Below are positions 1 through 64,000 of a DNA stretch of 64,000 nucleotides, piece by piece. Under the pieces are notes generated by a model, which saw only the letters and a list, made by a program, of their open reading frames with translations, was not told the DNA's origin and searched no databases. The position numbers and the translations under genes were made by a program. The stretch is from Pseudoxanthomonas sp. CF125 (GTDB taxonomy: Bacteria; Pseudomonadota; Gammaproteobacteria; Xanthomonadales; Xanthomonadaceae), in contig NZ_FNLD01000003.1 of NCBI RefSeq assembly GCF_900104085.1, positions 679,001-743,000 on the forward strand. The letters are read 5' to 3'. Each line of letters starts with the position of its first letter. The first letter of the stretch is position 1.

Positions 1-1
1 C

Positions 2-316
2 GGGCGCGTCTACGTGATGGACTACAAGTCCAACGACCTGCCGGCCTACGACGCGGCCACGCTCGCGCACACCATGGCTGCGAGCGAGTACGACCTGCAG
101 GCCTTGCTCTATACCTTGGCCGTGCATCGCTGGATGCGGTTGCGGCTGGGCCCGTCCTACGACTACGACCGCGATTTCGGCGGCGTGCGCTATGTGTTCT
201 GTCGTGGCCTGGATGCCGCCGATCCGGCGCGAGGTATGTTCGTGCCGCGCTTCGCGCGCAAACTGGTCGAGGCGGTGGATGCCCTGCTGGTGTCGCCGAT
301 GGAGCAGGCGGCATGA
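2..316 (+). CDS. recB: Exodeoxyribonuclease V subunit beta (RecB), C-terminal end
   Basis: This is the last ~104 codons of RecB, open through the left edge of the window. RecB is the helicase-nuclease subunit of RecBCD, which processes double-strand DNA ends for recombination. The visible part is the end of the RecB nuclease domain. It has the DYKSN motif, whose Asp and Lys match the metal-binding and catalytic residues of the family. The downstream EYDLQALLY stretch resembles the QxxxY nuclease motif. The TGA stop lies within the ATGA that starts recD, so the two genes are probably translationally coupled, as is usual for recB-recD. The rest of the gene lies outside the window. Confidence 0.93.
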   Translation, partial: GRVYVMDYKSNDLPAYDAATLAHTMAASEYDLQALLYTLAVHRWMRLRLGPSYDYDRDFGGVRYVFCRGLDAADPARGMFVPRFARKLVEAVDALLVSPMEQAA

Positions 317-2292
317 AGCTGATCGCGCATCTGCAGCGTTCGCAAGACAGCCTTCGCGCGGTGGACATCGCATTGGCGGATACCCTTCGCCGGTTGGATC
401 CGGCGTCGGATGAGCTTGTGCTCGCCGGTGCGGCATTGGCTTCGCTGGCCGTCGGCACCGGTCATACGGCCTGCGCTCCGGCACGGCTGCAACTGCTGCT
501 GGGAAGCGTGCCGGGTTTGCCCGAAGCGGACGAATGGATCGCGGCCTGGCGTGCATCGCCTTGGGTGAGCGAACCTGAAGCGGACGCCGTCGCACCTGCC
601 TCGTTCCCCTTGGTGCTGGAAAACGGATTGCTGTACCTGCGTCGTTATCGCGAATACGAACGCGGCCTGGCTTCCTGCCTCAAGCGCCTGGCGGCGCAGT
701 CGCCCACCGGTGCCGACCTTGCGGCGATACGGCCGCTGTTCGACGCGTTGTTCCCGGGCGCGCAAGACGGCGATCGCCAGGCGCGTGCGGCGGCACTGGC
801 TCTGGTGCAGTCGCTGCTGCTGATTACCGGCGGCCCGGGCACCGGCAAGACCACCACCATCGCGCGCCTGTTGCTGCTGCTGATCGCGCAGGCCGATGCC
901 GATGGCGCCGCGTTGCGTATCGCGCTGGCCGCGCCGACCGGCCGCGCCGCCGACCGCATGTCGGAGAGCCTGCATGCCGCCGTCGCCAATCTGCAAACCT
1001 CGCCGCTATTGCAGTCGAAGTGGCTGGCTGCGCTGCCGCGGCAGGCCAGCACGCTGCATCGCCTGCTCGGCAGCCGGCCGGGCAGTCCGCGTTTCCAGCA
1101 TCATGCCGGCCAGCCGTTGCCGTTCGACGTGATCGTGGTCGATGAAGCCTCGATGGTGGACATGCCGTTGATGAGCAAGCTGGTGGATGCCGTGGCCGAC
1201 GGCGCGCGGCTGATCCTGCTCGGGGACCGCGACCAGTTGCCTTCCGTGGAAGCAGGCGACGTACTGGCCGCCATCGGCGATGCCGCGGGCGATGGAGACA
1301 CGCTTCCCGAAGCGCTGGCCTCCTCGTTGTCGCCGTTGTTGCCGGTCGTCCCGCGTAGGAGCGACGGTAGGAACGATCGTAGGAGCGACGTAAGTCGCGA
1401 AACGACCTCAACGATTCCCGAACAGAGCGATATGTTCGATTCCAGGAATGTGGGCCCTTCCATCGCGACTCACGCCCCGAAGGAAGTCTCCTTGGGGGAC
1501 GTCGCTCCTACGGCCGCGCCTGCGCTGGAACGTTCGCCGCTGTTCGGCCATCGCGTTCAACTCCTGCGCGGTTATCGCCAGTCCGCCGAGTTGGATTTGT
1601 CCCCGCTGGCCAACGCGGTGCGCGAAGGCGATGCCGACGCCGCGCTGGGCCACCTGCGCGACGGCCGGTTGCGCGGCGTGCATTTCCACGAGGAGGCGGG
1701 CAATCCCCTGGCTTCAGATTCCCGCAGCGTCCTGCTTGCGCACTGGCGTGCGCTGGCGGCGGAAGCCGATCCTGCCGCAGCGTTGAAGGCGGCCGACCGC
1801 CTGCGCCTGCTGACGGCCTTGCGCGAAGGTCCACAAGGCGCCTCCACGCTCAACGCGCAGATCGAAGAAGCGCTGGCCGGCGCGCAACGCGAAACCTATT
1901 TCCATGGCCGCCTGCTGCTGGTCACCGAGAACAGTTACCGGCATGGCCTGTTCAACGGCGACGTAGGCATCTGCCTGCGCCAGGTGGACGGCAACGTCGC
2001 GGTTTTCTTCTCCAATGGCGGGCAGGACGTGCGCGCTTTCCACCCGGCCGCACTGCCGGCGCACGCCAGCGCGTTCGCGCTGACCGTGCACAAGGCGCAG
2101 GGTTCGGAATTCGACCAGGCCTGGATCGTGCTGCCGCAGCAGGATGCGCGCACACTGACCCGCGAACTGCTTTACACCGCGCTGACCCGCGCACGCAATC
2201 AGGTGCATCTGTTCGCGCGCGAAGACATCCTGCGGACCTTGCTTGCGCGCAAGGCCCAGCGGGTCACCGGGCTGGCGGAAAGGCTGGCCTGA
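313..2292 (+). CDS. recD: Exodeoxyribonuclease V subunit alpha (RecD)
   Basis: RecD is the 5'-3' SF1B helicase subunit of RecBCD. The 659-residue protein has Walker A (GGPGTGKTT, from about residue 173), a DEAS Walker B, the [14 protein letters not shown] motif III, a RGYRQ motif IV and a C-terminal [10 protein letters not shown] motif followed by [13 protein letters not shown]. The ATG overlaps the recB stop. One thing is unusual: about residues 351-400, between motifs III and IV, are encoded by a dispersed palindromic repeat of the kind otherwise found in intergenic DNA here (1364-1511). The reading frame is kept and every helicase motif is present, so the protein is probably functional. 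In E. coli RecD this stretch is a variable linker, which would explain tolerance. Confidence 0.95.
1364..1511. repeat. Paired-hairpin repeat (family A) inside recD
   Basis: The left arm GTAGGAGCGACGTAAGTCGC (from 1379, preceded by two partial copies) faces an inverted right arm that starts TCGCGACTCACG at 1473 and ends CGTCGCTCCTAC at 1511. The right arm is split by a nested palindrome beginning CCCCGAAGG. The same arms occur as intergenic elements at 6582-6684 and 24969-25060. This copy lies wholly within the recD reading frame. Confidence 0.85.
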
Positions 2293-2332
2293 TGCGTTAC
2301 CATCCACGCCCCCGCACGGGATTCTTCCGCCC

Positions 2333-2944
2333 ATGAGCAACCACAAGAAAACACCCGCAAAATCCGCCGTCACCAAAGACCAGGCCGAAGCTGCCGTACG
2401 CACGCTGTTGGCCTGGGCCGGCGAAGACCCGACCCGCGAAGGCCTGCTGGACACGCCCAAGCGCGTGGTCGAAGCCTACGGCGACTGGTACAGCGGCTAC
2501 GCCGAGGATCCGCGCGAATTCCTGGAACGCACCTTCAAGGAGGTGGCCGGCTACGACGAGATGATCGTGCTGCGCGACATCGAATTCGAAAGCCATTGCG
2601 AGCACCACATGGCGCCGATCATCGGCAGGGCGCACGTGGGCTACCTGCCCGACGGTAAGGTAGTGGGCATCAGCAAACTGGCGCGGGTGGTGGAAACCTA
2701 CGCGCGCCGCTTCCAGGTGCAGGAAAAGATGACCGCGCAGATCGCCGGCTGCATCCAGGACGTGCTGCAGCCGCTGGGCGTGGGCGTGGTGGTGGAAGGC
2801 ATGCACGAATGCATGACAACCCGCGGCATCCACAAGCGCGGCGTCAGCATGATCACTTCCAAAATGTTAGGCAGCTTCCGCGAGGATGCGCGCACGCGTG
2901 CGGAGTTCCTGCGTTTCATCGAGGCGGGGAACGGGAAGCGTTGA
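2333..2944 (+). CDS. folE: GTP cyclohydrolase I
   Basis: FolE converts GTP to 7,8-dihydroneopterin triphosphate, the first step of tetrahydrofolate synthesis, and acts in the cytosol. The 203-residue product has the typical FolE length. The zinc ligands are visible: Cys89 and His92 in ESHCEHH, and Cys160 in HECMTTRG. The ISKLARVV and RFQVQE segments are classic for the family. I chose the ATG at 2333 because an upstream in-frame extension would run back into recD and shows no FolE similarity. The next gene starts 3 bp after the stop, so folE and the YchJ-like gene are probably cotranscribed. Confidence 0.96.
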
Positions 2945-2947
2945 TCG

Positions 2948-3334
2948 GTGGCCGCGTCGTCGTGTCCTTGCGGCTCCGACCGTGACTATTCGCAATGCTG
3001 CCGTCTGCTGCACGATGGGGCGCCAGCGGCCGATGCCGAAGCGCTCATGCGTTCGCGCTATAGCGCTTATGCGCTGGGATTGGGCCAGTACCTGCTCGAC
3101 AGCTGGCACGCCAGTACGCGGCCTGTGGAATTCGATCTGGATGCCGCGGACCCGCCGGCGACTTGGTTGGGCTTGAGCGTCAAGCGCCATCAGCGAACCA
3201 GCGCAGACACCGCTGAAGTGGAATTCATCGCACGTTACCGCGTAGGCGGCGGCAGTGCGGTGCGATTGCATGAACGCAGCCGGTTTCAACTCGTCCATGG
3301 CCACTGGTTCTATCTGGATGGCCAACATCTGTAG
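2948..3334 (+). CDS. ychJ: YchJ-family (UPF0225) SEC-C zinc-motif protein
   Basis: A small 128-residue protein with a GTG start 3 bp after folE. Its N-terminus carries the SEC-C zinc motif (CPCGS followed by YSQCC, Cys6, Cys8, Cys17 and Cys18), a fold also found at the C-terminus of SecA. The rest matches the YchJ pattern: LMRSRYSAYALG, then a central RHQRTSADTAEVEFIARY and a C-terminal RSRF...GHWFYLDG, an NTF2-like layout. The biochemical role of the family is not established. The tight spacing suggests expression with folE, but no functional link follows from that. Confidence 0.88.
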   Translation: MAASSCPCGSDRDYSQCCRLLHDGAPAADAEALMRSRYSAYALGLGQYLLDSWHASTRPVEFDLDAADPPATWLGLSVKRHQRTSADTAEVEFIARYRVGGGSAVRLHERSRFQLVHGHWFYLDGQHL

Positions 3335-3397
3335 CTCGGTGAGGGTTCGCTACGGATTTCCCGCTAAACTGCGGCCTTTCTGTCGACCGGCTTTCCT

Positions 3398-4669
3398 GTG
3401 AACGCAACTAACCAGACATCCGGCAAACGCAACGCCGCACTCATATTCATCTTCGTCACCGTGCTGATCGACGTGCTGTCGTTCGGCGTGATCATTCCCG
3501 TGCTTCCTCATCTGGTGCAAGATTTCGTCGGCGGCAGCATCTCCGAAGCCGCGATCTGGGTCGGCATCTTCGGCATGGTGTTCGCGGGTGTGCAGTTTGT
3601 GAGCTCGCCGATCCAGGGCGCATTGTCGGACCGCTTCGGCCGGCGTCCGGTGATCCTGCTCTCGTGCCTGGGGCTGGGCCTGGACTTCATCTTCATGGCG
3701 CTGGCCAACTCGCTGCCATGGCTGATGATCGGCCGCATCATTTCGGGCATCGCCTCGGCCAGCTTCACCACCGCCAACGCCTACATCGCCGACATCACTC
3801 CGCCGGAGCAGCGCGCCAAGGCGTTCGGCATGATCGGCGCCGCTTTCGGTCTGGGTTTCATCATCGGACCGCTGATCGGCGGCCAGCTCGGCGAAATAAG
3901 CCTGCGGCTGCCGTTCTGGTTCGCAGCGGGATTGGCGTTGCTGAATTTCCTGTACGGCTGGTTCGTGCTGCCCGAGTCGCTGCCCAAGGAAAAGCGCGCC
4001 AGGCGGTTCGATTGGTCGCACGCCAATCCGTTCGGTTCGATGCTGCTGTTGAAAAGCTATCCGCAGGTATTCGGTTTGGCTGCGGTGGTGCTGCTGGCGA
4101 ACCTGGCGCACTACATCTATCCCAGCGTGTTCGTGCTGTTCGCCGACTATCGCTACCAGTGGGGTCCGCGCGAAGTGGCCTGGGTGCTGGCCATGGTCGG
4201 TGTGTGCAGCGTGATCGTGCAGGCCGGCCTGATCGGGCCGCTGGTCAAGCGCATGGGCGAGCGCCGTGCATTGCTGTTCGGGCTCGCCTGCGGCGTGGCC
4301 GGGTTCGTGATCTATGGTTTCGCCTCGGTGGGTTGGGTGTTCCTGATCGGCATTCCGATCAGCGCGTTGTGGGGAATGGCCGGCCCGGCGACGCAGGCAT
4401 TGATCACGCGTCAGGTCGGCGCTGACGTGCAGGGCCGCATACAGGGTGCACTGATGAGTCTGGTGAGCCTGGCCGGCGTGTTCGGCCCGATGCTGTTCGC
4501 GGGCACCTTCGCGCTGTTCATCGGCCAACGCGCACCCATGCACTTGCCCGGTGCGCCGTGGCTGCTGGCGGGGGGATTGCTGTTCGGCGCGTTACTGGTG
4601 GCGTGGCGTTATGCGCGCGAACGCCCCACGACTGTCGCCGCCTGGTCGGGCGCGGAGCAGGAGCCTTGA
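3398..4669 (+). CDS. MFS transporter, TCR/Tet-like drug:H+ antiporter family
   Basis: A 423-residue inner-membrane protein with about 12 predicted hydrophobic helices. It has the DHA1 motif A (GALSDRFGRRPVIL) between helices 2 and 3 and the TCR-type opening IDVLSFGVIIPVLPHLV. This places it in the group of chromosomal TetA-like transporters. The natural substrate cannot be read from sequence, and resistance should not be assumed. The GTG start follows a short gap after ychJ. The stop is 2 bp before the next gene, so the transporter and the mutarotase gene probably form one unit. Confidence 0.85.
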   Translation: MNATNQTSGKRNAALIFIFVTVLIDVLSFGVIIPVLPHLVQDFVGGSISEAAIWVGIFGMVFAGVQFVSSPIQGALSDRFGRRPVILLSCLGLGLDFIFMALANSLPWLMIGRIISGIASASFTTANAYIADITPPEQRAKAFGMIGAAFGLGFIIGPLIGGQLGEISLRLPFWFAAGLALLNFLYGWFVLPESLPKEKRARRFDWSHANPFGSMLLLKSYPQVFGLAAVVLLANLAHYIYPSVFVLFADYRYQWGPREVAWVLAMVGVCSVIVQAGLIGPLVKRMGERRALLFGLACGVAGFVIYGFASVGWVFLIGIPISALWGMAGPATQALITRQVGADVQGRIQGALMSLVSLAGVFGPMLFAGTFALFIGQRAPMHLPGAPWLLAGGLLFGALLVAWRYARERPTTVAAWSGAEQEP

Positions 4670-4671
4670 AT

Positions 4672-5517
4672 ATGGAAGCAGGCCAGTTCCATGGCATCCC
4701 CGCGCTGCTGATCGACGCCCCCCTGGCCAGCGCCGCGATCTCGTTGCATGGCGGCCAGTTGCTGTCTTACGCGCCAAGGGGTTTCGACGACTTGCTGTGG
4801 CTCTCGCCGGTCAGCAAACGCGCGCCCGACGCGATCCGCGGCGGCGTGCCGGTGTGCTGGCCGTACTTCGGCCGCCAGGGGCAATCGGCGAATGCGCCGC
4901 AACACGGCTTCGCGCGCAACACCCAGTGGACGATGACGGACTCGAACCTCGATTCCGAAGGCGCAGCGACGATCGAACTGGCCCTGCCCGAACGCGCGGA
5001 CACTCCGCTGCGATTGAAGCAGACGCTGCATATCGGCCATGAACTGCGTCAGTCGTTGACCACGCGCAATACCGGTGCGGAAACGGTCGTGTTTACCCAG
5101 GCGCTGCATACCTATTTCCATGTCGGCGATGCCGAACGCGCGCGGGTGAGCGGGCTGGATGGATTGACCTATGCGGACAAATACGACGGCGACGAGCACC
5201 TGCAATCGGGAGAATGGAACCTGCAGGATCCGCGCGATCCCGGCCGCAGCGACCGCATCTACCACCGCACCGGCAATCGCTTCGCGTTGATCGATCCGGT
5301 ACTGGGCCGCCGCATCGACTTGACCACATCGGGCAGCCGTTCGCTGGTGGTCTGGAATCCGGGCGCGTCCGGCATCGCCGCAATCGGCGATGCGCCGGCC
5401 GACGGCTGGCACCGATTCGTATGCCTGGAAGCGGCCAATGCGAGTGAGGACGCGATTTCGCTGGCAACCGGACAAACGCACACTTTGCAACAAACGGTCA
5501 GCGCAGTCCGCCTGTAG
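4672..5517 (+). CDS. yeaD: D-hexose-6-phosphate mutarotase (YeaD-like)
   Basis: An aldose 1-epimerase-fold protein of 281 residues that would interconvert the anomers of glucose-6-phosphate and related hexose phosphates. Family signatures are LHGGQLLSYAP near the N-terminus, IRGGVPVCWPYFGRQG with AFARNTQW-like substrate-binding residues, ALHTYFHVGD with the catalytic His, and LVVWNPG towards the C-terminus. The ATG at 4672 comes just after the transporter stop; a longer reading would overlap the transporter. It converges on the gene at 5542-5901 with only 24 bp between stops. Confidence 0.9.
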   Translation: MEAGQFHGIPALLIDAPLASAAISLHGGQLLSYAPRGFDDLLWLSPVSKRAPDAIRGGVPVCWPYFGRQGQSANAPQHGFARNTQWTMTDSNLDSEGAATIELALPERADTPLRLKQTLHIGHELRQSLTTRNTGAETVVFTQALHTYFHVGDAERARVSGLDGLTYADKYDGDEHLQSGEWNLQDPRDPGRSDRIYHRTGNRFALIDPVLGRRIDLTTSGSRSLVVWNPGASGIAAIGDAPADGWHRFVCLEAANASEDAISLATGQTHTLQQTVSAVRL

Positions 5518-5541
5518 GACAAAACCCTTACAGGAGGCGGG

Positions 5542-5901
5542 TCACAGGCCCTGCTTCACGAACTCCGCATTCAGTGCGTACACCAGTTTGCCCACTTCGG
5601 GCGTCAGGCAGGTATTGAAGGTCGCGGGATTATTGCAGCGGCCGTCGACATCGGCGGAAACCTTCTTCAAGCCATAATCGGCCAGGATCTGTCGCGCCTT
5701 CACGAAGCAGGCCTGGCCCGGGGATCCGGTCAGCAGGTTGCCGTGTTTGGTGCTGCAGTAAGTCATGGCGGACGCCAATGCGGCCGAATTGATCGCGTAT
5801 AGCGATGGGCTGACCTTGGGGGATGCGGGCGCTGGCGCGGTCTGGGCGCTGGCGGCCGCGCTGATGGCGAGCAGGGTGGCGATGAGGCTGCGCTTCAACA
5901 T
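5542..5901 (-). CDS. Exported hypothetical protein
   Basis: A 119-residue product with a clear Sec signal peptide (about 20 residues, cleavage after SAAASA). The mature part is rich in Ala and Pro, then has four cysteines (TYCSTKHGN, GQACFVKAR, GRCNNPATF, NTCLTPE) that could form two disulfides in the periplasm. The spacing vaguely recalls small Rap1a/Tai-type exported proteins, but I do not recognise it firmly. A rho-independent terminator lies between it and the PepSY gene upstream, so it probably has its own promoter. Confidence 0.7.
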   Translation of the reverse strand: MLKRSLIATLLAISAAASAQTAPAPASPKVSPSLYAINSAALASAMTYCSTKHGNLLTGSPGQACFVKARQILADYGLKKVSADVDGRCNNPATFNTCLTPEVGKLVYALNAEFVKQGL

Positions 5902-5967
5902 GGGAATGTCCTCTGGGTCAGGGCATTGTCGGACGCAAACCGCCTCTGCGCCAGTCCACTTCGCTCC

Positions 5968-6000
5968 AAAAAGGGAAGGCCGCATCGCTGCGGCCTTCCC
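5968..6000 (-). terminator. Rho-independent terminator of the PepSY gene
   Basis: A 12-bp GC-rich stem (GGGAAGGCCGCA paired with its complement, loop TCGC) is followed on the minus strand by five T residues. It lies 23 bp after the stop of the PepSY gene and reads in that gene's direction. Confidence 0.8.
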
Positions 6001-6022
6001 CTTGTTCACGAGTCGCGCGGAC

Positions 6023-6463
6023 TCAGTCGTTTTCGACGTGCAGGACGTGTCCGTCCTTCGGATCGAGATGGATCTCGACATCGTTGCCGTCGGCGCGTTC
6101 GGCTTCGGCTTTCCACACGCCGTCGTCGAAGTCGACGTCATGCACCTTCGAGTAGCCGGCCGCCGACAGTTTGGCTTTGACATCGTCCTCGCTCAGCGTG
6201 GATACCAATGCCTCGGCGTAGATCCTGCTGGTGGCCGGGTCCACGCGCACATCGACACGGTTTCCATCGGCGCTGGTGGCGTCGGTTTCCCAGGCGCCAT
6301 CTTCGAAGTCCAGATCGTCGATGCGGGTATAGCCCTTCTCCGTCAGCAGCGCGCGGACTTGCGGTTCGGTGAGCGCATCGGCCTTGGGGCTTTGCGCCAG
6401 AGCTGCGCCGGAGGCGGCCAGTGCGGCAGACAGCAACAATATTCGTGGTTGGAACTTGCGCAT
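6023..6463 (-). CDS. Exported protein with two PepSY domains
   Basis: A 146-residue protein with a signal peptide (cleavage near AALAQ). Two tandem PepSY-like repeats follow. Each has the pattern LTEPQVRALLTEKGYTRIDDLDFEDGAWE then DGNRVDVRVDP, repeated as LSEDDVKAKLSAAGYSKVHDVDFDDGVWKAE then DGNDVEIHLDP. PepSY domains are found in periplasmic proteins and protease propeptides, and some inhibit peptidases. The start at 6463 gives a normal signal peptide; a longer reading adds no recognisable sequence. It is followed by its own terminator. Confidence 0.85.
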   Translation of the reverse strand: MRKFQPRILLLSAALAASGAALAQSPKADALTEPQVRALLTEKGYTRIDDLDFEDGAWETDATSADGNRVDVRVDPATSRIYAEALVSTLSEDDVKAKLSAAGYSKVHDVDFDDGVWKAEAERADGNDVEIHLDPKDGHVLHVEND

Positions 6464-6581
6464 GGATTTTCTCCCGCGTTGGAATGAGCAGCGAGTGTGC
6501 CGATGCGTATCGGACTGCCGCATGAACTCACACCCCCTGCACATTGCTGAGCAAATGCAAACGGAAAAGGCGCATGGGCGC

Positions 6582-6684
6582 GTAGGAGCGACGTGAGTCG
6601 CGAAGGCATCCTTCGCTCATCTATCTCAATCATCCATTCATGCACGGTTTTAGGCGATGGATTCGCGACTCACGTCGCTCCTAC
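6582..6684. repeat. Paired-hairpin repeat, family A
   Basis: Perfect 22-bp inverted arms (6582-6603 and 6663-6684, beginning GTAGGAGCGACGTGAGTCGC) enclose a 59-bp AT-richer spacer. The element starts 119 bp upstream of the PepSY start codon and ends 5 bp before the benE stop, so it is at the 3' end of the benE unit. The same arms recur at 24969-25060 and, modified, inside recD. Confidence 0.9.
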
Positions 6685-6688
6685 GCAT

Positions 6689-7870
6689 TCAGATTTTCCG
6701 CCGCCAGACCAGCAAGGTGACCGCGCCGGCGACGAGTCCCCAGAACGCCGAACCGATGCCGCCCAGCGAAATGCCGGAAGCCGTCACCAGGAAAGCGATC
6801 AGTGCCGGCTCGCGATCGCTTTCCTCGCGCATCGCCGCCGCCAGGCTGTTGCCGATGGTGCCGAACAGGGCGAGCCCGGCGATGGCCATCACCAGCTCTT
6901 TCGGAAACGCCGCGAACACCGCCGCGACCGTGGCGCCGAACAGGCCGACCAGTACATAGAACAGGCCCGCGAACACCGCGGCCACATAACGGCGTTCCGG
7001 ATCCTGATGCGCTTCGCGGCCCATGCAGATCGCCGCGGTGATCGCAGCCAGGTTCAAGGCGAACGCACCGAACGGCGCCAACAGCACGTTGGCCACGCCG
7101 GTCCAGCCGATCACGGGCGAAATCGGCACCTCATAACCAGAAGCGCGGATCACGGCCACGCCCGGCACGTTCTGCGAGGTCATGGTGACGATGAACAACG
7201 GCAGCGCAATGCCGAACACCGAAGCCAACGACAACGACGGCAGGGTGAACACGGGGCGTGCGAATTCCAGCCGCACTCCGTCGACATGCAGCAAGCCGGT
7301 GGCGCCGGCGATGGCGATGCCCATCACCAGCGTCGCGATCACCGCATAGCGCGGGAACAGGCGGCGCCCGCACAGATAGGTCACGAACATGGTCAAGGCC
7401 ATGCCCAGCTGGGTTTGCATGGAGACGAACACATCCAGCCCGAAGCGCAGCAGCACGCCGGCCAGCATGCCCGATGCCAGCGAGGCCGGAATGCGGTTCA
7501 AGCTGCGTTCGAACACACCGCTGAAGCCGGCGATGGCCATCAGCAAAGCCGACAGCACGAAGGCGCCGATCACTTCCGGATAAGGCAGCCCCGCAGTGCT
7601 GGCGATAAGCATCGCCGCACCGGGCGTGGACCATGCTGTCACTACCGGCATGCGGTAGCGCAGCGACAGGCCGATGCAGGTCAGGCCCATGCCCAGACCC
7701 AGCGCCCACATCCACGAAGCGATCTCCGCTTCCGATGCGCCCAGCGCCTGCGCAGCCTGGAACACGATCACCGCCGAGGCGGTGAAGCCCACCAGCACGG
7801 TGACGAAACCTGCGGCGACGGCGGAAAGAGAGAAATCGCGAAGCAGGCGCGGCGAAGAAGAACCGGTCAT
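6689..7870 (-). CDS. benE: BenE-type benzoate/H+ symporter family protein
   Basis: A 393-residue inner-membrane protein with about 11-12 hydrophobic segments. It carries typical BenE blocks: MPVVTAWSTPGAAML, PYPEVIGAFVLSALLM, ALPLFIVTMTSQNVPGVAVIRASGY and PFGAFALNLAAITAAICMG. The family imports benzoate with protons in organisms that degrade it. No aromatic catabolic genes are nearby, so the substrate here is uncertain. The ATG lies 1 bp after the stop of the methylglyoxal synthase-like gene (TGA-C-ATG), so the two are almost certainly one transcription unit. Confidence 0.9.
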   Translation of the reverse strand: MTGSSSPRLLRDFSLSAVAAGFVTVLVGFTASAVIVFQAAQALGASEAEIASWMWALGLGMGLTCIGLSLRYRMPVVTAWSTPGAAMLIASTAGLPYPEVIGAFVLSALLMAIAGFSGVFERSLNRIPASLASGMLAGVLLRFGLDVFVSMQTQLGMALTMFVTYLCGRRLFPRYAVIATLVMGIAIAGATGLLHVDGVRLEFARPVFTLPSLSLASVFGIALPLFIVTMTSQNVPGVAVIRASGYEVPISPVIGWTGVANVLLAPFGAFALNLAAITAAICMGREAHQDPERRYVAAVFAGLFYVLVGLFGATVAAVFAAFPKELVMAIAGLALFGTIGNSLAAAMREESDREPALIAFLVTASGISLGGIGSAFWGLVAGAVTLLVWRRKI

Positions 7871-7871
7871 G

Positions 7872-8750
7872 TCAGGCACCGCGCCCGGCGCGTAGCGCCA
7901 CCGCCTGCAGCCAGCGGCGGGCGACGACGGGCGAGGTCGTGCAGACCGCATCGTCGGTCACCGTGGTGACGGCGCGCTCCAGCAACTGGATATCGGCTTC
8001 GTGCTGCCGGGCGACATGCGGATCTTCGAAGAAGACCACGCGCTGGCACCGGCGCTCCAGTACACGGTCGGCGATCTGCGCATCGCCGCCCATGGGCCCG
8101 CTCTGGTAGCGCTCGGCCCACAGGCGGTCGTGCGGCCAGCCAAGGCTCCAGGCCAGTTCGTTGAGGCGCTGGCCGGTGGTGCCGGTGGCGACCCGGTGCG
8201 CAAAGCGCGACAACGCATCGAAATGTTCGGCCGCGAATGCCAGCATCTGCGGCTTCATCGCGTCGTGTGCGATCAGCGCCAGCGTTTGCGTTTCCAGTGC
8301 ATGGAAGCGATCCGCACCGGGGTCCGGTGCAAAGCCGGCGTGGATGCGTTCCATCTCGATCCAGTCGCGCGCCGAGGCGACCGTGGACAGGAAAGGTTTG
8401 CCGTGGATCACGCATTGGCGCTTGAGCGCGGTCGCTTCCGGAAAAATGGAGGAAGGGTCCACCGGATCGATCAGGTAGATGGCGCCATCCAGGCTGCGCT
8501 CGGCGCCTTCCAGGCCCACCACTTCGGCGACCAGCTTCATCAGGCCGCCTTCGCGGCCATAGGGATAACGCCGCAGGCCCGCGTAGTCGACGAGCATGCC
8601 GGCCGTGGCGATGGCATCGTGGGTACGACCGATCGCATGCAGGCCCAGCTTCAACTCGCGGATGCCGGCTTCGCAGGCGCGCAGCCAGCGGAACAGGGCC
8701 GCGTCCTGGTTCTGATGGTGCAGGCGATTGGCTGCAAGGCCCAGGCGCAT
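7872..8750 (-). CDS. Two-domain methylglyoxal synthase-like protein
   Basis: The 292-residue protein is about twice the usual MgsA length (~150). The C-terminal half (about residues 152-285) keeps the residues of E. coli MgsA: His162-Asp163 (for His19-Asp20), TGTTG at 189-193, SGPMGGD with Asp223 (for catalytic Asp71), EDP with Asp243 (Asp91), and His250 and Asp253 (His98 and Asp101). It should convert dihydroxyacetone phosphate to methylglyoxal. The N-terminal half (1-130) follows the same order of blocks but has lost most of them: Ala-Asn for His-Asp, GRTHD for GTTG, Leu70 for Asp71, and no His98 equivalent. I infer an old tandem duplication with an inactive first copy. It is followed directly by benE. 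Confidence 0.8.
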   Translation of the reverse strand: MRLGLAANRLHHQNQDAALFRWLRACEAGIRELKLGLHAIGRTHDAIATAGMLVDYAGLRRYPYGREGGLMKLVAEVVGLEGAERSLDGAIYLIDPVDPSSIFPEATALKRQCVIHGKPFLSTVASARDWIEMERIHAGFAPDPGADRFHALETQTLALIAHDAMKPQMLAFAAEHFDALSRFAHRVATGTTGQRLNELAWSLGWPHDRLWAERYQSGPMGGDAQIADRVLERRCQRVVFFEDPHVARQHEADIQLLERAVTTVTDDAVCTTSPVVARRWLQAVALRAGRGA

Positions 8751-8791
8751 GGGGGAATCCGTGGGTGAAGGAGAGAAGACAGTCTAATTCT

Positions 8792-8818
8792 GTCATCCCG
8801 AGCGCAGCGAGGGATGAC
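8792..8818. repeat. Single REP-like hairpin
   Basis: GTCATCCCGAGCG and its near-complement form one hairpin between the GGCT-like gene and the methylglyoxal synthase-like gene. It resembles one arm of the family C elements at 17894 and 39185. Confidence 0.6.
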
Positions 8819-8840
8819 CTTCGACTTGTTCGGAACTTCC

Positions 8841-9203
8841 TTAGCCGCCACCAGACGGATTCTGAGACAAGTCGTTTCCACTAAGGGCGTAAATATAGGC
8901 CTGAACAATAGCGCCGGTTTCGAGCTTTGCCGGGACCAGCATGCGCACATAACCTTCGCCCTCGAACTGATCGAGGTGCGCCCAATGCGCGCCCAGCTCA
9001 TCGGAGGAAAAGACGAATCCCGCGACCTCGTCGCCGCCTTCATCCACCACGATGCCCGGATAGCCGATCGCCGCTCCCCAGCCTTGTTGACGCAACGCGC
9101 CTCTGACTGTCGCCGCCTCCCAGGTGCCGGGAACCTCAGCCAGCACGTGCGCATTCGGGCGGCCGGGTGCGAGCGAACCGTAGACGAAGAGCCGGTCGGT
9201 CAT
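8841..9203 (-). CDS. Gamma-glutamylcyclotransferase (AIG2-like) family protein
   Basis: A 120-residue GGCT-fold protein. The N-terminal FVYGSLAPGRPNAHVL matches the YGSLxxG substrate loop. DEVAGFVFSSDELGAHWAHLDQFEGEGYVRMLV has the conserved LDxxEG.xY segment, whose Glu is the catalytic acid/base of the family. It may release 5-oxoproline from gamma-glutamyl compounds, but the substrate cannot be assigned. The start at 9203 places the YGSL motif about seven residues in, as usual. It follows an attC-like site and may be a cassette gene. Confidence 0.85.
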   Translation of the reverse strand: MTDRLFVYGSLAPGRPNAHVLAEVPGTWEAATVRGALRQQGWGAAIGYPGIVVDEGGDEVAGFVFSSDELGAHWAHLDQFEGEGYVRMLVPAKLETGAIVQAYIYALSGNDLSQNPSGGG

Positions 9204-9214
9204 TGAATTCTCAA

Positions 9215-9280
9215 GGCAGTCAGCGTCTGAGCCGAGCCGGCCCGCCAAGCGGGTCCGGCCGGAGCGGGCTGTCAGTTACC
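9215..9280 (-). other. attC-like recombination site (degenerate)
   Basis: Read on the minus strand, this begins at the TAA stop of the 138-residue exported protein and runs through a GC-rich hairpin (GGACCCGC-TTG-GCGGGCC) to CGGCTCAGACGCTGACT, 12 bp before the GGCT-like gene. The right end recalls attC (CTCAGGCGTTAGG) with two or three changes. Confidence 0.35.
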
Positions 9281-9688
9281 ACTGATGTTCACATTCCATT
9301 CTTGGATTGGTACGTCGGTGCGCTCTACGACAAGTTCTTCGATGATTTGCTGTTCCGTGGTCAGCTGCGTCTTCCCCTGCGCAACAGGTTCTATGGCGCT
9401 GTCCGCGTCGCGCCAGGCGACAGTGACCCGCAGATCCCATTGCTCGTTGGCGGAGTTGAAGCGTGGCCTGGACAAGCGCGCCCATAGAATGCGGCCGTCC
9501 TTTATCTTGGCGCGCAAAAGCGGGATCCGGTTCTTCTCGAACAAGCCGATGAACTGCAGCTCTTTGCCGGGCTTGATCCAATAAGTCTGCTCGACGACGA
9601 AGGGACTACGTGCCGCTGGATCCTGCTGCGCCGCGGCGCTCAACGGCGTCAATGCGAGGGCAAGTATGAGGGGGGCAATAAAACGCAT
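9272..9688 (-). CDS. Exported hypothetical protein, possible cassette gene
   Basis: A 138-residue product with a signal peptide (hydrophobic residues 4-19, cleavage near SAAAQ). The mature protein has YWIKPGKELQFIGLFEKNRIPLL, then an alternating pattern ending in TDVPIQEWNVNISGN. The spacing suggests a small alpha-beta fold such as the dimeric ferredoxin-like or NIPSNAP group, but I do not recognise the family. It is bounded on both sides by attC-like sites; the upstream one has an almost intact GCGTTAG end 20 bp before its start. Confidence 0.7.
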   Translation of the reverse strand: MRFIAPLILALALTPLSAAAQQDPAARSPFVVEQTYWIKPGKELQFIGLFEKNRIPLLRAKIKDGRILWARLSRPRFNSANEQWDLRVTVAWRDADSAIEPVAQGKTQLTTEQQIIEELVVERTDVPIQEWNVNISGN

Positions 9689-9707
9689 GCGACAGAATCT
9701 CCCTGGC

Positions 9708-9786
9708 GACTAACGCCTGAATTCAGCTGAATCGGAGTGGGATGGAAGCTGGATGCAACTGTAGCCGAAGGCGCGCGCTTAGGCAC
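9708..9786 (-). other. attC-like recombination site
   Basis: The minus strand reads GTGCCTAAG at one end and TGAATTCAGGCGTTAGTC at the other, 20 bp before the 138-residue gene. TTCAGGCGTTAG equals the right end of many attC sites, and GCCTAA matches the opposite core (RYYYAAC) except the last base. It is the best preserved site of the series. Confidence 0.5.
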
Positions 9787-9895
9787 GGCTTCATGACTTG
9801 AGTGAAGACCATCGCTGACCAAGGTGAACGCCGACGCGAAAACATACCGATATGCAGCAGCGGCGAGTCGGCGGGCGGTCAACGCCGGCCGGAAA

Positions 9896-11263
9896 TCAGT
9901 TCAACCCGCCCGGCGCGTGATCGGCCAGACCCGAAACGACTCCCAGCGAGGGATCCCCGAACACCAGTCTCACATTGGGGAATGCTTCCCGCACGACCGC
10001 TTGTACATACGGCGCGCGCGACATGCCCCCGGTCAGGAAAATGCTGTCGGGGCGCGCTTCCAGCTCGCTCGCCACTTCGCGCAGCAGCCGCTCCAGCCGG
10101 CTCAGGAAATCCACGCTGGCGATCCGCAGATCCTCGCGACTGGCGGCGACCGACAACGCCGCATCGATATAGTCCAGCGCATGCCGGCTGTCGTCGTGTT
10201 CGCTGAGCCGGATCTTCATGGACTCTACCGCGCGATACAAACGGGTGGTGCCGCCGTCGTGCTGCAAGGTCCGCAGCCGCGCGTTGTAAGGCGCGGGCAC
10301 TTCGCTGAAATCGCGTTTGTGGAAGGCGCGCTGGCGCGGCATGTCCTGGACCATGGCCGCATCCACGAAATGATGCGCAGGCACGCGGGTATCGCCGCGT
10401 CCGAACAGCGGCATGAAGTGGGCCATGCTCAGGGCCAGGTCCACGTCGGTGCCGCCATTGGGCAGGCCCCAGGCGCGATGGATCACCGGCGCCTGGCTGC
10501 CGCCGACCTGCGCATGGGCGATATCGGTGGTGCCGCCGCCGACATCCACCACCAGCGTGGAATGCCGGGTATCGCTGCCGGCGTGGTAATGCAGCGCGGC
10601 GGCGGCGGGTTCTTCCAGGAAGTCCACCGCCTCGAAACCGGCGATCTGCGCGGCTTCGGCCAGGATATCCAGCGCCTGCTCGCCGCCTGCAGGACCCAGC
10701 GAACTGCGGAAGCGCACCGGCCGCCCGATCGTGGCCAGGCGCACCTCGGTGCCCAGCTGCCCGCCGGCGGTCAGGCGAATGTGTTCAAGAATCTGCGCGG
10801 CGATGCCGGTGATGGTCTTCCGCGCGCGTGGCAGCAGGTCGTAGCCCAGCATCGATTTGGGCGACTGCACAAGGTGGCCGCTGCCTTCTTCCAGATAACG
10901 GTCGATGGCGTCCTCGCCGAACACCGCATCGTCCAGATCCGCCGCCGCGTCCTCGGCTTCCTGCCTTTGCGTCTCCAGCCATTGCCTGCGCACGATCTGC
11001 ACGGCATCGCGGTGCAGCTGCGCATCGCTGCGCGGAATCACGCCGCTACGGGTCTGCTCGACCTTGGCCGCCCGCACCAGCGCCGCGACTTCGCCTTCCA
11101 GCGCGGTGGTCAGACGGAAATCGGCGGGGTCCGGCAGGGCGGTGGGAAAGAACACCGCGGTACGGAACTGCGGCAGTCCGCCGAAGCGGATGTGCTCCAG
11201 CCGCCCGCCGATGCGCGCAGCCGCAGCCGAGTAGCTGGTGCCGAAGTCGATGCCGATTCTCAT
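9896..11263 (-). CDS. Hsp70-family ATPase (YegD-like)
   Basis: A 455-residue actin/Hsp70-fold ATPase. The phosphate-1 loop is GIDFGTSYS (residues 4-12), phosphate-2 is VVDVGGGTTDIAHA, and the adenosine motif is FLTGGMSRAPYV near the C-terminus. It is far shorter than DnaK (~640) and ends after the nucleotide-binding domain, as in YegD, so it lacks the standard substrate-binding domain. A chaperone role is inferred only from the fold. I chose the ATG at 11263 because GIDFGT must be close to the N-terminus. It sits among cassette-like genes but is larger than most, so it may be resident. Confidence 0.88.
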   Translation of the reverse strand: MRIGIDFGTSYSAAAARIGGRLEHIRFGGLPQFRTAVFFPTALPDPADFRLTTALEGEVAALVRAAKVEQTRSGVIPRSDAQLHRDAVQIVRRQWLETQRQEAEDAAADLDDAVFGEDAIDRYLEEGSGHLVQSPKSMLGYDLLPRARKTITGIAAQILEHIRLTAGGQLGTEVRLATIGRPVRFRSSLGPAGGEQALDILAEAAQIAGFEAVDFLEEPAAAALHYHAGSDTRHSTLVVDVGGGTTDIAHAQVGGSQAPVIHRAWGLPNGGTDVDLALSMAHFMPLFGRGDTRVPAHHFVDAAMVQDMPRQRAFHKRDFSEVPAPYNARLRTLQHDGGTTRLYRAVESMKIRLSEHDDSRHALDYIDAALSVAASREDLRIASVDFLSRLERLLREVASELEARPDSIFLTGGMSRAPYVQAVVREAFPNVRLVFGDPSLGVVSGLADHAPGGLN

Positions 11264-11364
11264 GGGGGATGGGGGCTTGCGCGCGGGGGCCGGCGATTCT
11301 ACGTGGTACGGACGTGCGCGTCGCGAGGAGATCGCAATCCAGGCATGAGCTTGGCCAAAGTCAG

Positions 11365-11431
11365 ACATCAACGCCCGAATCGGGCCGGCCCAATTCGCGG
11401 GGTCGGCTTGAAAGAATTCTGGACCTCAGTT
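11365..11431 (-). other. attC-like recombination site
   Basis: On the minus strand the site starts at the stop of the VOC remnant and contains GAATTCTTTCAAGCCGA, an internal stem, and CGGCCCGATTCGGGCGTTGATG. Both halves look like attC (TTCAAGCCG and TTCAGGCGTTAGG) with a few substitutions. It lies ~100 bp before the Hsp70-like gene. Confidence 0.5.
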
Positions 11432-11551
11432 CTGGGGAAGCAGCTGCGGATTCCACAAGACTTCCCACAAATGCTGGTCGGGATCCTGGAAGTATCCTGC
11501 GGAACCGCCCCAGGACGTGTCATGGGCGGGCCTGGCGATCACGGCACCGGC
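11426..11551 (-). pseudogene. Remnant of a VOC/glyoxalase-family gene, C-terminal part only
   Basis: The minus strand here encodes AGAVIARPAHDTSW, then GGSAGYFQDPDQHLWEVLWNP and a stop. That is a textbook C-terminal end of a VOC (glyoxalase/bleomycin-resistance fold) protein, with the DPDxHxWE metal-ligand segment. There is no N-terminal half. The fragment is in the same frame as the membrane protein upstream, separated from it only by a TAG codon at 11552-11554. I infer that a deletion joined two cassettes and removed the start of the VOC gene together with an attC site. Confidence 0.75.
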
Positions 11552-11944
11552 CTAAATGCCTTTGGCATCGGCGTAGGCGATCCAGGTGCCGCAGATCACA
11601 ACAAAATAGACCAGGCCAGCCACGGAAATTATCTGCGACCGCCGTAAATGCGGGTGAAGCTTGCCGACGTTTGCGGCGTACACCAGCAGACCGACCTTTC
11701 CGATGCTGCGGCCGTCAGCAGCGGCCTGCCCGGCAATCAGCATGAAGTGATGCATGGCGAATACGAAAGGAAACAGAACAATGGCCTGGATGGCTGCGAC
11801 CACCCACGCCACCGGAAACCCGAACGGTTCACGGCCGAAAGCTTTGGCAAGCACGGGCTGCACGTCCGGCGAGAATACGGTGCCGATGATCACGACGTAG
11901 ATCACTGCCGGAAGCGCATAGCTCATTCTGCTTTTATGAGGCAT
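11552..11944 (-). CDS. Small membrane protein, unknown function
   Basis: A 130-residue protein with about four hydrophobic segments (residues ~8-25, 45-65, 83-92 weak, 105-125). It is probably an inner-membrane protein. Between helices there are charged stretches such as NVGKLHPHLRRSQ. No family is recognised. It lies between an attC-like site (upstream) and a VOC fragment that continues in frame after its TAG stop, so its own C-terminus may have been altered by a deletion. A second ATG at 11926 is an alternative start. Confidence 0.6.
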   Translation of the reverse strand: MPHKSRMSYALPAVIYVVIIGTVFSPDVQPVLAKAFGREPFGFPVAWVVAAIQAIVLFPFVFAMHHFMLIAGQAAADGRSIGKVGLLVYAANVGKLHPHLRRSQIISVAGLVYFVVICGTWIAYADAKGI

Positions 11945-11963
11945 CGGTGATGATCCGTTTGGC

Positions 11964-12023
11964 GCATGCCGTCCAGGTTAAGCCGGTCAGCGAAGCGGCT
12001 CCGGTGCGAATGAATTCTCAGGT
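11964..12023 (-). other. attC-like recombination site
   Basis: On the minus strand the DUF4272 stop codon is part of CCTGAGAATTCATTCG. This is followed by GAGCCGCTTCGCTGACC (the central hairpin typical of attC) and CGGCTTAACCTGGACGGC. The layout GAATTCATTC, then CCGCTTCG, then CGGCTTAA matches Xanthomonas-type attC closely, but the outer GTT core is lost. Confidence 0.55.
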
Positions 12024-12776
12024 ATCCGTAGAGATATCATCCCACTCCTGCCCCATGTAGCCGATGAGCCAGTTAAGCGCATAGTGCCGCTCCATGGTTA
12101 CGCCGGGCTCCAAGCCAGCAGGTGCCGGCTTGCCATTGATCCGCGCATCCACCACGGCCCAGTGATACCGATAGATCAGATCGGCTTGCTCCGCCACCTC
12201 TTCGGTGGATCGCAGCTTGGCGTCCGCGATGAATTGCTCGGCGGATCGCTGCTGCATGATCTTGACGGCGCGGGGTACGTCGCAGATCGCCGTTGGTTTC
12301 GACAGATCTTCCACATAGCCCAGCGCCCACAATAGCGTCCATGCCGTCTCATAGCGCCACGAAAACTGGACACGGTCATGATCGGAAGGCGAGGCCTGAC
12401 TGATGAAGGCGGCCTCCTCGGGGCTGAAGTGCTCTTTCAACCGATAATCTTGGACGAGCTTGTCGACCGATGCTTGGTCCAGCCCTTCGCCTTTCACCGC
12501 CACGACGAGGAGCGCCATGGCTCGCCACGCCACTTCGTCCCTGGTGCGGCGTTTCATTTCGCCAACGTCTTCGATGGCAGGAAGCGATTCATTCACCGGT
12601 ACGCCTTCCAATGCGAGACGCGCATCGGAGCGATCTTTCCGCTTGAGAGCATCGGCAGTAGCGCTGGTTTCTATGGACTTGATCCGTTCTTTCCGTTCTT
12701 GAAGATCGGGCGTGTCTTGCGCGCACGTGCTGGTCGATAGGGCGGCAAAAACGACCAACAGGAAACGATATCGCAT
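12018..12776 (-). CDS. DUF4272 domain protein, exported
   Basis: A 252-residue protein. It begins with a lipoprotein-like signal sequence (MRYRFLLVVFAAL then STSTCAQ, with a possible lipid-modified Cys). The body has the DUF4272 pattern: RRTRDEVAWRAMALLVVAVKGEG, then FSWRYETAWTLLWALGYVEDL, and a C-terminal LIYRYHWAVVDARINGKPAPAGLEPGV then ERHYALNWL. The family is widespread but has no assigned role. The start at 12776 is fixed by the signal peptide and lies 4 bp from an attC-like site. The stop codon is embedded in another such site, consistent with a cassette gene. Confidence 0.8.
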   Translation of the reverse strand: MRYRFLLVVFAALSTSTCAQDTPDLQERKERIKSIETSATADALKRKDRSDARLALEGVPVNESLPAIEDVGEMKRRTRDEVAWRAMALLVVAVKGEGLDQASVDKLVQDYRLKEHFSPEEAAFISQASPSDHDRVQFSWRYETAWTLLWALGYVEDLSKPTAICDVPRAVKIMQQRSAEQFIADAKLRSTEEVAEQADLIYRYHWAVVDARINGKPAPAGLEPGVTMERHYALNWLIGYMGQEWDDISTDT

Positions 12777-12780
12777 AGGA

Positions 12781-12846
12781 GATACCTGGTGCTTGGACCA
12801 ACCCGCGCCGCTTGGGTGTGGATTCGGTTGGAATGAATTGTCAGGC
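12781..12846 (-). other. attC-like recombination site
   Basis: The minus strand reads GCCTGACAATTCATTCC from the GNAT stop codon, then AACCGA, an internal imperfect stem, and GGGTTGGTCCAAGCACCAGG, 4 bp before DUF4272. The first half matches attC almost exactly; the GTTAGGC core has become ACCAGGT. Confidence 0.5.
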
Positions 12847-13329
12847 TTGCCTTTCGAAGCGCTGCTCATTGACTTGTTTTCCCCACTGGTTGCCGGCTTG
12901 CTGGTGAACCAAGCGAAAGCCGTGCCTTTCATAGAGATGCCTGGCGGTCTCCAGGCCCTCGAACGTCCAAAGGTAAACGCGACGAAAGCCTTGCGCAATG
13001 CAATGCTCCATGGCGTGGTCCATCAGTCTGCTTCCGATTCCTGTCCCGCGCGTTTCCTCGGACGCGATGAACCAACGGAGGTGCGCACCTTCCTCTTCGG
13101 CATGGGATCCGTCTATGGCGATGGACCCCTGTATTTTGCTTCCTTCCACGGCCAGCCAGATTCCATCGCGTCCGGCCTGGTACTGCTCGAAGAAAGCGAC
13201 CAACCCGCCAGCAACCTTCGCTTCGAAGTGGAGGCCAAACCCGGCAAGGCGGCTGTAGTAGTCGGCGTGGAGTTCGGTAATGCGCCCGATGCAGCCGGGC
13301 ACATAGCCCTGTTGTACGGTGAGTGCCAT
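12841..13329 (-). CDS. GNAT-family N-acetyltransferase
   Basis: A 162-residue single GNAT domain. The acetyl-CoA binding motif A is ETRGTGIGSRLMDHAM (RxxGxG/A core), preceded by AHLRWFIAS on the beta-4 strand and followed by VYLWTFEGLETARHLYERHGFRLV, the motif B segment. The substrate cannot be predicted. It would act in the cytosol. It is flanked by attC-like sites on both sides (12781-12846 and 13344-13406), and GNAT genes are among the most frequent integron cassette contents. Confidence 0.9.
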   Translation of the reverse strand: MALTVQQGYVPGCIGRITELHADYYSRLAGFGLHFEAKVAGGLVAFFEQYQAGRDGIWLAVEGSKIQGSIAIDGSHAEEEGAHLRWFIASEETRGTGIGSRLMDHAMEHCIAQGFRRVYLWTFEGLETARHLYERHGFRLVHQQAGNQWGKQVNEQRFERQA

Positions 13330-13343
13330 TGACGCGCCTTTGC

Positions 13344-13406
13344 GAACCTAATACCTGGACCAAGCCGAGTCGAGAAAGTGGGTTCGATTTGAATGAGTTT
13401 CCAGAC
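13344..13406 (-). other. attC-like recombination site
   Basis: The minus strand has GTCTGGAAACTCATTCAAAT at one end and CTCGGCTTGGTCCAGGTATTAGG at the other, 15 bp before the GNAT start codon. TATTAGGT is one change from the GTTRRRY core. It starts 69 bp after the stop of the 363-residue orphan. Confidence 0.5.
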
Positions 13407-13474
13407 TTTACCTCATGCTGGCCCCAGCGGATCGAAGCACCGTAGCCCGCTGCTGGTCCACGCACGCCCGGCCT

Positions 13475-14566
13475 TCAAGAAAATGGAAGCGCTGCATTCT
13501 TGGGAACCAAGATGCTGCACCAATTGATTGCACTTGGGCTATACGCAATCAAGTCCGTGCCATTGAACAGCACATCAACCTTCTTCTCATCCAGGCCAGA
13601 TAGATTCTGCTTCGCCGTCAATGAAAGTTCAGCGAATGGCTCTCCGTTATCAAGGCCGCAAAGAACAATTCCATTTCCTTTTGGGGGTCTTATCGTACAG
13701 TACCGATTGCAGTGACTGACCTGCAATGCGCCATGCGGCAAGGACGCTACCGACTCGGCCTCGAATCGGCTGACTGACGGTGATTTTTCCTGCTCTTTGC
13801 CGGAAATAGAACCGACCCACGTTTTACTTGCAGGATCCTGCTTCATGCCATACCGGACGATGTAGTTGGCGTCACCTCTTGCAAGGGTCGCCTTTGTCGA
13901 CTCACCCCCTATCGTGCTGGCAATTATCTGGTCCCCGATGAGTGTCAATCCACGGAGGTTCAAGAAACTCACAAGCGGAGGAAGGTTTCCGCCCATTGCA
14001 TCCAGAACTATGCGGTCTTCCAGCTCGCAGAGAGGAGAGTTCCAGAAGAAGTCCTGTCCATCGAACTCAAGAATGGTGAAATACCGCCCTGCTCGTACAA
14101 AACCAGAATCAGAGAGTTTCACCAAAAATTGACTGCCGGACAGTTGGTGAACAGAAAGGATGGCCGGCATCCGTCGAAACTTGCCGTCGTTTTCTATGAT
14201 CTTTGGATCATCCCGCAATATCTCCCAATTGCGGACTCGATACGTTTTCTTGCGGTCAGAACGCCAATCGGGCCAGTGGTGGCAAAGATGGGAATCGAAG
14301 ATCGCCACGCCGGTTGTCCAGCGAAACCATGGGTAGCTGTAAGTCGGATGCTTCAACTCGGCGACGAGGGGAGCGTCGATTATTCTTCCGCTTCGATCAA
14401 GCGTGTATATGGCCGGCGAATACGGATCCGCCGTGAGCTGACCGATCACGGCAAGTCTCTCGCTGTCGAAGTGCTCGATCCGCATCGTGCTGATCAGTCC
14501 ATTGTCCAGTGAGATCGTCTTTACTATCTCTGTTCTTAGAGTGATGCGGCTGGTCACGGTATCCAT
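13475..14566 (-). CDS. Orphan protein of unknown function, possible cassette gene
   Basis: A 363-residue protein with no family I recognise. It has no signal peptide or membrane segment. It is rich in short beta-strand-like stretches separated by turns (for example YTLDRSGRIIDAP, FTILEFDGQDFFW, LTLIGDQIIAST, GIVLCGLDNGEP), compatible with a beta-propeller or beta-sandwich. Codon use is clearly more AT-rich than in its neighbours, a sign of recent acquisition. Its ATG overlaps the TAA of a short upstream frame (TAATG), so translation may be coupled. An attC-like site follows it. Confidence 0.65.
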   Translation of the reverse strand: MDTVTSRITLRTEIVKTISLDNGLISTMRIEHFDSERLAVIGQLTADPYSPAIYTLDRSGRIIDAPLVAELKHPTYSYPWFRWTTGVAIFDSHLCHHWPDWRSDRKKTYRVRNWEILRDDPKIIENDGKFRRMPAILSVHQLSGSQFLVKLSDSGFVRAGRYFTILEFDGQDFFWNSPLCELEDRIVLDAMGGNLPPLVSFLNLRGLTLIGDQIIASTIGGESTKATLARGDANYIVRYGMKQDPASKTWVGSISGKEQEKSPSVSRFEAESVASLPHGALQVSHCNRYCTIRPPKGNGIVLCGLDNGEPFAELSLTAKQNLSGLDEKKVDVLFNGTDLIAYSPSAINWCSILVPKNAALPFS

Positions 14567-14652
14567 TAGGCAGCTCCGTCCGCGAACGACTCATCCGCGA
14601 GTGAGTGATCAAGAACCGCCAGTCCAGAAGTTGGAATTTGGAGAATGTGCAT
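14566..14652 (-). CDS. Possible 28-residue leader ORF coupled to the orphan gene
   Basis: A short frame starting ATG at 14652 and ending in a TAA that shares one base with the ATG of the 363-residue gene. The peptide has a hydrophobic first half and an acidic second half (DHSLADESFADGAA). No homology is recognised. It might be a leader or the remains of a longer gene. Coding is supported only by the overlap. Confidence 0.25.
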   Translation of the reverse strand: MHILQIPTSGLAVLDHSLADESFADGAA

Positions 14653-14666
14653 GGTGAATTCTTGGA

Positions 14667-14738
14667 AGACGCTGCGCTCTACCCGGGTTGCGCGGCCGCG
14701 CTCTACTCGGGCTACGTCACTTGGATGAACCGTCAGGC
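14667..14738 (-). other. Possible attC-like left end fused to a GTAGCCCGG-type repeat
   Basis: From the DUF2798 stop the minus strand reads GCCTGACGGTTCATCCAAG, close to the GCCTGACAATTCATTC ends of the other sites. It is followed by GTAGCCCGAGTAGAGCGC and CCCGGGTAGAGCGCAGCG, a degenerate interspersed repeat. No convincing right end is seen. Confidence 0.3.
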
Positions 14739-15002
14739 TGCTCGCACGAGTGCCGCTGTAGCCTTGCGCACCACAGGCAACACTAACAGCAGCACGGGAA
14801 ATGCGATAAGCCACGACACCCCCCAAGCGCCGAGCCACTTGGATGTGAACTGAGGTGACATGCCAATGCCTTTGAAGGTGCTGATAAGGGACACGATGCA
14901 TGTCATGAGGATAGACAGCATCAAAGGCATGACCAACGAGCCGTAGCGCGCGGGAAGCTTGGGAATACCGAAGACGATGGTGGATTTGTTTGAAGCGTTC
15001 AT
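14733..15002 (-). CDS. DUF2798 membrane protein
   Basis: An 89-residue protein that fits the DUF2798 family: KLPARYGSLVMPLMLSILMTCIVSLISTFKGIG, then WLGAWGVSWLIAFPVLLLVLPVVRKATAALV. It has two membrane segments. Function is unknown. I chose the ATG at 15002, just before the conserved LPARY block; a longer reading adds eight residues. A possible attC-like end follows the stop. Confidence 0.85.
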   Translation of the reverse strand: MNASNKSTIVFGIPKLPARYGSLVMPLMLSILMTCIVSLISTFKGIGMSPQFTSKWLGAWGVSWLIAFPVLLLVLPVVRKATAALVRAA

Positions 15003-15229
15003 GAGCGATCTCCTAGATCCGGTCAAGCAAAGGCGCCTTTCGCCCGCGAACAGGCAAACAGCCCCGGCAATGCCGGAGATGAGGGGCGCGTTGGTTGACG
15101 TGAACGCTTACGGCCGACCGCGAGAACCACGATGACGGAGGGCATGTTAGAAACTGCGGCGCGTCTTGGCAAGAGCAGCCTAACCCCCGGCTATCAGAAT
15201 TTTCATGCAATCCTGCTCGCGCTTTCGTT

Positions 15230-16285
15230 TCAATCCGTAACCCGATGCGCCTTCTTCGAAAGCACCGTCATCTGCGGTTTCTCATTCCCTTCCTTGTCCG
15301 GCTGCACGTTGAACGGATAGTCCGGCTTCCACCACGCGCCGCCGGCCCAGTAGGTCCAGCCCAGCCACACATCGGCGTTGGTTTCGATGTGCTCCAGCAT
15401 CGACTCCAGCGCAGCCATGCAGACCGGGTCGCTGCCGGCGGCGAACTCGCCAAGGAAACCCTGCTTGTGGTGCTCGCGTAGCCAGGCAGTGAAACCCTGC
15501 AGCTTCTGCACACCGATCTGCTCGCTCTGGCATTGGCCGGAAGTACCCGAATAATCCGCGTCCAGATACTGATGCGCCTCGAACGCAATGCGATTGGCCG
15601 AATCGGTGATCGCCAGCAGCGCCTCGCCATTGGACGTGCCTCCGTACCAGGCGCCGTTCCAGCTGTGCGCGCCGCTGTACGCGGTGCCCGGCACCAGTAC
15701 CAGATTATTCGCGCCGGCAGCGCGGATGGCGTTCAAGCCGGCCTGCGCGGCATCGGCCCAGCTCTTGGCGTCGATGCCGTTGGGCTCGTTCATCAGGCCG
15801 AAGATCACCGAGTCGTCGCCTTTGAATTCGGCGGCCAGCTTGCTCCAGAAATCCGCGAAGACCGCGACCGGAGTTTCCGCCGTGCCGATCCGGCTGCCGT
15901 AATACTTGGCGTAGTTGTGCACGTCCAGCACCACGCGCAGATTCTGCGCCTTGGCCCGCTTCACCGCGGTCTGCAGATAGGACAGCTGCTGGCTGTCCAG
16001 CGCGCCGTTGGCCTGCGGCTGCAGCCGTTCCCACAAGAACGGCAGACGGATCACATTCATGCCCTTGGAAGCGTAGTAGGCGTAGTCCGACTCGCTGGGG
16101 TAGGTGTAGTCCTTGTAGAGCACGCCGGGTTTTCTCGACGAATTGAATTCGGCGCCGGCCAGATTGACGCCGGCGTATTCCAACACACGTGTGGTTTGCG
16201 CCGAAGCCGGACTCAGGTTGGCCGACAGCAGGAGCAGGCAAGCGACGATGGCGATCCGGCAATGAGGAAGAGCATGCAAGCGCAT
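15230..16285 (-). CDS. Secreted GH5 endoglucanase/cellulase
   Basis: A 351-residue secreted glycoside hydrolase of family 5. Signal peptide residues 1-29 (cleavage after PASA). Key residues: DVHNYAKYYG (121-130), acid/base Glu167 in GLMNEPNG, EAHQYLDADYSGT (236-248) and nucleophile Glu280 in LGEFAAG. The aromatic WLGWTYWAGGAWW segment near the end lines the glucan cleft. It resembles the catalytic domain of Xanthomonas EngXCA but has no cellulose-binding module or linker. It should cleave beta-1,4-glucan outside the cell. It has its own 5' region, separated from gltD by 75 bp. Confidence 0.92.
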   Translation of the reverse strand: MRLHALPHCRIAIVACLLLLSANLSPASAQTTRVLEYAGVNLAGAEFNSSRKPGVLYKDYTYPSESDYAYYASKGMNVIRLPFLWERLQPQANGALDSQQLSYLQTAVKRAKAQNLRVVLDVHNYAKYYGSRIGTAETPVAVFADFWSKLAAEFKGDDSVIFGLMNEPNGIDAKSWADAAQAGLNAIRAAGANNLVLVPGTAYSGAHSWNGAWYGGTSNGEALLAITDSANRIAFEAHQYLDADYSGTSGQCQSEQIGVQKLQGFTAWLREHHKQGFLGEFAAGSDPVCMAALESMLEHIETNADVWLGWTYWAGGAWWKPDYPFNVQPDKEGNEKPQMTVLSKKAHRVTD

Positions 16286-16360
16286 GATCGATTTCTCCGT
16301 TCACGACGCAACGACCTTAGCATCGTGGACTACGACGGGCAGTGGAGCCCGTCGCAAAGT

Positions 16361-22514
<6,154 letters not shown>

Positions 22515-22632
22515 CGTATTTCTCAACCGGATTAAGGCTGCCGGCGCGTGCCGATCAGCGAAGTGACGGCGACACCGCACCCTGCGCAAGCGGCGCTACT
22601 GAATGTCTCCGGAAACTCGACTAGAACATAGA

Positions 22633-22650
22633 TGTTGCGGTGCCGCAACA
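22633..22650. promoter_or_regulatory. Inverted repeat upstream of gltB, candidate operator
   Basis: TGTTGCGG-TG-CCGCAACA is a perfect 8-bp inverted repeat about 120 bp upstream of the gltB start codon and 65 bp after the stop of the I78 lipoprotein gene. There is no T-run, so it is not an obvious terminator. A regulator site is possible but no known consensus is claimed. Confidence 0.3.
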
Positions 22651-22714
22651 CGAGCGGGATGCGGCCCGGTTAGTTACATCGGCAACTTTTCTCCGGTCGT
22701 TGCCGGACTTCAAT

Positions 22715-23044
22715 TCAACTGCAATTGACGCTGGCGATCTTGCCTTCGGCATCCAGCACCAGATTCAGCCTGCCCACCCTGAATTCCTTGGTGATGGGCT
22801 GGTTGTGCCTGAGTACGCGCACTATTTCGGCGCCGGCGGCGGTGCGCGCTCGCTCCTGCGTTTCCGGCGTGGGCAGCTGGCCGACCGCGTCGGCGACCTT
22901 GCCTGCGTCGCAATGCGCGGAAGAGGTGGCGTCGACGGCCGGGGCCGGCGGCGCAGCCGCGCTGTCCGGTGCGGGAACCTGTGCGCACGCGGACAGCGCC
23001 AGGGCCAGGGCTGGAGCGACAAGGAGCGGGATGGGTTTTGCCAT
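22715..23044 (-). CDS. I78-family peptidase inhibitor lipoprotein (second copy)
   Basis: A 109-residue lipoprotein: signal with lipobox LSAC (Cys20), an Ala-Pro-rich linker, then a ~65-residue I78 domain. The domain shows HCDAGKVADAVGQLPTPETQERARTAAGAEIVRVLRHNQP, the RLNLVLD block and a closing SVNCS. The two cysteines probably form the disulfide of the fold. I78 proteins inhibit serine peptidases, and here it would face the periplasm. It lies 30 bp after a paralogue of the same design. Confidence 0.87.
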   Translation of the reverse strand: MAKPIPLLVAPALALALSACAQVPAPDSAAAPPAPAVDATSSAHCDAGKVADAVGQLPTPETQERARTAAGAEIVRVLRHNQPITKEFRVGRLNLVLDAEGKIASVNCS

Positions 23045-23074
23045 GGCGTACCTCCCGGAGCAAGTCGGCGGCTG

Positions 23075-23434
23075 TCAGCCGCAGCGGATCGCGGTCACCG
23101 TGCCGGCGTCGTCCAGGTCCAGGTTCAGCCGGTTGCCGTTGAATTCCATCGTCACCATCTGGTTGGGTTTGAGCGTGCGCGCGGTCTCGGCGCCGCTGTC
23201 CTTGCGCGCCTGCTCCACCTCGGCCTCGGTGACTTTCTTGCCGACCGCCCACTGCGCCTGCGAGTCGTCGCAGGCAGTGGCCGCCGCCGGCGGTGTCGGC
23301 GGCGCCGGCTGAGCGGCTTCCTCGGCGCGCTCCTCGGACTGGGCCACGGCCTGTTCCTGCTCATCGGGTTTGGATGTGCACGCGGCGAGGCACAGGGTCA
23401 GCAAGGCGGCGGCTGGCAACAGAAGTCGGGACAT
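23075..23434 (-). CDS. I78-family peptidase inhibitor lipoprotein (first copy)
   Basis: A 119-residue lipoprotein with lipobox LAAC (Cys19) and a Glu/Ala/Pro-rich linker to about residue 54. The I78 domain follows (ACDDSQAQWAVGKKVTEAEVEQARKDSGAETARTL, then GNRLNLDLDDAGTVTAIRCG). It is the upstream member of a tandem pair, and the linker is more acidic than in the downstream copy. The organism-type is expected to secrete many proteases, so self-protection is a reasonable but unproven role. Confidence 0.87.
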   Translation of the reverse strand: MSRLLLPAAALLTLCLAACTSKPDEQEQAVAQSEERAEEAAQPAPPTPPAAATACDDSQAQWAVGKKVTEAEVEQARKDSGAETARTLKPNQMVTMEFNGNRLNLDLDDAGTVTAIRCG

Positions 23435-23496
23435 GCGTGGCTCCGGAGAAGAGGATGGGCTGATTCAAGCATCCCGCATCCGGCATTCGCAAGGCG

Positions 23497-23690
23497 TTAA
23501 CCGGTAGGACGCCGCTCAATCCACTGTACAAATCGGCCGAAGGCGTCGCCGATTCTGGCAGGACGGCGAAATGGAGCGGCCGGCGTAGCCGGAACAGATC
23601 TCTCCAGCATTTGTGTCCATGCCTCGCCGGTGACTGCTGCGTACATCAGCGGGGTGGTGTTGCCGGCGGTGGGTAGGCCAAGGGGGTGAG
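23497..23690 (-). pseudogene. Possible gene remnant cut by a repeat element
   Basis: An open stretch on the minus strand encodes GNTTPLMYAAVTGEAW, which looks like an ankyrin-type helix pair, then an Arg-rich tail to a TAA. Upstream it runs directly into a paired-hairpin element and has no plausible start. It could be the end of a disrupted gene or chance coding. Confidence 0.25.
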
Positions 23691-23696
23691 GTCGAT

Positions 23697-23802
23697 TGAA
23701 GCCCCCCTCCCGTCGGGAGAGGGGTTGGGGTGAGGGTACGGCGGAGCGAGAGCGGCGCAAACATCATGGACTTCGCCGTACCCTCGCACCCCAAGGGTGC
23801 TT
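23697..23802. repeat. Paired-hairpin repeat, family F
   Basis: GCCCCCCTCCCGTCGGGAGA forms a hairpin. The adjoining GGGGTGAGGGTACGGCG is repeated inverted, with one mismatch, as CGCCGTACCCTCGCACCCC. It lies between the mrfB-like gene and the I78 pair. Confidence 0.7.
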
Positions 23803-23864
23803 GCTACGCGCCACCTCGTATCGAGTACGGCGCAGGCTCTTCTCCAGATGGAAGAAGGAAGCGA

Positions 23865-24944
23865 TCAAGGCGTCTCGACGAATGGCATCGTTTCTTCCCC
23901 AATCGCTTCTACTTCCACCAACCGCACCATCAGCAACGCCAGCGTCACTACATCCTGGTGGTTATGCGCGCACACACGCCGCAGGTTGCGAGCCGATCCG
24001 CCGCGCAGGTAGTTGAGCCAGGCCGCGGGCGCTTCGGAACCCGGGAGATCGTCCTCGCGCACGATGCGCAGCAATTCGCGCTCGATCGTCGCCAGGCGGC
24101 AGTTCTCCCAGGTGCCGCGATAGCGTCTGCGCGTGGGAAACAGCAGGTCCACATGATCTAGCGGCGTGATCGGGTCGTCCTTGCGCGCAAGGCGATAGCG
24201 CGTCTTCAGCAACGGCGAGTCGTAGCAGCGGCCGTTGTAGCTGGACAGCACGGTGGGCTTCTCTTGCAGCCAGCATGCGAAGGCATCGAGCATCGCCGCT
24301 TCGGCCGCCATCGTGGTCATCAGCAACTGGCGCACACGCAAGCCGTCGCCATGCCGGCTGTCGATATGCCAATCCGCGGCGCCGATCATGAAGGCGCGAG
24401 TGCCGGTGCCGCCGGCCAGTCCGGTGGTTTCGGTGTCGAAGAACAGCAGGTTGCGCGGGTTCAGCGATTGGTCGTGGCGCTTGGCGAACGCCAGTGGGAG
24501 ATCGTAGTCCGGCGCGGGCATGGGCAAGTGGGTTTCGATCAGGCGCAGGCCTGGGGAGATTTCTTCTCCCGGGACTTCGCGGTCGGTGGATTTGTGTGAG
24601 CGCGGCGAAGCGGAGTTCTTTTCGCGGAGGCCCAGCAGCTTTCGCAGCGTATCGATGGATTGCGAAGCAGGCCGAGCCGCAGAGATACGCAATGCATCCG
24701 CGAGCGACGGGCCAGCCTCCTCCCTTGCGCGAAGCGCAGGGGAGGATTGAGGAGGGGTGCTCTTGATCTTGTTGTTGCTTTTCCCATCACTCGACGCAAA
24801 GTCTCCGGACGACTTCGCGCCAAGAGCACCCCTCCCCCTGAGCCGCTCGTCGCGGCTTCGAGCTCCCCTTGCTTCGCAAAGGGAGGGAGCAAGAGCGCCA
24901 GCTTCCCGCTTCAACGCCCGCAGCTTTTCCAGCGATACACTCAC
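23865..24944 (-). CDS. mrfB: RNase H-like exonuclease, MrfB/YprB type
   Basis: A 359-residue protein with a DEDD-type ribonuclease H-like domain: FFDTETTGLAGGTGT (Asp170, Glu172), SYNGRCYDSPLL with a third acidic residue, and a C-terminal HNHQDVVTLALL. In B. subtilis MrfB works with helicase MrfA in a UvrABC-independent excision pathway for mitomycin-type adducts; MrfA is encoded directly upstream here. The GTG start at 24944 overlaps the stop of a small frame that crosses the intervening repeat. About residues 19-77 come from a family D palindromic element in frame, so the N-terminal segment is probably not conserved. Confidence 0.8.
   Translation of the reverse strand: MSVSLEKLRALKREAGALAPSLCEARGARSRDERLRGRGALGAKSSGDFASSDGKSNNKIKSTPPQSSPALRAREEAGPSLADALRISAARPASQSIDTLRKLLGLREKNSASPRSHKSTDREVPGEEISPGLRLIETHLPMPAPDYDLPLAFAKRHDQSLNPRNLLFFDTETTGLAGGTGTRAFMIGAADWHIDSRHGDGLRVRQLLMTTMAAEAAMLDAFACWLQEKPTVLSSYNGRCYDSPLLKTRYRLARKDDPITPLDHVDLLFPTRRRYRGTWENCRLATIERELLRIVREDDLPGSEAPAAWLNYLRGGSARNLRRVCAHNHQDVVTLALLMVRLVEVEAIGEETMPFVETP
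24714..24888. repeat. Paired-hairpin repeat (family D) inside mrfB
   Basis: Outer arms resembling CCTCCCTTGCGCGAAGCGC and its inverse, and inner arms GGAGGGGTGCTCTTG facing CAAGAGCACCCCTCC, around a spacer with TTGTTGTTGCTTTTCCC. The second copy is the intergenic element at 47051-47222. This one lies within the mrfB reading frame. Confidence 0.8.
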
Positions 24945-25075
24945 GCGGCGATCCCGAATGCCATGCGGAGGAGCGACGTGAGTCGCGACGTCTTCCTCCC
25001 TGAGAAACGATTCGGCATACCGCAGCTAACGAAATATCCTTCGCGACTCACGCCGCTCCTACTGGCATCACGCAT
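24941..25075 (-). CDS. Small ORF bridging mrfA and mrfB across a repeat
   Basis: A 44-codon frame starts with an ATG that overlaps the mrfA stop (ATGCGTGA) and ends in a TGA overlapping the GTG start of mrfB (GTGA). Both arms of a family A repeat are translated (SRSGVSRE and SRLTSLLR). No homology. It has the same layout as the frames at 17821 and 35781 and may simply maintain coupling. Confidence 0.35.
   Translation of the reverse strand: MRDASRSGVSREGYFVSCGMPNRFSGRKTSRLTSLLRMAFGIAA
24969..25060. repeat. Paired-hairpin repeat, family A
   Basis: Arms AGGAGCGACGTGAGTCGCGA (24969-24988) and its inverse with one mismatch (25041-25060). It sits between mrfA and mrfB and matches the element at 6582. 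Confidence 0.88.
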
Positions 25076-27527
25076 CGATTTCACTTCCCAATAGTCCAAG
25101 CACCTCCAGCGCCAGCGACTTCGGCGTCGCCGATTGCTTGCCTTCGCTGGTCGCCAGCACCGGCCCCACGCACGCCGGGCAACCCGCCGCGCAATCGCAG
25201 CGACCCACCAGTTCACGCGCACGTTGCACCAGTTCGGCCTGCCGCCGCCATAACGGTTCGCTCAGGCCCACGCCGCCGGGGAAATTGTCGTACAGATACA
25301 CGGTCGGCACGAACTGCTGCACCTCGACGGATGAACCTTCCGTCATCGGCACCGGTTTGCCGTCATCGTCCTGCGCACGGCCGTTGCCCTTGCCGTCCTG
25401 GGTCGCGAACCATGCCCCATCGCCATTGCCGACCGACTGCTGCAGGTCGCGCGCATCGGCCATCACCGCCACCGTCGCTACCACGTGCAATGCGTAGGCC
25501 GCGCCCAGAAAACCATCCAGCGCATCCTGCTTGGACGCGAACCCCTTCAGCAGCACCGTCTGCGGCAGCTGCCACCACACCGCGGTGGTGTGCAATTCCT
25601 GGTCCGGCAAATTCACCGGTCCATAGCCGATGTTCTCGTGCGTGTAGTAGCGGATCTTCTTGTAGCCGGCCACGCGCCGCACCACGTGCACTTCGCCGTG
25701 AATGCTGTCGCCGTCGCCGGCTTCGCAAGCTTCGAAACGCTCCAGCACTTTCAACTTGGTGAAATCGATGCTGTCGGTGTAGTAGTCCACATGGGTGCGG
25801 GTGACGTAGGCCTTGCGGCCTTCCCAGTCCAGCCGTTCGACCTGGTAGGGCGTGCTCTGCACCATGTGGATCGCGCCTTCGTACAGGGTGAGCGCGGCGG
25901 CTGAATAATCCACTTCGCAAAGGATAGTCTGGCGTCCGTCGGTCTTGTCTACGACTACGAAATTACCGTCGGCCACCGAGCGCAAGCTCACCGCTTGGGC
26001 CGGATAGCTGTCGGCGATCCATTCCCAGCGTTCGCCTTCGCGGTGTACTACTTCGGTTTCAGCCAGCGCTTCCAAATAGACAGAAGGATCGATCGGGCCG
26101 AACGGCTCATCGACCACGAACGGCAGTTCAAACGAACCGCAGCGAATGTGATCGAACAGAATCAGCGGTTGATCCGGAGCGATGCGCGCGTGTTCCGGCG
26201 GCGCATCGGCGAAGAAATCCGGATGCCGCACCACGTACTGGTCCAGTGGCTGCGAACTGGCCACCAGCACGCCCAGCGAAGGCTGCTGGCGGCGGCCGGC
26301 GCGGCCGAAGCGCTGCCAAGTCGCCGCCACCGTGCCCGGATAGCCGTTCAATACCACCACGTCCAGGCTGCCGATATCCACGCCCAGTTCCAGCGCGGAG
26401 GTGGCGATGATGCCGTCGATGCTGCCGGCGCGCATGTCGCGCTCGGCGGCGCGGCGTTCGGTCGGCAGGTAGCCGCCGCGGTAGGCGCGGATGCGTGGCG
26501 GCTTGCGCGGGTCATGGTCGAACACATCCTTCAGGTACTTGGTCAGCACTTCCACCATCAGTCGCGTCTGTGCGAACACCAGCGTTTTCAATCCCGACTT
26601 GATGGCGATGCGGGCGATGCGGTTGCTCTGCGAACGCGCCGAGGCGCGCAGGCCCAGGTCGGCGTTGACCACCGGCGGGTTCCACAGCAGTACGTGCTTG
26701 TCGCCGGTGGGCGCTCCGGATTCGGTGATCGCGCGCACGCGGTCCTCGATCAGCGCTTCGCAATGCGCTTGCGGGTTACCGATGGTCGCCGAGCACAGGA
26801 TGAACTGCGGCCGCACGCCGTAGAAGGCGCAGATGCGCTTGAGCCGGCGCAGCACGTTAGCGACGTGGCTGCCGAACACGCCGCGGTAAGTGTGCACCTC
26901 GTCGATGACCACGTAGCGCAGGTTTTCGAAGAACTGCGCCCACTTGGTGTGGTGCGGCAGGATGGCCTGGTGCAGCATGTCCGGATTGCTGACCACGATG
27001 TCGCCATGCAGGCGGATCGCTTGCCGCGCATCGCCGGGCGTGTCGCCGTCGAAGGTGAAAGCCTTCACGCCCAATTCGCCGGCGCGGTTGAGTTCCAGCA
27101 ACTCGGCGACCTGATCCTGCGCCAGCGCCTTGGTCGGGAACAGGTACAGCGCCTTGGCATTGCCGCTCATGGCCGCGGCCACCACCGGCAAGGTGTAGCA
27201 AAGCGATTTTCCTGAAGCGGTGGGCGTAACGATGGCGACATGTTCGCCCGCTTGCGCCGCGGTCCATGCTTCGGCCTGGTGGCTGTACAACCGGTCGATG
27301 CCGCGCGCCTGCAACGCGGCCTTCAATGATGCCGGCACGTCGTCGGGAATCGGCGCGTACCGCCCTTCGCGTCCGGGAATCATGAAGTTGCCGGTGATCC
27401 GGTCGGCATAGCGCTTGGCAAGCCGTTCGGTCAGCAGGCCGCCGTTCCGGCCCGCGTGGCCGTCGGCATCCAGCACCAGGGGATTGTCCTGTTCGTAAGT
27501 GCGCAGAGAGCGCGAGAGTTCGGTCAT
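25068..27527 (-). CDS. mrfA: DEAD/DEAH-box helicase with DUF1998, MrfA/YprA type
   Basis: An 819-residue superfamily 2 helicase. Walker A is TPTASGKS (residues 101-108), the DExH box is VIDEVHTYRG, and motif VI is QRFGRAGRRQQ. The C-terminal part is a DUF1998 (MrfA zinc) domain with four cysteines in CDCAAGCPAC near the end. This architecture is that of B. subtilis MrfA, the helicase partner of MrfB in adduct-specific excision repair. The RNase H-like partner is encoded immediately downstream, which strengthens the call. The start at 27527 was chosen because the preceding 16 codons look non-conserved. It is divergent from the M48 gene. Confidence 0.88.
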   Translation of the reverse strand: MTELSRSLRTYEQDNPLVLDADGHAGRNGGLLTERLAKRYADRITGNFMIPGREGRYAPIPDDVPASLKAALQARGIDRLYSHQAEAWTAAQAGEHVAIVTPTASGKSLCYTLPVVAAAMSGNAKALYLFPTKALAQDQVAELLELNRAGELGVKAFTFDGDTPGDARQAIRLHGDIVVSNPDMLHQAILPHHTKWAQFFENLRYVVIDEVHTYRGVFGSHVANVLRRLKRICAFYGVRPQFILCSATIGNPQAHCEALIEDRVRAITESGAPTGDKHVLLWNPPVVNADLGLRASARSQSNRIARIAIKSGLKTLVFAQTRLMVEVLTKYLKDVFDHDPRKPPRIRAYRGGYLPTERRAAERDMRAGSIDGIIATSALELGVDIGSLDVVVLNGYPGTVAATWQRFGRAGRRQQPSLGVLVASSQPLDQYVVRHPDFFADAPPEHARIAPDQPLILFDHIRCGSFELPFVVDEPFGPIDPSVYLEALAETEVVHREGERWEWIADSYPAQAVSLRSVADGNFVVVDKTDGRQTILCEVDYSAAALTLYEGAIHMVQSTPYQVERLDWEGRKAYVTRTHVDYYTDSIDFTKLKVLERFEACEAGDGDSIHGEVHVVRRVAGYKKIRYYTHENIGYGPVNLPDQELHTTAVWWQLPQTVLLKGFASKQDALDGFLGAAYALHVVATVAVMADARDLQQSVGNGDGAWFATQDGKGNGRAQDDDGKPVPMTEGSSVEVQQFVPTVYLYDNFPGGVGLSEPLWRRQAELVQRARELVGRCDCAAGCPACVGPVLATSEGKQSATPKSLALEVLGLLGSEIDA

Positions 27528-27753
27528 GCCAGGGCGCCTGGGGAAAGATGACAGTGGAGCCCCGTGCCGTCTCACCTGGTGCGACCGGTGCCCGGGCGGT
27601 CCGTACGGCCGGACTGATGGATTTTATTCGTGCGGTTAGGTAGTTTCGTCCCCGCAGATGCGGGGAGGGGTCCCCGGTTTGCCATTCCGTTCACCGCCGG
27701 TCCCGAGTACCGGGCCGGACGCGGGAACGGCATCACTACAGGGGATTGGACCA

Positions 27754-30700
27754 ATGGAATCGCTCTATCCGGCCGGACCTGCATCGGTGCCTGCGGGCTT
27801 TACTTCGCCCAGCAAAAATTATCGCCGCCATGCATGGTTCGCCATGCTGGGCCTGCTCGGCTTCATGCTCGGTTATCTCGGTTTGCTGGGCTGGTTCGCC
27901 TGGACCAGCTATCGCCTGGTCGCCGGATTGCTGGCCGGTACGGGCGGCGGCGACGATGCGCTGGTGACCCTGGGCGCAGCGCTTTGCGCCGCCTTTCTTG
28001 CGTTCTTCATGCTCAAGGCGCTGGTATTCAACAAGCGCGCCAAAGTGTCCAGCCAGGACATGGAGCTCAAGCCGCAGGAGCAGCCGGAACTTTTCGAATT
28101 CCTGTACCGGCTGGCCGACGAAGCACGGGCGCCAAGGCCGCATCGCGTGTACCTGTCCGCCAACGTCAATGCCGGCGTGTTCTACGATCTGTCCCTGGCC
28201 AACCTGATCCTGCCATCGAAGAAGAATCTCGAGATAGGCCTGGGGCTTGTCAATGTGCTCAATCTGGGCGAACTGAAGGCGGTGCTGGCCCACGAATTCG
28301 GCCATTTCGCGCAACGCACCATGGCGGTGGGCCGTTGGGTGTATGTCGCCCAGCAGATCGCTTCGCATATCGTGGCCAAGCGCGATGCGCTGGATACGTT
28401 CCTGGCCACTCTGTCGCGGGTCGATTTTCGTATCGCCTGGATCGGCTGGATTCTTTCGCTGATCGTATGGTCGATCCGCTCGCTGGTCGAAATCGCCTTT
28501 CGCGCCGTAGTCATGGCGCAACGTGCGCTGTCGCGTGAGATGGAATACCAGGCGGACCTGGTATCGGCCTCGCTTACCGGCAGCGACGCCCTGGTGCATG
28601 CGCTGCATCGGCTAGGCGCGGCGGATGCCGCCTGGGGCAGGGCGCTGCAGTTCGCCAACAGCGAATTCCAGCAAGGCCGTCCGGTCAAGGACCTGTTCGC
28701 CGTCCAGACCCGGATCATCGAGCGCCTGCGCACGGTGCTGGCCGACCCGGCCTACGGCCAGTCGCCCACCGTGCCGCAGGACCGGAAGGACAGCCACCGC
28801 GTATTCCAGGCCGAGCTGGTGCAGCCGCCGCAGATGTGGTCTACCCATCCTTCGAGCACGGCGCGGGAAGAGAACCTCAAGCAGGTCTACGTTTCCTGTC
28901 CCATCGACGAGCGCCCGGCGTTGTGCCTGGTGCGCGATGCGCAATCGCTGAAGGAACAGGTAACGCTTCGCATGATGTCCAACCCGCCGGCGGAGTTCGC
29001 GCCGACCGAAGAATCCCTGCGCAGGCTGGACGAGGAATACGCCGCGCTGTCCTTCTCCCCGCGCTATCGGGGCAGTTACCTGGGTCGCTCATTCGTACGC
29101 AAGCACGCAAGAGTGGGCGATCTGTTTACAGGCACTGGGATTGGCGGCGACTTGCTGGCGCAGCTGGATGGGCTTTACCCGGAAACCCATGGCGAGGACA
29201 TCGAGAAACTGCGCGACCTGGAGCAGCAGCGGGCCACGCTGGAAGCAGTGAGGCTCGGCGCTTTGCAGGCCGAGGGCGGAATGTTGCACTGGCGGGGCGC
29301 GCAGGTGTCGCGCAAGTCGTTGCCGTCGGTCATCGCCGAGCTGGAGAGCGAGCTGGAGCCGGTGCGCCAGGCGGTATTGGCGCACGACCAGCGTTGCCGT
29401 GGCCTGCATCTGGCGGCAGCCGAGAAGCTCGGTCCGGCATGGGTCGCGGCATTGCGAGGGCAAGTGCACGTACTGCACTACGCCGAGCATGCGCATGCCG
29501 ACATCAGCGATGCCCATTCGCTGCTCGGCAACACCTACGCGATCGTCACTGCCGATGGACGCGTTTCCAAGGGCGAACTGCGCAAGCTGGTGGCGGCCTG
29601 CAATCAAGTGCAAGCTGGCCTCCAGGCCGTGTACGACCAAGCCGGGCAGGTAGTGGTGGACGCGCCGATGGCCGCCAAGCTGGGCGTAGCCACATGGCCT
29701 GAAATGCTGGAGCAGCCCTTCAGCCTGCCGCGCGCTTCGGAAGAAAACATCAATTCGTGGATCAAAGCGGTCGACAGCTGGACGCAAGCCACCTTGGGCG
29801 CTTTGTCCGCCTTGCGGCACGCCGCTCTTGAATCGTTATTGGCGACCGAAGACGAAGTCGCCCGCCAGCTGCGCAGCGATGCGCGTGAAGCGGAACCCGC
29901 GCAAGCGGCATCGGCACCCGGCGAGTACATCACCCTGTTGCCCGGCAAGGGCCGCCAGCTGCAACACAAACTGGGCTGGTGGGATAAATTCCAGACCGCG
30001 GATGGTTTTTTCCCCGGCGCGGCCAGAGTCGTGGTCGCCGGCGGCATCGTCGGCTCCGTGCTGCTGCTGGGCGGTGCGGTAGGCCTTTCCAAAGTAAACG
30101 TGTACAACGGCTTGGCGCGGCAGGTGACGGTAGAAATCGACGGGCAATCGTTGAGCCTGCAGCCATTCGGAACGGGCGTTCTGTCCGTGCCCAACCAAAA
30201 CGTGCACAAGGTGGAAACCAAGACCAGCGATGGGGCGGTGGTGGAAAGCTTCGACGGTGATGCGCCCCCGGGCGCACCGCATCTGGTCTACAACATCGCC
30301 GCCGCGGCGCCGCTGATCGAATGGACCGCCAACTACGGTTCGGCCCCGGTGGTGCCGGAGCAGCGACTGGGTGCGCAGCGCTGGATCGAGACCCATGCCG
30401 AATACGTCTTCGCCGAACCGCCCGAATCCATCAAGACCAAGAGCGGCGACGGAGGAACCCGTTCGGTGCTATCCGGTTTCAGCAACGCTTCCCCTTCGCA
30501 CATGTTGAGCGCCCTGAAAGGCCAGGAAGCGAAGGACGCCGCGGCCTTGATCGCCGTCCATGCAAAGTGGGACGCGGCTGATTCGCGCCATCTCGGAGAA
30601 TGGCTGTGGCGGGCCCGGGAACATGACCCCGAGGGAAAAATCGTCGCCGAACGGCTGAAACGCAATCCGACCGAGATCGTATCGCTGCGCATGGAGCAGG

Positions 30701-31587
30701 AGTACGCCAAAGGCGCCGAGCACGATGCCGTTTGTGCACGGCACCGCGCACTCGCGGCGAAAACTCCCGATGCGGCGCCGATCAATTACATAGCCATGCG
30801 CTGCATCGCCGATCCGAAGGCCCGGGACGATGCGTTCGTAGCCGGCCATCTGCGCTGGCCGAAAGAGCCTTGGCTGACCATGGCGGCCGGCTATGTCTAT
30901 GCGGAACGCGGGCTATGGGACCAGGCGCTTCCCTTGATGGAGCAGTCCAGCCTGATACCCGAGTTCGCGGAGGGAATAGCGCCCGATCTCGCCCGCCTGA
31001 AGCGCAGCATGCCGCAAGTTTCGCCCAGCCAGGTGGCCGCACTGGCCCAGCGTTCCAGTTATCTGGCAAACATGCTGGCTCTTGAAACCGGCGAAGGCAC
31101 CAATGGCACGCCCTTCGCCGCCTATCGCTACCTGGGCGCGGGAGATCTGCCTAGCGCTCTGGGTATGGCCGCCTCCGACGACGAACTGTCGCAACGCGTG
31201 TTGCGGCTCGCCGCTGCGTCCGATGGCGCCACGCAGGACATGGTCGATCGGATGCTGGCCCTGCCGGTGAGTTCCGGCATCGATGAACTGACCGCTTGGA
31301 CTTCGCTGGCCGTGGCCACGCGGGAACACCGCAACACCACGGCTTTGCGCGAGGCGGCATTGGCGTCCGATCCGGAAGAGGCTGCCGCTATCGCCAAATT
31401 CTTCGATGCGGTGCGCAGCGGCGCCGGTCGGGCGGAAGCGGAGACGGTACTGGGGGATGTCTCGTTGCGGGCTCGCGGGATTGCGTACAGCACGGCAGTC
31501 ATCTTGAAGGGCACGCAATGCCCGGAAGCGTGGCGCGACTCGGCGAAAAAACTGCTCTTCTCTGCAGAAAGGCCGTACTTCTCCTGA
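27754..31587 (+). CDS. Giant membrane-bound M48 metallopeptidase
   Basis: A 1,277-residue protein, three to four times the size of HtpX-type M48 peptidases. Two hydrophobic segments lie near residues 25-55 and 65-90. The zinc site follows: AHEFGHF with His180, Glu181 and His184, and the third ligand Glu264 in REMEYQAD, with another membrane segment in between. After residue ~300 there is a long soluble part with coiled-coil-prone sequence (around 480-560). A further hydrophobic segment at about 755-775 (VVVAGGIVGSVLLLGGAVGL) follows. The last ~450 residues are rich in Ala-containing helices, repeat-like. The peptidase probably faces the cytosol near the inner membrane; substrate unknown. The ATG at 27754 follows GGGGATTGG. 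Confidence 0.85.
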   Translation: MESLYPAGPASVPAGFTSPSKNYRRHAWFAMLGLLGFMLGYLGLLGWFAWTSYRLVAGLLAGTGGGDDALVTLGAALCAAFLAFFMLKALVFNKRAKVSSQDMELKPQEQPELFEFLYRLADEARAPRPHRVYLSANVNAGVFYDLSLANLILPSKKNLEIGLGLVNVLNLGELKAVLAHEFGHFAQRTMAVGRWVYVAQQIASHIVAKRDALDTFLATLSRVDFRIAWIGWILSLIVWSIRSLVEIAFRAVVMAQRALSREMEYQADLVSASLTGSDALVHALHRLGAADAAWGRALQFANSEFQQGRPVKDLFAVQTRIIERLRTVLADPAYGQSPTVPQDRKDSHRVFQAELVQPPQMWSTHPSSTAREENLKQVYVSCPIDERPALCLVRDAQSLKEQVTLRMMSNPPAEFAPTEESLRRLDEEYAALSFSPRYRGSYLGRSFVRKHARVGDLFTGTGIGGDLLAQLDGLYPETHGEDIEKLRDLEQQRATLEAVRLGALQAEGGMLHWRGAQVSRKSLPSVIAELESELEPVRQAVLAHDQRCRGLHLAAAEKLGPAWVAALRGQVHVLHYAEHAHADISDAHSLLGNTYAIVTADGRVSKGELRKLVAACNQVQAGLQAVYDQAGQVVVDAPMAAKLGVATWPEMLEQPFSLPRASEENINSWIKAVDSWTQATLGALSALRHAALESLLATEDEVARQLRSDAREAEPAQAASAPGEYITLLPGKGRQLQHKLGWWDKFQTADGFFPGAARVVVAGGIVGSVLLLGGAVGLSKVNVYNGLARQVTVEIDGQSLSLQPFGTGVLSVPNQNVHKVETKTSDGAVVESFDGDAPPGAPHLVYNIAAAAPLIEWTANYGSAPVVPEQRLGAQRWIETHAEYVFAEPPESIKTKSGDGGTRSVLSGFSNASPSHMLSALKGQEAKDAAALIAVHAKWDAADSRHLGEWLWRAREHDPEGKIVAERLKRNPTEIVSLRMEQEYAKGAEHDAVCARHRALAAKTPDAAPINYIAMRCIADPKARDDAFVAGHLRWPKEPWLTMAAGYVYAERGLWDQALPLMEQSSLIPEFAEGIAPDLARLKRSMPQVSPSQVAALAQRSSYLANMLALETGEGTNGTPFAAYRYLGAGDLPSALGMAASDDELSQRVLRLAAASDGATQDMVDRMLALPVSSGIDELTAWTSLAVATREHRNTTALREAALASDPEEAAAIAKFFDAVRSGAGRAEAETVLGDVSLRARGIAYSTAVILKGTQCPEAWRDSAKKLLFSAERPYFS

Positions 31588-31653
31588 ACCGGCCAATGCG
31601 GATGGATGCGCAACAAAAAACCTGGGTTGCAGATGTCCGAGGTGCCCAACCTG

Positions 31654-31730
31654 GGTAGCGGCGTCCCTTTGCGAGCTTTCGAGCGGCCTGTATGAAAGGC
31701 TGAGAGCTCGCGACGGGACGTCGCTCCCAC
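31654..31730. repeat. Paired-hairpin repeat, family B (degenerate)
   Basis: Left arm GGTAGCGGCGTCCCTTTGCG and right arm ending GGGACGTCGCTCCCAC, 77 bp overall, at the convergent junction of the M48 gene and the operon end. It is a worn copy of the elements at 48866 and 56450. Confidence 0.75.
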
Positions 31731-31765
31731 GTGTACCGCGAGTGGGCTTTGCCATCGGTGTTTTT

Positions 31766-33619
31766 TCAGGCTGCGACGCTGGTTCGCCCAGCGCGTGCAC
31801 GTTCCAGCCACCACAGCGCGCCTGCGCTGGCCAGCCAGGCGAGGAACCAGGGCCAGGAGGGTCCGCGCCGTCCGGGGACCTCATGGTGGTCGGCGCTTCC
31901 GGCGACGTTGACCGGCATGGCTTGCAACCGCGCCGTAGAATCGCGCAATTCGGCTGCGCGCAGGGCCGGTGCCGTACCGATGGGGTAGACGAAGAAAGGC
32001 CATGAGCTTTCGGCTGCTTCGGCGTCGGTTTGCAGCAGCAGATGCCAGCCGGGTTGCCGGGGCCAGTAGGCGGCACAGAGAGAATCGCCGGCACCGGGAT
32101 CGGGTAATAGCGTGGTGGTTTGTCCGTCGGCTGCGACGACACGGGGGTTGCCGCCGAGTCCGCACAACGCCAGACGCTGCTGTTCGCGCGGTTGCGGATC
32201 GATGCGCGGAGCGGAATCGGTTCGTGCGCGGGCCAGGGTTGCGAAGGCGCTGCTCCACAATTCGGCGTGGCGTGCGCTTTGTCCGGACAGCACCAGCGCG
32301 AAGCTGTCGGTCATGCCCCACACTGCGATGCGTCCACGCTGTTCCGCGCGCCAGACCGCGAGCACGGTGCCGTCGGCATCGCGCAGCAAGGGTGTGGCGT
32401 CGGCACCGCCCAGCTTCAGCGCGCGACGGGTAAGCGCAGGGTTTTCGTCCTGCGCGCCATTCGGCGCAGTGGCCGTGTCGGCCGTGCCCGGTCCGCGTCG
32501 CGCGCGCAGCGCTTCCTCGTCGATCGATTCGGCGGGCAGGCGAACAGTGGCGGTATCGCCGCCGGCGCCGAGCGAGAAGCCCAATGCCTGCCACTGGCGC
32601 CGTGTCGTGTCGGGCAATGGCCCGGTGATCCGCAACACCAGGCCGAGCCCCTGGCGAACCGCTTCGATCAGCGCCGCGCGTTCGTTCGCGCTAAGGGTGG
32701 CCCAGCTGCGTTCGTCCAGCACCACAAGATCGAAACGTTGCAAGGTCGCCGCATCCACGCGCAACGGCGCATCGCCCAGCTGCATACCGCCACCGACGCC
32801 GATCTGGGTATGCAAGGAAAGTCCGGCATCGGCGGCCCAGCGGCGCAGGTACTTCAGCTCGGGCGAGGGTGCGCCCGCCAGCAACAGCATGCGCGGCGCA
32901 GGATCGGCCGTCGTCCACAACGGCACCTGCACTTCTTCCACCGTTCTTCGCTGCGCATCTCGCACGCGCAAGGTGAAGATCGCCTGCCCGGGCACGCGGG
33001 TGGTGCCGGTGACGATGAATTCGCCGCTGGCCGGCAGCGCAAGCGCATCCACGCGCTGGCCGGCCGGATCGATCAGTTCCACCGATCCTTTGACCACGCC
33101 ATTGACCTGTCCACCGATCTGGAACGCGGCGCCGGCCGCTACTTGTCCTGGTCCGTCCAGACGTATCACGCCACGCGGCAAGGCCGGCGCATCGAAGGTC
33201 AAGGGCAGAGTCTGCGCGGCCTCGCGGTCGCGCGGCTCCAGCCCGGCGCCGACGATGCGCAGGCGTTGCATGCCGGGATAACGACCCAACGCGGTGGCCA
33301 GATCGGGCACGCGTTCGGCACCGGCCAGAACCGGAGCCTCAGGCAGCGCGATCAGACGATCGCCCGCCGCCTGCGCGCCAGTGCGTGTCGCGCCTGCGGT
33401 GGCGACCACCAGTGTTCCCGCTTCCCTGGGCAAGGTGGGCGGCAACAGCGTGAAGTAGAGCAGCACGGCGCATAGCGGCTGCAGCAGCCACAACGCCGCC
33501 AGCCGCCAGCCGCGCGATCGCGAGGCGTCCGGTGCGCTTCGTTGCCAGAGCCAAAGGCGCAGCCAGGCGAGCATGACCGCCAGCGCCAGCAATACCGCCA
33601 GCCACAACGACAGGTTCAT
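31766..33619 (-). CDS. Large membrane protein at the end of the MoxR-linked operon
   Basis: A 617-residue protein with two N-terminal membrane segments (about residues 5-25 and 40-60), a large extracytoplasmic region and a C-terminal segment (WPWFLAWLASAGALWWLERAR). The middle has an Ig/carboxypeptidase-regulatory-like beta region (GPGQVAAGAAFQIGGQVNG...) and then a stretch resembling the glutamine amidotransferase-like fold of the BatA/YfbK-associated proteins (DLVVLDERSWATLSANERAALIEAVRQGLGLVLRITG). Its ATG overlaps the DUF4175 stop (ATGA). Role unknown; by context a partner of the MoxR-DUF58 unit. Confidence 0.75.
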   Translation of the reverse strand: MNLSLWLAVLLALAVMLAWLRLWLWQRSAPDASRSRGWRLAALWLLQPLCAVLLYFTLLPPTLPREAGTLVVATAGATRTGAQAAGDRLIALPEAPVLAGAERVPDLATALGRYPGMQRLRIVGAGLEPRDREAAQTLPLTFDAPALPRGVIRLDGPGQVAAGAAFQIGGQVNGVVKGSVELIDPAGQRVDALALPASGEFIVTGTTRVPGQAIFTLRVRDAQRRTVEEVQVPLWTTADPAPRMLLLAGAPSPELKYLRRWAADAGLSLHTQIGVGGGMQLGDAPLRVDAATLQRFDLVVLDERSWATLSANERAALIEAVRQGLGLVLRITGPLPDTTRRQWQALGFSLGAGGDTATVRLPAESIDEEALRARRGPGTADTATAPNGAQDENPALTRRALKLGGADATPLLRDADGTVLAVWRAEQRGRIAVWGMTDSFALVLSGQSARHAELWSSAFATLARARTDSAPRIDPQPREQQRLALCGLGGNPRVVAADGQTTTLLPDPGAGDSLCAAYWPRQPGWHLLLQTDAEAAESSWPFFVYPIGTAPALRAAELRDSTARLQAMPVNVAGSADHHEVPGRRGPSWPWFLAWLASAGALWWLERARAGRTSVAA

Positions 33620-35784
33620 GGCCGGGTCTCCTGGCCCAACGCTTCAAGATAACGACGCCCGTCGGCGCCTTCGTCGCTGCGCCGCAAGACGTTCGCCGGC
33701 GGCCGCGGCAGCACCGTCCACAACAATCCGCGCAAGTCGCGCCGGCATTCGATGCAGGACGGATCGCGCCGCACCGCATCGATCGCGCTGACGAAGGCGA
33801 GCGGATCGGAAACGCGCGCTTCGTTGGCGCGCAGCCAGCGTTCCAGCGCATCCAGCGGTAGTTCGGTGGTCTTGGCCGCATGCGGAGAATCGGCAAGTGC
33901 GCGCCACACCTCGGCAGGCGCGGCATCGATGCCGGTGTTCTTCGCCGCTAGCGGCAGTTCGCGGCGCGCCAGTCCGGCGCGGTCGCCGGTCATGCGTCGC
34001 GCTTCATCGATAGGCGGAAGTTCGGGACCGACGCGGGCCAGGAAGATGCGCGTGGCCTGCTGCACCTGCTTGATGAAACCCAGCGCCTTGTACGCATAAG
34101 GCAAGGCTTGCCGCGGATGGCCCTGGCGCAGATGCAATTCCGATTGCCACATCTGGTCCAGCGCCTGCTTCAAGGTGGCGCGGGTTTCCGGATCCAGCAG
34201 GGTGGCCGCTTCGGCGTGGTCGTGGGTGTGGCCGAATTCCACAAGTACGTCGGCGTCCGCACCGAAGGCCGGCTTCGCCTCCTCGCTGGCAGGCGCGTGG
34301 TCGTGCTCGTCTTGCGTTGCCGCTTCCGCCTGCGTCTGTGCGTGGTCGTCGTCGTGCGTTTCGGCGTCGTTGGTCGGCGGCGGCCTGGCGCCGCCTTCGG
34401 CTTCCTCGCCCAGGAACTGGCCGTAGCGCAGGCGCAGGATGCGCTGGTCCACACCGATGGCGTCGGAACGGGCGGCGAAGCGTTCGGTATCGAGTTTGCG
34501 TTGTTCCTTCAGCAGGGCCTCGGCGTCGATGATGATCTGGCGCTGGCTGCGGAAATACGCAGGCATCACCTTCTTGACCATGCCTTCCAGGCCGGTGCTC
34601 TCCGCACCCAGGTCAGAGGGCCAGCGCAGGATCAGGCTGGGACTGCGCACCGTTTGCGGCCGCGGCGCACGGTTGTCGGCGACTGTGAGCTGGGCGATCA
34701 GATCGTCGCCGGTCGAGAATCCCAGTGCGGCCAGGTCCAGCTGCGGCGAGAAGCGTTTCAGCTTGCCGGTTCCGGTGCCACGCAGGTCGAGGGTGCGTTC
34801 GCGGAAAGTGATGTTCTCGCCTTCGCCCTGGGCCAGGGTGATGCGTAGCTGTGCGTTCGCCGCCACGCCGTAGTCGTCGCTCACTTCGAAGCTCAGCGCC
34901 CAGTTGCGCTGGCCCGGCGTGACCAGGCTCAAGCTGCGCTCGGGAACCAGCACTTTCACCTGGGGAGGCGCATCGCTTATCGCATCCAGCCTGTGCAGCG
35001 GTGGTGCGGGCTGATGTTCCGCTCCGCTTGGCGAGACGCGGTACAACACTGATTTGTCCAGACTGCGGGCGACGCTCCAGTCTTCGCCATCGCGGGTCAA
35101 TGCGGCGCGGGTGCCGTCATGGAAGGCCAGATCGGCGGCGATGGGTTGCGGTTCGAAATGCAACGTCCACCGCAAATGCGAACCCTGCGGCGCTTTTGCA
35201 TCCAGGCTGGCTTCGTCGCGTGCCGGCAGTCCGGTGTAGGCGGGGGGAGTTATGCGCAGCCGTTGCCCCACCAGCCGCGGCACGCCGGCCACCACCGGCA
35301 GGTTCTCCGCGCTGGGCGCGAGGACCGTCGTCGATTGCCGGGCTGGCCAGAAAACGAGTGTCGCAACGGCCAGCGCGCCCGCGATCCACGACGCAGCGAT
35401 GCGCGACGACGACCATGCTGGGCGAAGATCGGGCGTGCGGTGTTCGGCCAGACGCTGTTGCAATCTTGCGCGCTGCAGTCGTTGCAGCGGATTCAACCGC
35501 GCATCTTCGGCGAACAGCAGATCCGTGCTGTCTTCCATGTCGGCGCGCTGCGCATCGAGCTGCCGGATCAGCCACTGACGATCGAAGCGGCGCGCGCGTT
35601 GCCACGCGAATACCGTCAGCAGGAAAAAACCGGCTACTCCAACCAGCAAGGCTGCCAATGTGTTCTGCCAACGCCATGCCGCAGCGGCCAACAGCAATGG
35701 CAATGGCGACCAGAGCAGCAGGTCGTCGGCCAGACTGCGCATGCGCGCCGGTTGCGACAGCCGTGGGAGTTTGTTCGCGATCAT
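33616..35784 (-). CDS. DUF4175 membrane protein with His/Asp-rich insert
   Basis: A 722-residue protein. Two membrane segments near residues 24-60 and one near 130-150 are followed by a long extracytoplasmic part of beta-type sequence (LRITPPAYTGLPAR... DYGVAANAQLRI...) and then helical C-terminal sequence. This is the DUF4175 layout. Residues about 461-526 are unusual, an acidic and His-rich run (HDDDHAQTQ, DEHDHAPA, FGHTHDHAEA) that could bind metal. CIEC near the C-terminus is a possible thiol pair. The ATG at 35784 overlaps the stop of the Phe-Ala repeat ORF. The DUF is recurrent in MoxR/DUF58 operons, with no known activity. Confidence 0.8.
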   Translation of the reverse strand: MIANKLPRLSQPARMRSLADDLLLWSPLPLLLAAAAWRWQNTLAALLVGVAGFFLLTVFAWQRARRFDRQWLIRQLDAQRADMEDSTDLLFAEDARLNPLQRLQRARLQQRLAEHRTPDLRPAWSSSRIAASWIAGALAVATLVFWPARQSTTVLAPSAENLPVVAGVPRLVGQRLRITPPAYTGLPARDEASLDAKAPQGSHLRWTLHFEPQPIAADLAFHDGTRAALTRDGEDWSVARSLDKSVLYRVSPSGAEHQPAPPLHRLDAISDAPPQVKVLVPERSLSLVTPGQRNWALSFEVSDDYGVAANAQLRITLAQGEGENITFRERTLDLRGTGTGKLKRFSPQLDLAALGFSTGDDLIAQLTVADNRAPRPQTVRSPSLILRWPSDLGAESTGLEGMVKKVMPAYFRSQRQIIIDAEALLKEQRKLDTERFAARSDAIGVDQRILRLRYGQFLGEEAEGGARPPPTNDAETHDDDHAQTQAEAATQDEHDHAPASEEAKPAFGADADVLVEFGHTHDHAEAATLLDPETRATLKQALDQMWQSELHLRQGHPRQALPYAYKALGFIKQVQQATRIFLARVGPELPPIDEARRMTGDRAGLARRELPLAAKNTGIDAAPAEVWRALADSPHAAKTTELPLDALERWLRANEARVSDPLAFVSAIDAVRRDPSCIECRRDLRGLLWTVLPRPPANVLRRSDEGADGRRYLEALGQETRP

Positions 35785-36074
35785 GACGCGACCTTCCCGC
35801 ACACGTAGGCCTTGTGTGGCAGCACTTCTGCCTCCCCCTTTGAAAAAGGGGGATTGAGGGGGATTTGCTTCTGCTCTGGAGCACGATCAAGAGCAAGAGC
35901 AAGAGCAAGAGCAAAAGCAAAAGCAAAAGCAAAAGCAAAAGCAAAAGCAAAAGCAAAAGCAAAAGCAAAAGCAAATCCCCCGTAGCCCCCTTTTTCAAAG
36001 GGGGCGAAGCAACGGCAGCGCGCGGTTACGTCATGCTTGCGAACCAACTGTAAGAACAGCGCATGGGGACTCAT
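35781..36074 (-). CDS. Small ORF with Phe-Ala/Leu-Ala repeat, bridging two operon genes
   Basis: A 97-codon frame. Its ATG overlaps the stop of the BatA-like gene (ATGA) and its TGA lies in the ATGA that starts DUF4175. About the first 24 residues (MSPHALFLQLVRKHDVTARC...) precede a family E repeat element. The element encodes FAPFEKGGYGG, then ten Phe-Ala and four Leu-Ala dipeptides, then NPPFSKGEAEVLP. The dipeptide run would be a hydrophobic strand or helix. Since the unit is 6 bp, changes in copy number keep the frame. Whether the peptide is made or stable is unknown; the overlaps at both ends argue that the frame is translated. Confidence 0.45.
   Translation of the reverse strand: MSPHALFLQLVRKHDVTARCRCFAPFEKGGYGGFAFAFAFAFAFAFAFAFAFAFALALALALDRAPEQKQIPLNPPFSKGEAEVLPHKAYVCGKVAS
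35833..36004. repeat. Paired-hairpin repeat, family E, with hexanucleotide tract
   Basis: Arms CCCCCTTTGAAAAAGGGGG and its inverse at the two ends, each a hairpin. Between them, 35889-35972 is four AAGAGC units followed by ten AAAAGC units (84 bp, plus strand). It lies within the operon between the BatA-like and DUF4175 genes. Confidence 0.95.
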
Positions 36075-37231
36075 GGCGAGACTCCCCTGACGCGCCGTGT
36101 CGCCAGCCAGCGCTCCGTCAGCAGCAGCGCCGCGATCAGCAGCGCCAGCCACGGCCGCAGGTCGCGCGGCGGCTGCGCGTACGACATTCCTCCCGTGATC
36201 GGCGCGTAGTCGCGCGCGGCCACTCGCGCCGGCACCGGCGCCGGTGATGCGAACAGATTGCGCAGATTGCGCGGGAAATCGGGTTGCAGCAGTTGCGGTA
36301 TCGTCGCCGGAGCGAAGGTGCGGGTGAAACGAAGCACCCGGCCGCGTCCCAGCGCCGCGCCTTCGACCAGCGGCGCGCCGACTTCATCGCGCCAGTAGAC
36401 GGTGGTCGAAGCAGGAAACTTGTATTCGGTGTCCGCCGACAGCAGTGCGGTTCCACCCCGCCGGATCAAGTCGGCGACTGCGACAGGCAGAGGGCCGGGC
36501 GCAAGCCAGACCAGATGCTGCGTATCGGCTGGGAGCGCCTGGGTCGTCGGCGCGGCTGCGAATGCAGCCGTTGTCGAAGGCCGCCACGCGCTCGCCGCCG
36601 CGCGCAGATAGCGCAATCCGTCTTCACGATCCTGCGCGTAGCGGACAGTGAGCGCCTGCGCGCCGGCAGCGAAGGGCTTGGGTGCCGGCATCGCACCCGC
36701 AAGCACCTTCCATTCGACCGTGCGCGACAGCTGCGGCCGTTCCGCATCCGCGCCCTGCAACTGTTCGGGAACCAGCACGCTCAGCTTCACCGCGGCAGGA
36801 AGTTCCGAATCGAGCTGACGCAACAGGCTGGCGAACGGCAATGCGGCGGTTGCGGGCGATGGCTGGTCCAAAGCGGGGAAGCCGGGCGCCAGCCAATGCA
36901 GACGCGCTTTGTCGTCGTCGATGGCTGCACGCGCCTGCGCCGCATCGATGCCAGGCATCACGGCCACCCACGGCGCTTCGCCGGCGCTGCCGAACAGCAC
37001 CGGTTTCGCCAGCCACACCGCCAGCAAGGCGAGCAGCAGCAATCGCGCGACCAGCAGCGGCCATTCGTCGAAGCGCACGCGGTGGCGCGGCTTGAGCTTT
37101 TGCCGCAACCAGCGCAGTGCGGCGAAATCGGTGGGGCGTTGTTCGCTGCGGCGGGCCAGGTGGATCAGCAGCGGCAACAGCAGCGCGGCGAGCGCTGCCA
37201 GTGCGGCCGGCAACAGCAAGGCCGGAGTCAT
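36071..37231 (-). CDS. BatA-like membrane protein
   Basis: A 386-residue protein. The N-terminus is the typical BatA domain: a first membrane segment, then LLIHLARRSEQRPTDFAALRWLRQKLKPRHRVRFDEWPLLVARLLLLALLAVWLAKPVLF with the second segment. A ~250-residue extracytoplasmic part follows and a last membrane helix near the end (LRPWLALLIAALLLTERWLA). There is no VWA domain, so it is a BatA-N-terminal-only type. The ATG overlaps the DUF58 stop by 4 bp. Role by context: membrane component of the MoxR-DUF58 unit. Confidence 0.82.
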   Translation of the reverse strand: MTPALLLPAALAALAALLLPLLIHLARRSEQRPTDFAALRWLRQKLKPRHRVRFDEWPLLVARLLLLALLAVWLAKPVLFGSAGEAPWVAVMPGIDAAQARAAIDDDKARLHWLAPGFPALDQPSPATAALPFASLLRQLDSELPAAVKLSVLVPEQLQGADAERPQLSRTVEWKVLAGAMPAPKPFAAGAQALTVRYAQDREDGLRYLRAAASAWRPSTTAAFAAAPTTQALPADTQHLVWLAPGPLPVAVADLIRRGGTALLSADTEYKFPASTTVYWRDEVGAPLVEGAALGRGRVLRFTRTFAPATIPQLLQPDFPRNLRNLFASPAPVPARVAARDYAPITGGMSYAQPPRDLRPWLALLIAALLLTERWLATRRVRGVSP

Positions 37232-38124
37232 GCGTATTCCGCCGCGTCTCGCGAACCGAACAAGCGCCGCAGCGGCACATCCAGCTCCTCATCCAGCACG
37301 TAGCCGGCATGGCGGATGCCGCTGGCATCGAGCTGCGCGTGCAGCAAGTCGCGCGCTTCGCCGAAGCGGCGCAGGAAATCGGCCCGCAGCGCCACGCCAT
37401 CGCCCAGCAATTCCTCGCCGGTTTCCGGGTCGCGGAAGCGGTAACCGCCGCGGAACGGGAAATCGCGTTCTTCGACGGTCAGCAACTGGATCGCCAGCAC
37501 CTCGCGCCGCGCTGCCGCCAGTTTTTGCATCAGCTCCAGGCAAGCCGGGTCGAAGCAGTCGCTGAGCACGATCACCAGATCTTGCGCGCCGACGCGGTCC
37601 CACAACGGCGTCAATTGCTCGACGCGTGGGAATCCGCCTGCCGCCGACAATCCATGCATCTCGAGCAGCAAGCGGTCGCGCTGGCGAGCGCCGGCCGCAG
37701 GCGCGACCAGTTGCAGACCGTCGTCGCGCAAGGCCACCCAACCGAAGCGGTCGCCCTGGCGCATTGCCAACTCGCCGATGCAGGCCGCCAGCGCCTTGGC
37801 CGCATCCAACCGCGACCAGCCGGGACGCGCCGCGTCTTCCTGCGCCATCGAGGCGCTGGCGTCGATCAGTATCCACACCGCCAGCGGGCTTTCGCGCTCG
37901 GCTTCGCGCACGAAGAAGCGGTCCGAGCGTGCATACAGTTTCCAGTCGATTTGGCGCAGCTCGTCGCCGGGTTCGTAGGCGCGGTACTGGGCGAACTCCA
38001 GTCCGGCGCCGCGGCTGCGGCTGTGGTGCAGGCCGATGCCGTGCAGGCCGACCGCGCGCCGCGAGGTCAGCCGCAGGTCTTTCAATCGGCTGCGGACCTG
38101 GGGCGGGATCAGTTCGTACGACAC
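37228..38124 (-). CDS. DUF58 (VWA-like) protein
   Basis: A 298-residue soluble protein with the DUF58 signature AQYRAYEPGDELRQIDWKLYARSDRFFVREAERE (about residues 45-77). A von Willebrand A-like domain follows, with a MIDAS-type DASASM motif near residue 90 and LVIVLSDCFD further on. DUF58 proteins are nearly always encoded next to MoxR ATPases and are thought to act with them on metal-dependent partners. The GTG start lies 13 bp after the moxR stop, and its stop overlaps the next start. Confidence 0.9.
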   Translation of the reverse strand: MSYELIPPQVRSRLKDLRLTSRRAVGLHGIGLHHSRSRGAGLEFAQYRAYEPGDELRQIDWKLYARSDRFFVREAERESPLAVWILIDASASMAQEDAARPGWSRLDAAKALAACIGELAMRQGDRFGWVALRDDGLQLVAPAAGARQRDRLLLEMHGLSAAGGFPRVEQLTPLWDRVGAQDLVIVLSDCFDPACLELMQKLAAARREVLAIQLLTVEERDFPFRGGYRFRDPETGEELLGDGVALRADFLRRFGEARDLLHAQLDASGIRHAGYVLDEELDVPLRRLFGSRDAAEYA

Positions 38125-38137
38125 CGTGTGCGGCCTG

Positions 38138-39136
38138 TCAGGCGGCAGGCAACGGCACGCTGCGCAGCAGCGCGGCGATCACGTCGTCGGCGCTTTTCTG
38201 TTCGGCTTCGGCGGCGAACGACAACAACAGACGGTGGCGCATGACCGGCGCCGCCAGTGCGGCGATATCTTCACGCGTCGCAGCCAGGCGTCCGTGCAGC
38301 AATGCACGTGCCTTGGCCGCCAGCACCAGCGATTGCCCGGCGCGCGGACCGGCGCCCCAGCGGACGTACTTGCGCACGTCTTCCAATCCGCCTTCGCCGG
38401 GTCTGCTCGCGCGCACCAGCTTCGTGATCCACGCCAGCAGGTCTTCGCCCAGATGCACTTCGCGGACCAGCGATTGCAGCTTCAGCACTTCCTCGCCATG
38501 CATCACCTGCGGCACTTCGTTGCCGCGGCTGCCGGTGGTCTGCGCCAGGATGTCGTGCTCTTCGCGCTCGCTGGGGTAGTCCACGCGGATGTGCAGCAGG
38601 AAGCGGTCCAGCTGCGCCTCGGGCAATGGATAGGTGCCGGCCTGTTCCAGCGGATTCTGCGTGGCCAGCACGAAGAACGGCGCCGGCAGCGCATGGGTCA
38701 CGCCGGCATAGCTGACCGTGCGTTCCTGCATGGCTTCAAGCAGCGCGGCCTGGGTCTTGGGCGGGGTGCGGTTGAGTTCGTCGGCCAGCAACAGGTTGGT
38801 GAACACCGGACCGGGCTGGAAACGGAAATGGCGATGGCCGGTGCCGTGGTCTTCTTCCAGCAACTCGGTGCCCAGGATGTCGCTGGGCATCAGGTCGGGG
38901 GTGAACTGCACGCGGCGGAACTGCAGTTTCAGCGCCTGCCCCAGCGACCGCACCAGTAGGGTCTTGCCCAGTCCCGGCACGCCTTCGAGCAGGCAGTGGC
39001 CGCCGGCCAGCAGACCGATCAGCAATTGCTCGACGACTTCGTCCTGGCCGACGATCGCCTGGGCGATAGCCTGGCGCAGTTGGCCCAGCCGCGCGAGTTG
39101 GGATTGGAGGTCGGATTCGGTGAGGGGGGTACTCAT
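38138..39136 (-). CDS. moxR: MoxR-family AAA+ ATPase
   Basis: A 332-residue AAA+ protein: Walker A GVPGLGKT (52-59), Walker B LLLADE (115-120), sensor 1 ATQNPLEQ (Asn161), the Arg finger region AQLDRFLLHIRVDYP and a C-terminal lid with LAAKARALLHGR. MoxR ATPases act as chaperones for maturation or metal insertion of partner complexes, in company with VWA proteins. It comes before DUF58, and a family C repeat lies in the 198-bp gap upstream of it. Confidence 0.95.
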   Translation of the reverse strand: MSTPLTESDLQSQLARLGQLRQAIAQAIVGQDEVVEQLLIGLLAGGHCLLEGVPGLGKTLLVRSLGQALKLQFRRVQFTPDLMPSDILGTELLEEDHGTGHRHFRFQPGPVFTNLLLADELNRTPPKTQAALLEAMQERTVSYAGVTHALPAPFFVLATQNPLEQAGTYPLPEAQLDRFLLHIRVDYPSEREEHDILAQTTGSRGNEVPQVMHGEEVLKLQSLVREVHLGEDLLAWITKLVRASRPGEGGLEDVRKYVRWGAGPRAGQSLVLAAKARALLHGRLAATREDIAALAAPVMRHRLLLSFAAEAEQKSADDVIAALLRSVPLPAA

Positions 39137-39184
39137 CTTTGTTCCTTGCTGACTTCAATGTGGCCGGCTGCAAAATAATGAATC

Positions 39185-39302
39185 GTCATCCCAGCGAAAG
39201 CTGGGATCCATTTTGATCTTGCTTTGCTTTTGCTTTGGCTTTACGTCTTGCTGCGGGCTCAACGTGAAGATCAAGATGGATCCCAGCTTCCGCTGGGATG
39301 AC
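39185..39302. repeat. Paired-hairpin repeat, family C
   Basis: 36-bp inverted arms with two mismatches (39185-39220 and 39267-39302, starting GTCATCCCAGCGAAAGCTGG). The spacer has GCTTTGCTTTTGCTTTGGC. It is located between the DUF4159 and moxR genes. Confidence 0.9.
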
Positions 39303-39334
39303 GTCGGAGAGAATTCGGGGTGGTGAGGACGCAC

Positions 39335-40042
39335 TCACGCCGTCAACGCATACATGACGATATTCACCGCGAACCTGGTGTTGTCCTCGGCCAGGAAGCG
39401 CTTGTTGCGCCAGTCGTAATCCCACTCGCAACCATAGTCCTTGTTGCTGTAGAGCAGGCCCAGGCGGCCGTCGATGTCGATGCCTTGCAGATACTCGTGC
39501 ACCAGGTCGTCGCCCCAGCCGTTGAGTTCGAAACCGGTGGCCGGCGGGCCGTCGAACTTGAAGAAGCTGCGGTAGATCGGATGGTTGTTGGGCAGCTTCT
39601 TCATCGCCTTGGCGCCGAAGATCGAAGCCATCTGCGCTTCGAACGACTTGGCGAACAGGCCGTCGATGTCGTGGTTGCAGTCGTCCACCAGCACGAAGCC
39701 GCCGTTGCGCACGTAGCGTTCGAAGTTGCGGCGCTCGGCCGGGTTGAACTCCACCAGCTTGTGTCCGGCCAGGTAGCAGAACGGCGCAGTCAGCATCTTC
39801 GGATCGGCCAGGGCCAGCACGTGTTCCTTCGGGTCCACGCGCAGGTTGGTGTAGTCGATCAGCGAGGTGATGAGGTTGGCCGGCATGCGCTGGTCCACGT
39901 CCCAGTCGCCGGAGTCGTACTTCAGGCGGGTGAACCAGAAGTCGTAGCTGGAAACCGCCGCGCTTGCGCTGCGCGGCGGCCCGGCCAGCAGGGCGCCGGC
40001 CAGGCCGCCGGCCATCAATCGCAGGAACTGAGCGCGATTCAT
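39335..40042 (-). CDS. DUF4159 exported protein
   Basis: A 235-residue protein with an N-terminal export signal (NRAQFLRLMAGGLAGALLAG, cleavage near RSASA). The signal has a single arginine before FL, reminiscent of but not a true twin-arginine motif. The DUF4159 domain follows: DFWFTRLKYDSGDWDVDQRMPANLITSLIDYT, AGHKLVEFNPAERRNFERYVRNGGFVLVDDCNHDIDG and YSNKDYGCEWDYDW. The fold is class I glutamine amidotransferase-like without a clear catalytic triad. It sits between the TldD/TldE pair and moxR. Confidence 0.85.
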   Translation of the reverse strand: MNRAQFLRLMAGGLAGALLAGPPRSASAAVSSYDFWFTRLKYDSGDWDVDQRMPANLITSLIDYTNLRVDPKEHVLALADPKMLTAPFCYLAGHKLVEFNPAERRNFERYVRNGGFVLVDDCNHDIDGLFAKSFEAQMASIFGAKAMKKLPNNHPIYRSFFKFDGPPATGFELNGWGDDLVHEYLQGIDIDGRLGLLYSNKDYGCEWDYDWRNKRFLAEDNTRFAVNIVMYALTA

Positions 40043-40088
40043 GCGCCGTCGCGCAGCTTCATCGATCGCACTGCATCCGCTTCATCGA

Positions 40089-41423
40089 TCAGACCGCATC
40101 CGACAGGGAGGTGAAGGTGAAGTCGCGCAGCTTCATCGGCGGGATCATCATCACGAACGAAGACTCGTCGCCGGCCACGCGCACCGGCTTGCCCAGTTCT
40201 TCGATGTTGTTGAGCATGATCACCGGCGATTCGTTGAAGCGGAAATTCTTCACCGGGTACTTGATCTCGCCGTTCTCGATGTAGAAGGTGCCGTCGCGGG
40301 TCAGGCCGGTCAGCAGCACGGTCTGCGGATCGACCATGCGGATGTACCAGGTGCGCGTGACCAGGATGCCTTTCTGCGTGCTCTTGACCAGCTCGGCGGT
40401 GGACTTGGTGCCGCCGGACATCAGCAGATTGCCGGCCGCGCCGGTCGCGCGCTTGCCCTGTTTTTGCGCCCAGTAGCGCGAATACTCCAGGTTGACGACC
40501 TTGCCGTTCTCCACCACCGCGGTCTTCTCGCGCGGCAGTCCCTCGTCGTCCCACGGCATCACCGGGGCTTCCGGGTGCCAGGGATCGGCGGAAATATTCA
40601 CCCGCGGGTCGTAGACCTGTTCGCCGATCTTGTTGCCGCCGCCTTTCTTGGACAGGAAGCTGCGGCCCTCGTCGGCCTGGCGCGCATCGAAGAAATTCAT
40701 CATGAAAGAGATCAGCCCGGCCGCCGCGGCAGGTTCCAGGATCACCGTGTACTTGCCCGGCTCCAGCGCCTTGGCCGCGGCCGATTCGCTGGCCTTGCGC
40801 ATGGCGACGCGGACGTCCTGGCCGGCCTTGAACGGAGTGGCGTCCTGCAGATTGCGGCCGACCCAGCCAGAGCCGCGGCCGTCTTCGGTACGCACGGTGC
40901 AGGTGTAGTCCAGGTTGGTGGCCTTCTGGTAGCCGAAGTTGCCCTTGCTGTTGGCGAAGGCGACGAAACTCTGACCGTCTTCCAGGAAGCCGGCGGCGAT
41001 CAGTTTTTCCGCGCGGCACGGGCCGATGGAATCGGCCGCCACCTGGGCGCGATATTCCGGGGTGATGGCGGCGGTGGCTTCGCTGAAGGTCGGGCTTGCC
41101 TTGTAGGTCTGCTTTTCCACGGCCGGCACGAACTCCGGGTTTTCCGGCGCCAGCCTGGCCAGGTCTTCGGCCCTGCGCACCACGCGTTCCAGCGCGGCGT
41201 CGTCGAACTCGTTGATGGTGGCCACGCCCACGCGCTTGCCGAAAGCGACCTGCACGGCCAGATCGGCATTGTCGACGATGCCGCTGGTGGAGACATTATT
41301 CAGGGCGAAACGGATGTTGCCGGAAATGGAACCGGACAGCGACGCGGTGCATTCGTCGGCCTTGGACAGGGCGATGACCTTGTCGAGAATGGCCTTGGCT
41401 TGCTCTTCGGTGAAGATGCTCAT
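40089..41423 (-). CDS. TldE/PmbA-family protein
   Basis: A 444-residue protein of the TldD/PmbA group. It has the N-terminal layout AVQVAFGKRVGVATINEFDDAALERVVRRAEDLARLAPENPEFVPAVE and the central GKYTVILEPAAAAGLISFMM. This corresponds in place to the zinc helix of TldD but has no HExxxH, as expected of the TldE subunit. TldD-TldE heterodimers cleave unfolded peptides, e.g. in microcin B17 maturation and CcdA turnover in E. coli. No signal peptide is visible, although its partner upstream has one. Start 41423 is 24 bp after the TldD-like stop. Confidence 0.88.
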   Translation of the reverse strand: MSIFTEEQAKAILDKVIALSKADECTASLSGSISGNIRFALNNVSTSGIVDNADLAVQVAFGKRVGVATINEFDDAALERVVRRAEDLARLAPENPEFVPAVEKQTYKASPTFSEATAAITPEYRAQVAADSIGPCRAEKLIAAGFLEDGQSFVAFANSKGNFGYQKATNLDYTCTVRTEDGRGSGWVGRNLQDATPFKAGQDVRVAMRKASESAAAKALEPGKYTVILEPAAAAGLISFMMNFFDARQADEGRSFLSKKGGGNKIGEQVYDPRVNISADPWHPEAPVMPWDDEGLPREKTAVVENGKVVNLEYSRYWAQKQGKRATGAAGNLLMSGGTKSTAELVKSTQKGILVTRTWYIRMVDPQTVLLTGLTRDGTFYIENGEIKYPVKNFRFNESPVIMLNNIEELGKPVRVAGDESSFVMMIPPMKLRDFTFTSLSDAV

Positions 41424-41447
41424 GTTCTAGTGGTCTCCTGGATGCGA

Positions 41448-43082
41448 TCAGCCGAGCGAGCGGGCGGTGTTGATGACGTTGATGCCGTTGAAGCGCGCGG
41501 TGCTGGAACCGTGCGAGACCGCCGATACCTGACCGGGTTGGCCCTTGCCGTCGAAGAACGAGCCGCCCATGCGGTAGTCGCTTTCGTCGCAGATCGCGGC
41601 GCAGGCGTTCCAGAACTCGGGCGTGCGGATCTGGTAGGCCACGTCCTCGATCATCGCGCCGATCTTGCCGTTCTTGATCTCGTAGAACAGCTGGCCACCG
41701 AACTGGGCGTTGTAGCGCTGCTGGTCGATGGAGAACGAGCCGTCGCCGATGATGTAGATGCCGTTTTCCACGTCCTTGACCATGTCGGCCACGCTCAGCT
41801 TGTCCTTGCCTGCCTGGAGCGATACGTTGGCCATGCGCTGGAATTGCACGCTGGACCACGAATCGGCGTAGCAGCAGCCGTCCGATTCCTTCTTGCCCAG
41901 GATGTGGGCCTGGTCGCGAATGGTCTGGTAGTCGACCAGCTTGCCGCCGCTGATCAGGTCCCATTGCTTGGTCTTGACGCCTTCGTCGTCGTAGCCCACT
42001 GCGCCCAGGCTGCCGGCCTGGGTCTTGTCGGCGAAGATGTTGACCCTGTCGCTGCCGTACTGGAACTTGGCTTCGCGCTTGTCCAGGGTGGCGAAGCTGG
42101 TGCCGGCGTAGTTGGCCTCGTAGCCCAGCACGCGGTCCAGCTCCAGCGGATGGCCGACCGACTCGTGGATGGTCAGCCAGGTGTGCGAAGGATCCAGCAC
42201 CAGATCGTACTTGCCGGGCTTGACCGAAGGCGCCTTCAATTTCTCGCGCGCCTGCTTGGCGCCGGCGATGGCGTCTTCCTTCATGTCGTAGGACAGGCCG
42301 TAGTTGATCACGCCGTTGGGCGACACGAACTTGCCCGAAGCCGCGCCGTCCAGGTATTCGAAGCCCATCCCCATCGGCGAGGACAGACCGTCGCGGGTAC
42401 GGAACTTGCCGCTGGCCTTGTCGATGGCGGTGACCGTCATCGGCGCCCAGATGCGGTGCACGTCCTGGTCGATGTAGGAGCCGTCGGTGCTGGCGAAATA
42501 CTTCTGCTCGTTGACCAGGAACAGCATGGAGTTGACGAAATCCGCGCCGGCATTGGTGGCCGCGGCGTTGACGCCCAGCAACAGGTCCACCTTGTCCTTG
42601 ATCGGCACGTTCATCGCGTTCTTCACGATCGGCGTCTTCCAGCTCACCTCGCCCACGCCTTTGACCGGGGCCAGCTGCACTTTGGCGGTCTGGATCTTGG
42701 CGTTGGCCTTGGCGATGGCCGCGGCCTGGCGCGCGGCCCGGGCCACCCCATTGGTGGTCAGGTCGTTGGTGGCGGCGAAACCCCAGGCGCCGTCGGCGAT
42801 GACGCGGATGCCGGCACCGGTGGATTCGGTGTTCACCACGTTCTGCACCTTGTCTTCGCGGGTGATCACGAACTGGCGCAGGTAGCGGCCCACGCGCACG
42901 TCGCAGTAGCTGGCGCCGGCGTCGGTGGCGGCGGCCAGCGCGGCATCGGCCAGGCCTTTCTTGAAGCCGACGTCCAGCGTGGTCTGCAATTGTTCGGCGG
43001 CGATCGCCTTGCCGAGGAAGGACGGCACCATCAGGCCGCCGAGGCTGAGGCCGGTAACGGCCAGGAAGTCGCGTCTGTGCAA
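41448..43082 (-). CDS. Tat-targeted TldD-like metallopeptidase
   Basis: A 544-residue TldD-family protein. The N-terminus is a twin-arginine signal (HRRDFLAVTGLSLGGLMVPSFLG, cleavage near AIAA). The zinc motif is HESVGH (His306, Glu307, His311). In E. coli TldD a C-terminal Cys is the third zinc ligand; the corresponding spot here seems to be FFDGKGQPGQ, with Asp in place of Cys (by-eye alignment). The start is TTG at 43082, preceded by GGAG at good spacing; the nearby ATG is out of frame. It is the first gene of the run down to 31766 and probably cotranscribed with the TldE-like gene. Confidence 0.85.
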   Translation of the reverse strand: MHRRDFLAVTGLSLGGLMVPSFLGKAIAAEQLQTTLDVGFKKGLADAALAAATDAGASYCDVRVGRYLRQFVITREDKVQNVVNTESTGAGIRVIADGAWGFAATNDLTTNGVARAARQAAAIAKANAKIQTAKVQLAPVKGVGEVSWKTPIVKNAMNVPIKDKVDLLLGVNAAATNAGADFVNSMLFLVNEQKYFASTDGSYIDQDVHRIWAPMTVTAIDKASGKFRTRDGLSSPMGMGFEYLDGAASGKFVSPNGVINYGLSYDMKEDAIAGAKQAREKLKAPSVKPGKYDLVLDPSHTWLTIHESVGHPLELDRVLGYEANYAGTSFATLDKREAKFQYGSDRVNIFADKTQAGSLGAVGYDDEGVKTKQWDLISGGKLVDYQTIRDQAHILGKKESDGCCYADSWSSVQFQRMANVSLQAGKDKLSVADMVKDVENGIYIIGDGSFSIDQQRYNAQFGGQLFYEIKNGKIGAMIEDVAYQIRTPEFWNACAAICDESDYRMGGSFFDGKGQPGQVSAVSHGSSTARFNGINVINTARSLG

Positions 43083-43347
43083 GGCTGCTCTCCATCGGTA
43101 GAGCCCGCGCGCGCGGCGCGGGACGGGGACTGAAGCGGACGATCATGGCGCGCACGCGGCGCATCGCCATACCGCCAGCGATCATTGCCGCCGGGGCAGG
43201 CAACGTCAAATGACTTTTGGCATAGACGGGGCGATGGGTTTCAATATTCGCGAGCCGCCGCCAATTCCTGCAATCCCCGCAATCCGGATCCGCTTCGTTC
43301 CGGATCGAGAGCGGTGGTCCGTCGTTCCGCCAGCGAATAAAACGCGG

Positions 43348-45192
43348 TCAGTTCGCTTTCTTGACAGCACTCAGTGCGGATACCCCATTCTCATTGAAGG
43401 CCTCTACCGCGACTTCATAAGACGGTTCGATGTTCAGCGCGCGCAGCTCCAGTGTCGTACCTTTGTCCACGAACACCTGATAGCTCAGGTTCAAGCGATC
43501 CGCGCGCAAGCCCCAGCGCACGTTGTAACCCACCGCGCCTGCAACGGGTTTCCAGGTCACCGTCGCATTGCGCCGATCCTGGTCGCGCTCGACGGTCACG
43601 CCCGCCGGGGCGTGCGGCGGCGCGCCGTCCGCGTTGCCGAACACGCGCAGGTCGCTGATGGCCAGGTTCGCGGCGCCCACGTGGCCATGCAAGTAGCGGA
43701 TATAACGTGTGCGCACCGGCTCGGGCAGTTGCAGGTACGCATTGGGACGGTCGCGGCGGTCCGGCCCGTCGCCGACTTCGGCCAGCGGAGTCCACCGCTT
43801 GCTGTCGCGAGAGTATTGCAAGCGGAACGAGGTGTAGATATCCGGCGCATCGGCGTAACGCCCGGACTGATAATCGGCATAGTTGACCTGCACCGCTCGC
43901 ACGATCTTTTCCGCGCCCAGATCGACGGTCAGCGTTTCGCCCGGTTTGTTGCCGCCGGCGACCCAGAACGTACGCGGATTCTCATCGGTGACACGGTCGG
44001 CGGCGAACTCGCCCTGCGTGGACGAAGCCGTCGCCTTCTTGCGATAGGACAGCAGCATCCAGCCGGTGAACAGCGATTCCGGATCGGCGACCTTGCCTTC
44101 CGGCATCCAGTGCGGGAAATCGCCGAAGCGCGCGGACACGCTCATCTGTCCGTCGTCGGCGAAGGCGGCGGGGAACATCGCGATGCGCCGTTCGAAGGTC
44201 CAGTTGTAGCCGATCCACGGCGTACCGGTGTTCCACCAGTTGCCGTATTCGTCCTGGAAAGTGGAACCGTGCCCGGCGCCCTGCACGAAACCGCCGGGCT
44301 TGTAGGCCACCGGGTTGTAAAGCGCGTATTCGAACGGACCCAGCGGACTGTCGCTGACATAGGTGCCGTTGGCGTATGCGTTGTACTCGGTGCCGGGCGC
44401 GCCGTACTGCAGGTAATAGCGGCCGCGCACCTTGGTCATCCACGCGCCTTCCATGTAGTTGCCGACCGGTTTGCCGTTGGGGAAATTCATGCCGCGGTGA
44501 TCGGGGCCGAAGCGCTCCCAGCCATGCTTGGCCGGATCCAGCGCCAGCATCACTTTGGGTTCGCCACGGAAGGCGAATCCACGCGGGGCTTTTTCCATCT
44601 CGATGCCGTACAGCGGATAGGTGTCCGACGAACCCCAGTAGAGGTACCAGCGGCCGTCGTCGTCGATGAAGATATCCGGGTCCCATGGCCCCGGCGGGGT
44701 CTTGCCGGCCGGCAGCGGCAGCAGGTCCTGCCCCGGCGGCACGGCGGTGGGAATGCGCGGCAACAGGCGGGTGAGGTAGTCGATCTTGCCGCTGGCCGGA
44801 TCGGTGGACTGCAACAACGCGCGCGGGCCGAACGCCGATTGCATGATGACCAGACGATCGCCGTCGGAAACCACGGCCGGGGCCACGATGCTTTCCGAAG
44901 GCCAGCGGCTGGGCGTGACGAAGCGCCAGTCCAGAAGATTGGTGGAGCGCCAGTAGCCATCGGCCAGGGTCTGGAACAGGTAGTAGGCGTCCTTGTGCCG
45001 CACGATCACCGGGTCGGCGCCGGTGCGGTAGGAGATGCCTTCGTTGAGCTGCTCGAAGTTGTAGCGGTAGTCCAGGTCGACAGGGTTGGCGTAAGTGCGT
45101 CGGCCGGGCGTTTCGGCTGCCGGCAGCGCAGTGCTCGCAAGGATCGACAGCGACAGCAGTGCGCCTCGTGGCAACAACGGAACGCGCTTCAC
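43348..45192 (-). CDS. Secreted GH43-type glycosidase with CBM32-like and FN3 domains
   Basis: A 614-residue secreted enzyme. Signal peptide ~25 residues (cleavage after LPAA). The five-bladed propeller holds the GH43 residues: base Asp60 in TGADPVIV, pKa-tuning Asp in GPWDPDIFIDDDG, and acid Glu in NYMEGAWMTKVRGRYYLQY. A discoidin/F5-8-type carbohydrate-binding module follows (about residues 385-520, TASSTQGEFAADRVTDENPRTFWVAGG...), then a fibronectin III domain to the end. I took the GTG at 45192 (SD GGGAG 8 bp upstream) over a TTG five codons earlier. It would act on arabinose- or xylose-containing glycans; the substrate is not known. Confidence 0.87.
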   Translation of the reverse strand: MKRVPLLPRGALLSLSILASTALPAAETPGRRTYANPVDLDYRYNFEQLNEGISYRTGADPVIVRHKDAYYLFQTLADGYWRSTNLLDWRFVTPSRWPSESIVAPAVVSDGDRLVIMQSAFGPRALLQSTDPASGKIDYLTRLLPRIPTAVPPGQDLLPLPAGKTPPGPWDPDIFIDDDGRWYLYWGSSDTYPLYGIEMEKAPRGFAFRGEPKVMLALDPAKHGWERFGPDHRGMNFPNGKPVGNYMEGAWMTKVRGRYYLQYGAPGTEYNAYANGTYVSDSPLGPFEYALYNPVAYKPGGFVQGAGHGSTFQDEYGNWWNTGTPWIGYNWTFERRIAMFPAAFADDGQMSVSARFGDFPHWMPEGKVADPESLFTGWMLLSYRKKATASSTQGEFAADRVTDENPRTFWVAGGNKPGETLTVDLGAEKIVRAVQVNYADYQSGRYADAPDIYTSFRLQYSRDSKRWTPLAEVGDGPDRRDRPNAYLQLPEPVRTRYIRYLHGHVGAANLAISDLRVFGNADGAPPHAPAGVTVERDQDRRNATVTWKPVAGAVGYNVRWGLRADRLNLSYQVFVDKGTTLELRALNIEPSYEVAVEAFNENGVSALSAVKKAN

Positions 45193-45282
45193 GATGGTAT
45201 CTCCCAATGCCGTTTTCGGTCGCTACCTTACCGCGCTTCGCATCGGCGGCAGTTAAACTGGCGTACCTCTACGGCCTTGCCC

Positions 45283-47049
45283 ATGCTGCGACTCACCGAC
45301 CTCAAGCTTCCCTTGGACCATGACCAAGCCGCGCTTCCCGCGGCGATCGTCGCGCGCCTCGGCATCGCCGCCGCCGAACTGGCCGGCTTCACTATCGCCA
45401 AGCGCAGCTACGACGCGCGCAAGCGCGGCGCGATCATGTTGATCTACGCGGTGGACGTGGAGACCACGCGCGAAGCGGACATCCTGCAGCGCCTGCAGAT
45501 GGACGAAGAAGCGGCCGACGGCAAGGTCGCGCCCACGCCGGACACCACCTACAAACCGGTCGCACAGTCTTTGCATGGCGAAGCGCCGGTGCACGTACCG
45601 CTTTCGGTCTCGTCCGAAGACGCGCGCGTGGTGGCGACCGCCGTCGAAGAAGCCGTCCAGGCTTCTCCACATCCAGCGGCGCTACGACCTTTGGTCATCG
45701 GCATGGGGCCCTGCGGCCTGTTCGCCGGCCTGATTCTGGCGCAGATGGGCTTGCGGCCGATCATCCTGGAGCGCGGCAAGAACGTGCGCGAGCGCACCGT
45801 GGACACGTTCGGACTGTGGCGGAAGAAGATCCTCAATCCCGAATCCAACGTGCAGTTCGGCGAAGGCGGCGCGGGCACGTTCTCCGACGGCAAGCTGTAC
45901 AGCCAGATCAGCGACAAGCGCCATTACGGGCGCAAGGTGCTGACCGAATTCGTCAAGGCCGGCGCGCCGGAGGAGATCCTCTACGTCAGCAAGCCGCACA
46001 TCGGCACCTTCCGCCTGGTGTCGATGGTGGAGAACATGCGCGCGGACATCGAAGCGCTGGGCGGCGAGATCCGTTTCTCTCATCGCGTCGATGACCTGCT
46101 GGTGGAGACCGATGCTGCCGGTACGCGCAAAGTGCGCGGGGTGGTGTTGGCCGATGGCGGCGAGATCCGCGCCGATCATGTGGTGATGGCACTGGGCCAC
46201 AGCGCACGCGATACCTTCTTCATGCTGCACGAGCGCGGCGTGTTCCTGGAAGCCAAACCCTTCTCCATCGGCTTCCGCATCGAACATCCGCAATCGCTGA
46301 TCGACCGTGCGCGCTTCGGTCCGCAGGCCGGTCATCCGATCCTCGGCGCGGCCGACTACAAACTCGTGCACCACTGCCGCAACGGGCGCTCGGTGTACAG
46401 CTTCTGCATGTGCCCGGGCGGCACCGTGGTCGCCGCCGCCAGCGAACCCGGCCGCGTGGTCACCAACGGCATGAGCCAGTACTCGCGCAACGAACGCAAC
46501 GCCAATGCCGCCATCGTGGTCGGCATCACGCCCGAGGACTACGCCGAGTTCGATCCCAGCGGCAGTCCGCTGGCCGGCATCGCCTTGCAGCGGCATTGGG
46601 AAGAGCAGGCCTTCCTGCAAGGCGGCGAAGACTACCGCGCGCCGGGGCAGCTGGTCGGCGATTTCCTGCGCAAACGCGCCTCGCGCGAATTCGGCGCCGT
46701 GCTGCCTTCGTACACGCCGGGCGTGACGCTGGGCGATCTCTCCAGCGCATTGCCGCGCTACGCCATCGACGCGATCCGCGAGGCGTTGCCGGCCTTCGAC
46801 CGGCAGATCAAGGGCTTCGCGATGGACGATGCGATCCTCACCGGAGTGGAGACGCGCACTTCTTCGCCGGTGCGGATGACGCGCGGGGCGGATGGGCAGA
46901 GCCTCAATACGCGCGGGTTGTTTCCTGCGGGAGAGGGGGCAGGGTATGCGGGAGGAATCCTCTCTGCAGGTGTGGATGGGATCAAGGCGGCTGAAGCGGT
47001 GGCAATGCAGATGATCGCAGAAGGAACAGCGCGAGCGGTGCCGCTTTAG
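45283..47049 (+). CDS. FAD-dependent dehydrogenase, COG2509 type
   Basis: A 588-residue flavoprotein. About residues 1-130 are an N-terminal domain with IAKRSYDARKRGAIMLIYAVDVE, typical of COG2509. The FAD-binding site is VIGMGPCGLFAGLILAQMGL, followed by ERGKNVRERTVDTFGLWRKKILNPESNVQFGEGGAGTFSDGKL. The C-terminal GLFPAGEGAGYAGGILSAGVDGIKAAEAV completes the flavin site. The reaction is not established. The frame is open for another 2 kb upstream, but that part is antisense to the GH43 gene; the ATG at 45283 begins the conserved region. Confidence 0.9.
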   Translation: MLRLTDLKLPLDHDQAALPAAIVARLGIAAAELAGFTIAKRSYDARKRGAIMLIYAVDVETTREADILQRLQMDEEAADGKVAPTPDTTYKPVAQSLHGEAPVHVPLSVSSEDARVVATAVEEAVQASPHPAALRPLVIGMGPCGLFAGLILAQMGLRPIILERGKNVRERTVDTFGLWRKKILNPESNVQFGEGGAGTFSDGKLYSQISDKRHYGRKVLTEFVKAGAPEEILYVSKPHIGTFRLVSMVENMRADIEALGGEIRFSHRVDDLLVETDAAGTRKVRGVVLADGGEIRADHVVMALGHSARDTFFMLHERGVFLEAKPFSIGFRIEHPQSLIDRARFGPQAGHPILGAADYKLVHHCRNGRSVYSFCMCPGGTVVAAASEPGRVVTNGMSQYSRNERNANAAIVVGITPEDYAEFDPSGSPLAGIALQRHWEEQAFLQGGEDYRAPGQLVGDFLRKRASREFGAVLPSYTPGVTLGDLSSALPRYAIDAIREALPAFDRQIKGFAMDDAILTGVETRTSSPVRMTRGADGQSLNTRGLFPAGEGAGYAGGILSAGVDGIKAAEAVAMQMIAEGTARAVPL

Positions 47050-47050
47050 T

Positions 47051-47222
47051 CCCCTCCCTTGCGAAGCAGGGGAGGGCTAGGGAGGGGTGCTTTTGGCGCG
47101 ATGTTCGACGAGTGAAGAGAAGTGGGCCGCCTGAAATCTTCTAAAGCAGGTCATTGGCTCTTTAGGTTCGCCGCAAAGAGCACCCCTCCCCAACCCTCCC
47201 CTGCTTCGCAAGGGAGGGGGCT
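47051..47222. repeat. Paired-hairpin repeat, family D
   Basis: CCCCTCCCTTGCGAAGCAGG, GGGAGGGGTGCTTTTGGCG and their inverses form two large hairpins around a short spacer. It starts right after the COG2509 stop. A diverged copy is inside mrfB at 24714-24888. Confidence 0.88.
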
Positions 47223-47292
47223 GATCCCATCGCTGGGAGAATGAGGGGAGTATGTTTGCATCGGTGCAGCAATCAACTCAGGGATCAACCCC

Positions 47293-48144
47293 ATGAAATC
47301 CAGAAACAACGCCAAGTCCGACAACGACGACGACCAGCCGCGGCTGGCGGTATTGATCGACGCCGACAACGCCCAGCCCTCGGTGATCGAAGGCCTGCTG
47401 GCCGAAGTGGCCAAGTACGGCGTGGCCAGCGTCAAGCGCATCTACGGCGATTTCACCAGCCCGCGCATGACCCAGTGGAAGGCGGCGCTGCTCAGGCACT
47501 CGATCAGCCCGGCCCAGCAGTTCGCCTATACCAGCGGCAAGAACGCCACCGACAGCTCGATGATCATCGACGCCATGGACCTGCTTTACACGCAGCGCTT
47601 CGACGGTTTCTGCCTGGTCTCCAGTGACAGCGACTTCACCCGTCTGGCCCAGCGCCTGCGCGAAGAAGGTCTGACCGTGTACGGCTTCGGCGAAAAGAAG
47701 ACGCCCGATGCATTCGTGCGCGCCTGCGACAAGTTCGTCTACACCGAGGTGCTGCGCAAGGAAGCCGCGGCCAGCGCTCCGACGAAGCCGGCAACGGCCA
47801 AGCCGGCGAAGAAGGCGGTATCGAAATCCGCGCCGGCGCAACCGGCATCGACTGTGCCCCCTAGCCAAGCCGTGGCGGCGACGGACGCCAAGGACAAATC
47901 CGCCGAACCTTTACCGCTGGCGTTGATCCGCCAGGCCATTGAAGAAGCCTCCGACGACAACGGCTGGGCGTTCCTGGGCGCGGTCGGCAGCTACCTCAAC
48001 AAGATCCAGCCCGACTTCGACCCGCGTCTGTACGGGCATCGCAAGTTGAGCGACTTGCTGAAGCACCAGCCCAAGTACTTCGCCATCGAGGAACGCGGCG
48101 CCAGTGGTTCCAACAAGATGATCTACGTCCGTTCGCTGGGCTGA
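47293..48144 (+). CDS. NYN-domain and OST-HTH/LOTUS protein
   Basis: A 283-residue protein. Residues ~17-155 are a NYN (PIN-like) nuclease domain: LAVLIDADNAQPS, then KNATDSSMIIDAMDLLYTQRFDGFCLVSSDSDFTRLAQRLRE with the conserved acidic residues. After an Ala/Lys/Pro linker (about 155-205) comes an OST-HTH/LOTUS domain (LALIRQAIEEASDDNGWAFLGAVGSYLNKIQPDFDPRLYGHRKLSDLLKHQPKYF). Such proteins are thought to act on RNA, with the LOTUS part giving specificity. The RNA target here is unknown. It is 9 bp upstream of the DUF938 gene. Confidence 0.93.
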   Translation: MKSRNNAKSDNDDDQPRLAVLIDADNAQPSVIEGLLAEVAKYGVASVKRIYGDFTSPRMTQWKAALLRHSISPAQQFAYTSGKNATDSSMIIDAMDLLYTQRFDGFCLVSSDSDFTRLAQRLREEGLTVYGFGEKKTPDAFVRACDKFVYTEVLRKEAAASAPTKPATAKPAKKAVSKSAPAQPASTVPPSQAVAATDAKDKSAEPLPLALIRQAIEEASDDNGWAFLGAVGSYLNKIQPDFDPRLYGHRKLSDLLKHQPKYFAIEERGASGSNKMIYVRSLG

Positions 48145-48153
48145 GCGACCGCC

Positions 48154-48780
48154 GTGACGACCGGAAAACCGTTCTCGCCGGCCAGCGAGCGCAACCGCGA
48201 TCCGATTCTGGAAGTCTTGCGCGAGCACTTCGCGCACGCGCGCGAAGTACTGGAGATCGGCAGCGGCACCGGCCAGCACGCGGTGCATTTCGCCGCGGCC
48301 ATGCCGTGGCTGGGCTGGCAATGCTCCGACCGCGCCGACTATCTGCCGGGTATCCGCGCATGGCTGGACGAAGTGGCATTGCCGAATACGCCGCCGCCGG
48401 TGGAGCTGGACGTCGCGCAAGGCGCCTGGCCGGCCCGGACCTTCGATGCCGTATTCAGCGCCAATACCTTGCACATCATGGGATGGCCCGAAGTCCAAGC
48501 CTGCTTCGCGGGACTGGACAAAACGCTGGCCGCCGACGCGGTGCTGGCGGTGTACGGGCCCTTCAACTACGGCGGGCAATTCACCAGCGACAGCAACCGG
48601 GAGTTCGACGCCTCGCTGAAGGCGCGCGATGGGCGGATGGGCATCCGCGATGCCGAAGCCGTGGACGCGCTGGCGCAGACGATCGGATTGCGACTGGTCG
48701 ACGATATCGCCATGCCGGCCAACAACCGCTGCCGGGTGTGGCGTCGCGGCGTTGGCGCGACGTTTACATCGCCGCGCTAA
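48154..48780 (+). CDS. DUF938 SAM-dependent methyltransferase-like protein
   Basis: A 208-residue class I methyltransferase fold. Family features: FSPASERNRDPILEVLREHF at the start, the SAM-binding LEIGSGTGQHAVHFA, and FDAVFSANTLHIMGWPEVQACFAGL then VLAVYGPFNYGGQFTSDSNREFD. The DUF938 family has no proven substrate. The GTG start is 9 bp after the NYN-LOTUS stop, so the two are cotranscribed; an RNA-related role is possible only by association. Confidence 0.88.
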   Translation: MTTGKPFSPASERNRDPILEVLREHFAHAREVLEIGSGTGQHAVHFAAAMPWLGWQCSDRADYLPGIRAWLDEVALPNTPPPVELDVAQGAWPARTFDAVFSANTLHIMGWPEVQACFAGLDKTLAADAVLAVYGPFNYGGQFTSDSNREFDASLKARDGRMGIRDAEAVDALAQTIGLRLVDDIAMPANNRCRVWRRGVGATFTSPR

Positions 48781-48865
48781 ATCGCACGGGCGGGCTGGAA
48801 CCTGCGCAACCCGCACTGTCGATGTGTCGTCGTGCTCCTCTCTCCCAGAGACCTGGACAAGATCG

Positions 48866-48944
48866 GTGGGAGCGGCGTCCCGCCGCGAGCTTCCCACGCA
48901 ACCCGGCACTCATGGGAAAGCTCGCGGCGGGACGCCGCTCCCAC
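48866..48944. repeat. Paired-hairpin repeat, family B
   Basis: GTGGGAGCGGCGTCCCGCCG facing its inverse ending CGCCGCTCCCAC, 79 bp in total, at the convergent junction of the DUF938 and SGNH genes. After it come short direct repeats of CCGCTGCTCCCAC. Confidence 0.92.
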
Positions 48945-49018
48945 CCGCTGCTCCCACCCGCTGCTCCCACCTCGCTCGCATATCGAGAAGCGTGCGTGGA
49001 CAGCATGCTTTCAGCACG

Positions 49019-50227
49019 TTAGCGCATCGCCGCCTGCTGCCGCGCGGCTTCTTCGCGCAAGAACTCGCGCTCGATCAGCGGCGCTAGTGCGGTGGTGAAG
49101 CGCTTTGCGTCCACAGCATCGAGGTGCGACCACTCCGGCAGCGTATAACCCTGCAGTTGCGGATAGTCCTCGAAGTGGACGCCGGGCACGCCCGTACGCT
49201 GCAGCAGCGCTTCCCAACTTTCCTTGCGTGGCGTCAGCCGCTGTTCCTGAGCCTGCCACGGCCCACTGCTGGGCGGGCGCACGAACACCACCTGCACGCC
49301 GCGCGCGCGCAGCTTGGCCACGGCGCCGGCAACGCGTCCGATGGTTTCCTCGCGCAGCTTCCGCCGTTTGGCTTCGGTATCCACCATCGGCTGCAACGGC
49401 AGGCCCAACTGCACTTGCCAGATGCGGCGCGTCAGCGCGTGGTACCCGGGATCGTCCGAAACTTTGTGCCACAGGTAAGTGTTGCGGTCGATTTCCTGCA
49501 CCGACAGCTTGCGCACCAGGATCCGCCTCGGCAGGCCCGGCCGATCCGGCCATGCTTGCCTGCGTACGACCACGGGCAAGGCGAAATCCGGGTCGTAGAA
49601 CGCGAACCAGGGCTCCAGGAAACGCTGCGACAACCAATGGCCGCTGCGCTGCGAAGGCGACTGCCCATGGTAATAAGGCACTACCGAAGCGCGCCGTCCG
49701 CTCTGGCCCAGGAACAGGCTGGTCGGCGTCGTGTCCACCACCAGGCGGCCGGTGAAATCCGGATCGTCGGCCAGATCCTCCAGTACGGGCAAAGGCGAGG
49801 TGCCTTCCAGCGACAGCTGGATCGGACGCTCTCCAGTGGCGCGTTCCCATTCCGGCAGTTGTACGTCGAACAGCATGCGCGAGCTGCCGATGAGCACGGT
49901 CTTGCCGCCTTCGCCGGTGTCGATGCGGCGGCGCTGGTCGGCCCATGCGCCGTCGCTGTTGCGATAACCGGGTGCGGCCCCGAATGCGCGCCAGTGCCAT
50001 TCCCATGCCGCCATCAGCAGCACGAACAACACCAGCGCGCCGAGCAGAATCCTGCCCCAAGGCTGCGACGGAATATCGCGTTCCGGCACCGGCTGCGCGA
50101 CGCCGGGCCGGTCCGAAGCGGTGAGCCGCACGAAGCCGGGCCGCTCGAAGCGCTCTTCGGCTGGAATGCCGCCGTCGCTGGCCATCGCGAAGCCGGCCCG
50201 CTCAGAATTGGAAATAGATGAAGGCAT
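49019..50227 (-). CDS. Membrane-anchored SGNH-hydrolase-like protein, partner of MBOAT
   Basis: A 402-residue protein with one membrane segment (about residues 60-78, WGRILLGALVLFVLLMAAW) and a periplasmic domain. The domain starts with VLIGSSRMLFDV (GxS(S) block) and ends with WSHLDAVDAKRF, which looks like the Asp-His region of SGNH enzymes, as in AlgX/AlgJ-like acetylation proteins. It overlaps the MBOAT gene by 26 bp; the ATG at 50227 has GGGAG 7 bp upstream. The pair probably O-acetylates a surface polysaccharide in the periplasm. The polysaccharide is unknown. Confidence 0.78.
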   Translation of the reverse strand: MPSSISNSERAGFAMASDGGIPAEERFERPGFVRLTASDRPGVAQPVPERDIPSQPWGRILLGALVLFVLLMAAWEWHWRAFGAAPGYRNSDGAWADQRRRIDTGEGGKTVLIGSSRMLFDVQLPEWERATGERPIQLSLEGTSPLPVLEDLADDPDFTGRLVVDTTPTSLFLGQSGRRASVVPYYHGQSPSQRSGHWLSQRFLEPWFAFYDPDFALPVVVRRQAWPDRPGLPRRILVRKLSVQEIDRNTYLWHKVSDDPGYHALTRRIWQVQLGLPLQPMVDTEAKRRKLREETIGRVAGAVAKLRARGVQVVFVRPPSSGPWQAQEQRLTPRKESWEALLQRTGVPGVHFEDYPQLQGYTLPEWSHLDAVDAKRFTTALAPLIEREFLREEAARQQAAMR

Positions 50228-51620
50228 TGCCCGCTCCCTGTGCGGCGACCACCGCGAACGCCATTACGCCCAATGCCGCCGACAACTGCACCGGGTGCCG
50301 CCGCGCCAACATCGCTTCCAGCGTGCGGCTGCGCATCAGCCAGTGGGCGATCACTATCCCGCCCACGATCAGCGCCACCATCGCCAGATGCGCGGTGGTC
50401 AGGATCGGTTTGGCCTCCGGGTTGCCGCCGAACATGCCTCGCAGGATCGTCCACGCCTGTCCGAAACCCTGGGCGCGGAAGAACACCCAGGTAATGTTGA
50501 TCAGCGCATAAGTCAGCAGACCCAGCCCGAACAACGCCAACGGCCCGGGCCGGTAGCCCTGGAAGCGCGCGCGCAGCACGCGTTCGGCCGCCAGGTACAG
50601 TCCATGCAAACCGCCCCAGACCACGAAAGTCCAACTGGCCCCATGCCACAGGCCGCCCAGCAGCATCGTGGCCATCAGCGCGAAATAGGTGCGCGCCTCG
50701 CCATGGCGGTTGCCGCCTAGCGGAATGTAGAGGTAGTCGCGCAGCCATGACGACAAAGTGATGTGCCATCGTCGCCAGAAGTCTGAAAAACCGACTGCCG
50801 CGTACGGAAAGCGGAAGTTGTCGGGCATCGCAAAGCCCAGGCACATCGCCGCGCCGATCGCGGTGGTGGAATAACCGGCGAAGTCGCAGAAGATCTGCCC
50901 GCTGAAAGCCAGCGTGCCCATCCACGCATCCAGCGTGCCGGGAATGCGGCCCGGCGCGTCGTAGACCGCCTCGGCCGCCGGTCCCAGGAAACCGTCGGCC
51001 AGCACGATTTTCTGGAACAGTCCCAACACCATCAACGCCAGTCCGAAACGCAACTGGTCGGCGGTTGCGCGGCGTTCGCGCGCGAACTGCGGCACCAGTT
51101 CGGTCGGGCGCATGATCGGCCCGGCGACCAGATGCGGGAAGAAAGTAACGAACAGCGCGTAGTCGAGGAAGTTGCTGGCCGGCTTGGCGCGGCGCAGATA
51201 CACGTCGAGCGTGTAGGACAGGGTGGCGAAGGTGTAGAAGGAGATGCCGACCGGCAGCACGATATCGAGTTTTGGCGGTTGGTAGGCCACACCCAGCGAG
51301 GCCATCAACACCTGGAAGTTCTCCATCAGAAAGCCGCCGTACTTGAAGTAGGCGAGCATGCCCAGGTTGACCACCACCGACAGCAGCATCCACGCGCGCC
51401 GCGCGTGCGGATTCTGCGCATCGACCAGTTTCTTCGCCGCCCACCAGTCGACCAGCGTCGATACCCAGAGCAGGATTACGAACGGCGGGTTCCAGGCCGC
51501 GTAGAACAGATAGCTGGCGACCAGCAGGTTGACCTTCTTGGTGGTCCAGCGGAAGGGCATTGCGTGGAGCGCAAGCACCAGCGCGAAAAACACGATGAAA
51601 GTAAGCGAGTTGAAGACCAC
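50202..51620 (-). CDS. MBOAT O-acyltransferase (AlgI-like)
   Basis: A 472-residue polytopic membrane protein of the MBOAT family, about 10-12 segments. Conserved blocks: LPVGISFYTFATLSYTLDVY (123-141), FVTFFPHLVAGPIMRP (157-172), FCDFAGYSTTAIGAA, DFWRRWHITLSSWLRDYLYIPLGGNRHG, and catalytic His326 in GGLWHGASW. It would move acyl groups across the membrane for polysaccharide modification. The GTG at 51620 gives the usual VFNSLTFIVFF start. It overlaps the SGNH gene. Confidence 0.95.
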   Translation of the reverse strand: MVFNSLTFIVFFALVLALHAMPFRWTTKKVNLLVASYLFYAAWNPPFVILLWVSTLVDWWAAKKLVDAQNPHARRAWMLLSVVVNLGMLAYFKYGGFLMENFQVLMASLGVAYQPPKLDIVLPVGISFYTFATLSYTLDVYLRRAKPASNFLDYALFVTFFPHLVAGPIMRPTELVPQFARERRATADQLRFGLALMVLGLFQKIVLADGFLGPAAEAVYDAPGRIPGTLDAWMGTLAFSGQIFCDFAGYSTTAIGAAMCLGFAMPDNFRFPYAAVGFSDFWRRWHITLSSWLRDYLYIPLGGNRHGEARTYFALMATMLLGGLWHGASWTFVVWGGLHGLYLAAERVLRARFQGYRPGPLALFGLGLLTYALINITWVFFRAQGFGQAWTILRGMFGGNPEAKPILTTAHLAMVALIVGGIVIAHWLMRSRTLEAMLARRHPVQLSAALGVMAFAVVAAQGAGNAFIYFQF

Positions 51621-51826
51621 GCGGGCGGACCTCGCCGGCGGGGGCCGGATATGACCTGCAACGCGGTTAGTGGCCGGCGACGGACAATACGGCGATGAAC
51701 GGTGGTGCGTTCTTCGTCATGCCGAAGGTCGGGTGGACGCCGGGGTGCTTCCCGGCTCGTTCCTGCGCACGAACATACCCGGAATGTGGTCGTATCTCCT
51801 TCAAGGCGAGGCCCGCATGTCTCCGT

Positions 51827-52594
51827 TCAAGGGCTCGGCAATGCGGACTCGATCGACGCGCCGCCGGTGCTCGCCCCGTGCTTTTGCCGCAGCCACATGC
51901 CGAATGCGGACAGGCTGATGACGGCGGTCATCACCAGTTCGCCGCCGTCTTCGACCAGGGTCGACAAGGTCTGCGACACATTCCTTCCCAGCATCCCGTG
52001 CACTGCATCCACGCCGACACCGAAGAAAATCAGGATCGCGAAGTAGGCCGTGAAGACCAGATAGGCAAGCCAGTCGTCCTCCCCTCGAATCAGGCGCGTG
52101 CCAGCAAGCCAGAACACGGCCGACAACAATCCCGTCGTGGAAAATCCGATCAGATCGCCGACGACCGGCGATAGACCCAATCCGGCATTGAACATATGCC
52201 CGATCGCTTCATGCAGTTCGAACGCATCGTCCAGAAACGTCACAAACAGGATAGCCGCGAATGCATACCACTGCTTCTTGCCATACACCCGGGCGAGCAT
52301 GGCAAACAGCGCACAGGCCATCAGTTCCAGGCCGTAGCCGAAGATTTCGGGATAGCCTCTATCGACGAAGGAAAACTGAAGGCGGTCATAGAAGAAGCTG
52401 CCTGTCAGACGATGCCTCTCCACATACGCATACCTTATGAAGCAGGCAATCAGGATCGAAATCGTACCGGTCACGGCTGCAACGGAGCATCGATGCGCTC
52501 GATCCGGCAGAATCAAAAAATCCCGCGCGAGCCGCAGGCCGCGAGGGACAAGGTATGCGATGGAATGGGATTGGTAGCCGGTGGCGACGTGCAT
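51827..52594 (-). CDS. Membrane protein of unknown function
   Basis: A 255-residue protein with about six hydrophobic segments (e.g. residues 38-55, 88-105, 111-123, 140-165, 180-200, 220-235). The sequence includes LDDAFELHEAIGHMFNAGLG, with several acidic and His residues close to a membrane edge, which could bind a metal. No family is recognised. Codon use is slightly more AT-rich than around it. It stands alone between the MBOAT gene and a divergent M61 gene. Confidence 0.65.
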   Translation of the reverse strand: MHVATGYQSHSIAYLVPRGLRLARDFLILPDRAHRCSVAAVTGTISILIACFIRYAYVERHRLTGSFFYDRLQFSFVDRGYPEIFGYGLELMACALFAMLARVYGKKQWYAFAAILFVTFLDDAFELHEAIGHMFNAGLGLSPVVGDLIGFSTTGLLSAVFWLAGTRLIRGEDDWLAYLVFTAYFAILIFFGVGVDAVHGMLGRNVSQTLSTLVEDGGELVMTAVISLSAFGMWLRQKHGASTGGASIESALPSP

Positions 52595-53089
52595 ATGACC
52601 CTCCTAGCGGATGACTTGCTGCCGTCCGCGAACTCGGCGGAGGGTCTGTCATAAAGGCGTCATATACTGCTTGCCTAATCAGGAGTTTTGCAATTTTTTT
52701 GCAGCGTATTCAGCAAGAAAAACGCTATGAATTCATGTCCCCTCTAGTCGCCATTAATCTAGGTGATAACTGCGTGACGTTTATGCCGCCGAGCAACAGA
52801 ACGGAAGTTATCTCGGAGGTATTCGGAGGCTGGAGAAGAAAAAGAGGAAAGTCGAAACACTGCGTCGGCAGAGCGACGTCTCCAGCGCACCGAAAGGTTG
52901 TCCAATGCGGTTGGCTTTCTATACACAAACTCGGAAATCCCAACACGCATAGCGCGAAGCCCGCGGTCATCCCGTGTGCTTCAGGAACCTAGCCGACGAT
53001 TCCGCCCGCCAGGCCGATTCCGCCCGCAAGCTTGTCGTTCCTCGCCCGACATGCCCAGAATGCCGCTTTCCCACGGAACTGGAACTCGC
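52595..53089. other. Divergent intergenic region, AT-richer
   Basis: A 495-bp stretch between divergent genes. The part from 52640 to 52830 is AT-rich and includes GCAATTTTTTTGC at about 52688. It should contain the promoters of both neighbours, but I could not place a -35/-10 pair with confidence. A 97-codon plus-strand frame (52699-52992) shows no coding character. Confidence 0.4.
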
Positions 53090-54991
53090 ATGGCGCGGCT
53101 CGTGATCCTGTTGTCCTGCTTGCTGGGGCTGTCGTTTTCCGTGCGGGCACAGGCGCCGGCCGCCGCGGCCGCGGCTTCCGACCACGATTATCCTGGAGTG
53201 ATATCGCTCGCGGTCGATGCCACCGACGTGTCGCGCCGCATCTACCGGGTGCGCGAACGCATCCCGGTACAACCGGGTCCATTGAAGCTCTGGTATCCGC
53301 AGTGGATACCCGGCAACCATGCGGCCACCGGCCCGATCAACCAGTTCGCGGGCCTGTCGATATCCGGCAACGGACAGCGCATCGAATGGCGGCGAGATCC
53401 GCTGGACGTTTACGCGTTCCATCTGCAAGTGCCCGCGGGCGTCACTACGCTCGATGTCGAATTCCAATCGCTTTCGCCCACTGCCGACGACCAGGGACGG
53501 GTGGCGATGACCACCGAGCTGATGTCGGTGCAATGGTCGCGCCTGCTTCTGTATCCGGCCGGCTACGACGCGCGCCGCATCCGCTTCGAACCCAGTCTGC
53601 GCTTGCCGGAAGGCTGGCAATTCGGCAGCGCGCTTGAAACGGCCGTGGCCGATGGCGGGGTGAGCCGCTTTCAGACGGTCGCTCTTGTCGATCTGGTCGA
53701 TTCCCCCGTCTACGCGGGCCGCTACTTCAAACGGTTCGACCTGGATCCCGGCGCGAAAATACCGGTGCGCCTCAACGTGATCGCCGACGCGCCGGAGCTG
53801 CTCGAGGTCAAGCCGGAAATCCTCGCCGCGCACCGTGCGCTGGTGAAGCAGGCCGATCGCGTGTTTGGCGCGCGTCCGTTCGCGCATTACGATTTCCTGC
53901 TGGCGCTGTCGGACCAGTTCAGCGGCATCGGCCTGGAACATCATCAGTCGAGCGAGAACGGCACCTTTCCGGGTTATCTGACAGGCGAGGCGCCCTTCAC
54001 CGACAACTATCTGCTGCCGCACGAATACACGCACAGCTGGAACGGCAAGTTCATGCGTCCGGCGCTGCTGTGGACACCGCACTACAACACGCCGATGCAG
54101 AACGATCTGCTATGGGTCTACGAAGGCCAGACCGAGTTCTGGGCCTGGGTGCTGGCCGCGCGGGCCGGGTTGTACACGCCGCAGCAGGCGCAGGAAGTGC
54201 TGGCCGCCAATGCGGCCCTGTTCGACCATCGCGCCGGCCGCGGATGGCGCAACCTGCAGGACACCGTCTATCAGGGCATCGTCGATTTCAACGATGCGCC
54301 GCAGGCATGGGAGAGCTGGCAGCGCGGCTACGATTTCTACGACGAAGGCACGCTGGTGTGGCTGGATGTCGATACCAAGCTGCGGGAACTGTCGGGCGGA
54401 AAACGCTCGCTGGACGATTTCGCGCGCGGGTTCTTCGGCGGCAGTACGGGCAAGGTAGAAGCGCGGACTTATGTGGTCGACGACGTGATCGGAGCACTGC
54501 GGACAGTGCAGCCTCATGATTGGGCCGCATTCCTGCGCCAGCGCGTGGACAGCCATGGTCCGGGCGCGCCGACGGAGGGTTTGGCACGTGCAGGCTGGAA
54601 GCTGGTCTACGACGAACAACCCAATGCCGCCATCGCAGAGGCCGAAGGCGACCAGGAGTTCGACGATTTCAGCTATTCGCTGGGATTGAAAATCGCCAGC
54701 GCCGATGGAAAGGTCGAAGCAGTGCTGTGGAACAGCCCCGCCTATCTTGCCGGACTGGCAAAAGACATGGTGGTCGTGGCGGTGTCGGGCATGGCCTACG
54801 ATGCCGACCGCCTGAAGCGGGCGATCACCGCCGCCAAAACAACGGAACCTGCAATCGAACTGCTGGTGAGGCAGGGAGATGCCTATCGCACCTTGCGAGT
54901 GGAGTATCGCCAAGGGCTGCGGTATCCGCATCTGCAGCGCATCGCTGGAACGCCGGATCGCCTGACCCAACTGCTCGCGCCGAAAAAGTGA
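53090..54991 (+). CDS. Exported M61-family peptidase with PDZ domain
   Basis: A 633-residue secreted aminopeptidase-like protein. Signal peptide ~24 residues (cleavage near VRAQA). The zinc motif is HEYTH (His311, Glu312, His315) in LLPHEYTHSWNGKF, and the third ligand is Glu345 in VYEGQTEFWA. A PDZ domain is at the end (about residues 510-610, FSYSLGLKIASADGKVEAVLWNSPAYLAGL...). This is the glycyl aminopeptidase (M61) layout. The ATG at 53090 directly precedes the signal peptide; upstream frames look non-coding. It is followed by the lytic transglycosylase gene. Confidence 0.93.
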   Translation: MARLVILLSCLLGLSFSVRAQAPAAAAAASDHDYPGVISLAVDATDVSRRIYRVRERIPVQPGPLKLWYPQWIPGNHAATGPINQFAGLSISGNGQRIEWRRDPLDVYAFHLQVPAGVTTLDVEFQSLSPTADDQGRVAMTTELMSVQWSRLLLYPAGYDARRIRFEPSLRLPEGWQFGSALETAVADGGVSRFQTVALVDLVDSPVYAGRYFKRFDLDPGAKIPVRLNVIADAPELLEVKPEILAAHRALVKQADRVFGARPFAHYDFLLALSDQFSGIGLEHHQSSENGTFPGYLTGEAPFTDNYLLPHEYTHSWNGKFMRPALLWTPHYNTPMQNDLLWVYEGQTEFWAWVLAARAGLYTPQQAQEVLAANAALFDHRAGRGWRNLQDTVYQGIVDFNDAPQAWESWQRGYDFYDEGTLVWLDVDTKLRELSGGKRSLDDFARGFFGGSTGKVEARTYVVDDVIGALRTVQPHDWAAFLRQRVDSHGPGAPTEGLARAGWKLVYDEQPNAAIAEAEGDQEFDDFSYSLGLKIASADGKVEAVLWNSPAYLAGLAKDMVVVAVSGMAYDADRLKRAITAAKTTEPAIELLVRQGDAYRTLRVEYRQGLRYPHLQRIAGTPDRLTQLLAPKK

Positions 54992-55158
54992 TGGTTGCAG
55001 ATGCGGTCGTTCGTTAGTGCATGGGATCCCAAAGGAATCGTATGCGCGAATGCGCAAACCCCGTCGCAACGGGTTCCCTCGTCATCCAGAGTTGCGGAAG
55101 CATGCGCGATACTCCGGCCAACAAGGACTAGGTCCGCCGAAAACGAGAGGGGATGGCC

Positions 55159-56415
55159 ATGAAAACGCTTCTGTGCACTTCGTTGGCGCTAGCGCTATGG
55201 TCGAACGCAGCGCGCGCCGACGAGCTCGTCTTCAACGATTGTCTGGCGGGGCTGCGCACAAAGGCCGAAGCAGTGGGCGTGGAAGGAACCGCCTTCGACG
55301 CCAACACCCGCGATCTGGTTCCGGACATGGGCGTGCTGGAGTTGCTGGATGCCCAGCCGGAGTTCACCACGCCGATCTGGGATTATCTGGCCGCGCTGGT
55401 CGATGATCAGCGCATCAGCGATGGCCAGGCCATGTTGCAGGCCAATGCCGCGACCCTGGCGCGGGTTTCGCAGGAGTACGGCGTGGATTCGCAGACCGTG
55501 GTGGCGGTATGGGGCGTTGAAAGCGACTACGGCAAGACCTTCGGCAAGCGGCCGTTGCTGGTTTCGCTGGCTACGCTGTCCTGCTTCGGCCGCCGTCAGG
55601 AGTTCTTTCGCGGTGAATTCTTCGCCACGCTCAAGCTGCTGCAAGCCGGCGATCTGAAGTCCGAAGGTTTGACGGGTTCGTGGGCCGGCGCCTTCGGCCA
55701 CACCCAGTTCATGCCCACCACCTACCAGCGCGTCGCCGTCGATGGCGACGGCGACGGGCGTCGCGATCTGGTCGCCAGCATTCCGGATGCGCTGGCTTCG
55801 ACCGCCAACTATCTCAAGCAGGCCGGCTGGCGCACGGGCGAGCCATGGGGATACGAAGTGAAACTGCCTGCGGGTTTCGACGCCGCACTCGCAGGCAGGA
55901 AGAACAAGCGGCCCCTGTCCGACTGGATCGTGCGCGGCGTCACCCGCATCGACGGTACGCCGCTGCTGGCGGCCGATACCCAGGCGGCCGTGCTGCTGCC
56001 CGCGGGCGCGACCGGCCCCGCCTTCCTGGTGTTCCGCAATTTCGATGCGATCTATTCGTACAACGCGGCGGAGAGTTATGCCCTGGCCATCGCCACCTTG
56101 TCCGACCGCCTGCGCGGAGGCGGCGCGCTGGTCACGCCGTGGCCGACCGACGATCCGGGACTGGGCCGCGGCGAACGCAAGCAACTGCAGCAACTGCTGC
56201 TGGCGCGCGGGCATGCCATCGGCGAAGCGGACGGCATGATCGGTACGCTCACCCGTCGCGCGATCGTGGCCGAACAACAGCGGCTGGGACTGCAGCCGCA
56301 GGATGGGCGTGCGGGGAAGAAGATTCTCGATGCGTTGCGGGCCGAGGCGCCGCTGCCGGTCACGCCGCCGGCGACGGTGCCGCAGTCGCCGCCCGAATCC
56401 AAGCCAACAGATTGA
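55159..56415 (+). CDS. Lytic murein transglycosylase (MltB type)
   Basis: A 418-residue exported enzyme that cleaves the MurNAc-GlcNAc bond of peptidoglycan with 1,6-anhydro product formation. Signal peptide residues 1-20. The catalytic Glu121 lies in VVAVWGVESDYG. Other blocks are SWAGAFGHTQFMPTTYQR and VDGDGDGRRDL. A C-terminal peptidoglycan-binding 1 domain follows (RKQLQQLLLARGHAIGEADGMIGTLTRRAIVAEQQ), then a Pro-rich tail. The second ATG (55159) is preferred: GAGAGGGG lies 6 bp before it, while the first ATG (55153) abuts the SD. Confidence 0.93.
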   Translation: MKTLLCTSLALALWSNAARADELVFNDCLAGLRTKAEAVGVEGTAFDANTRDLVPDMGVLELLDAQPEFTTPIWDYLAALVDDQRISDGQAMLQANAATLARVSQEYGVDSQTVVAVWGVESDYGKTFGKRPLLVSLATLSCFGRRQEFFRGEFFATLKLLQAGDLKSEGLTGSWAGAFGHTQFMPTTYQRVAVDGDGDGRRDLVASIPDALASTANYLKQAGWRTGEPWGYEVKLPAGFDAALAGRKNKRPLSDWIVRGVTRIDGTPLLAADTQAAVLLPAGATGPAFLVFRNFDAIYSYNAAESYALAIATLSDRLRGGGALVTPWPTDDPGLGRGERKQLQQLLLARGHAIGEADGMIGTLTRRAIVAEQQRLGLQPQDGRAGKKILDALRAEAPLPVTPPATVPQSPPESKPTD

Positions 56416-56449
56416 GCAAAGCCTCTCCGGACGCCCGACCTGGAAGACT

Positions 56450-56528
56450 GTGGGAGCGGCGTCCCGCCGCGAGTTCCTGAGCGATTTCGAGCGTAGGCCA
56501 AGAGCTCGCGGCGGGACGCCGCTCCCAC
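56450..56528. repeat. Paired-hairpin repeat, family B
   Basis: GTGGGAGCGGCGTCCCGCCG and its inverse, 79 bp in total, between the convergent transglycosylase and IorAB genes. Nearly identical to 48866-48944. Confidence 0.92.
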
Positions 56529-56549
56529 CTGTCGCAGGTGGACCGCGTT

Positions 56550-59500
56550 CTACGCCGCCTGCACGATCGGGATCTCCCGCGGATTGTTCCACTTGTCCAG
56601 CAGCGCCGCTTCCTTTGCTTTGGCCTTGTGCAAATGCGCTTCCTTGACATGGCCGTAGCCGCGGATGTGCTCGGGAATGCTGGCGATTTCGGCGGCCAGC
56701 GGCAGATTGCCCGCGTTGAGCGAAGCCAGCAGTGCGCCGATCGTCTTTTCATAGTCGCCGATCAATTTACGCTCGCCCTTGCGCTCTTCGGTGTAGCCGA
56801 AGATGTCGAACATACCGCCACGCAGGAACCTGAACTTCGCCATCAGCTTGAACGCGCTGAACACCCACGGACCGAATTCCTGCTTGATCAGCCGGCCCTG
56901 CGCATCTTTCTTGGCCAGCAGCGGCGGCGCCAGGTGGAAGTGCAGCTTGTAGTCGCCGTCGAACTGCTGCTCCAGCTTGCGCTTGAAATCGCCGCTGGTG
57001 TACAGCCGCGCCACTTCGTATTCGTCCTTGTAGGCCATCAGCTTGAAGAAATAGCGCGCCACCGCCTCGCTCAGTGCGGTGGAACCCGGCGCACGCACGT
57101 GTTCGGCGTCGCGCGCCTTGTCGACAAGGGCGCTGTAACGCTGCGCATAGGCCGCGTTCTGGTACTCGGTGAGGAAGGCGACGCGGCGCTGTATCAGTTC
57201 GTCCAGCGAACGCGACAGGCGCAAGTCGTCCAGCGGCAGGAAAGCGAGGTTGCTGTCGCCGCTGTTGGCGTCCTGAAGGCCGCGCACTTCATGCTCGTTG
57301 TCGGGCGTGCGCGGCGCGCTTGGACTCGCCCACTCGCTGGTCTCCCACTCGCCCGGAGGCAGGATCTGCAGGTTGCGGTGCGGTGTGCGCTCGGATTCGG
57401 TCTGCGTGTTGTGGATCACACCCGCTGCTTCGGCGACAGCGACGGGATTCACGACCGCAAGCCGGCCCCAGGCGAACGCCTGGCGGTTCATTTCGATGGC
57501 GGCGCCATTCAACTCGACCGCACGCATGATCGCTTCGAACGAAATCGGCACCAATCCCTGCTGCCACGCATAGCCCAGCATGAACAGATTGGCGGCGATT
57601 GCGTCGCCGAGCAGGGCCGTCGCAAGCACCGTGGCGTCGACCTGCAACGGCGCGCGCCCACCGAGTGCCTGGGTCACTGCCGAAACGATGCCGGCGGCCG
57701 GGAATTCCATGTCGGGACGCGTAGTGAACGTGCCGGGCATCGCCTGGTAGGTATTGAGCACCACCTGCGAACGTTCGCCACGCACTTTCGACAGCACCCA
57801 GTAATCGTTGACCACCACCATGTCGCAACCCAGCACCACGTCGGCTTCGCCGGCGGCGATGCGCACGGCGTGGATGTGTTCGGGCGTGCGCGCGATGCGG
57901 ATGTGGGTGGTGACCGCGCCACCTTTCTGCGCCAGGCCGGTCTGGTCCAGCACGCTGGCGCCCTTGCCTTCCAGGTGCCCGGCCATGCCCAGCAGCGCGC
58001 CGATGGTGACCACGCCGGTACCGCCGACGCCGGTGATGAGGATGTTCCAGGGCTGCTGGAAATCGGCCTTGAATACCGGCGCCGGCAGGCTGGCCAGCAA
58101 CTCGGTGGGATCTTTTTTCTTGCCCTTGCGCGGGCCGCCGCCGTGCACGGTGACGAAGCTGGGGCAGAAGCCGTTGACGCAGCTGTAGTCCTTGTTGCAG
58201 TTGGACTGGTCGATCTCGCGCTTGCGGCCGAACTCGGTTTCCTTCGGCAGCACCGACACGCAGAAGCTTTTCACGCCGCAGTCGCCGCAGCCTTCGCACA
58301 CCAGCGTGTTGACCATCACCCGCTTCTGCGGATCGGCCAGCTTGCCGCGCTTGCGGCGGCGGCGCTTTTCGGTGGCGCAGACTTGGTCGTAGATCAGGAT
58401 GGACACGCCCTTCACTTCGCGCAGCTGCTTTTGCACTTCGTCCAGGCGCTTGCGGTCGAAGAACTCCACGCCGGACGGGAAGATCTCCGGCTTGTTCCAC
58501 TTGCCGATTTCATCGCTGACCACCACGATCGTCTGCACGCCCTCAGCGCGCATCATGTGCGCGATCTGCGGCACGCTGAGGGTGCCGTCCACCGGCTGGC
58601 CGCCGGTCATCGCCACCGCGTCGTTGTAGAGGATCTTGTAGGTGATGTTGACGCCGGTGGCCACCGACTGGCGCACCGCCAGCGAACCGGAATGGAAGAA
58701 GGTGCCGTCGCCCAGGTTCTGGAACACGTGCTCGGTTTCGGTGAACGGCGCCTGGCCCGACCAGGTGACGCCTTCGCCGCCCATGTGGGTGAAGGTGTCG
58801 GTGTCGCGGTCCATCCACGTCACCATATAGTGGCAGCCGATGCCGCCCAGCGCGCGCGAACCCTCCGGCACCACCGTGGAGGTGTTGTGCGGGCAGCCGC
58901 TGCAGTAATGCGGCACGCGCGGGAAGTTGGCGCGCGGCAGCGCCATTTCCGCTTCTTTTTCTTCCATCCAGCGCAAACGCTGCTCGATGGATTCGGTCGT
59001 GAAGAAGCGCTGGATGCGGCGGCCGATCACACCTGCGATGGTGGCAGGCGTCAGCTCGCCGGTGGATGGCAGGATCCATTCGCCGGCTTCATCGTACTTG
59101 CCGACGATGGAAGGACGCGGACCCGCGCTGGCCGGCCAGTTGTAGAACTGTTCCTTCATCTGCCGCTCGATGAAGGCGCGCTTCTCTTCGACGACGACGA
59201 TGTCTTCCAAACCGTGGGCGAAGTTGGCGATGCCCACCGGCTCCAGCGGCCAGGTCATGCCGACCTTGTACACGCGGATGCCGATGTCGGCGCAGGCGGC
59301 TTCGTCCAGGCCCAGGTATTCCAGGGCCTGCAACACGTCCAGGTAGCTCTTGCCGGTGGTGACGATGCCCAGCCGCGCGCGCGGCGAGTCCAGCACGATG
59401 CGGTCCACGCCGTTGGCGCGGGCGAAGGCCTGCGCGGCCTTGACCGCATAACGGTGCAGGCGCATTTCCTGGTCCAGCGGCGGGTCGGGCCAACGGATGT

Positions 59501-60260
59501 TCAAGCCGCCACCGGGCATTTCGAAATCTTCCGGCAGCACGATGCGGCGCGCGAACGGATTCACTTCCACCGAAGCCGACGATTCCACCGTTTCTGCGAT
59601 GGTCTTGAAGCCGATCCAGCGCCCGGTGTAGCGGCTCATCGCCCAACCGACCAGGCCCAGGTCCAGAATGTCCTGCACGCCGGCCGGGTTCAGCACCGGC
59701 ATCATCGCGCTGACGAATTCGTCTTCCGAACCATGCGGCAGGGTGGAGCTGCGGCAGTTGTGGTCGTCGGCGGCCATGGCCAGCACGCCGCCATGCCTGG
59801 AAGTGCCGGCGGCGTTGCCGTGCTTGAACACATCGCCGCAACGGTCCACGCCGGGGCCCTTGCCGTACCACATCGAGTACACGCCCTCGACCTTGGCGCC
59901 GGGGAACAGGTTGGTCTGCTGCGTGCCCCAGACCATGGTCGCGCCCAGGTCCTCGTTGAGGCCGGGCACGAACTTCACCTGCGCTTCGCCCAGATGTTTC
60001 TTGGCCCGCCACAATTCCAGGTCGAAGCCGCCCAGCGGCGAGCCGCGATAGCCGCTGATGAAGCCAGCGGTGTTCAGCCCCGCGGCCTGGTCGCGCAGGC
60101 GCTGCATCAGCGGCAGGCGCACCAGCGCCTGCACCCCGCTCAGATAGATGCGGCCGTCGGTGCGGGTGTATTTGTGTTCCAGGGTGTAGTCGTTGTCCAG
60201 CATGTCGATCGCCGGGGTGTTGGCGGAAGACGGCGAGGTGAGTTCGGCAGTGCTGGTCAT
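56550..60260 (-). CDS. Indolepyruvate ferredoxin oxidoreductase, fused alpha-beta
   Basis: A 1,236-residue fused enzyme that oxidatively decarboxylates aryl- or branched-chain 2-oxo acids to acyl-CoA. Order: pyrimidine domain (GFISGYRGSPLGGFD), a long linker, the TPP-binding domain (HYCSGCPHNTSTVVPEGSRALGGIGCHYM, then GGEGVTWSGQAPF and NITYKILYNDAVAMTGGQPVDG), and an iron-sulfur region (CEGCGDCG, CNKDYSCVNGFCPSF). The gamma domain follows (LITGVGGTGVVTIGALLG). Single-chain forms of this size are common in proteobacteria. About residues 975-1015 (PPGEWETSEWASP... to ...NSGDSN) look like a lineage-specific insert. The ATG at 60260 begins a short variable leader. Confidence 0.93.
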   Translation of the reverse strand: MTSTAELTSPSSANTPAIDMLDNDYTLEHKYTRTDGRIYLSGVQALVRLPLMQRLRDQAAGLNTAGFISGYRGSPLGGFDLELWRAKKHLGEAQVKFVPGLNEDLGATMVWGTQQTNLFPGAKVEGVYSMWYGKGPGVDRCGDVFKHGNAAGTSRHGGVLAMAADDHNCRSSTLPHGSEDEFVSAMMPVLNPAGVQDILDLGLVGWAMSRYTGRWIGFKTIAETVESSASVEVNPFARRIVLPEDFEMPGGGLNIRWPDPPLDQEMRLHRYAVKAAQAFARANGVDRIVLDSPRARLGIVTTGKSYLDVLQALEYLGLDEAACADIGIRVYKVGMTWPLEPVGIANFAHGLEDIVVVEEKRAFIERQMKEQFYNWPASAGPRPSIVGKYDEAGEWILPSTGELTPATIAGVIGRRIQRFFTTESIEQRLRWMEEKEAEMALPRANFPRVPHYCSGCPHNTSTVVPEGSRALGGIGCHYMVTWMDRDTDTFTHMGGEGVTWSGQAPFTETEHVFQNLGDGTFFHSGSLAVRQSVATGVNITYKILYNDAVAMTGGQPVDGTLSVPQIAHMMRAEGVQTIVVVSDEIGKWNKPEIFPSGVEFFDRKRLDEVQKQLREVKGVSILIYDQVCATEKRRRRKRGKLADPQKRVMVNTLVCEGCGDCGVKSFCVSVLPKETEFGRKREIDQSNCNKDYSCVNGFCPSFVTVHGGGPRKGKKKDPTELLASLPAPVFKADFQQPWNILITGVGGTGVVTIGALLGMAGHLEGKGASVLDQTGLAQKGGAVTTHIRIARTPEHIHAVRIAAGEADVVLGCDMVVVNDYWVLSKVRGERSQVVLNTYQAMPGTFTTRPDMEFPAAGIVSAVTQALGGRAPLQVDATVLATALLGDAIAANLFMLGYAWQQGLVPISFEAIMRAVELNGAAIEMNRQAFAWGRLAVVNPVAVAEAAGVIHNTQTESERTPHRNLQILPPGEWETSEWASPSAPRTPDNEHEVRGLQDANSGDSNLAFLPLDDLRLSRSLDELIQRRVAFLTEYQNAAYAQRYSALVDKARDAEHVRAPGSTALSEAVARYFFKLMAYKDEYEVARLYTSGDFKRKLEQQFDGDYKLHFHLAPPLLAKKDAQGRLIKQEFGPWVFSAFKLMAKFRFLRGGMFDIFGYTEERKGERKLIGDYEKTIGALLASLNAGNLPLAAEIASIPEHIRGYGHVKEAHLHKAKAKEAALLDKWNNPREIPIVQAA

Positions 60261-60424
60261 GGCTGGCCCGGGGGATTGGAGACGGCTGGCGGCGCCGGCA
60301 TGGCCCGGCGCAGGGTGCGGAATTGTATCAGCGCGGTAATATGTGACCGATTTCGCTCACCGGTTGTGCGCTGCAGCGGGTAGGATGGGTTTGGGGAGGT
60401 CGTTTTGTGGTTAGGGGAAGTTGC

Positions 60425-61063
60425 GTGAATCTATTTCGAATTTTTCAGGCCGCGATGCTGGTCTCGCTGGCGTTGTCCGCTGCCGTCGCGCAGGGACAAA
60501 CGATGACCAAGCCCAAGGAATTCTATTTCGATCAGGACGTCTCGACCGTCCGCAAGATCGTGGTGGCGCAAGGCGAAGGCGAGGCCCTGGCCGCCGAGCT
60601 GGTAAAAATGCGCGACCGCGGCCGCAAGTCGATCGAAGCGACGGCGCAGCTGGCCCATATCGCTCTGTCCGACAATCGTGCCGAGCTGGGCAAGACGCTA
60701 TACGAGCAGGCGGTCTCGGGCACAGCCCAGAACAGCAGCATCGGACGGGCGGTGCGCTGGAACTACGCCTGGGACCTGTACCGCAACGCTGACTATGCGC
60801 AGGCTTTCGGCTTGTGGAACGATCTGGCGGCGGGTTTCGGTACCCCGGCCTGGTTGCCGCCGACGATGGCGCTGTCGTTGTGGAGTCTGGACCGCAAGGC
60901 CGAGGCCGTGCAGTGGTATGCGGCGGCGGTGCGGACCGAGCCGGCCCTATGGAGCGACCCCGCCAATTTCGCGCAATTGTTGCCGGAATGGCGCGAACAG
61001 GACCGGGCTCGCCTGATCGAAGTCCATGCGGCCTGGCAAGCGAATCCGCCAGCCTGGCCGTAG
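60425..61063 (+). CDS. Exported TPR-like protein
   Basis: A 212-residue protein with an N-terminal signal (FRIFQAAMLVSLALSAAVAQG). The remainder is all helical with TPR-like periodicity: AELVKMRDRGRKSIEATAQLAHIALSDNRAELGKTLYEQAV, then WNYAWDLYRNADYAQAFGLWNDLAAGFG and MALSLWSLDRKAEAVQWYAAAVRTEP. It probably acts as a binding scaffold in the periplasm; no partner is evident. The GTG at 60425 is preceded by GGGGAAG and starts the signal peptide. Confidence 0.8.
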   Translation: MNLFRIFQAAMLVSLALSAAVAQGQTMTKPKEFYFDQDVSTVRKIVVAQGEGEALAAELVKMRDRGRKSIEATAQLAHIALSDNRAELGKTLYEQAVSGTAQNSSIGRAVRWNYAWDLYRNADYAQAFGLWNDLAAGFGTPAWLPPTMALSLWSLDRKAEAVQWYAAAVRTEPALWSDPANFAQLLPEWREQDRARLIEVHAAWQANPPAWP

Positions 61064-61136
61064 TCCGGCGACCGCATGAGAGAATCGTCGGCGTCCGGGC
61101 CCCCGGACCCTGGCGATCTTTTTGCGCTTCCGGACA

Positions 61137-61832
61137 ATGATCAGCAACGAACTCGATATCGGACCCCTGCGGGAAAGGCTGAAAAGCCATCGCCGCCTGC
61201 AAGTACTGGACTTCCTGCAAGAGCCGGCTGCGGACAGGTTGCATGCCTGCCTGCGCGATGAAGTGCCTTGGGAAATAGCCCAGCGCGCCGATCTACCGGC
61301 GCCAGTACATCCTTTGCCGATGCCGGGAGCGCCCGAAGAAGCAGCGTTGTTGGAAGCGGCCTACCAGCGCGCCAGGATGGGTTTCGAATTCGTCTACGAC
61401 CGCTACCGGATGGTCGATGCGCGCCGCGAAGGCCGCGAGCCGGGGCTGGTCCTTCACGTGGTGCTCGACTTCCTCAACAGTCCGCAGTTCCTCGATTTCG
61501 CGCGGGAACTCACCGGCGATTCGGCGATACGCATGGTAAGCGCGCAGGCCGCGAGATATCGTCCGGGGCATTTCCTCACCTTGCATAGCGACAAAGCGCA
61601 GGACGAAGACCGCGCGTTCGCCTACGTGATCAACCTTACCCGAGGGTGGCAATCGGATTGGGGTGGATTGCTGCAGTTTGTGGAGAAGGGCCAGCGGATC
61701 AGCGACACCTTCGTTCCGCACTGGAACTCGCTGAGCCTGTTCCAGGTGCCGCAGGCGCATCAGGTCAGCTTGGTGGCGCCATGGGCGAAAGAAGCCCGCT
61801 ATAGCATTACCGGCTGGTTCCGGCGCAGCTGA
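61137..61832 (+). CDS. 2OG-Fe(II) dioxygenase-family protein
   Basis: A 231-residue double-stranded beta-helix protein. The iron triad is visible: His and Asp in LTLHSDKAQDEDR and the distal His in QAHQVSLVAPW. RYSITGWFRR supplies the Arg that should hold the 2-oxoglutarate carboxylate. This is the prolyl-4-hydroxylase/OGFOD1-like type. The substrate is unknown. It starts with ATG at 61137, 73 bp after the TPR gene. Confidence 0.9.
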   Translation: MISNELDIGPLRERLKSHRRLQVLDFLQEPAADRLHACLRDEVPWEIAQRADLPAPVHPLPMPGAPEEAALLEAAYQRARMGFEFVYDRYRMVDARREGREPGLVLHVVLDFLNSPQFLDFARELTGDSAIRMVSAQAARYRPGHFLTLHSDKAQDEDRAFAYVINLTRGWQSDWGGLLQFVEKGQRISDTFVPHWNSLSLFQVPQAHQVSLVAPWAKEARYSITGWFRRS

Positions 61833-61918
61833 TAAGTTTGCCTACGCTATACCCGTCCGCGGCACGCTCGGCAGCATGCCTTCGCGCCAATAACGAAACC
61901 AATTTGCGGAGAACGACG

Positions 61919-63622
61919 ATGCGCATCGCGATACTGCTTCTGCTGACGTTGTCGGCGGCCCTGTCCGCCAGTGCCGCCGACCGCATCACCGGGCGCGATT
62001 TCGCCACCCGTTCGGAAGTCATCGCGCCGCACGCGATGGCGGCCACTTCGCATCCTTTGGCCACGCAGATCGCGCTGGAGGTGATGAAGCAGGGCGGCAG
62101 CGCGGTCGATGCGGCCATCGCCGCCAATGCCGCGCTGGGATTGATGGAGCCCACCGGCAATGGGATGGGCGGCGACTTGTTCGCCATCGTCTGGGATCCG
62201 AAGACCAGGAAGCTTTACGGCTACAACGGTTCGGGCCGTTCGCCCAAATCGCTGACGCTCGATTATTTCCAGAAGCAGGGCCTCACCGACATCCCGCCGC
62301 TGGGTCCGTTGCCGGTCAGCGTGCCGGGCGCGGTGGACGGCTGGTTCGCCCTGCACGGCCGCTTCGGCAAGGTGCCGATGAAAGACGTGCTGGCGCCGGC
62401 CATCCGCTATGCGCGCGAAGGCCATCCAGTCGCCGAGACCATCGCTTATTACTGGGCCCGTTCGGTGCCGCGTCTGTCCAAGTACCCGGGCTTCAGCGAA
62501 CAGTTCACCGTCGGCGGGCGCGCCCCGCGTACCGGCGAGTTGTGGAAGAACCCCAACCTGGCCGACACCCTGCAGAAGATTTCCGACGGCGGCCGCGATG
62601 CCTTCTACAAGGGCGACATCGCCCACACCATCGGTGACTACTTCAAGGCCAACGGCGGTTTCCTGAGTTACGAGGACCTGGCCGCGCACCAGGGCGAATG
62701 GGTGGAGCCGGTCAGCACCAACTACCGCGGCTACGACGTCTGGGAATTGCCGCCCAACGGCCAGGGCATCGCCGCGCTGCAGATGCTCAACGTGCTGGAA
62801 GGCTACGACTTCTCCAAGATTCCCTACGCCAGCGCCGAACACGTACATCTGTTCGTGGAAGCCAAGAAACTCGCCTTCGCCGACCGCGCGCGCTGGTACG
62901 CCGATCCCGCGTTCCAGCCGGCGCCGGTGGCCAAACTGATCTCCAAGCCGTACGCCGCGCAGCGCCGCAAGCTGATCTCGACCGACAAGGTGCTGAAGGA
63001 AGTGCAGCCCGGCACGCCGGCGGAACTGGATGAAGGCGACACCATCTACCTGACCACCGCCGACGCCCACGGCATGATGGTGTCGCTGATCCAGTCCAAC
63101 TACCGCGGCATGGGCAGCGGCATGGCGCCGCCAGGGCTGGGCTTCATCCTGCAGGACCGTGGCGAGATGTTCGTACTCAAGCCCGGCCATCCGAACACCT
63201 ACGAACCCGGCAAGCGTCCCTTCCAGACCATCATTCCCGCGTTCATCACCAAGGACGGCAAGCCCCTGATCAGCTTCGGCCTGATGGGCGGCGCGATGCA
63301 GCCGCAGGGGCACGTGCAGATCGTGATGAACCTCATCGATTTCGGGATGAACCTGCAGGAAGCCGGCGACGCCCCGCGCATCCAGCACGAGAACGACACC
63401 GAACCTACCGGCCAGAACACGGCGATGGGCGACGGCGGGGTGGTGCAGCTGGAAAGCGGATTTCCTTACGAAACCGTGCGCGCATTGATGGACAAGGGCC
63501 ACCATCTGGAATGGGCGCTGGGGCCTTATGGCGGTTACCAGGCGATCCGTCGCGATCCGCAGACCGGCGTGTATTTCGGCGCATCGGAAAGTCGCAAGGA
63601 CGGGCAGGCGGCGGGGTATTGA
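61919..63622 (+). CDS. ggt: Gamma-glutamyltransferase (Ggt-type, exported)
   Basis: A 567-residue periplasmic Ntn hydrolase, made as a proenzyme that cuts itself into two subunits. Signal peptide ~20 residues. Blocks: QGGSAVDAAIAANAALGLMEPTGNGMGGDLFAIVW, GYNGSGRSP, PVSVPGAVDGWFALHGRFGK. The autocleavage Thr is probably Thr375 in GDTIYLTTAD. E. coli Ggt has TTHYS here, so the second Thr is replaced by Ile, as in other members of this subclass. It would hydrolyse glutathione and other gamma-glutamyl compounds. Start ATG 61919 has GGAG 7 bp upstream. Confidence 0.92.
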   Translation: MRIAILLLLTLSAALSASAADRITGRDFATRSEVIAPHAMAATSHPLATQIALEVMKQGGSAVDAAIAANAALGLMEPTGNGMGGDLFAIVWDPKTRKLYGYNGSGRSPKSLTLDYFQKQGLTDIPPLGPLPVSVPGAVDGWFALHGRFGKVPMKDVLAPAIRYAREGHPVAETIAYYWARSVPRLSKYPGFSEQFTVGGRAPRTGELWKNPNLADTLQKISDGGRDAFYKGDIAHTIGDYFKANGGFLSYEDLAAHQGEWVEPVSTNYRGYDVWELPPNGQGIAALQMLNVLEGYDFSKIPYASAEHVHLFVEAKKLAFADRARWYADPAFQPAPVAKLISKPYAAQRRKLISTDKVLKEVQPGTPAELDEGDTIYLTTADAHGMMVSLIQSNYRGMGSGMAPPGLGFILQDRGEMFVLKPGHPNTYEPGKRPFQTIIPAFITKDGKPLISFGLMGGAMQPQGHVQIVMNLIDFGMNLQEAGDAPRIQHENDTEPTGQNTAMGDGGVVQLESGFPYETVRALMDKGHHLEWALGPYGGYQAIRRDPQTGVYFGASESRKDGQAAGY

Positions 63623-63627
63623 TCGTC

Positions 63628-63701
63628 GTAGGAGCGAGCCCTGCCCGCGACGCTCCTGAATGATCTCTCGGAAAAGCGTCGCGGGCAGGGCCCGCTCCTA
63701 C
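63628..63701. repeat. Paired-hairpin repeat, family A/B variant
   Basis: GTAGGAGCGAGCCCTGCCCG and its inverse ending GGCCCGCTCCTAC, 74 bp, at the convergent junction of ggt and the AAA ATPase gene. Confidence 0.9.
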
Positions 63702-63714
63702 ATCTCCTGCGCGA

Positions 63715-64000
63715 TCAGTCGGCCGGCACGGTGCGTTCGCTGGCCCACGCGCGCAGCGCCGACACCTGTTCGGCCATGATCACCGACAGCGGCCGCGTGT
63801 TGCGGATTTCCTGCATCAGCAAATCGGTATCCAGCGCCTTCTGTTCCGCATGGGCGGTGTAAAGCGCGGCGACGATGGCCTGTTCTATCTCCGCGCCCGA
63901 GAAGCCGTTGCTGGCCGCGGCCAGGGCGGGCAACGCGAAGTCCTCGGGTTCCAGCTTGCGCCGGGTCAGATGCAGGCGCAGCACTTCCACGCGCGTATCG
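63715..64000 (-). CDS. AAA+ ATPase (Ycf46-like), C-terminal end, partial
   Basis: The last ~94 codons of a gene that continues past the right edge. It encodes TRVEVLRLHLTRRKLEPEDF, then ALAAASNGFSGAEIEQAIVAALYTAHAEQKALDTDLLMQEIRNTRPLSVIMAEQVSALRAW. This is the lid part of an AAA domain, with the GFSGAEIE sensor 2 helix, of the Ycf46-like group. The ATPase core is outside the window. The family's role is not well defined. Confidence 0.8.
   Translation of the reverse strand, partial: DTRVEVLRLHLTRRKLEPEDFALPALAAASNGFSGAEIEQAIVAALYTAHAEQKALDTDLLMQEIRNTRPLSVIMAEQVSALRAWASERTVPAD

Follow-up and report, generated by a model that had tools for sequence, protein, structure and literature searches.

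Between GH5/gltD and mgsA, the window (the whole 64-kb stretch of DNA analyzed) carries a series of short genes in one orientation, all on the minus strand. Read in the direction of transcription, these begin with a DUF2798 gene (14733-15002, 89 aa; PF11391, E 2.6e-19; GC3 0.708), which is missing from the corresponding locus of the sister species P. sacheonensis (L016). It is followed by ORF13478 (13475-14566, 363 aa; GC3 0.587), which has no Pfam match, gave nothing at E ≤ 0.1 against PDB sequences, and occurs in 2 of 38 genomes of the genus. Further along are genes for a GNAT acetyltransferase (12841-13329, 162 aa; PF00583, E 3.2e-16) and a DUF4272 protein (12018-12776, 252 aa; PF14094, E 1.2e-71), and ORF11555 (11552-11944, 130 aa), again with no Pfam match. 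Next is the C-terminal part of a VOC/glyoxalase gene (11426-11551), a remnant of about 41 codons that matches PF00903 (E 0.0033) at 18.3 bits, below the cut-off of 20.6 bits. An HSP70-like gene (9896-11263, 455 aa; PF00012), ORF9275 (9272-9688, 138 aa, no Pfam match), and a gamma-glutamylcyclotransferase-like (GGCT) gene (8841-9203, 120 aa; PF06094, E 4.3e-16) complete the series. A GGGGGTTAGGC-like stretch past the GH5 stop (15170-15182, minus strand), recognized from its letters only, is a possible upstream border of the first block of genes.

The HSP70-like gene is resident and not a cassette. GC3 is 0.587-0.717 in the array genes versus 0.820-0.846 in residents, and the value for the HSP70-like gene (0.820) resembles those of gltD, GH5, and mgsA. 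In addition, the gene adjoins benE in loci L116-L119 of relatives. The array therefore consists of two cassette blocks, and a single array running unbroken through the HSP70-like gene was rejected. At the mgsA side, a TTAGAC was rejected as part of an eighth attC: TAGACT precedes mgsA in 30 of 80 relatives, so the border near TTAGACT at this end is uninformative on mechanism.

No Rfam family matched the window at gathering thresholds, and we therefore built our own attC covariance model (R1) from 22 attC sites that this genome carries outside the window. These training sites score 50-94 bits. Searched across the whole window with filters off and a cut-off of E ≤ 10, R1 gave 13 matches. Six are intergenic, lie on the minus strand, span 9218-13406 (within 4.2 kb), and score 16-29 bits; the other seven reach at most 11.3 bits. 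Four of the six are decayed: A2 (13346-13406, 23.8 bits), A3 (12784-12846, 28.9 bits, window E 5.6e-6), A5 (11366-11425, 26.5 bits), and A7 (9218-9277, 20.0 bits). A4 (11964-12023, 16.2 bits, window E 0.047) is strongly decayed. A6 (9708-9830) has a long loop; R1 matches its core (9708-9766, 19.9 bits), and its 5' limit is estimated. A1 (14723-14738, minus strand), with three mismatches to the left-end word, would represent no more than the left end of a putative additional attC. R1 calls neither A1 nor the gap at 8.8 kb, and the DUF2798 and GGCT genes have no confirmed R1 site downstream. The surroundings also contain REP-like palindromes, one of them at 8.8 kb.

The sites are preceded by five gene ends and by the VOC remnant or the resident gene. 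A3, A4, and A7 overlap the upstream stop codon and A5 begins one base past the stop of the VOC remnant. A2 begins 68 bp past a stop and A6 65 bp (129 bp counting the R1 core alone). The gap from site end to the next start is 7-19 bp, except for A5 (102 bp). The first-pass annotation, which had described seven gaps with attC-like palindromes between typical cassette genes, is thus partly confirmed: six sites stand above the window background, the seventh (A1) is not called, and the VOC gene is a remnant. Its report that the site at 9.7 kb keeps TTCAGGCGTTAG proved correct.

In the genome-wide R1 search, for which 150 of 1472 first-look candidates were scored, the six sites have E values of 3.7e-4, 0.002, 0.014, 0.21, 0.22, and 3.0, and they fall within 4.2 kb of each other among the 44 genome matches listed at E ≤ 10. 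The three weakest have no individual significance genome-wide; they are supported by clustering, common strand, and intergenic position. As a null, we used the mgsA loci of 79 relatives (P. sacheonensis excluded), part of 1.49 Mb of relatives' sequence searched. These yielded three single R1 matches at E ≤ 10 (36.1, 22.4, and 14.7 bits) and clustered matches in none of the 79 loci. Two of the single matches outscore several window sites, so a lone match of about 20 bits proves little. In A6, 75 nt are 78.7% identical (E 4.7e-10) to an attC at 455.8 kb on contig C5, in the genome's own integron-like array, and intact attC sites are present elsewhere in the same genome.

The window sites are far from intact. 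GTT is kept only in A5 and A6 (two of six sites, versus 17 of 22 model sites), so the R'' and R' boxes with GTT expected of an array are not seen throughout, and we file the array as degenerate and not as functional. Standard pairing is 70.3% in the six sites versus 91.4% in the model sites. This is slightly above shuffled sequences (66.2%; the value was reached by 30 of 500 shuffles) and well above slid versions (22-45%).

Array genes were sought by tblastn in the mgsA loci of relatives, the best 80 of 473, several of them incomplete. They were matched only in L016, with no match in the 79 other loci, a distribution unlike that of ordinary housekeeping synteny. In L016 the array recurs, again flanked by gltD and mgsA. 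There, R1 recognizes four of the six sites (51.0, 30.3, 23.1, and 22.6 bits), the 51.0-bit match being the counterpart of A3; counterparts of A4 and A6 were seen by alignment alone. Where the window has DUF4272, L016 has a DUF2007-like ORF, with the breaks inside A3 and A4. Content thus varies between close relatives at attC borders. The better preserved A3 in the sister, the homology of the A6 loop, and the cassette exchange at sites together support the array, although ordinary homologous recombination could also account for the exchange between the two species. The VOC truncation is identical in L016. Site defects are partly shared with P. sacheonensis and partly private, and from the shared ones it follows that decay began before the split.

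For five cassette genes comparable with L016, dN/dS is 0.063-0.396 (GNAT 0.063, ORF9275 0.135, ORF11555 0.291, GGCT 0.321); DUF4272 and DUF2798 have no L016 counterpart. The DUF4272 family had no match in the 37 other genomes of the genus (38 searched including its own), and genus relatives were rejected as its donors.

No intI was found in the window. A genome-wide intI search gave no match above the curated cut-off; what it did find were N-terminal pieces located on another contig. On C3, the contig of the array, the sole TIGR02249 matches (177.6-178.3 kb, in a 398-aa frame) are far below the cut-off, and none lies within about 500 kb of the array. In P. sacheonensis, a full-length intI stands at the position orthologous to the loss in this genome, where about 750 bp of intI are missing. 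The gene beside the sister's intI is one that we take to be YcaQ-like. An nhmmer profile for attI/Pc at the array head gave best window matches at E 2.1, 3.9, and 7.9, and none in L016 at E ≤ 10; a diverged Pc-attI noted by eye at positions 2948-3010 of L016 is not claimed. The set of intI, attI, and Pc that makes a complete integron is not present at the locus. Outside the window, nine dispersed Pc-attI-like modules were identified, of which eight stand at the head of attC arrays. The promoter-attI segment is present nine times here, six times in the sister, and four times in genome G005. Seven of 15 attC places in the genome, grouped by hand from the matches listed, hold a single site.

The array is a real relic, of an already known kind. 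With high confidence, we identify it as a degenerate CALIN belonging to the xanthomonad integron family, divided into two blocks by the resident HSP70-like gene and located between GH5/gltD and mgsA. The initial view of a cassette array without an integrase is supported, now as two blocks and with the HSP70-like gene set apart. CALIN is the IntegronFinder class for a cluster of attC sites lacking an integron-integrase (PMC9024848); the assignment here uses our local model R1 in place of IntegronFinder's attc_4.cm. As in the class outlined there, at least two attC sites are clustered (six R1 sites in 4.2 kb), the short genes run in one direction, and no integron-integrase is nearby. Unlike it, decay has gone much further here than at other sites of the genome, and a resident gene splits the cluster. 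An account of chromosomal integrons in Xanthomonas (PMC12444791) describes truncation or loss of intI in many strains, arrays that are stable, CALINs at loci other than that of ilvD, and two former cassette genes without recognizable attC in X. cucurbitae. The window resembles these in its lost intI, stable array, and CALIN at a separate locus. It differs from that account in that the genome is Pseudoxanthomonas-like and eroding attC are still visible between genes; the sister's intI lies by the presumed YcaQ-like gene.

We propose that an IntI encoded elsewhere in the chromosome would have placed the cassettes at this locus in a common ancestor of this lineage and P. sacheonensis, and that selection may then have kept the genes while attC sites drifted. 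The window sites are presumably inactive now, and the array is probably frozen and inherited like ordinary genes. From the pattern of defects, decay appears to have begun before intI was lost here. Off-target insertion of the attG type (Loot et al. 2024, cited in PMC12444791), putative here, would explain cassettes far from attI. To account for the resident gene between the blocks, two insertions are required, or one insertion plus a rearrangement.

As an alternative that we consider unlikely, the integron of another strain may have supplied a cassette-bearing segment whole, through ordinary recombination, either homologous or illegitimate, with IntI never acting here. Neither attI nor Pc is found at the locus, the VOC truncation and the resident gene in the middle indicate rearrangement, and GNAT has a dS of 0.385 versus 0.10-0.21 in all other genes compared with L016. 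Two separate blocks, however, would need two such events, and the points at which window and L016 diverge lie within attC sites, a pattern that homologous recombination at repeats could produce as well. That the sites are not decayed and belong to a divergent attC family served by another integrase is very improbable. A2 and A3 do share TTGGTCCA in the right half, which was not seen in the 22 model sites, and some defects are common to P. sacheonensis; yet the six sites differ among themselves in the R' box, GTT and standard pairs are reduced as given above, and no other intI exceeds the cut-off in the genome. Still less probable are chance palindromes or another intergenic repeat resembling attC only, for despite low individual scores, single matches elsewhere, and REP-like palindromes nearby, the six matches share one strand and gene ends within 4.2 kb, the next best in 64 kb reaching 11.3 bits, with a loop homologous to local attC, a better kept site in the sister, and exchange at sites.

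Beyond the IntI-inserted CALIN itself, we tentatively suggest, as a reading we regard as possible but short of probable, that in this Pseudoxanthomonas lineage the integron dispersed as Pc-attI-led units, most of them here heading their own small arrays, with one integrase acting in trans. In this reading, the window array would be an ancient and eroded result of that integrase's activity: its attC sites would have begun to decay before the integrase was gone, and selection would have maintained the cassette genes in the manner of ordinary genes. If confirmed, dispersed Pc-attI modules would give a genome a further means of operating several arrays from a single integrase. The full-length integrase in the sister makes it possible to test whether the sites decayed before the integrase was lost. 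More broadly, the locus shows how integron cassettes can become ordinary chromosomal genes, sites eroding and genes staying intact; cut-offs tuned to undamaged sites could overlook traces as faint as these.

A defense function was rejected, the one weak PADLOC match being to the GNAT protein. GC skew was too weak as a guide to replication direction. A search for plasmid relatives returned 52 records, with matches to 3% of the array or a similar share, and the ten plasmid matches listed are of the Rhizobium DUF4272 type.

The locus lies between GH5/gltD and mgsA in the 4.2-Mb, six-contig genome (window, C3:679001-743000) and comprises, all on the minus strand, DUF2798, ORF13478, GNAT, DUF4272, ORF11555, a VOC remnant, an HSP70-like gene, ORF9275, and GGCT. 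The first-pass annotation had described an eroded integron cassette array; this finding is real and was in essence rightly named. The C-terminal VOC/glyoxalase remnant (11426-11551) is fused behind ORF11555. The sole promoter-like site seen at the array (15172-15144) is within chance expectation.

Intact attC sites of xanthomonad type are present elsewhere in the genome: we identified 35 genome matches to the left-end attC word AATTCATTCAAGCCG at ≤2 mismatches (reversed control, 0) and 24 to the right-end word (control, 0). A covariance model (R1) was built on an alignment of 22 intact-type sites from outside the window, with a hand-drawn two-arm structure; six inner-arm pairs changed on both sides, versus none in the outer arm. 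With filters off, R1 called six sites in the 64-kb window (A3, 28.9; A5, 26.5; A2, 23.8; A7, 20.0; A6, 19.9; and A4, 16.2 bits), all intergenic and on the minus strand; the other seven matches scored ≤11.3 bits. Six of the seven attC-like gaps originally proposed were called by R1; the seventh (14723-14738) retains a left end alone and was not. Genome-wide, 44 matches were listed at E ≤ 10, a lower bound from scoring 150 of 1472 first-look candidates, and include the window's six (E-values 3.7e-4 to 3.0). Because one match echoes a palindromic site in reverse, they represent 43 sites; by our grouping, these attC sites, at least 43 in the genome, fall at 15 places. The loop and right end of A6 (75 nt) share 78.7% identity with the attC at C5:455.8k (E 4.7e-10), a similarity that ties A6 directly to the genome's local integron.

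The window sites are decayed. Standard base pairs account for 91.4% in the 22 model sites versus 70.3% in the six window sites, the latter in an alignment itself fitted to the R1 model. Among 500 shuffles, 30 pair as well as the window sites, and slid versions give 22-45%. GTT is kept in two of the six (A5 and A6) versus 17 of the 22 model sites.

The HSP70-like gene was rejected as a cassette, given its position beside benE in other genomes and its resident-like GC3. Homologues with 79-86% identity adjoin benE in four genus genomes (L116-L119), one also beside gltD, and matches at E ≤ 1e-30 occur in 11/38 genus genomes. Its GC3 is 0.820 (mgsA, 0.822; GH5, 0.821; gltD, 0.846), and that of the remaining array genes is 0.587-0.717. 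R1 found no attC at E ≤ 5 in those four loci, searched with flanks of ~1.5 kb (0.3 kb on one L116 side). With this gene excluded there are two cassette blocks, so either two insertions or one insertion plus rearrangement is required.

The array was also claimed to lack an integrase, and this held: a TIGR02249 search of the genome gave no intI match above cut-off, compared with matches in 26/38 genus genomes. Instead, N-terminal pieces adjoin attC arrays at C5:453916 (81.5 bits, residues 2-84) and C5:78077 (61.2 bits, residues 2-61). The sister P. sacheonensis, whose mgsA-type protein (strain DSM 19373) is 96% identical to the window's, encodes a 335-aa intI (466 bits; L098:10517-11524); the intI-bearing genome, G010, was matched to the P. 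sacheonensis record behind locus L016 by identical coordinates. Its flank aligns with the orthologous C5:78 kb locus (L010:1-2495) at 94.6% over 2,025 bp, beyond which CF125 lacks ~750 bp of intI.

Among the best 80 of 473 mgsA loci, several partial, tblastn matches to array genes occur only in P. sacheonensis (L016), where R1 sites score 51.0, 30.3, 23.1, and 22.6 bits. In many relatives gltD or GH5 directly adjoins mgsA. Along the array, the window and L016 are 92-93% identical, with two exceptions: where the window has DUF2798, L016 has other ORFs, and where it has DUF4272, L016 has a 107-aa DUF2007-like ORF (Pfam E 0.0041, below cut-off). Around the DUF4272 replacement the alignment breaks inside A3 and A4, and the L016 counterpart of A3 is the less decayed of the two (51.0 bits). 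A2 and A5 are similar in the two loci, as is the VOC truncation, so some attC decay predates the split. From this, and since P. sacheonensis keeps a full-length intI, we infer that in the CF125 lineage the sites decayed before the integrase was lost. Single R1 matches near mgsA in a Rhodanobacter MAG (L052:4798-4853, minus, 36.1 bits) and Lysobacter (L069:12196-12255, plus, 22.4 bits) are possibly isolated attC sites; another, in L074, scores 14.7 bits.

Five cassette genes compared with L016 are stop-free, with dN/dS of 0.396 (ORF13478), 0.063 (GNAT), 0.291 (ORF11555), 0.135 (ORF9275), and 0.321 (GGCT); DUF4272 and DUF2798 have no counterpart there. Residents, HSP70-like included, give 0.066-0.113 (HSP70-like, 0.070). 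The dS of GNAT (12841-13329 versus L016:5811-6299) is 0.385, above the 0.10-0.21 of all other compared genes, which hints that this cassette was exchanged separately.

In an ancestor, an IntI encoded elsewhere in the chromosome would most likely have placed cassettes at this locus, their genes being transcribed with the surroundings or from their own promoters; the attC sites would then have eroded, leaving a fixed, presently inactive array. CALINs, clusters of attC sites lacking an integrase, are a defined class (PMC9024848). Xanthomonas presents the same picture, with intI inactivated in many strains, arrays that are stable, and CALINs at loci other than ilvD (PMC12444791). The window array is a strongly decayed example of this known kind. 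No account of the locus was found in the portions consulted of the literature on Pseudoxanthomonas integrons/attC and CALINs; one may still be in print.

Next to its intI, the sister carries a Pc-attI-like segment that has nine copies in the CF125 genome (C5:32.6k, 78.4k, 390.7k, 393.6k, 402.5k, 406.9k, 454.3k, and 814.4k; C4:201.2k; loci L009-L014 and L107), six in the sister, and four in a third genome (G005); 6/38 genus genomes have any match. An R1 site follows within ~550 bp in 8/9 copies (exception, C5:402.5k), intI 5' sequence is present in 3/9, and none was found at the window array. GC skew is weak and gives no guide to replication direction. The orientation of the 43 listed attC sites, uniform per contig (C5, 25/25 plus; C4, 2/2 plus; C6, 8/8 minus; C3, 8/8 minus), may reflect that direction.
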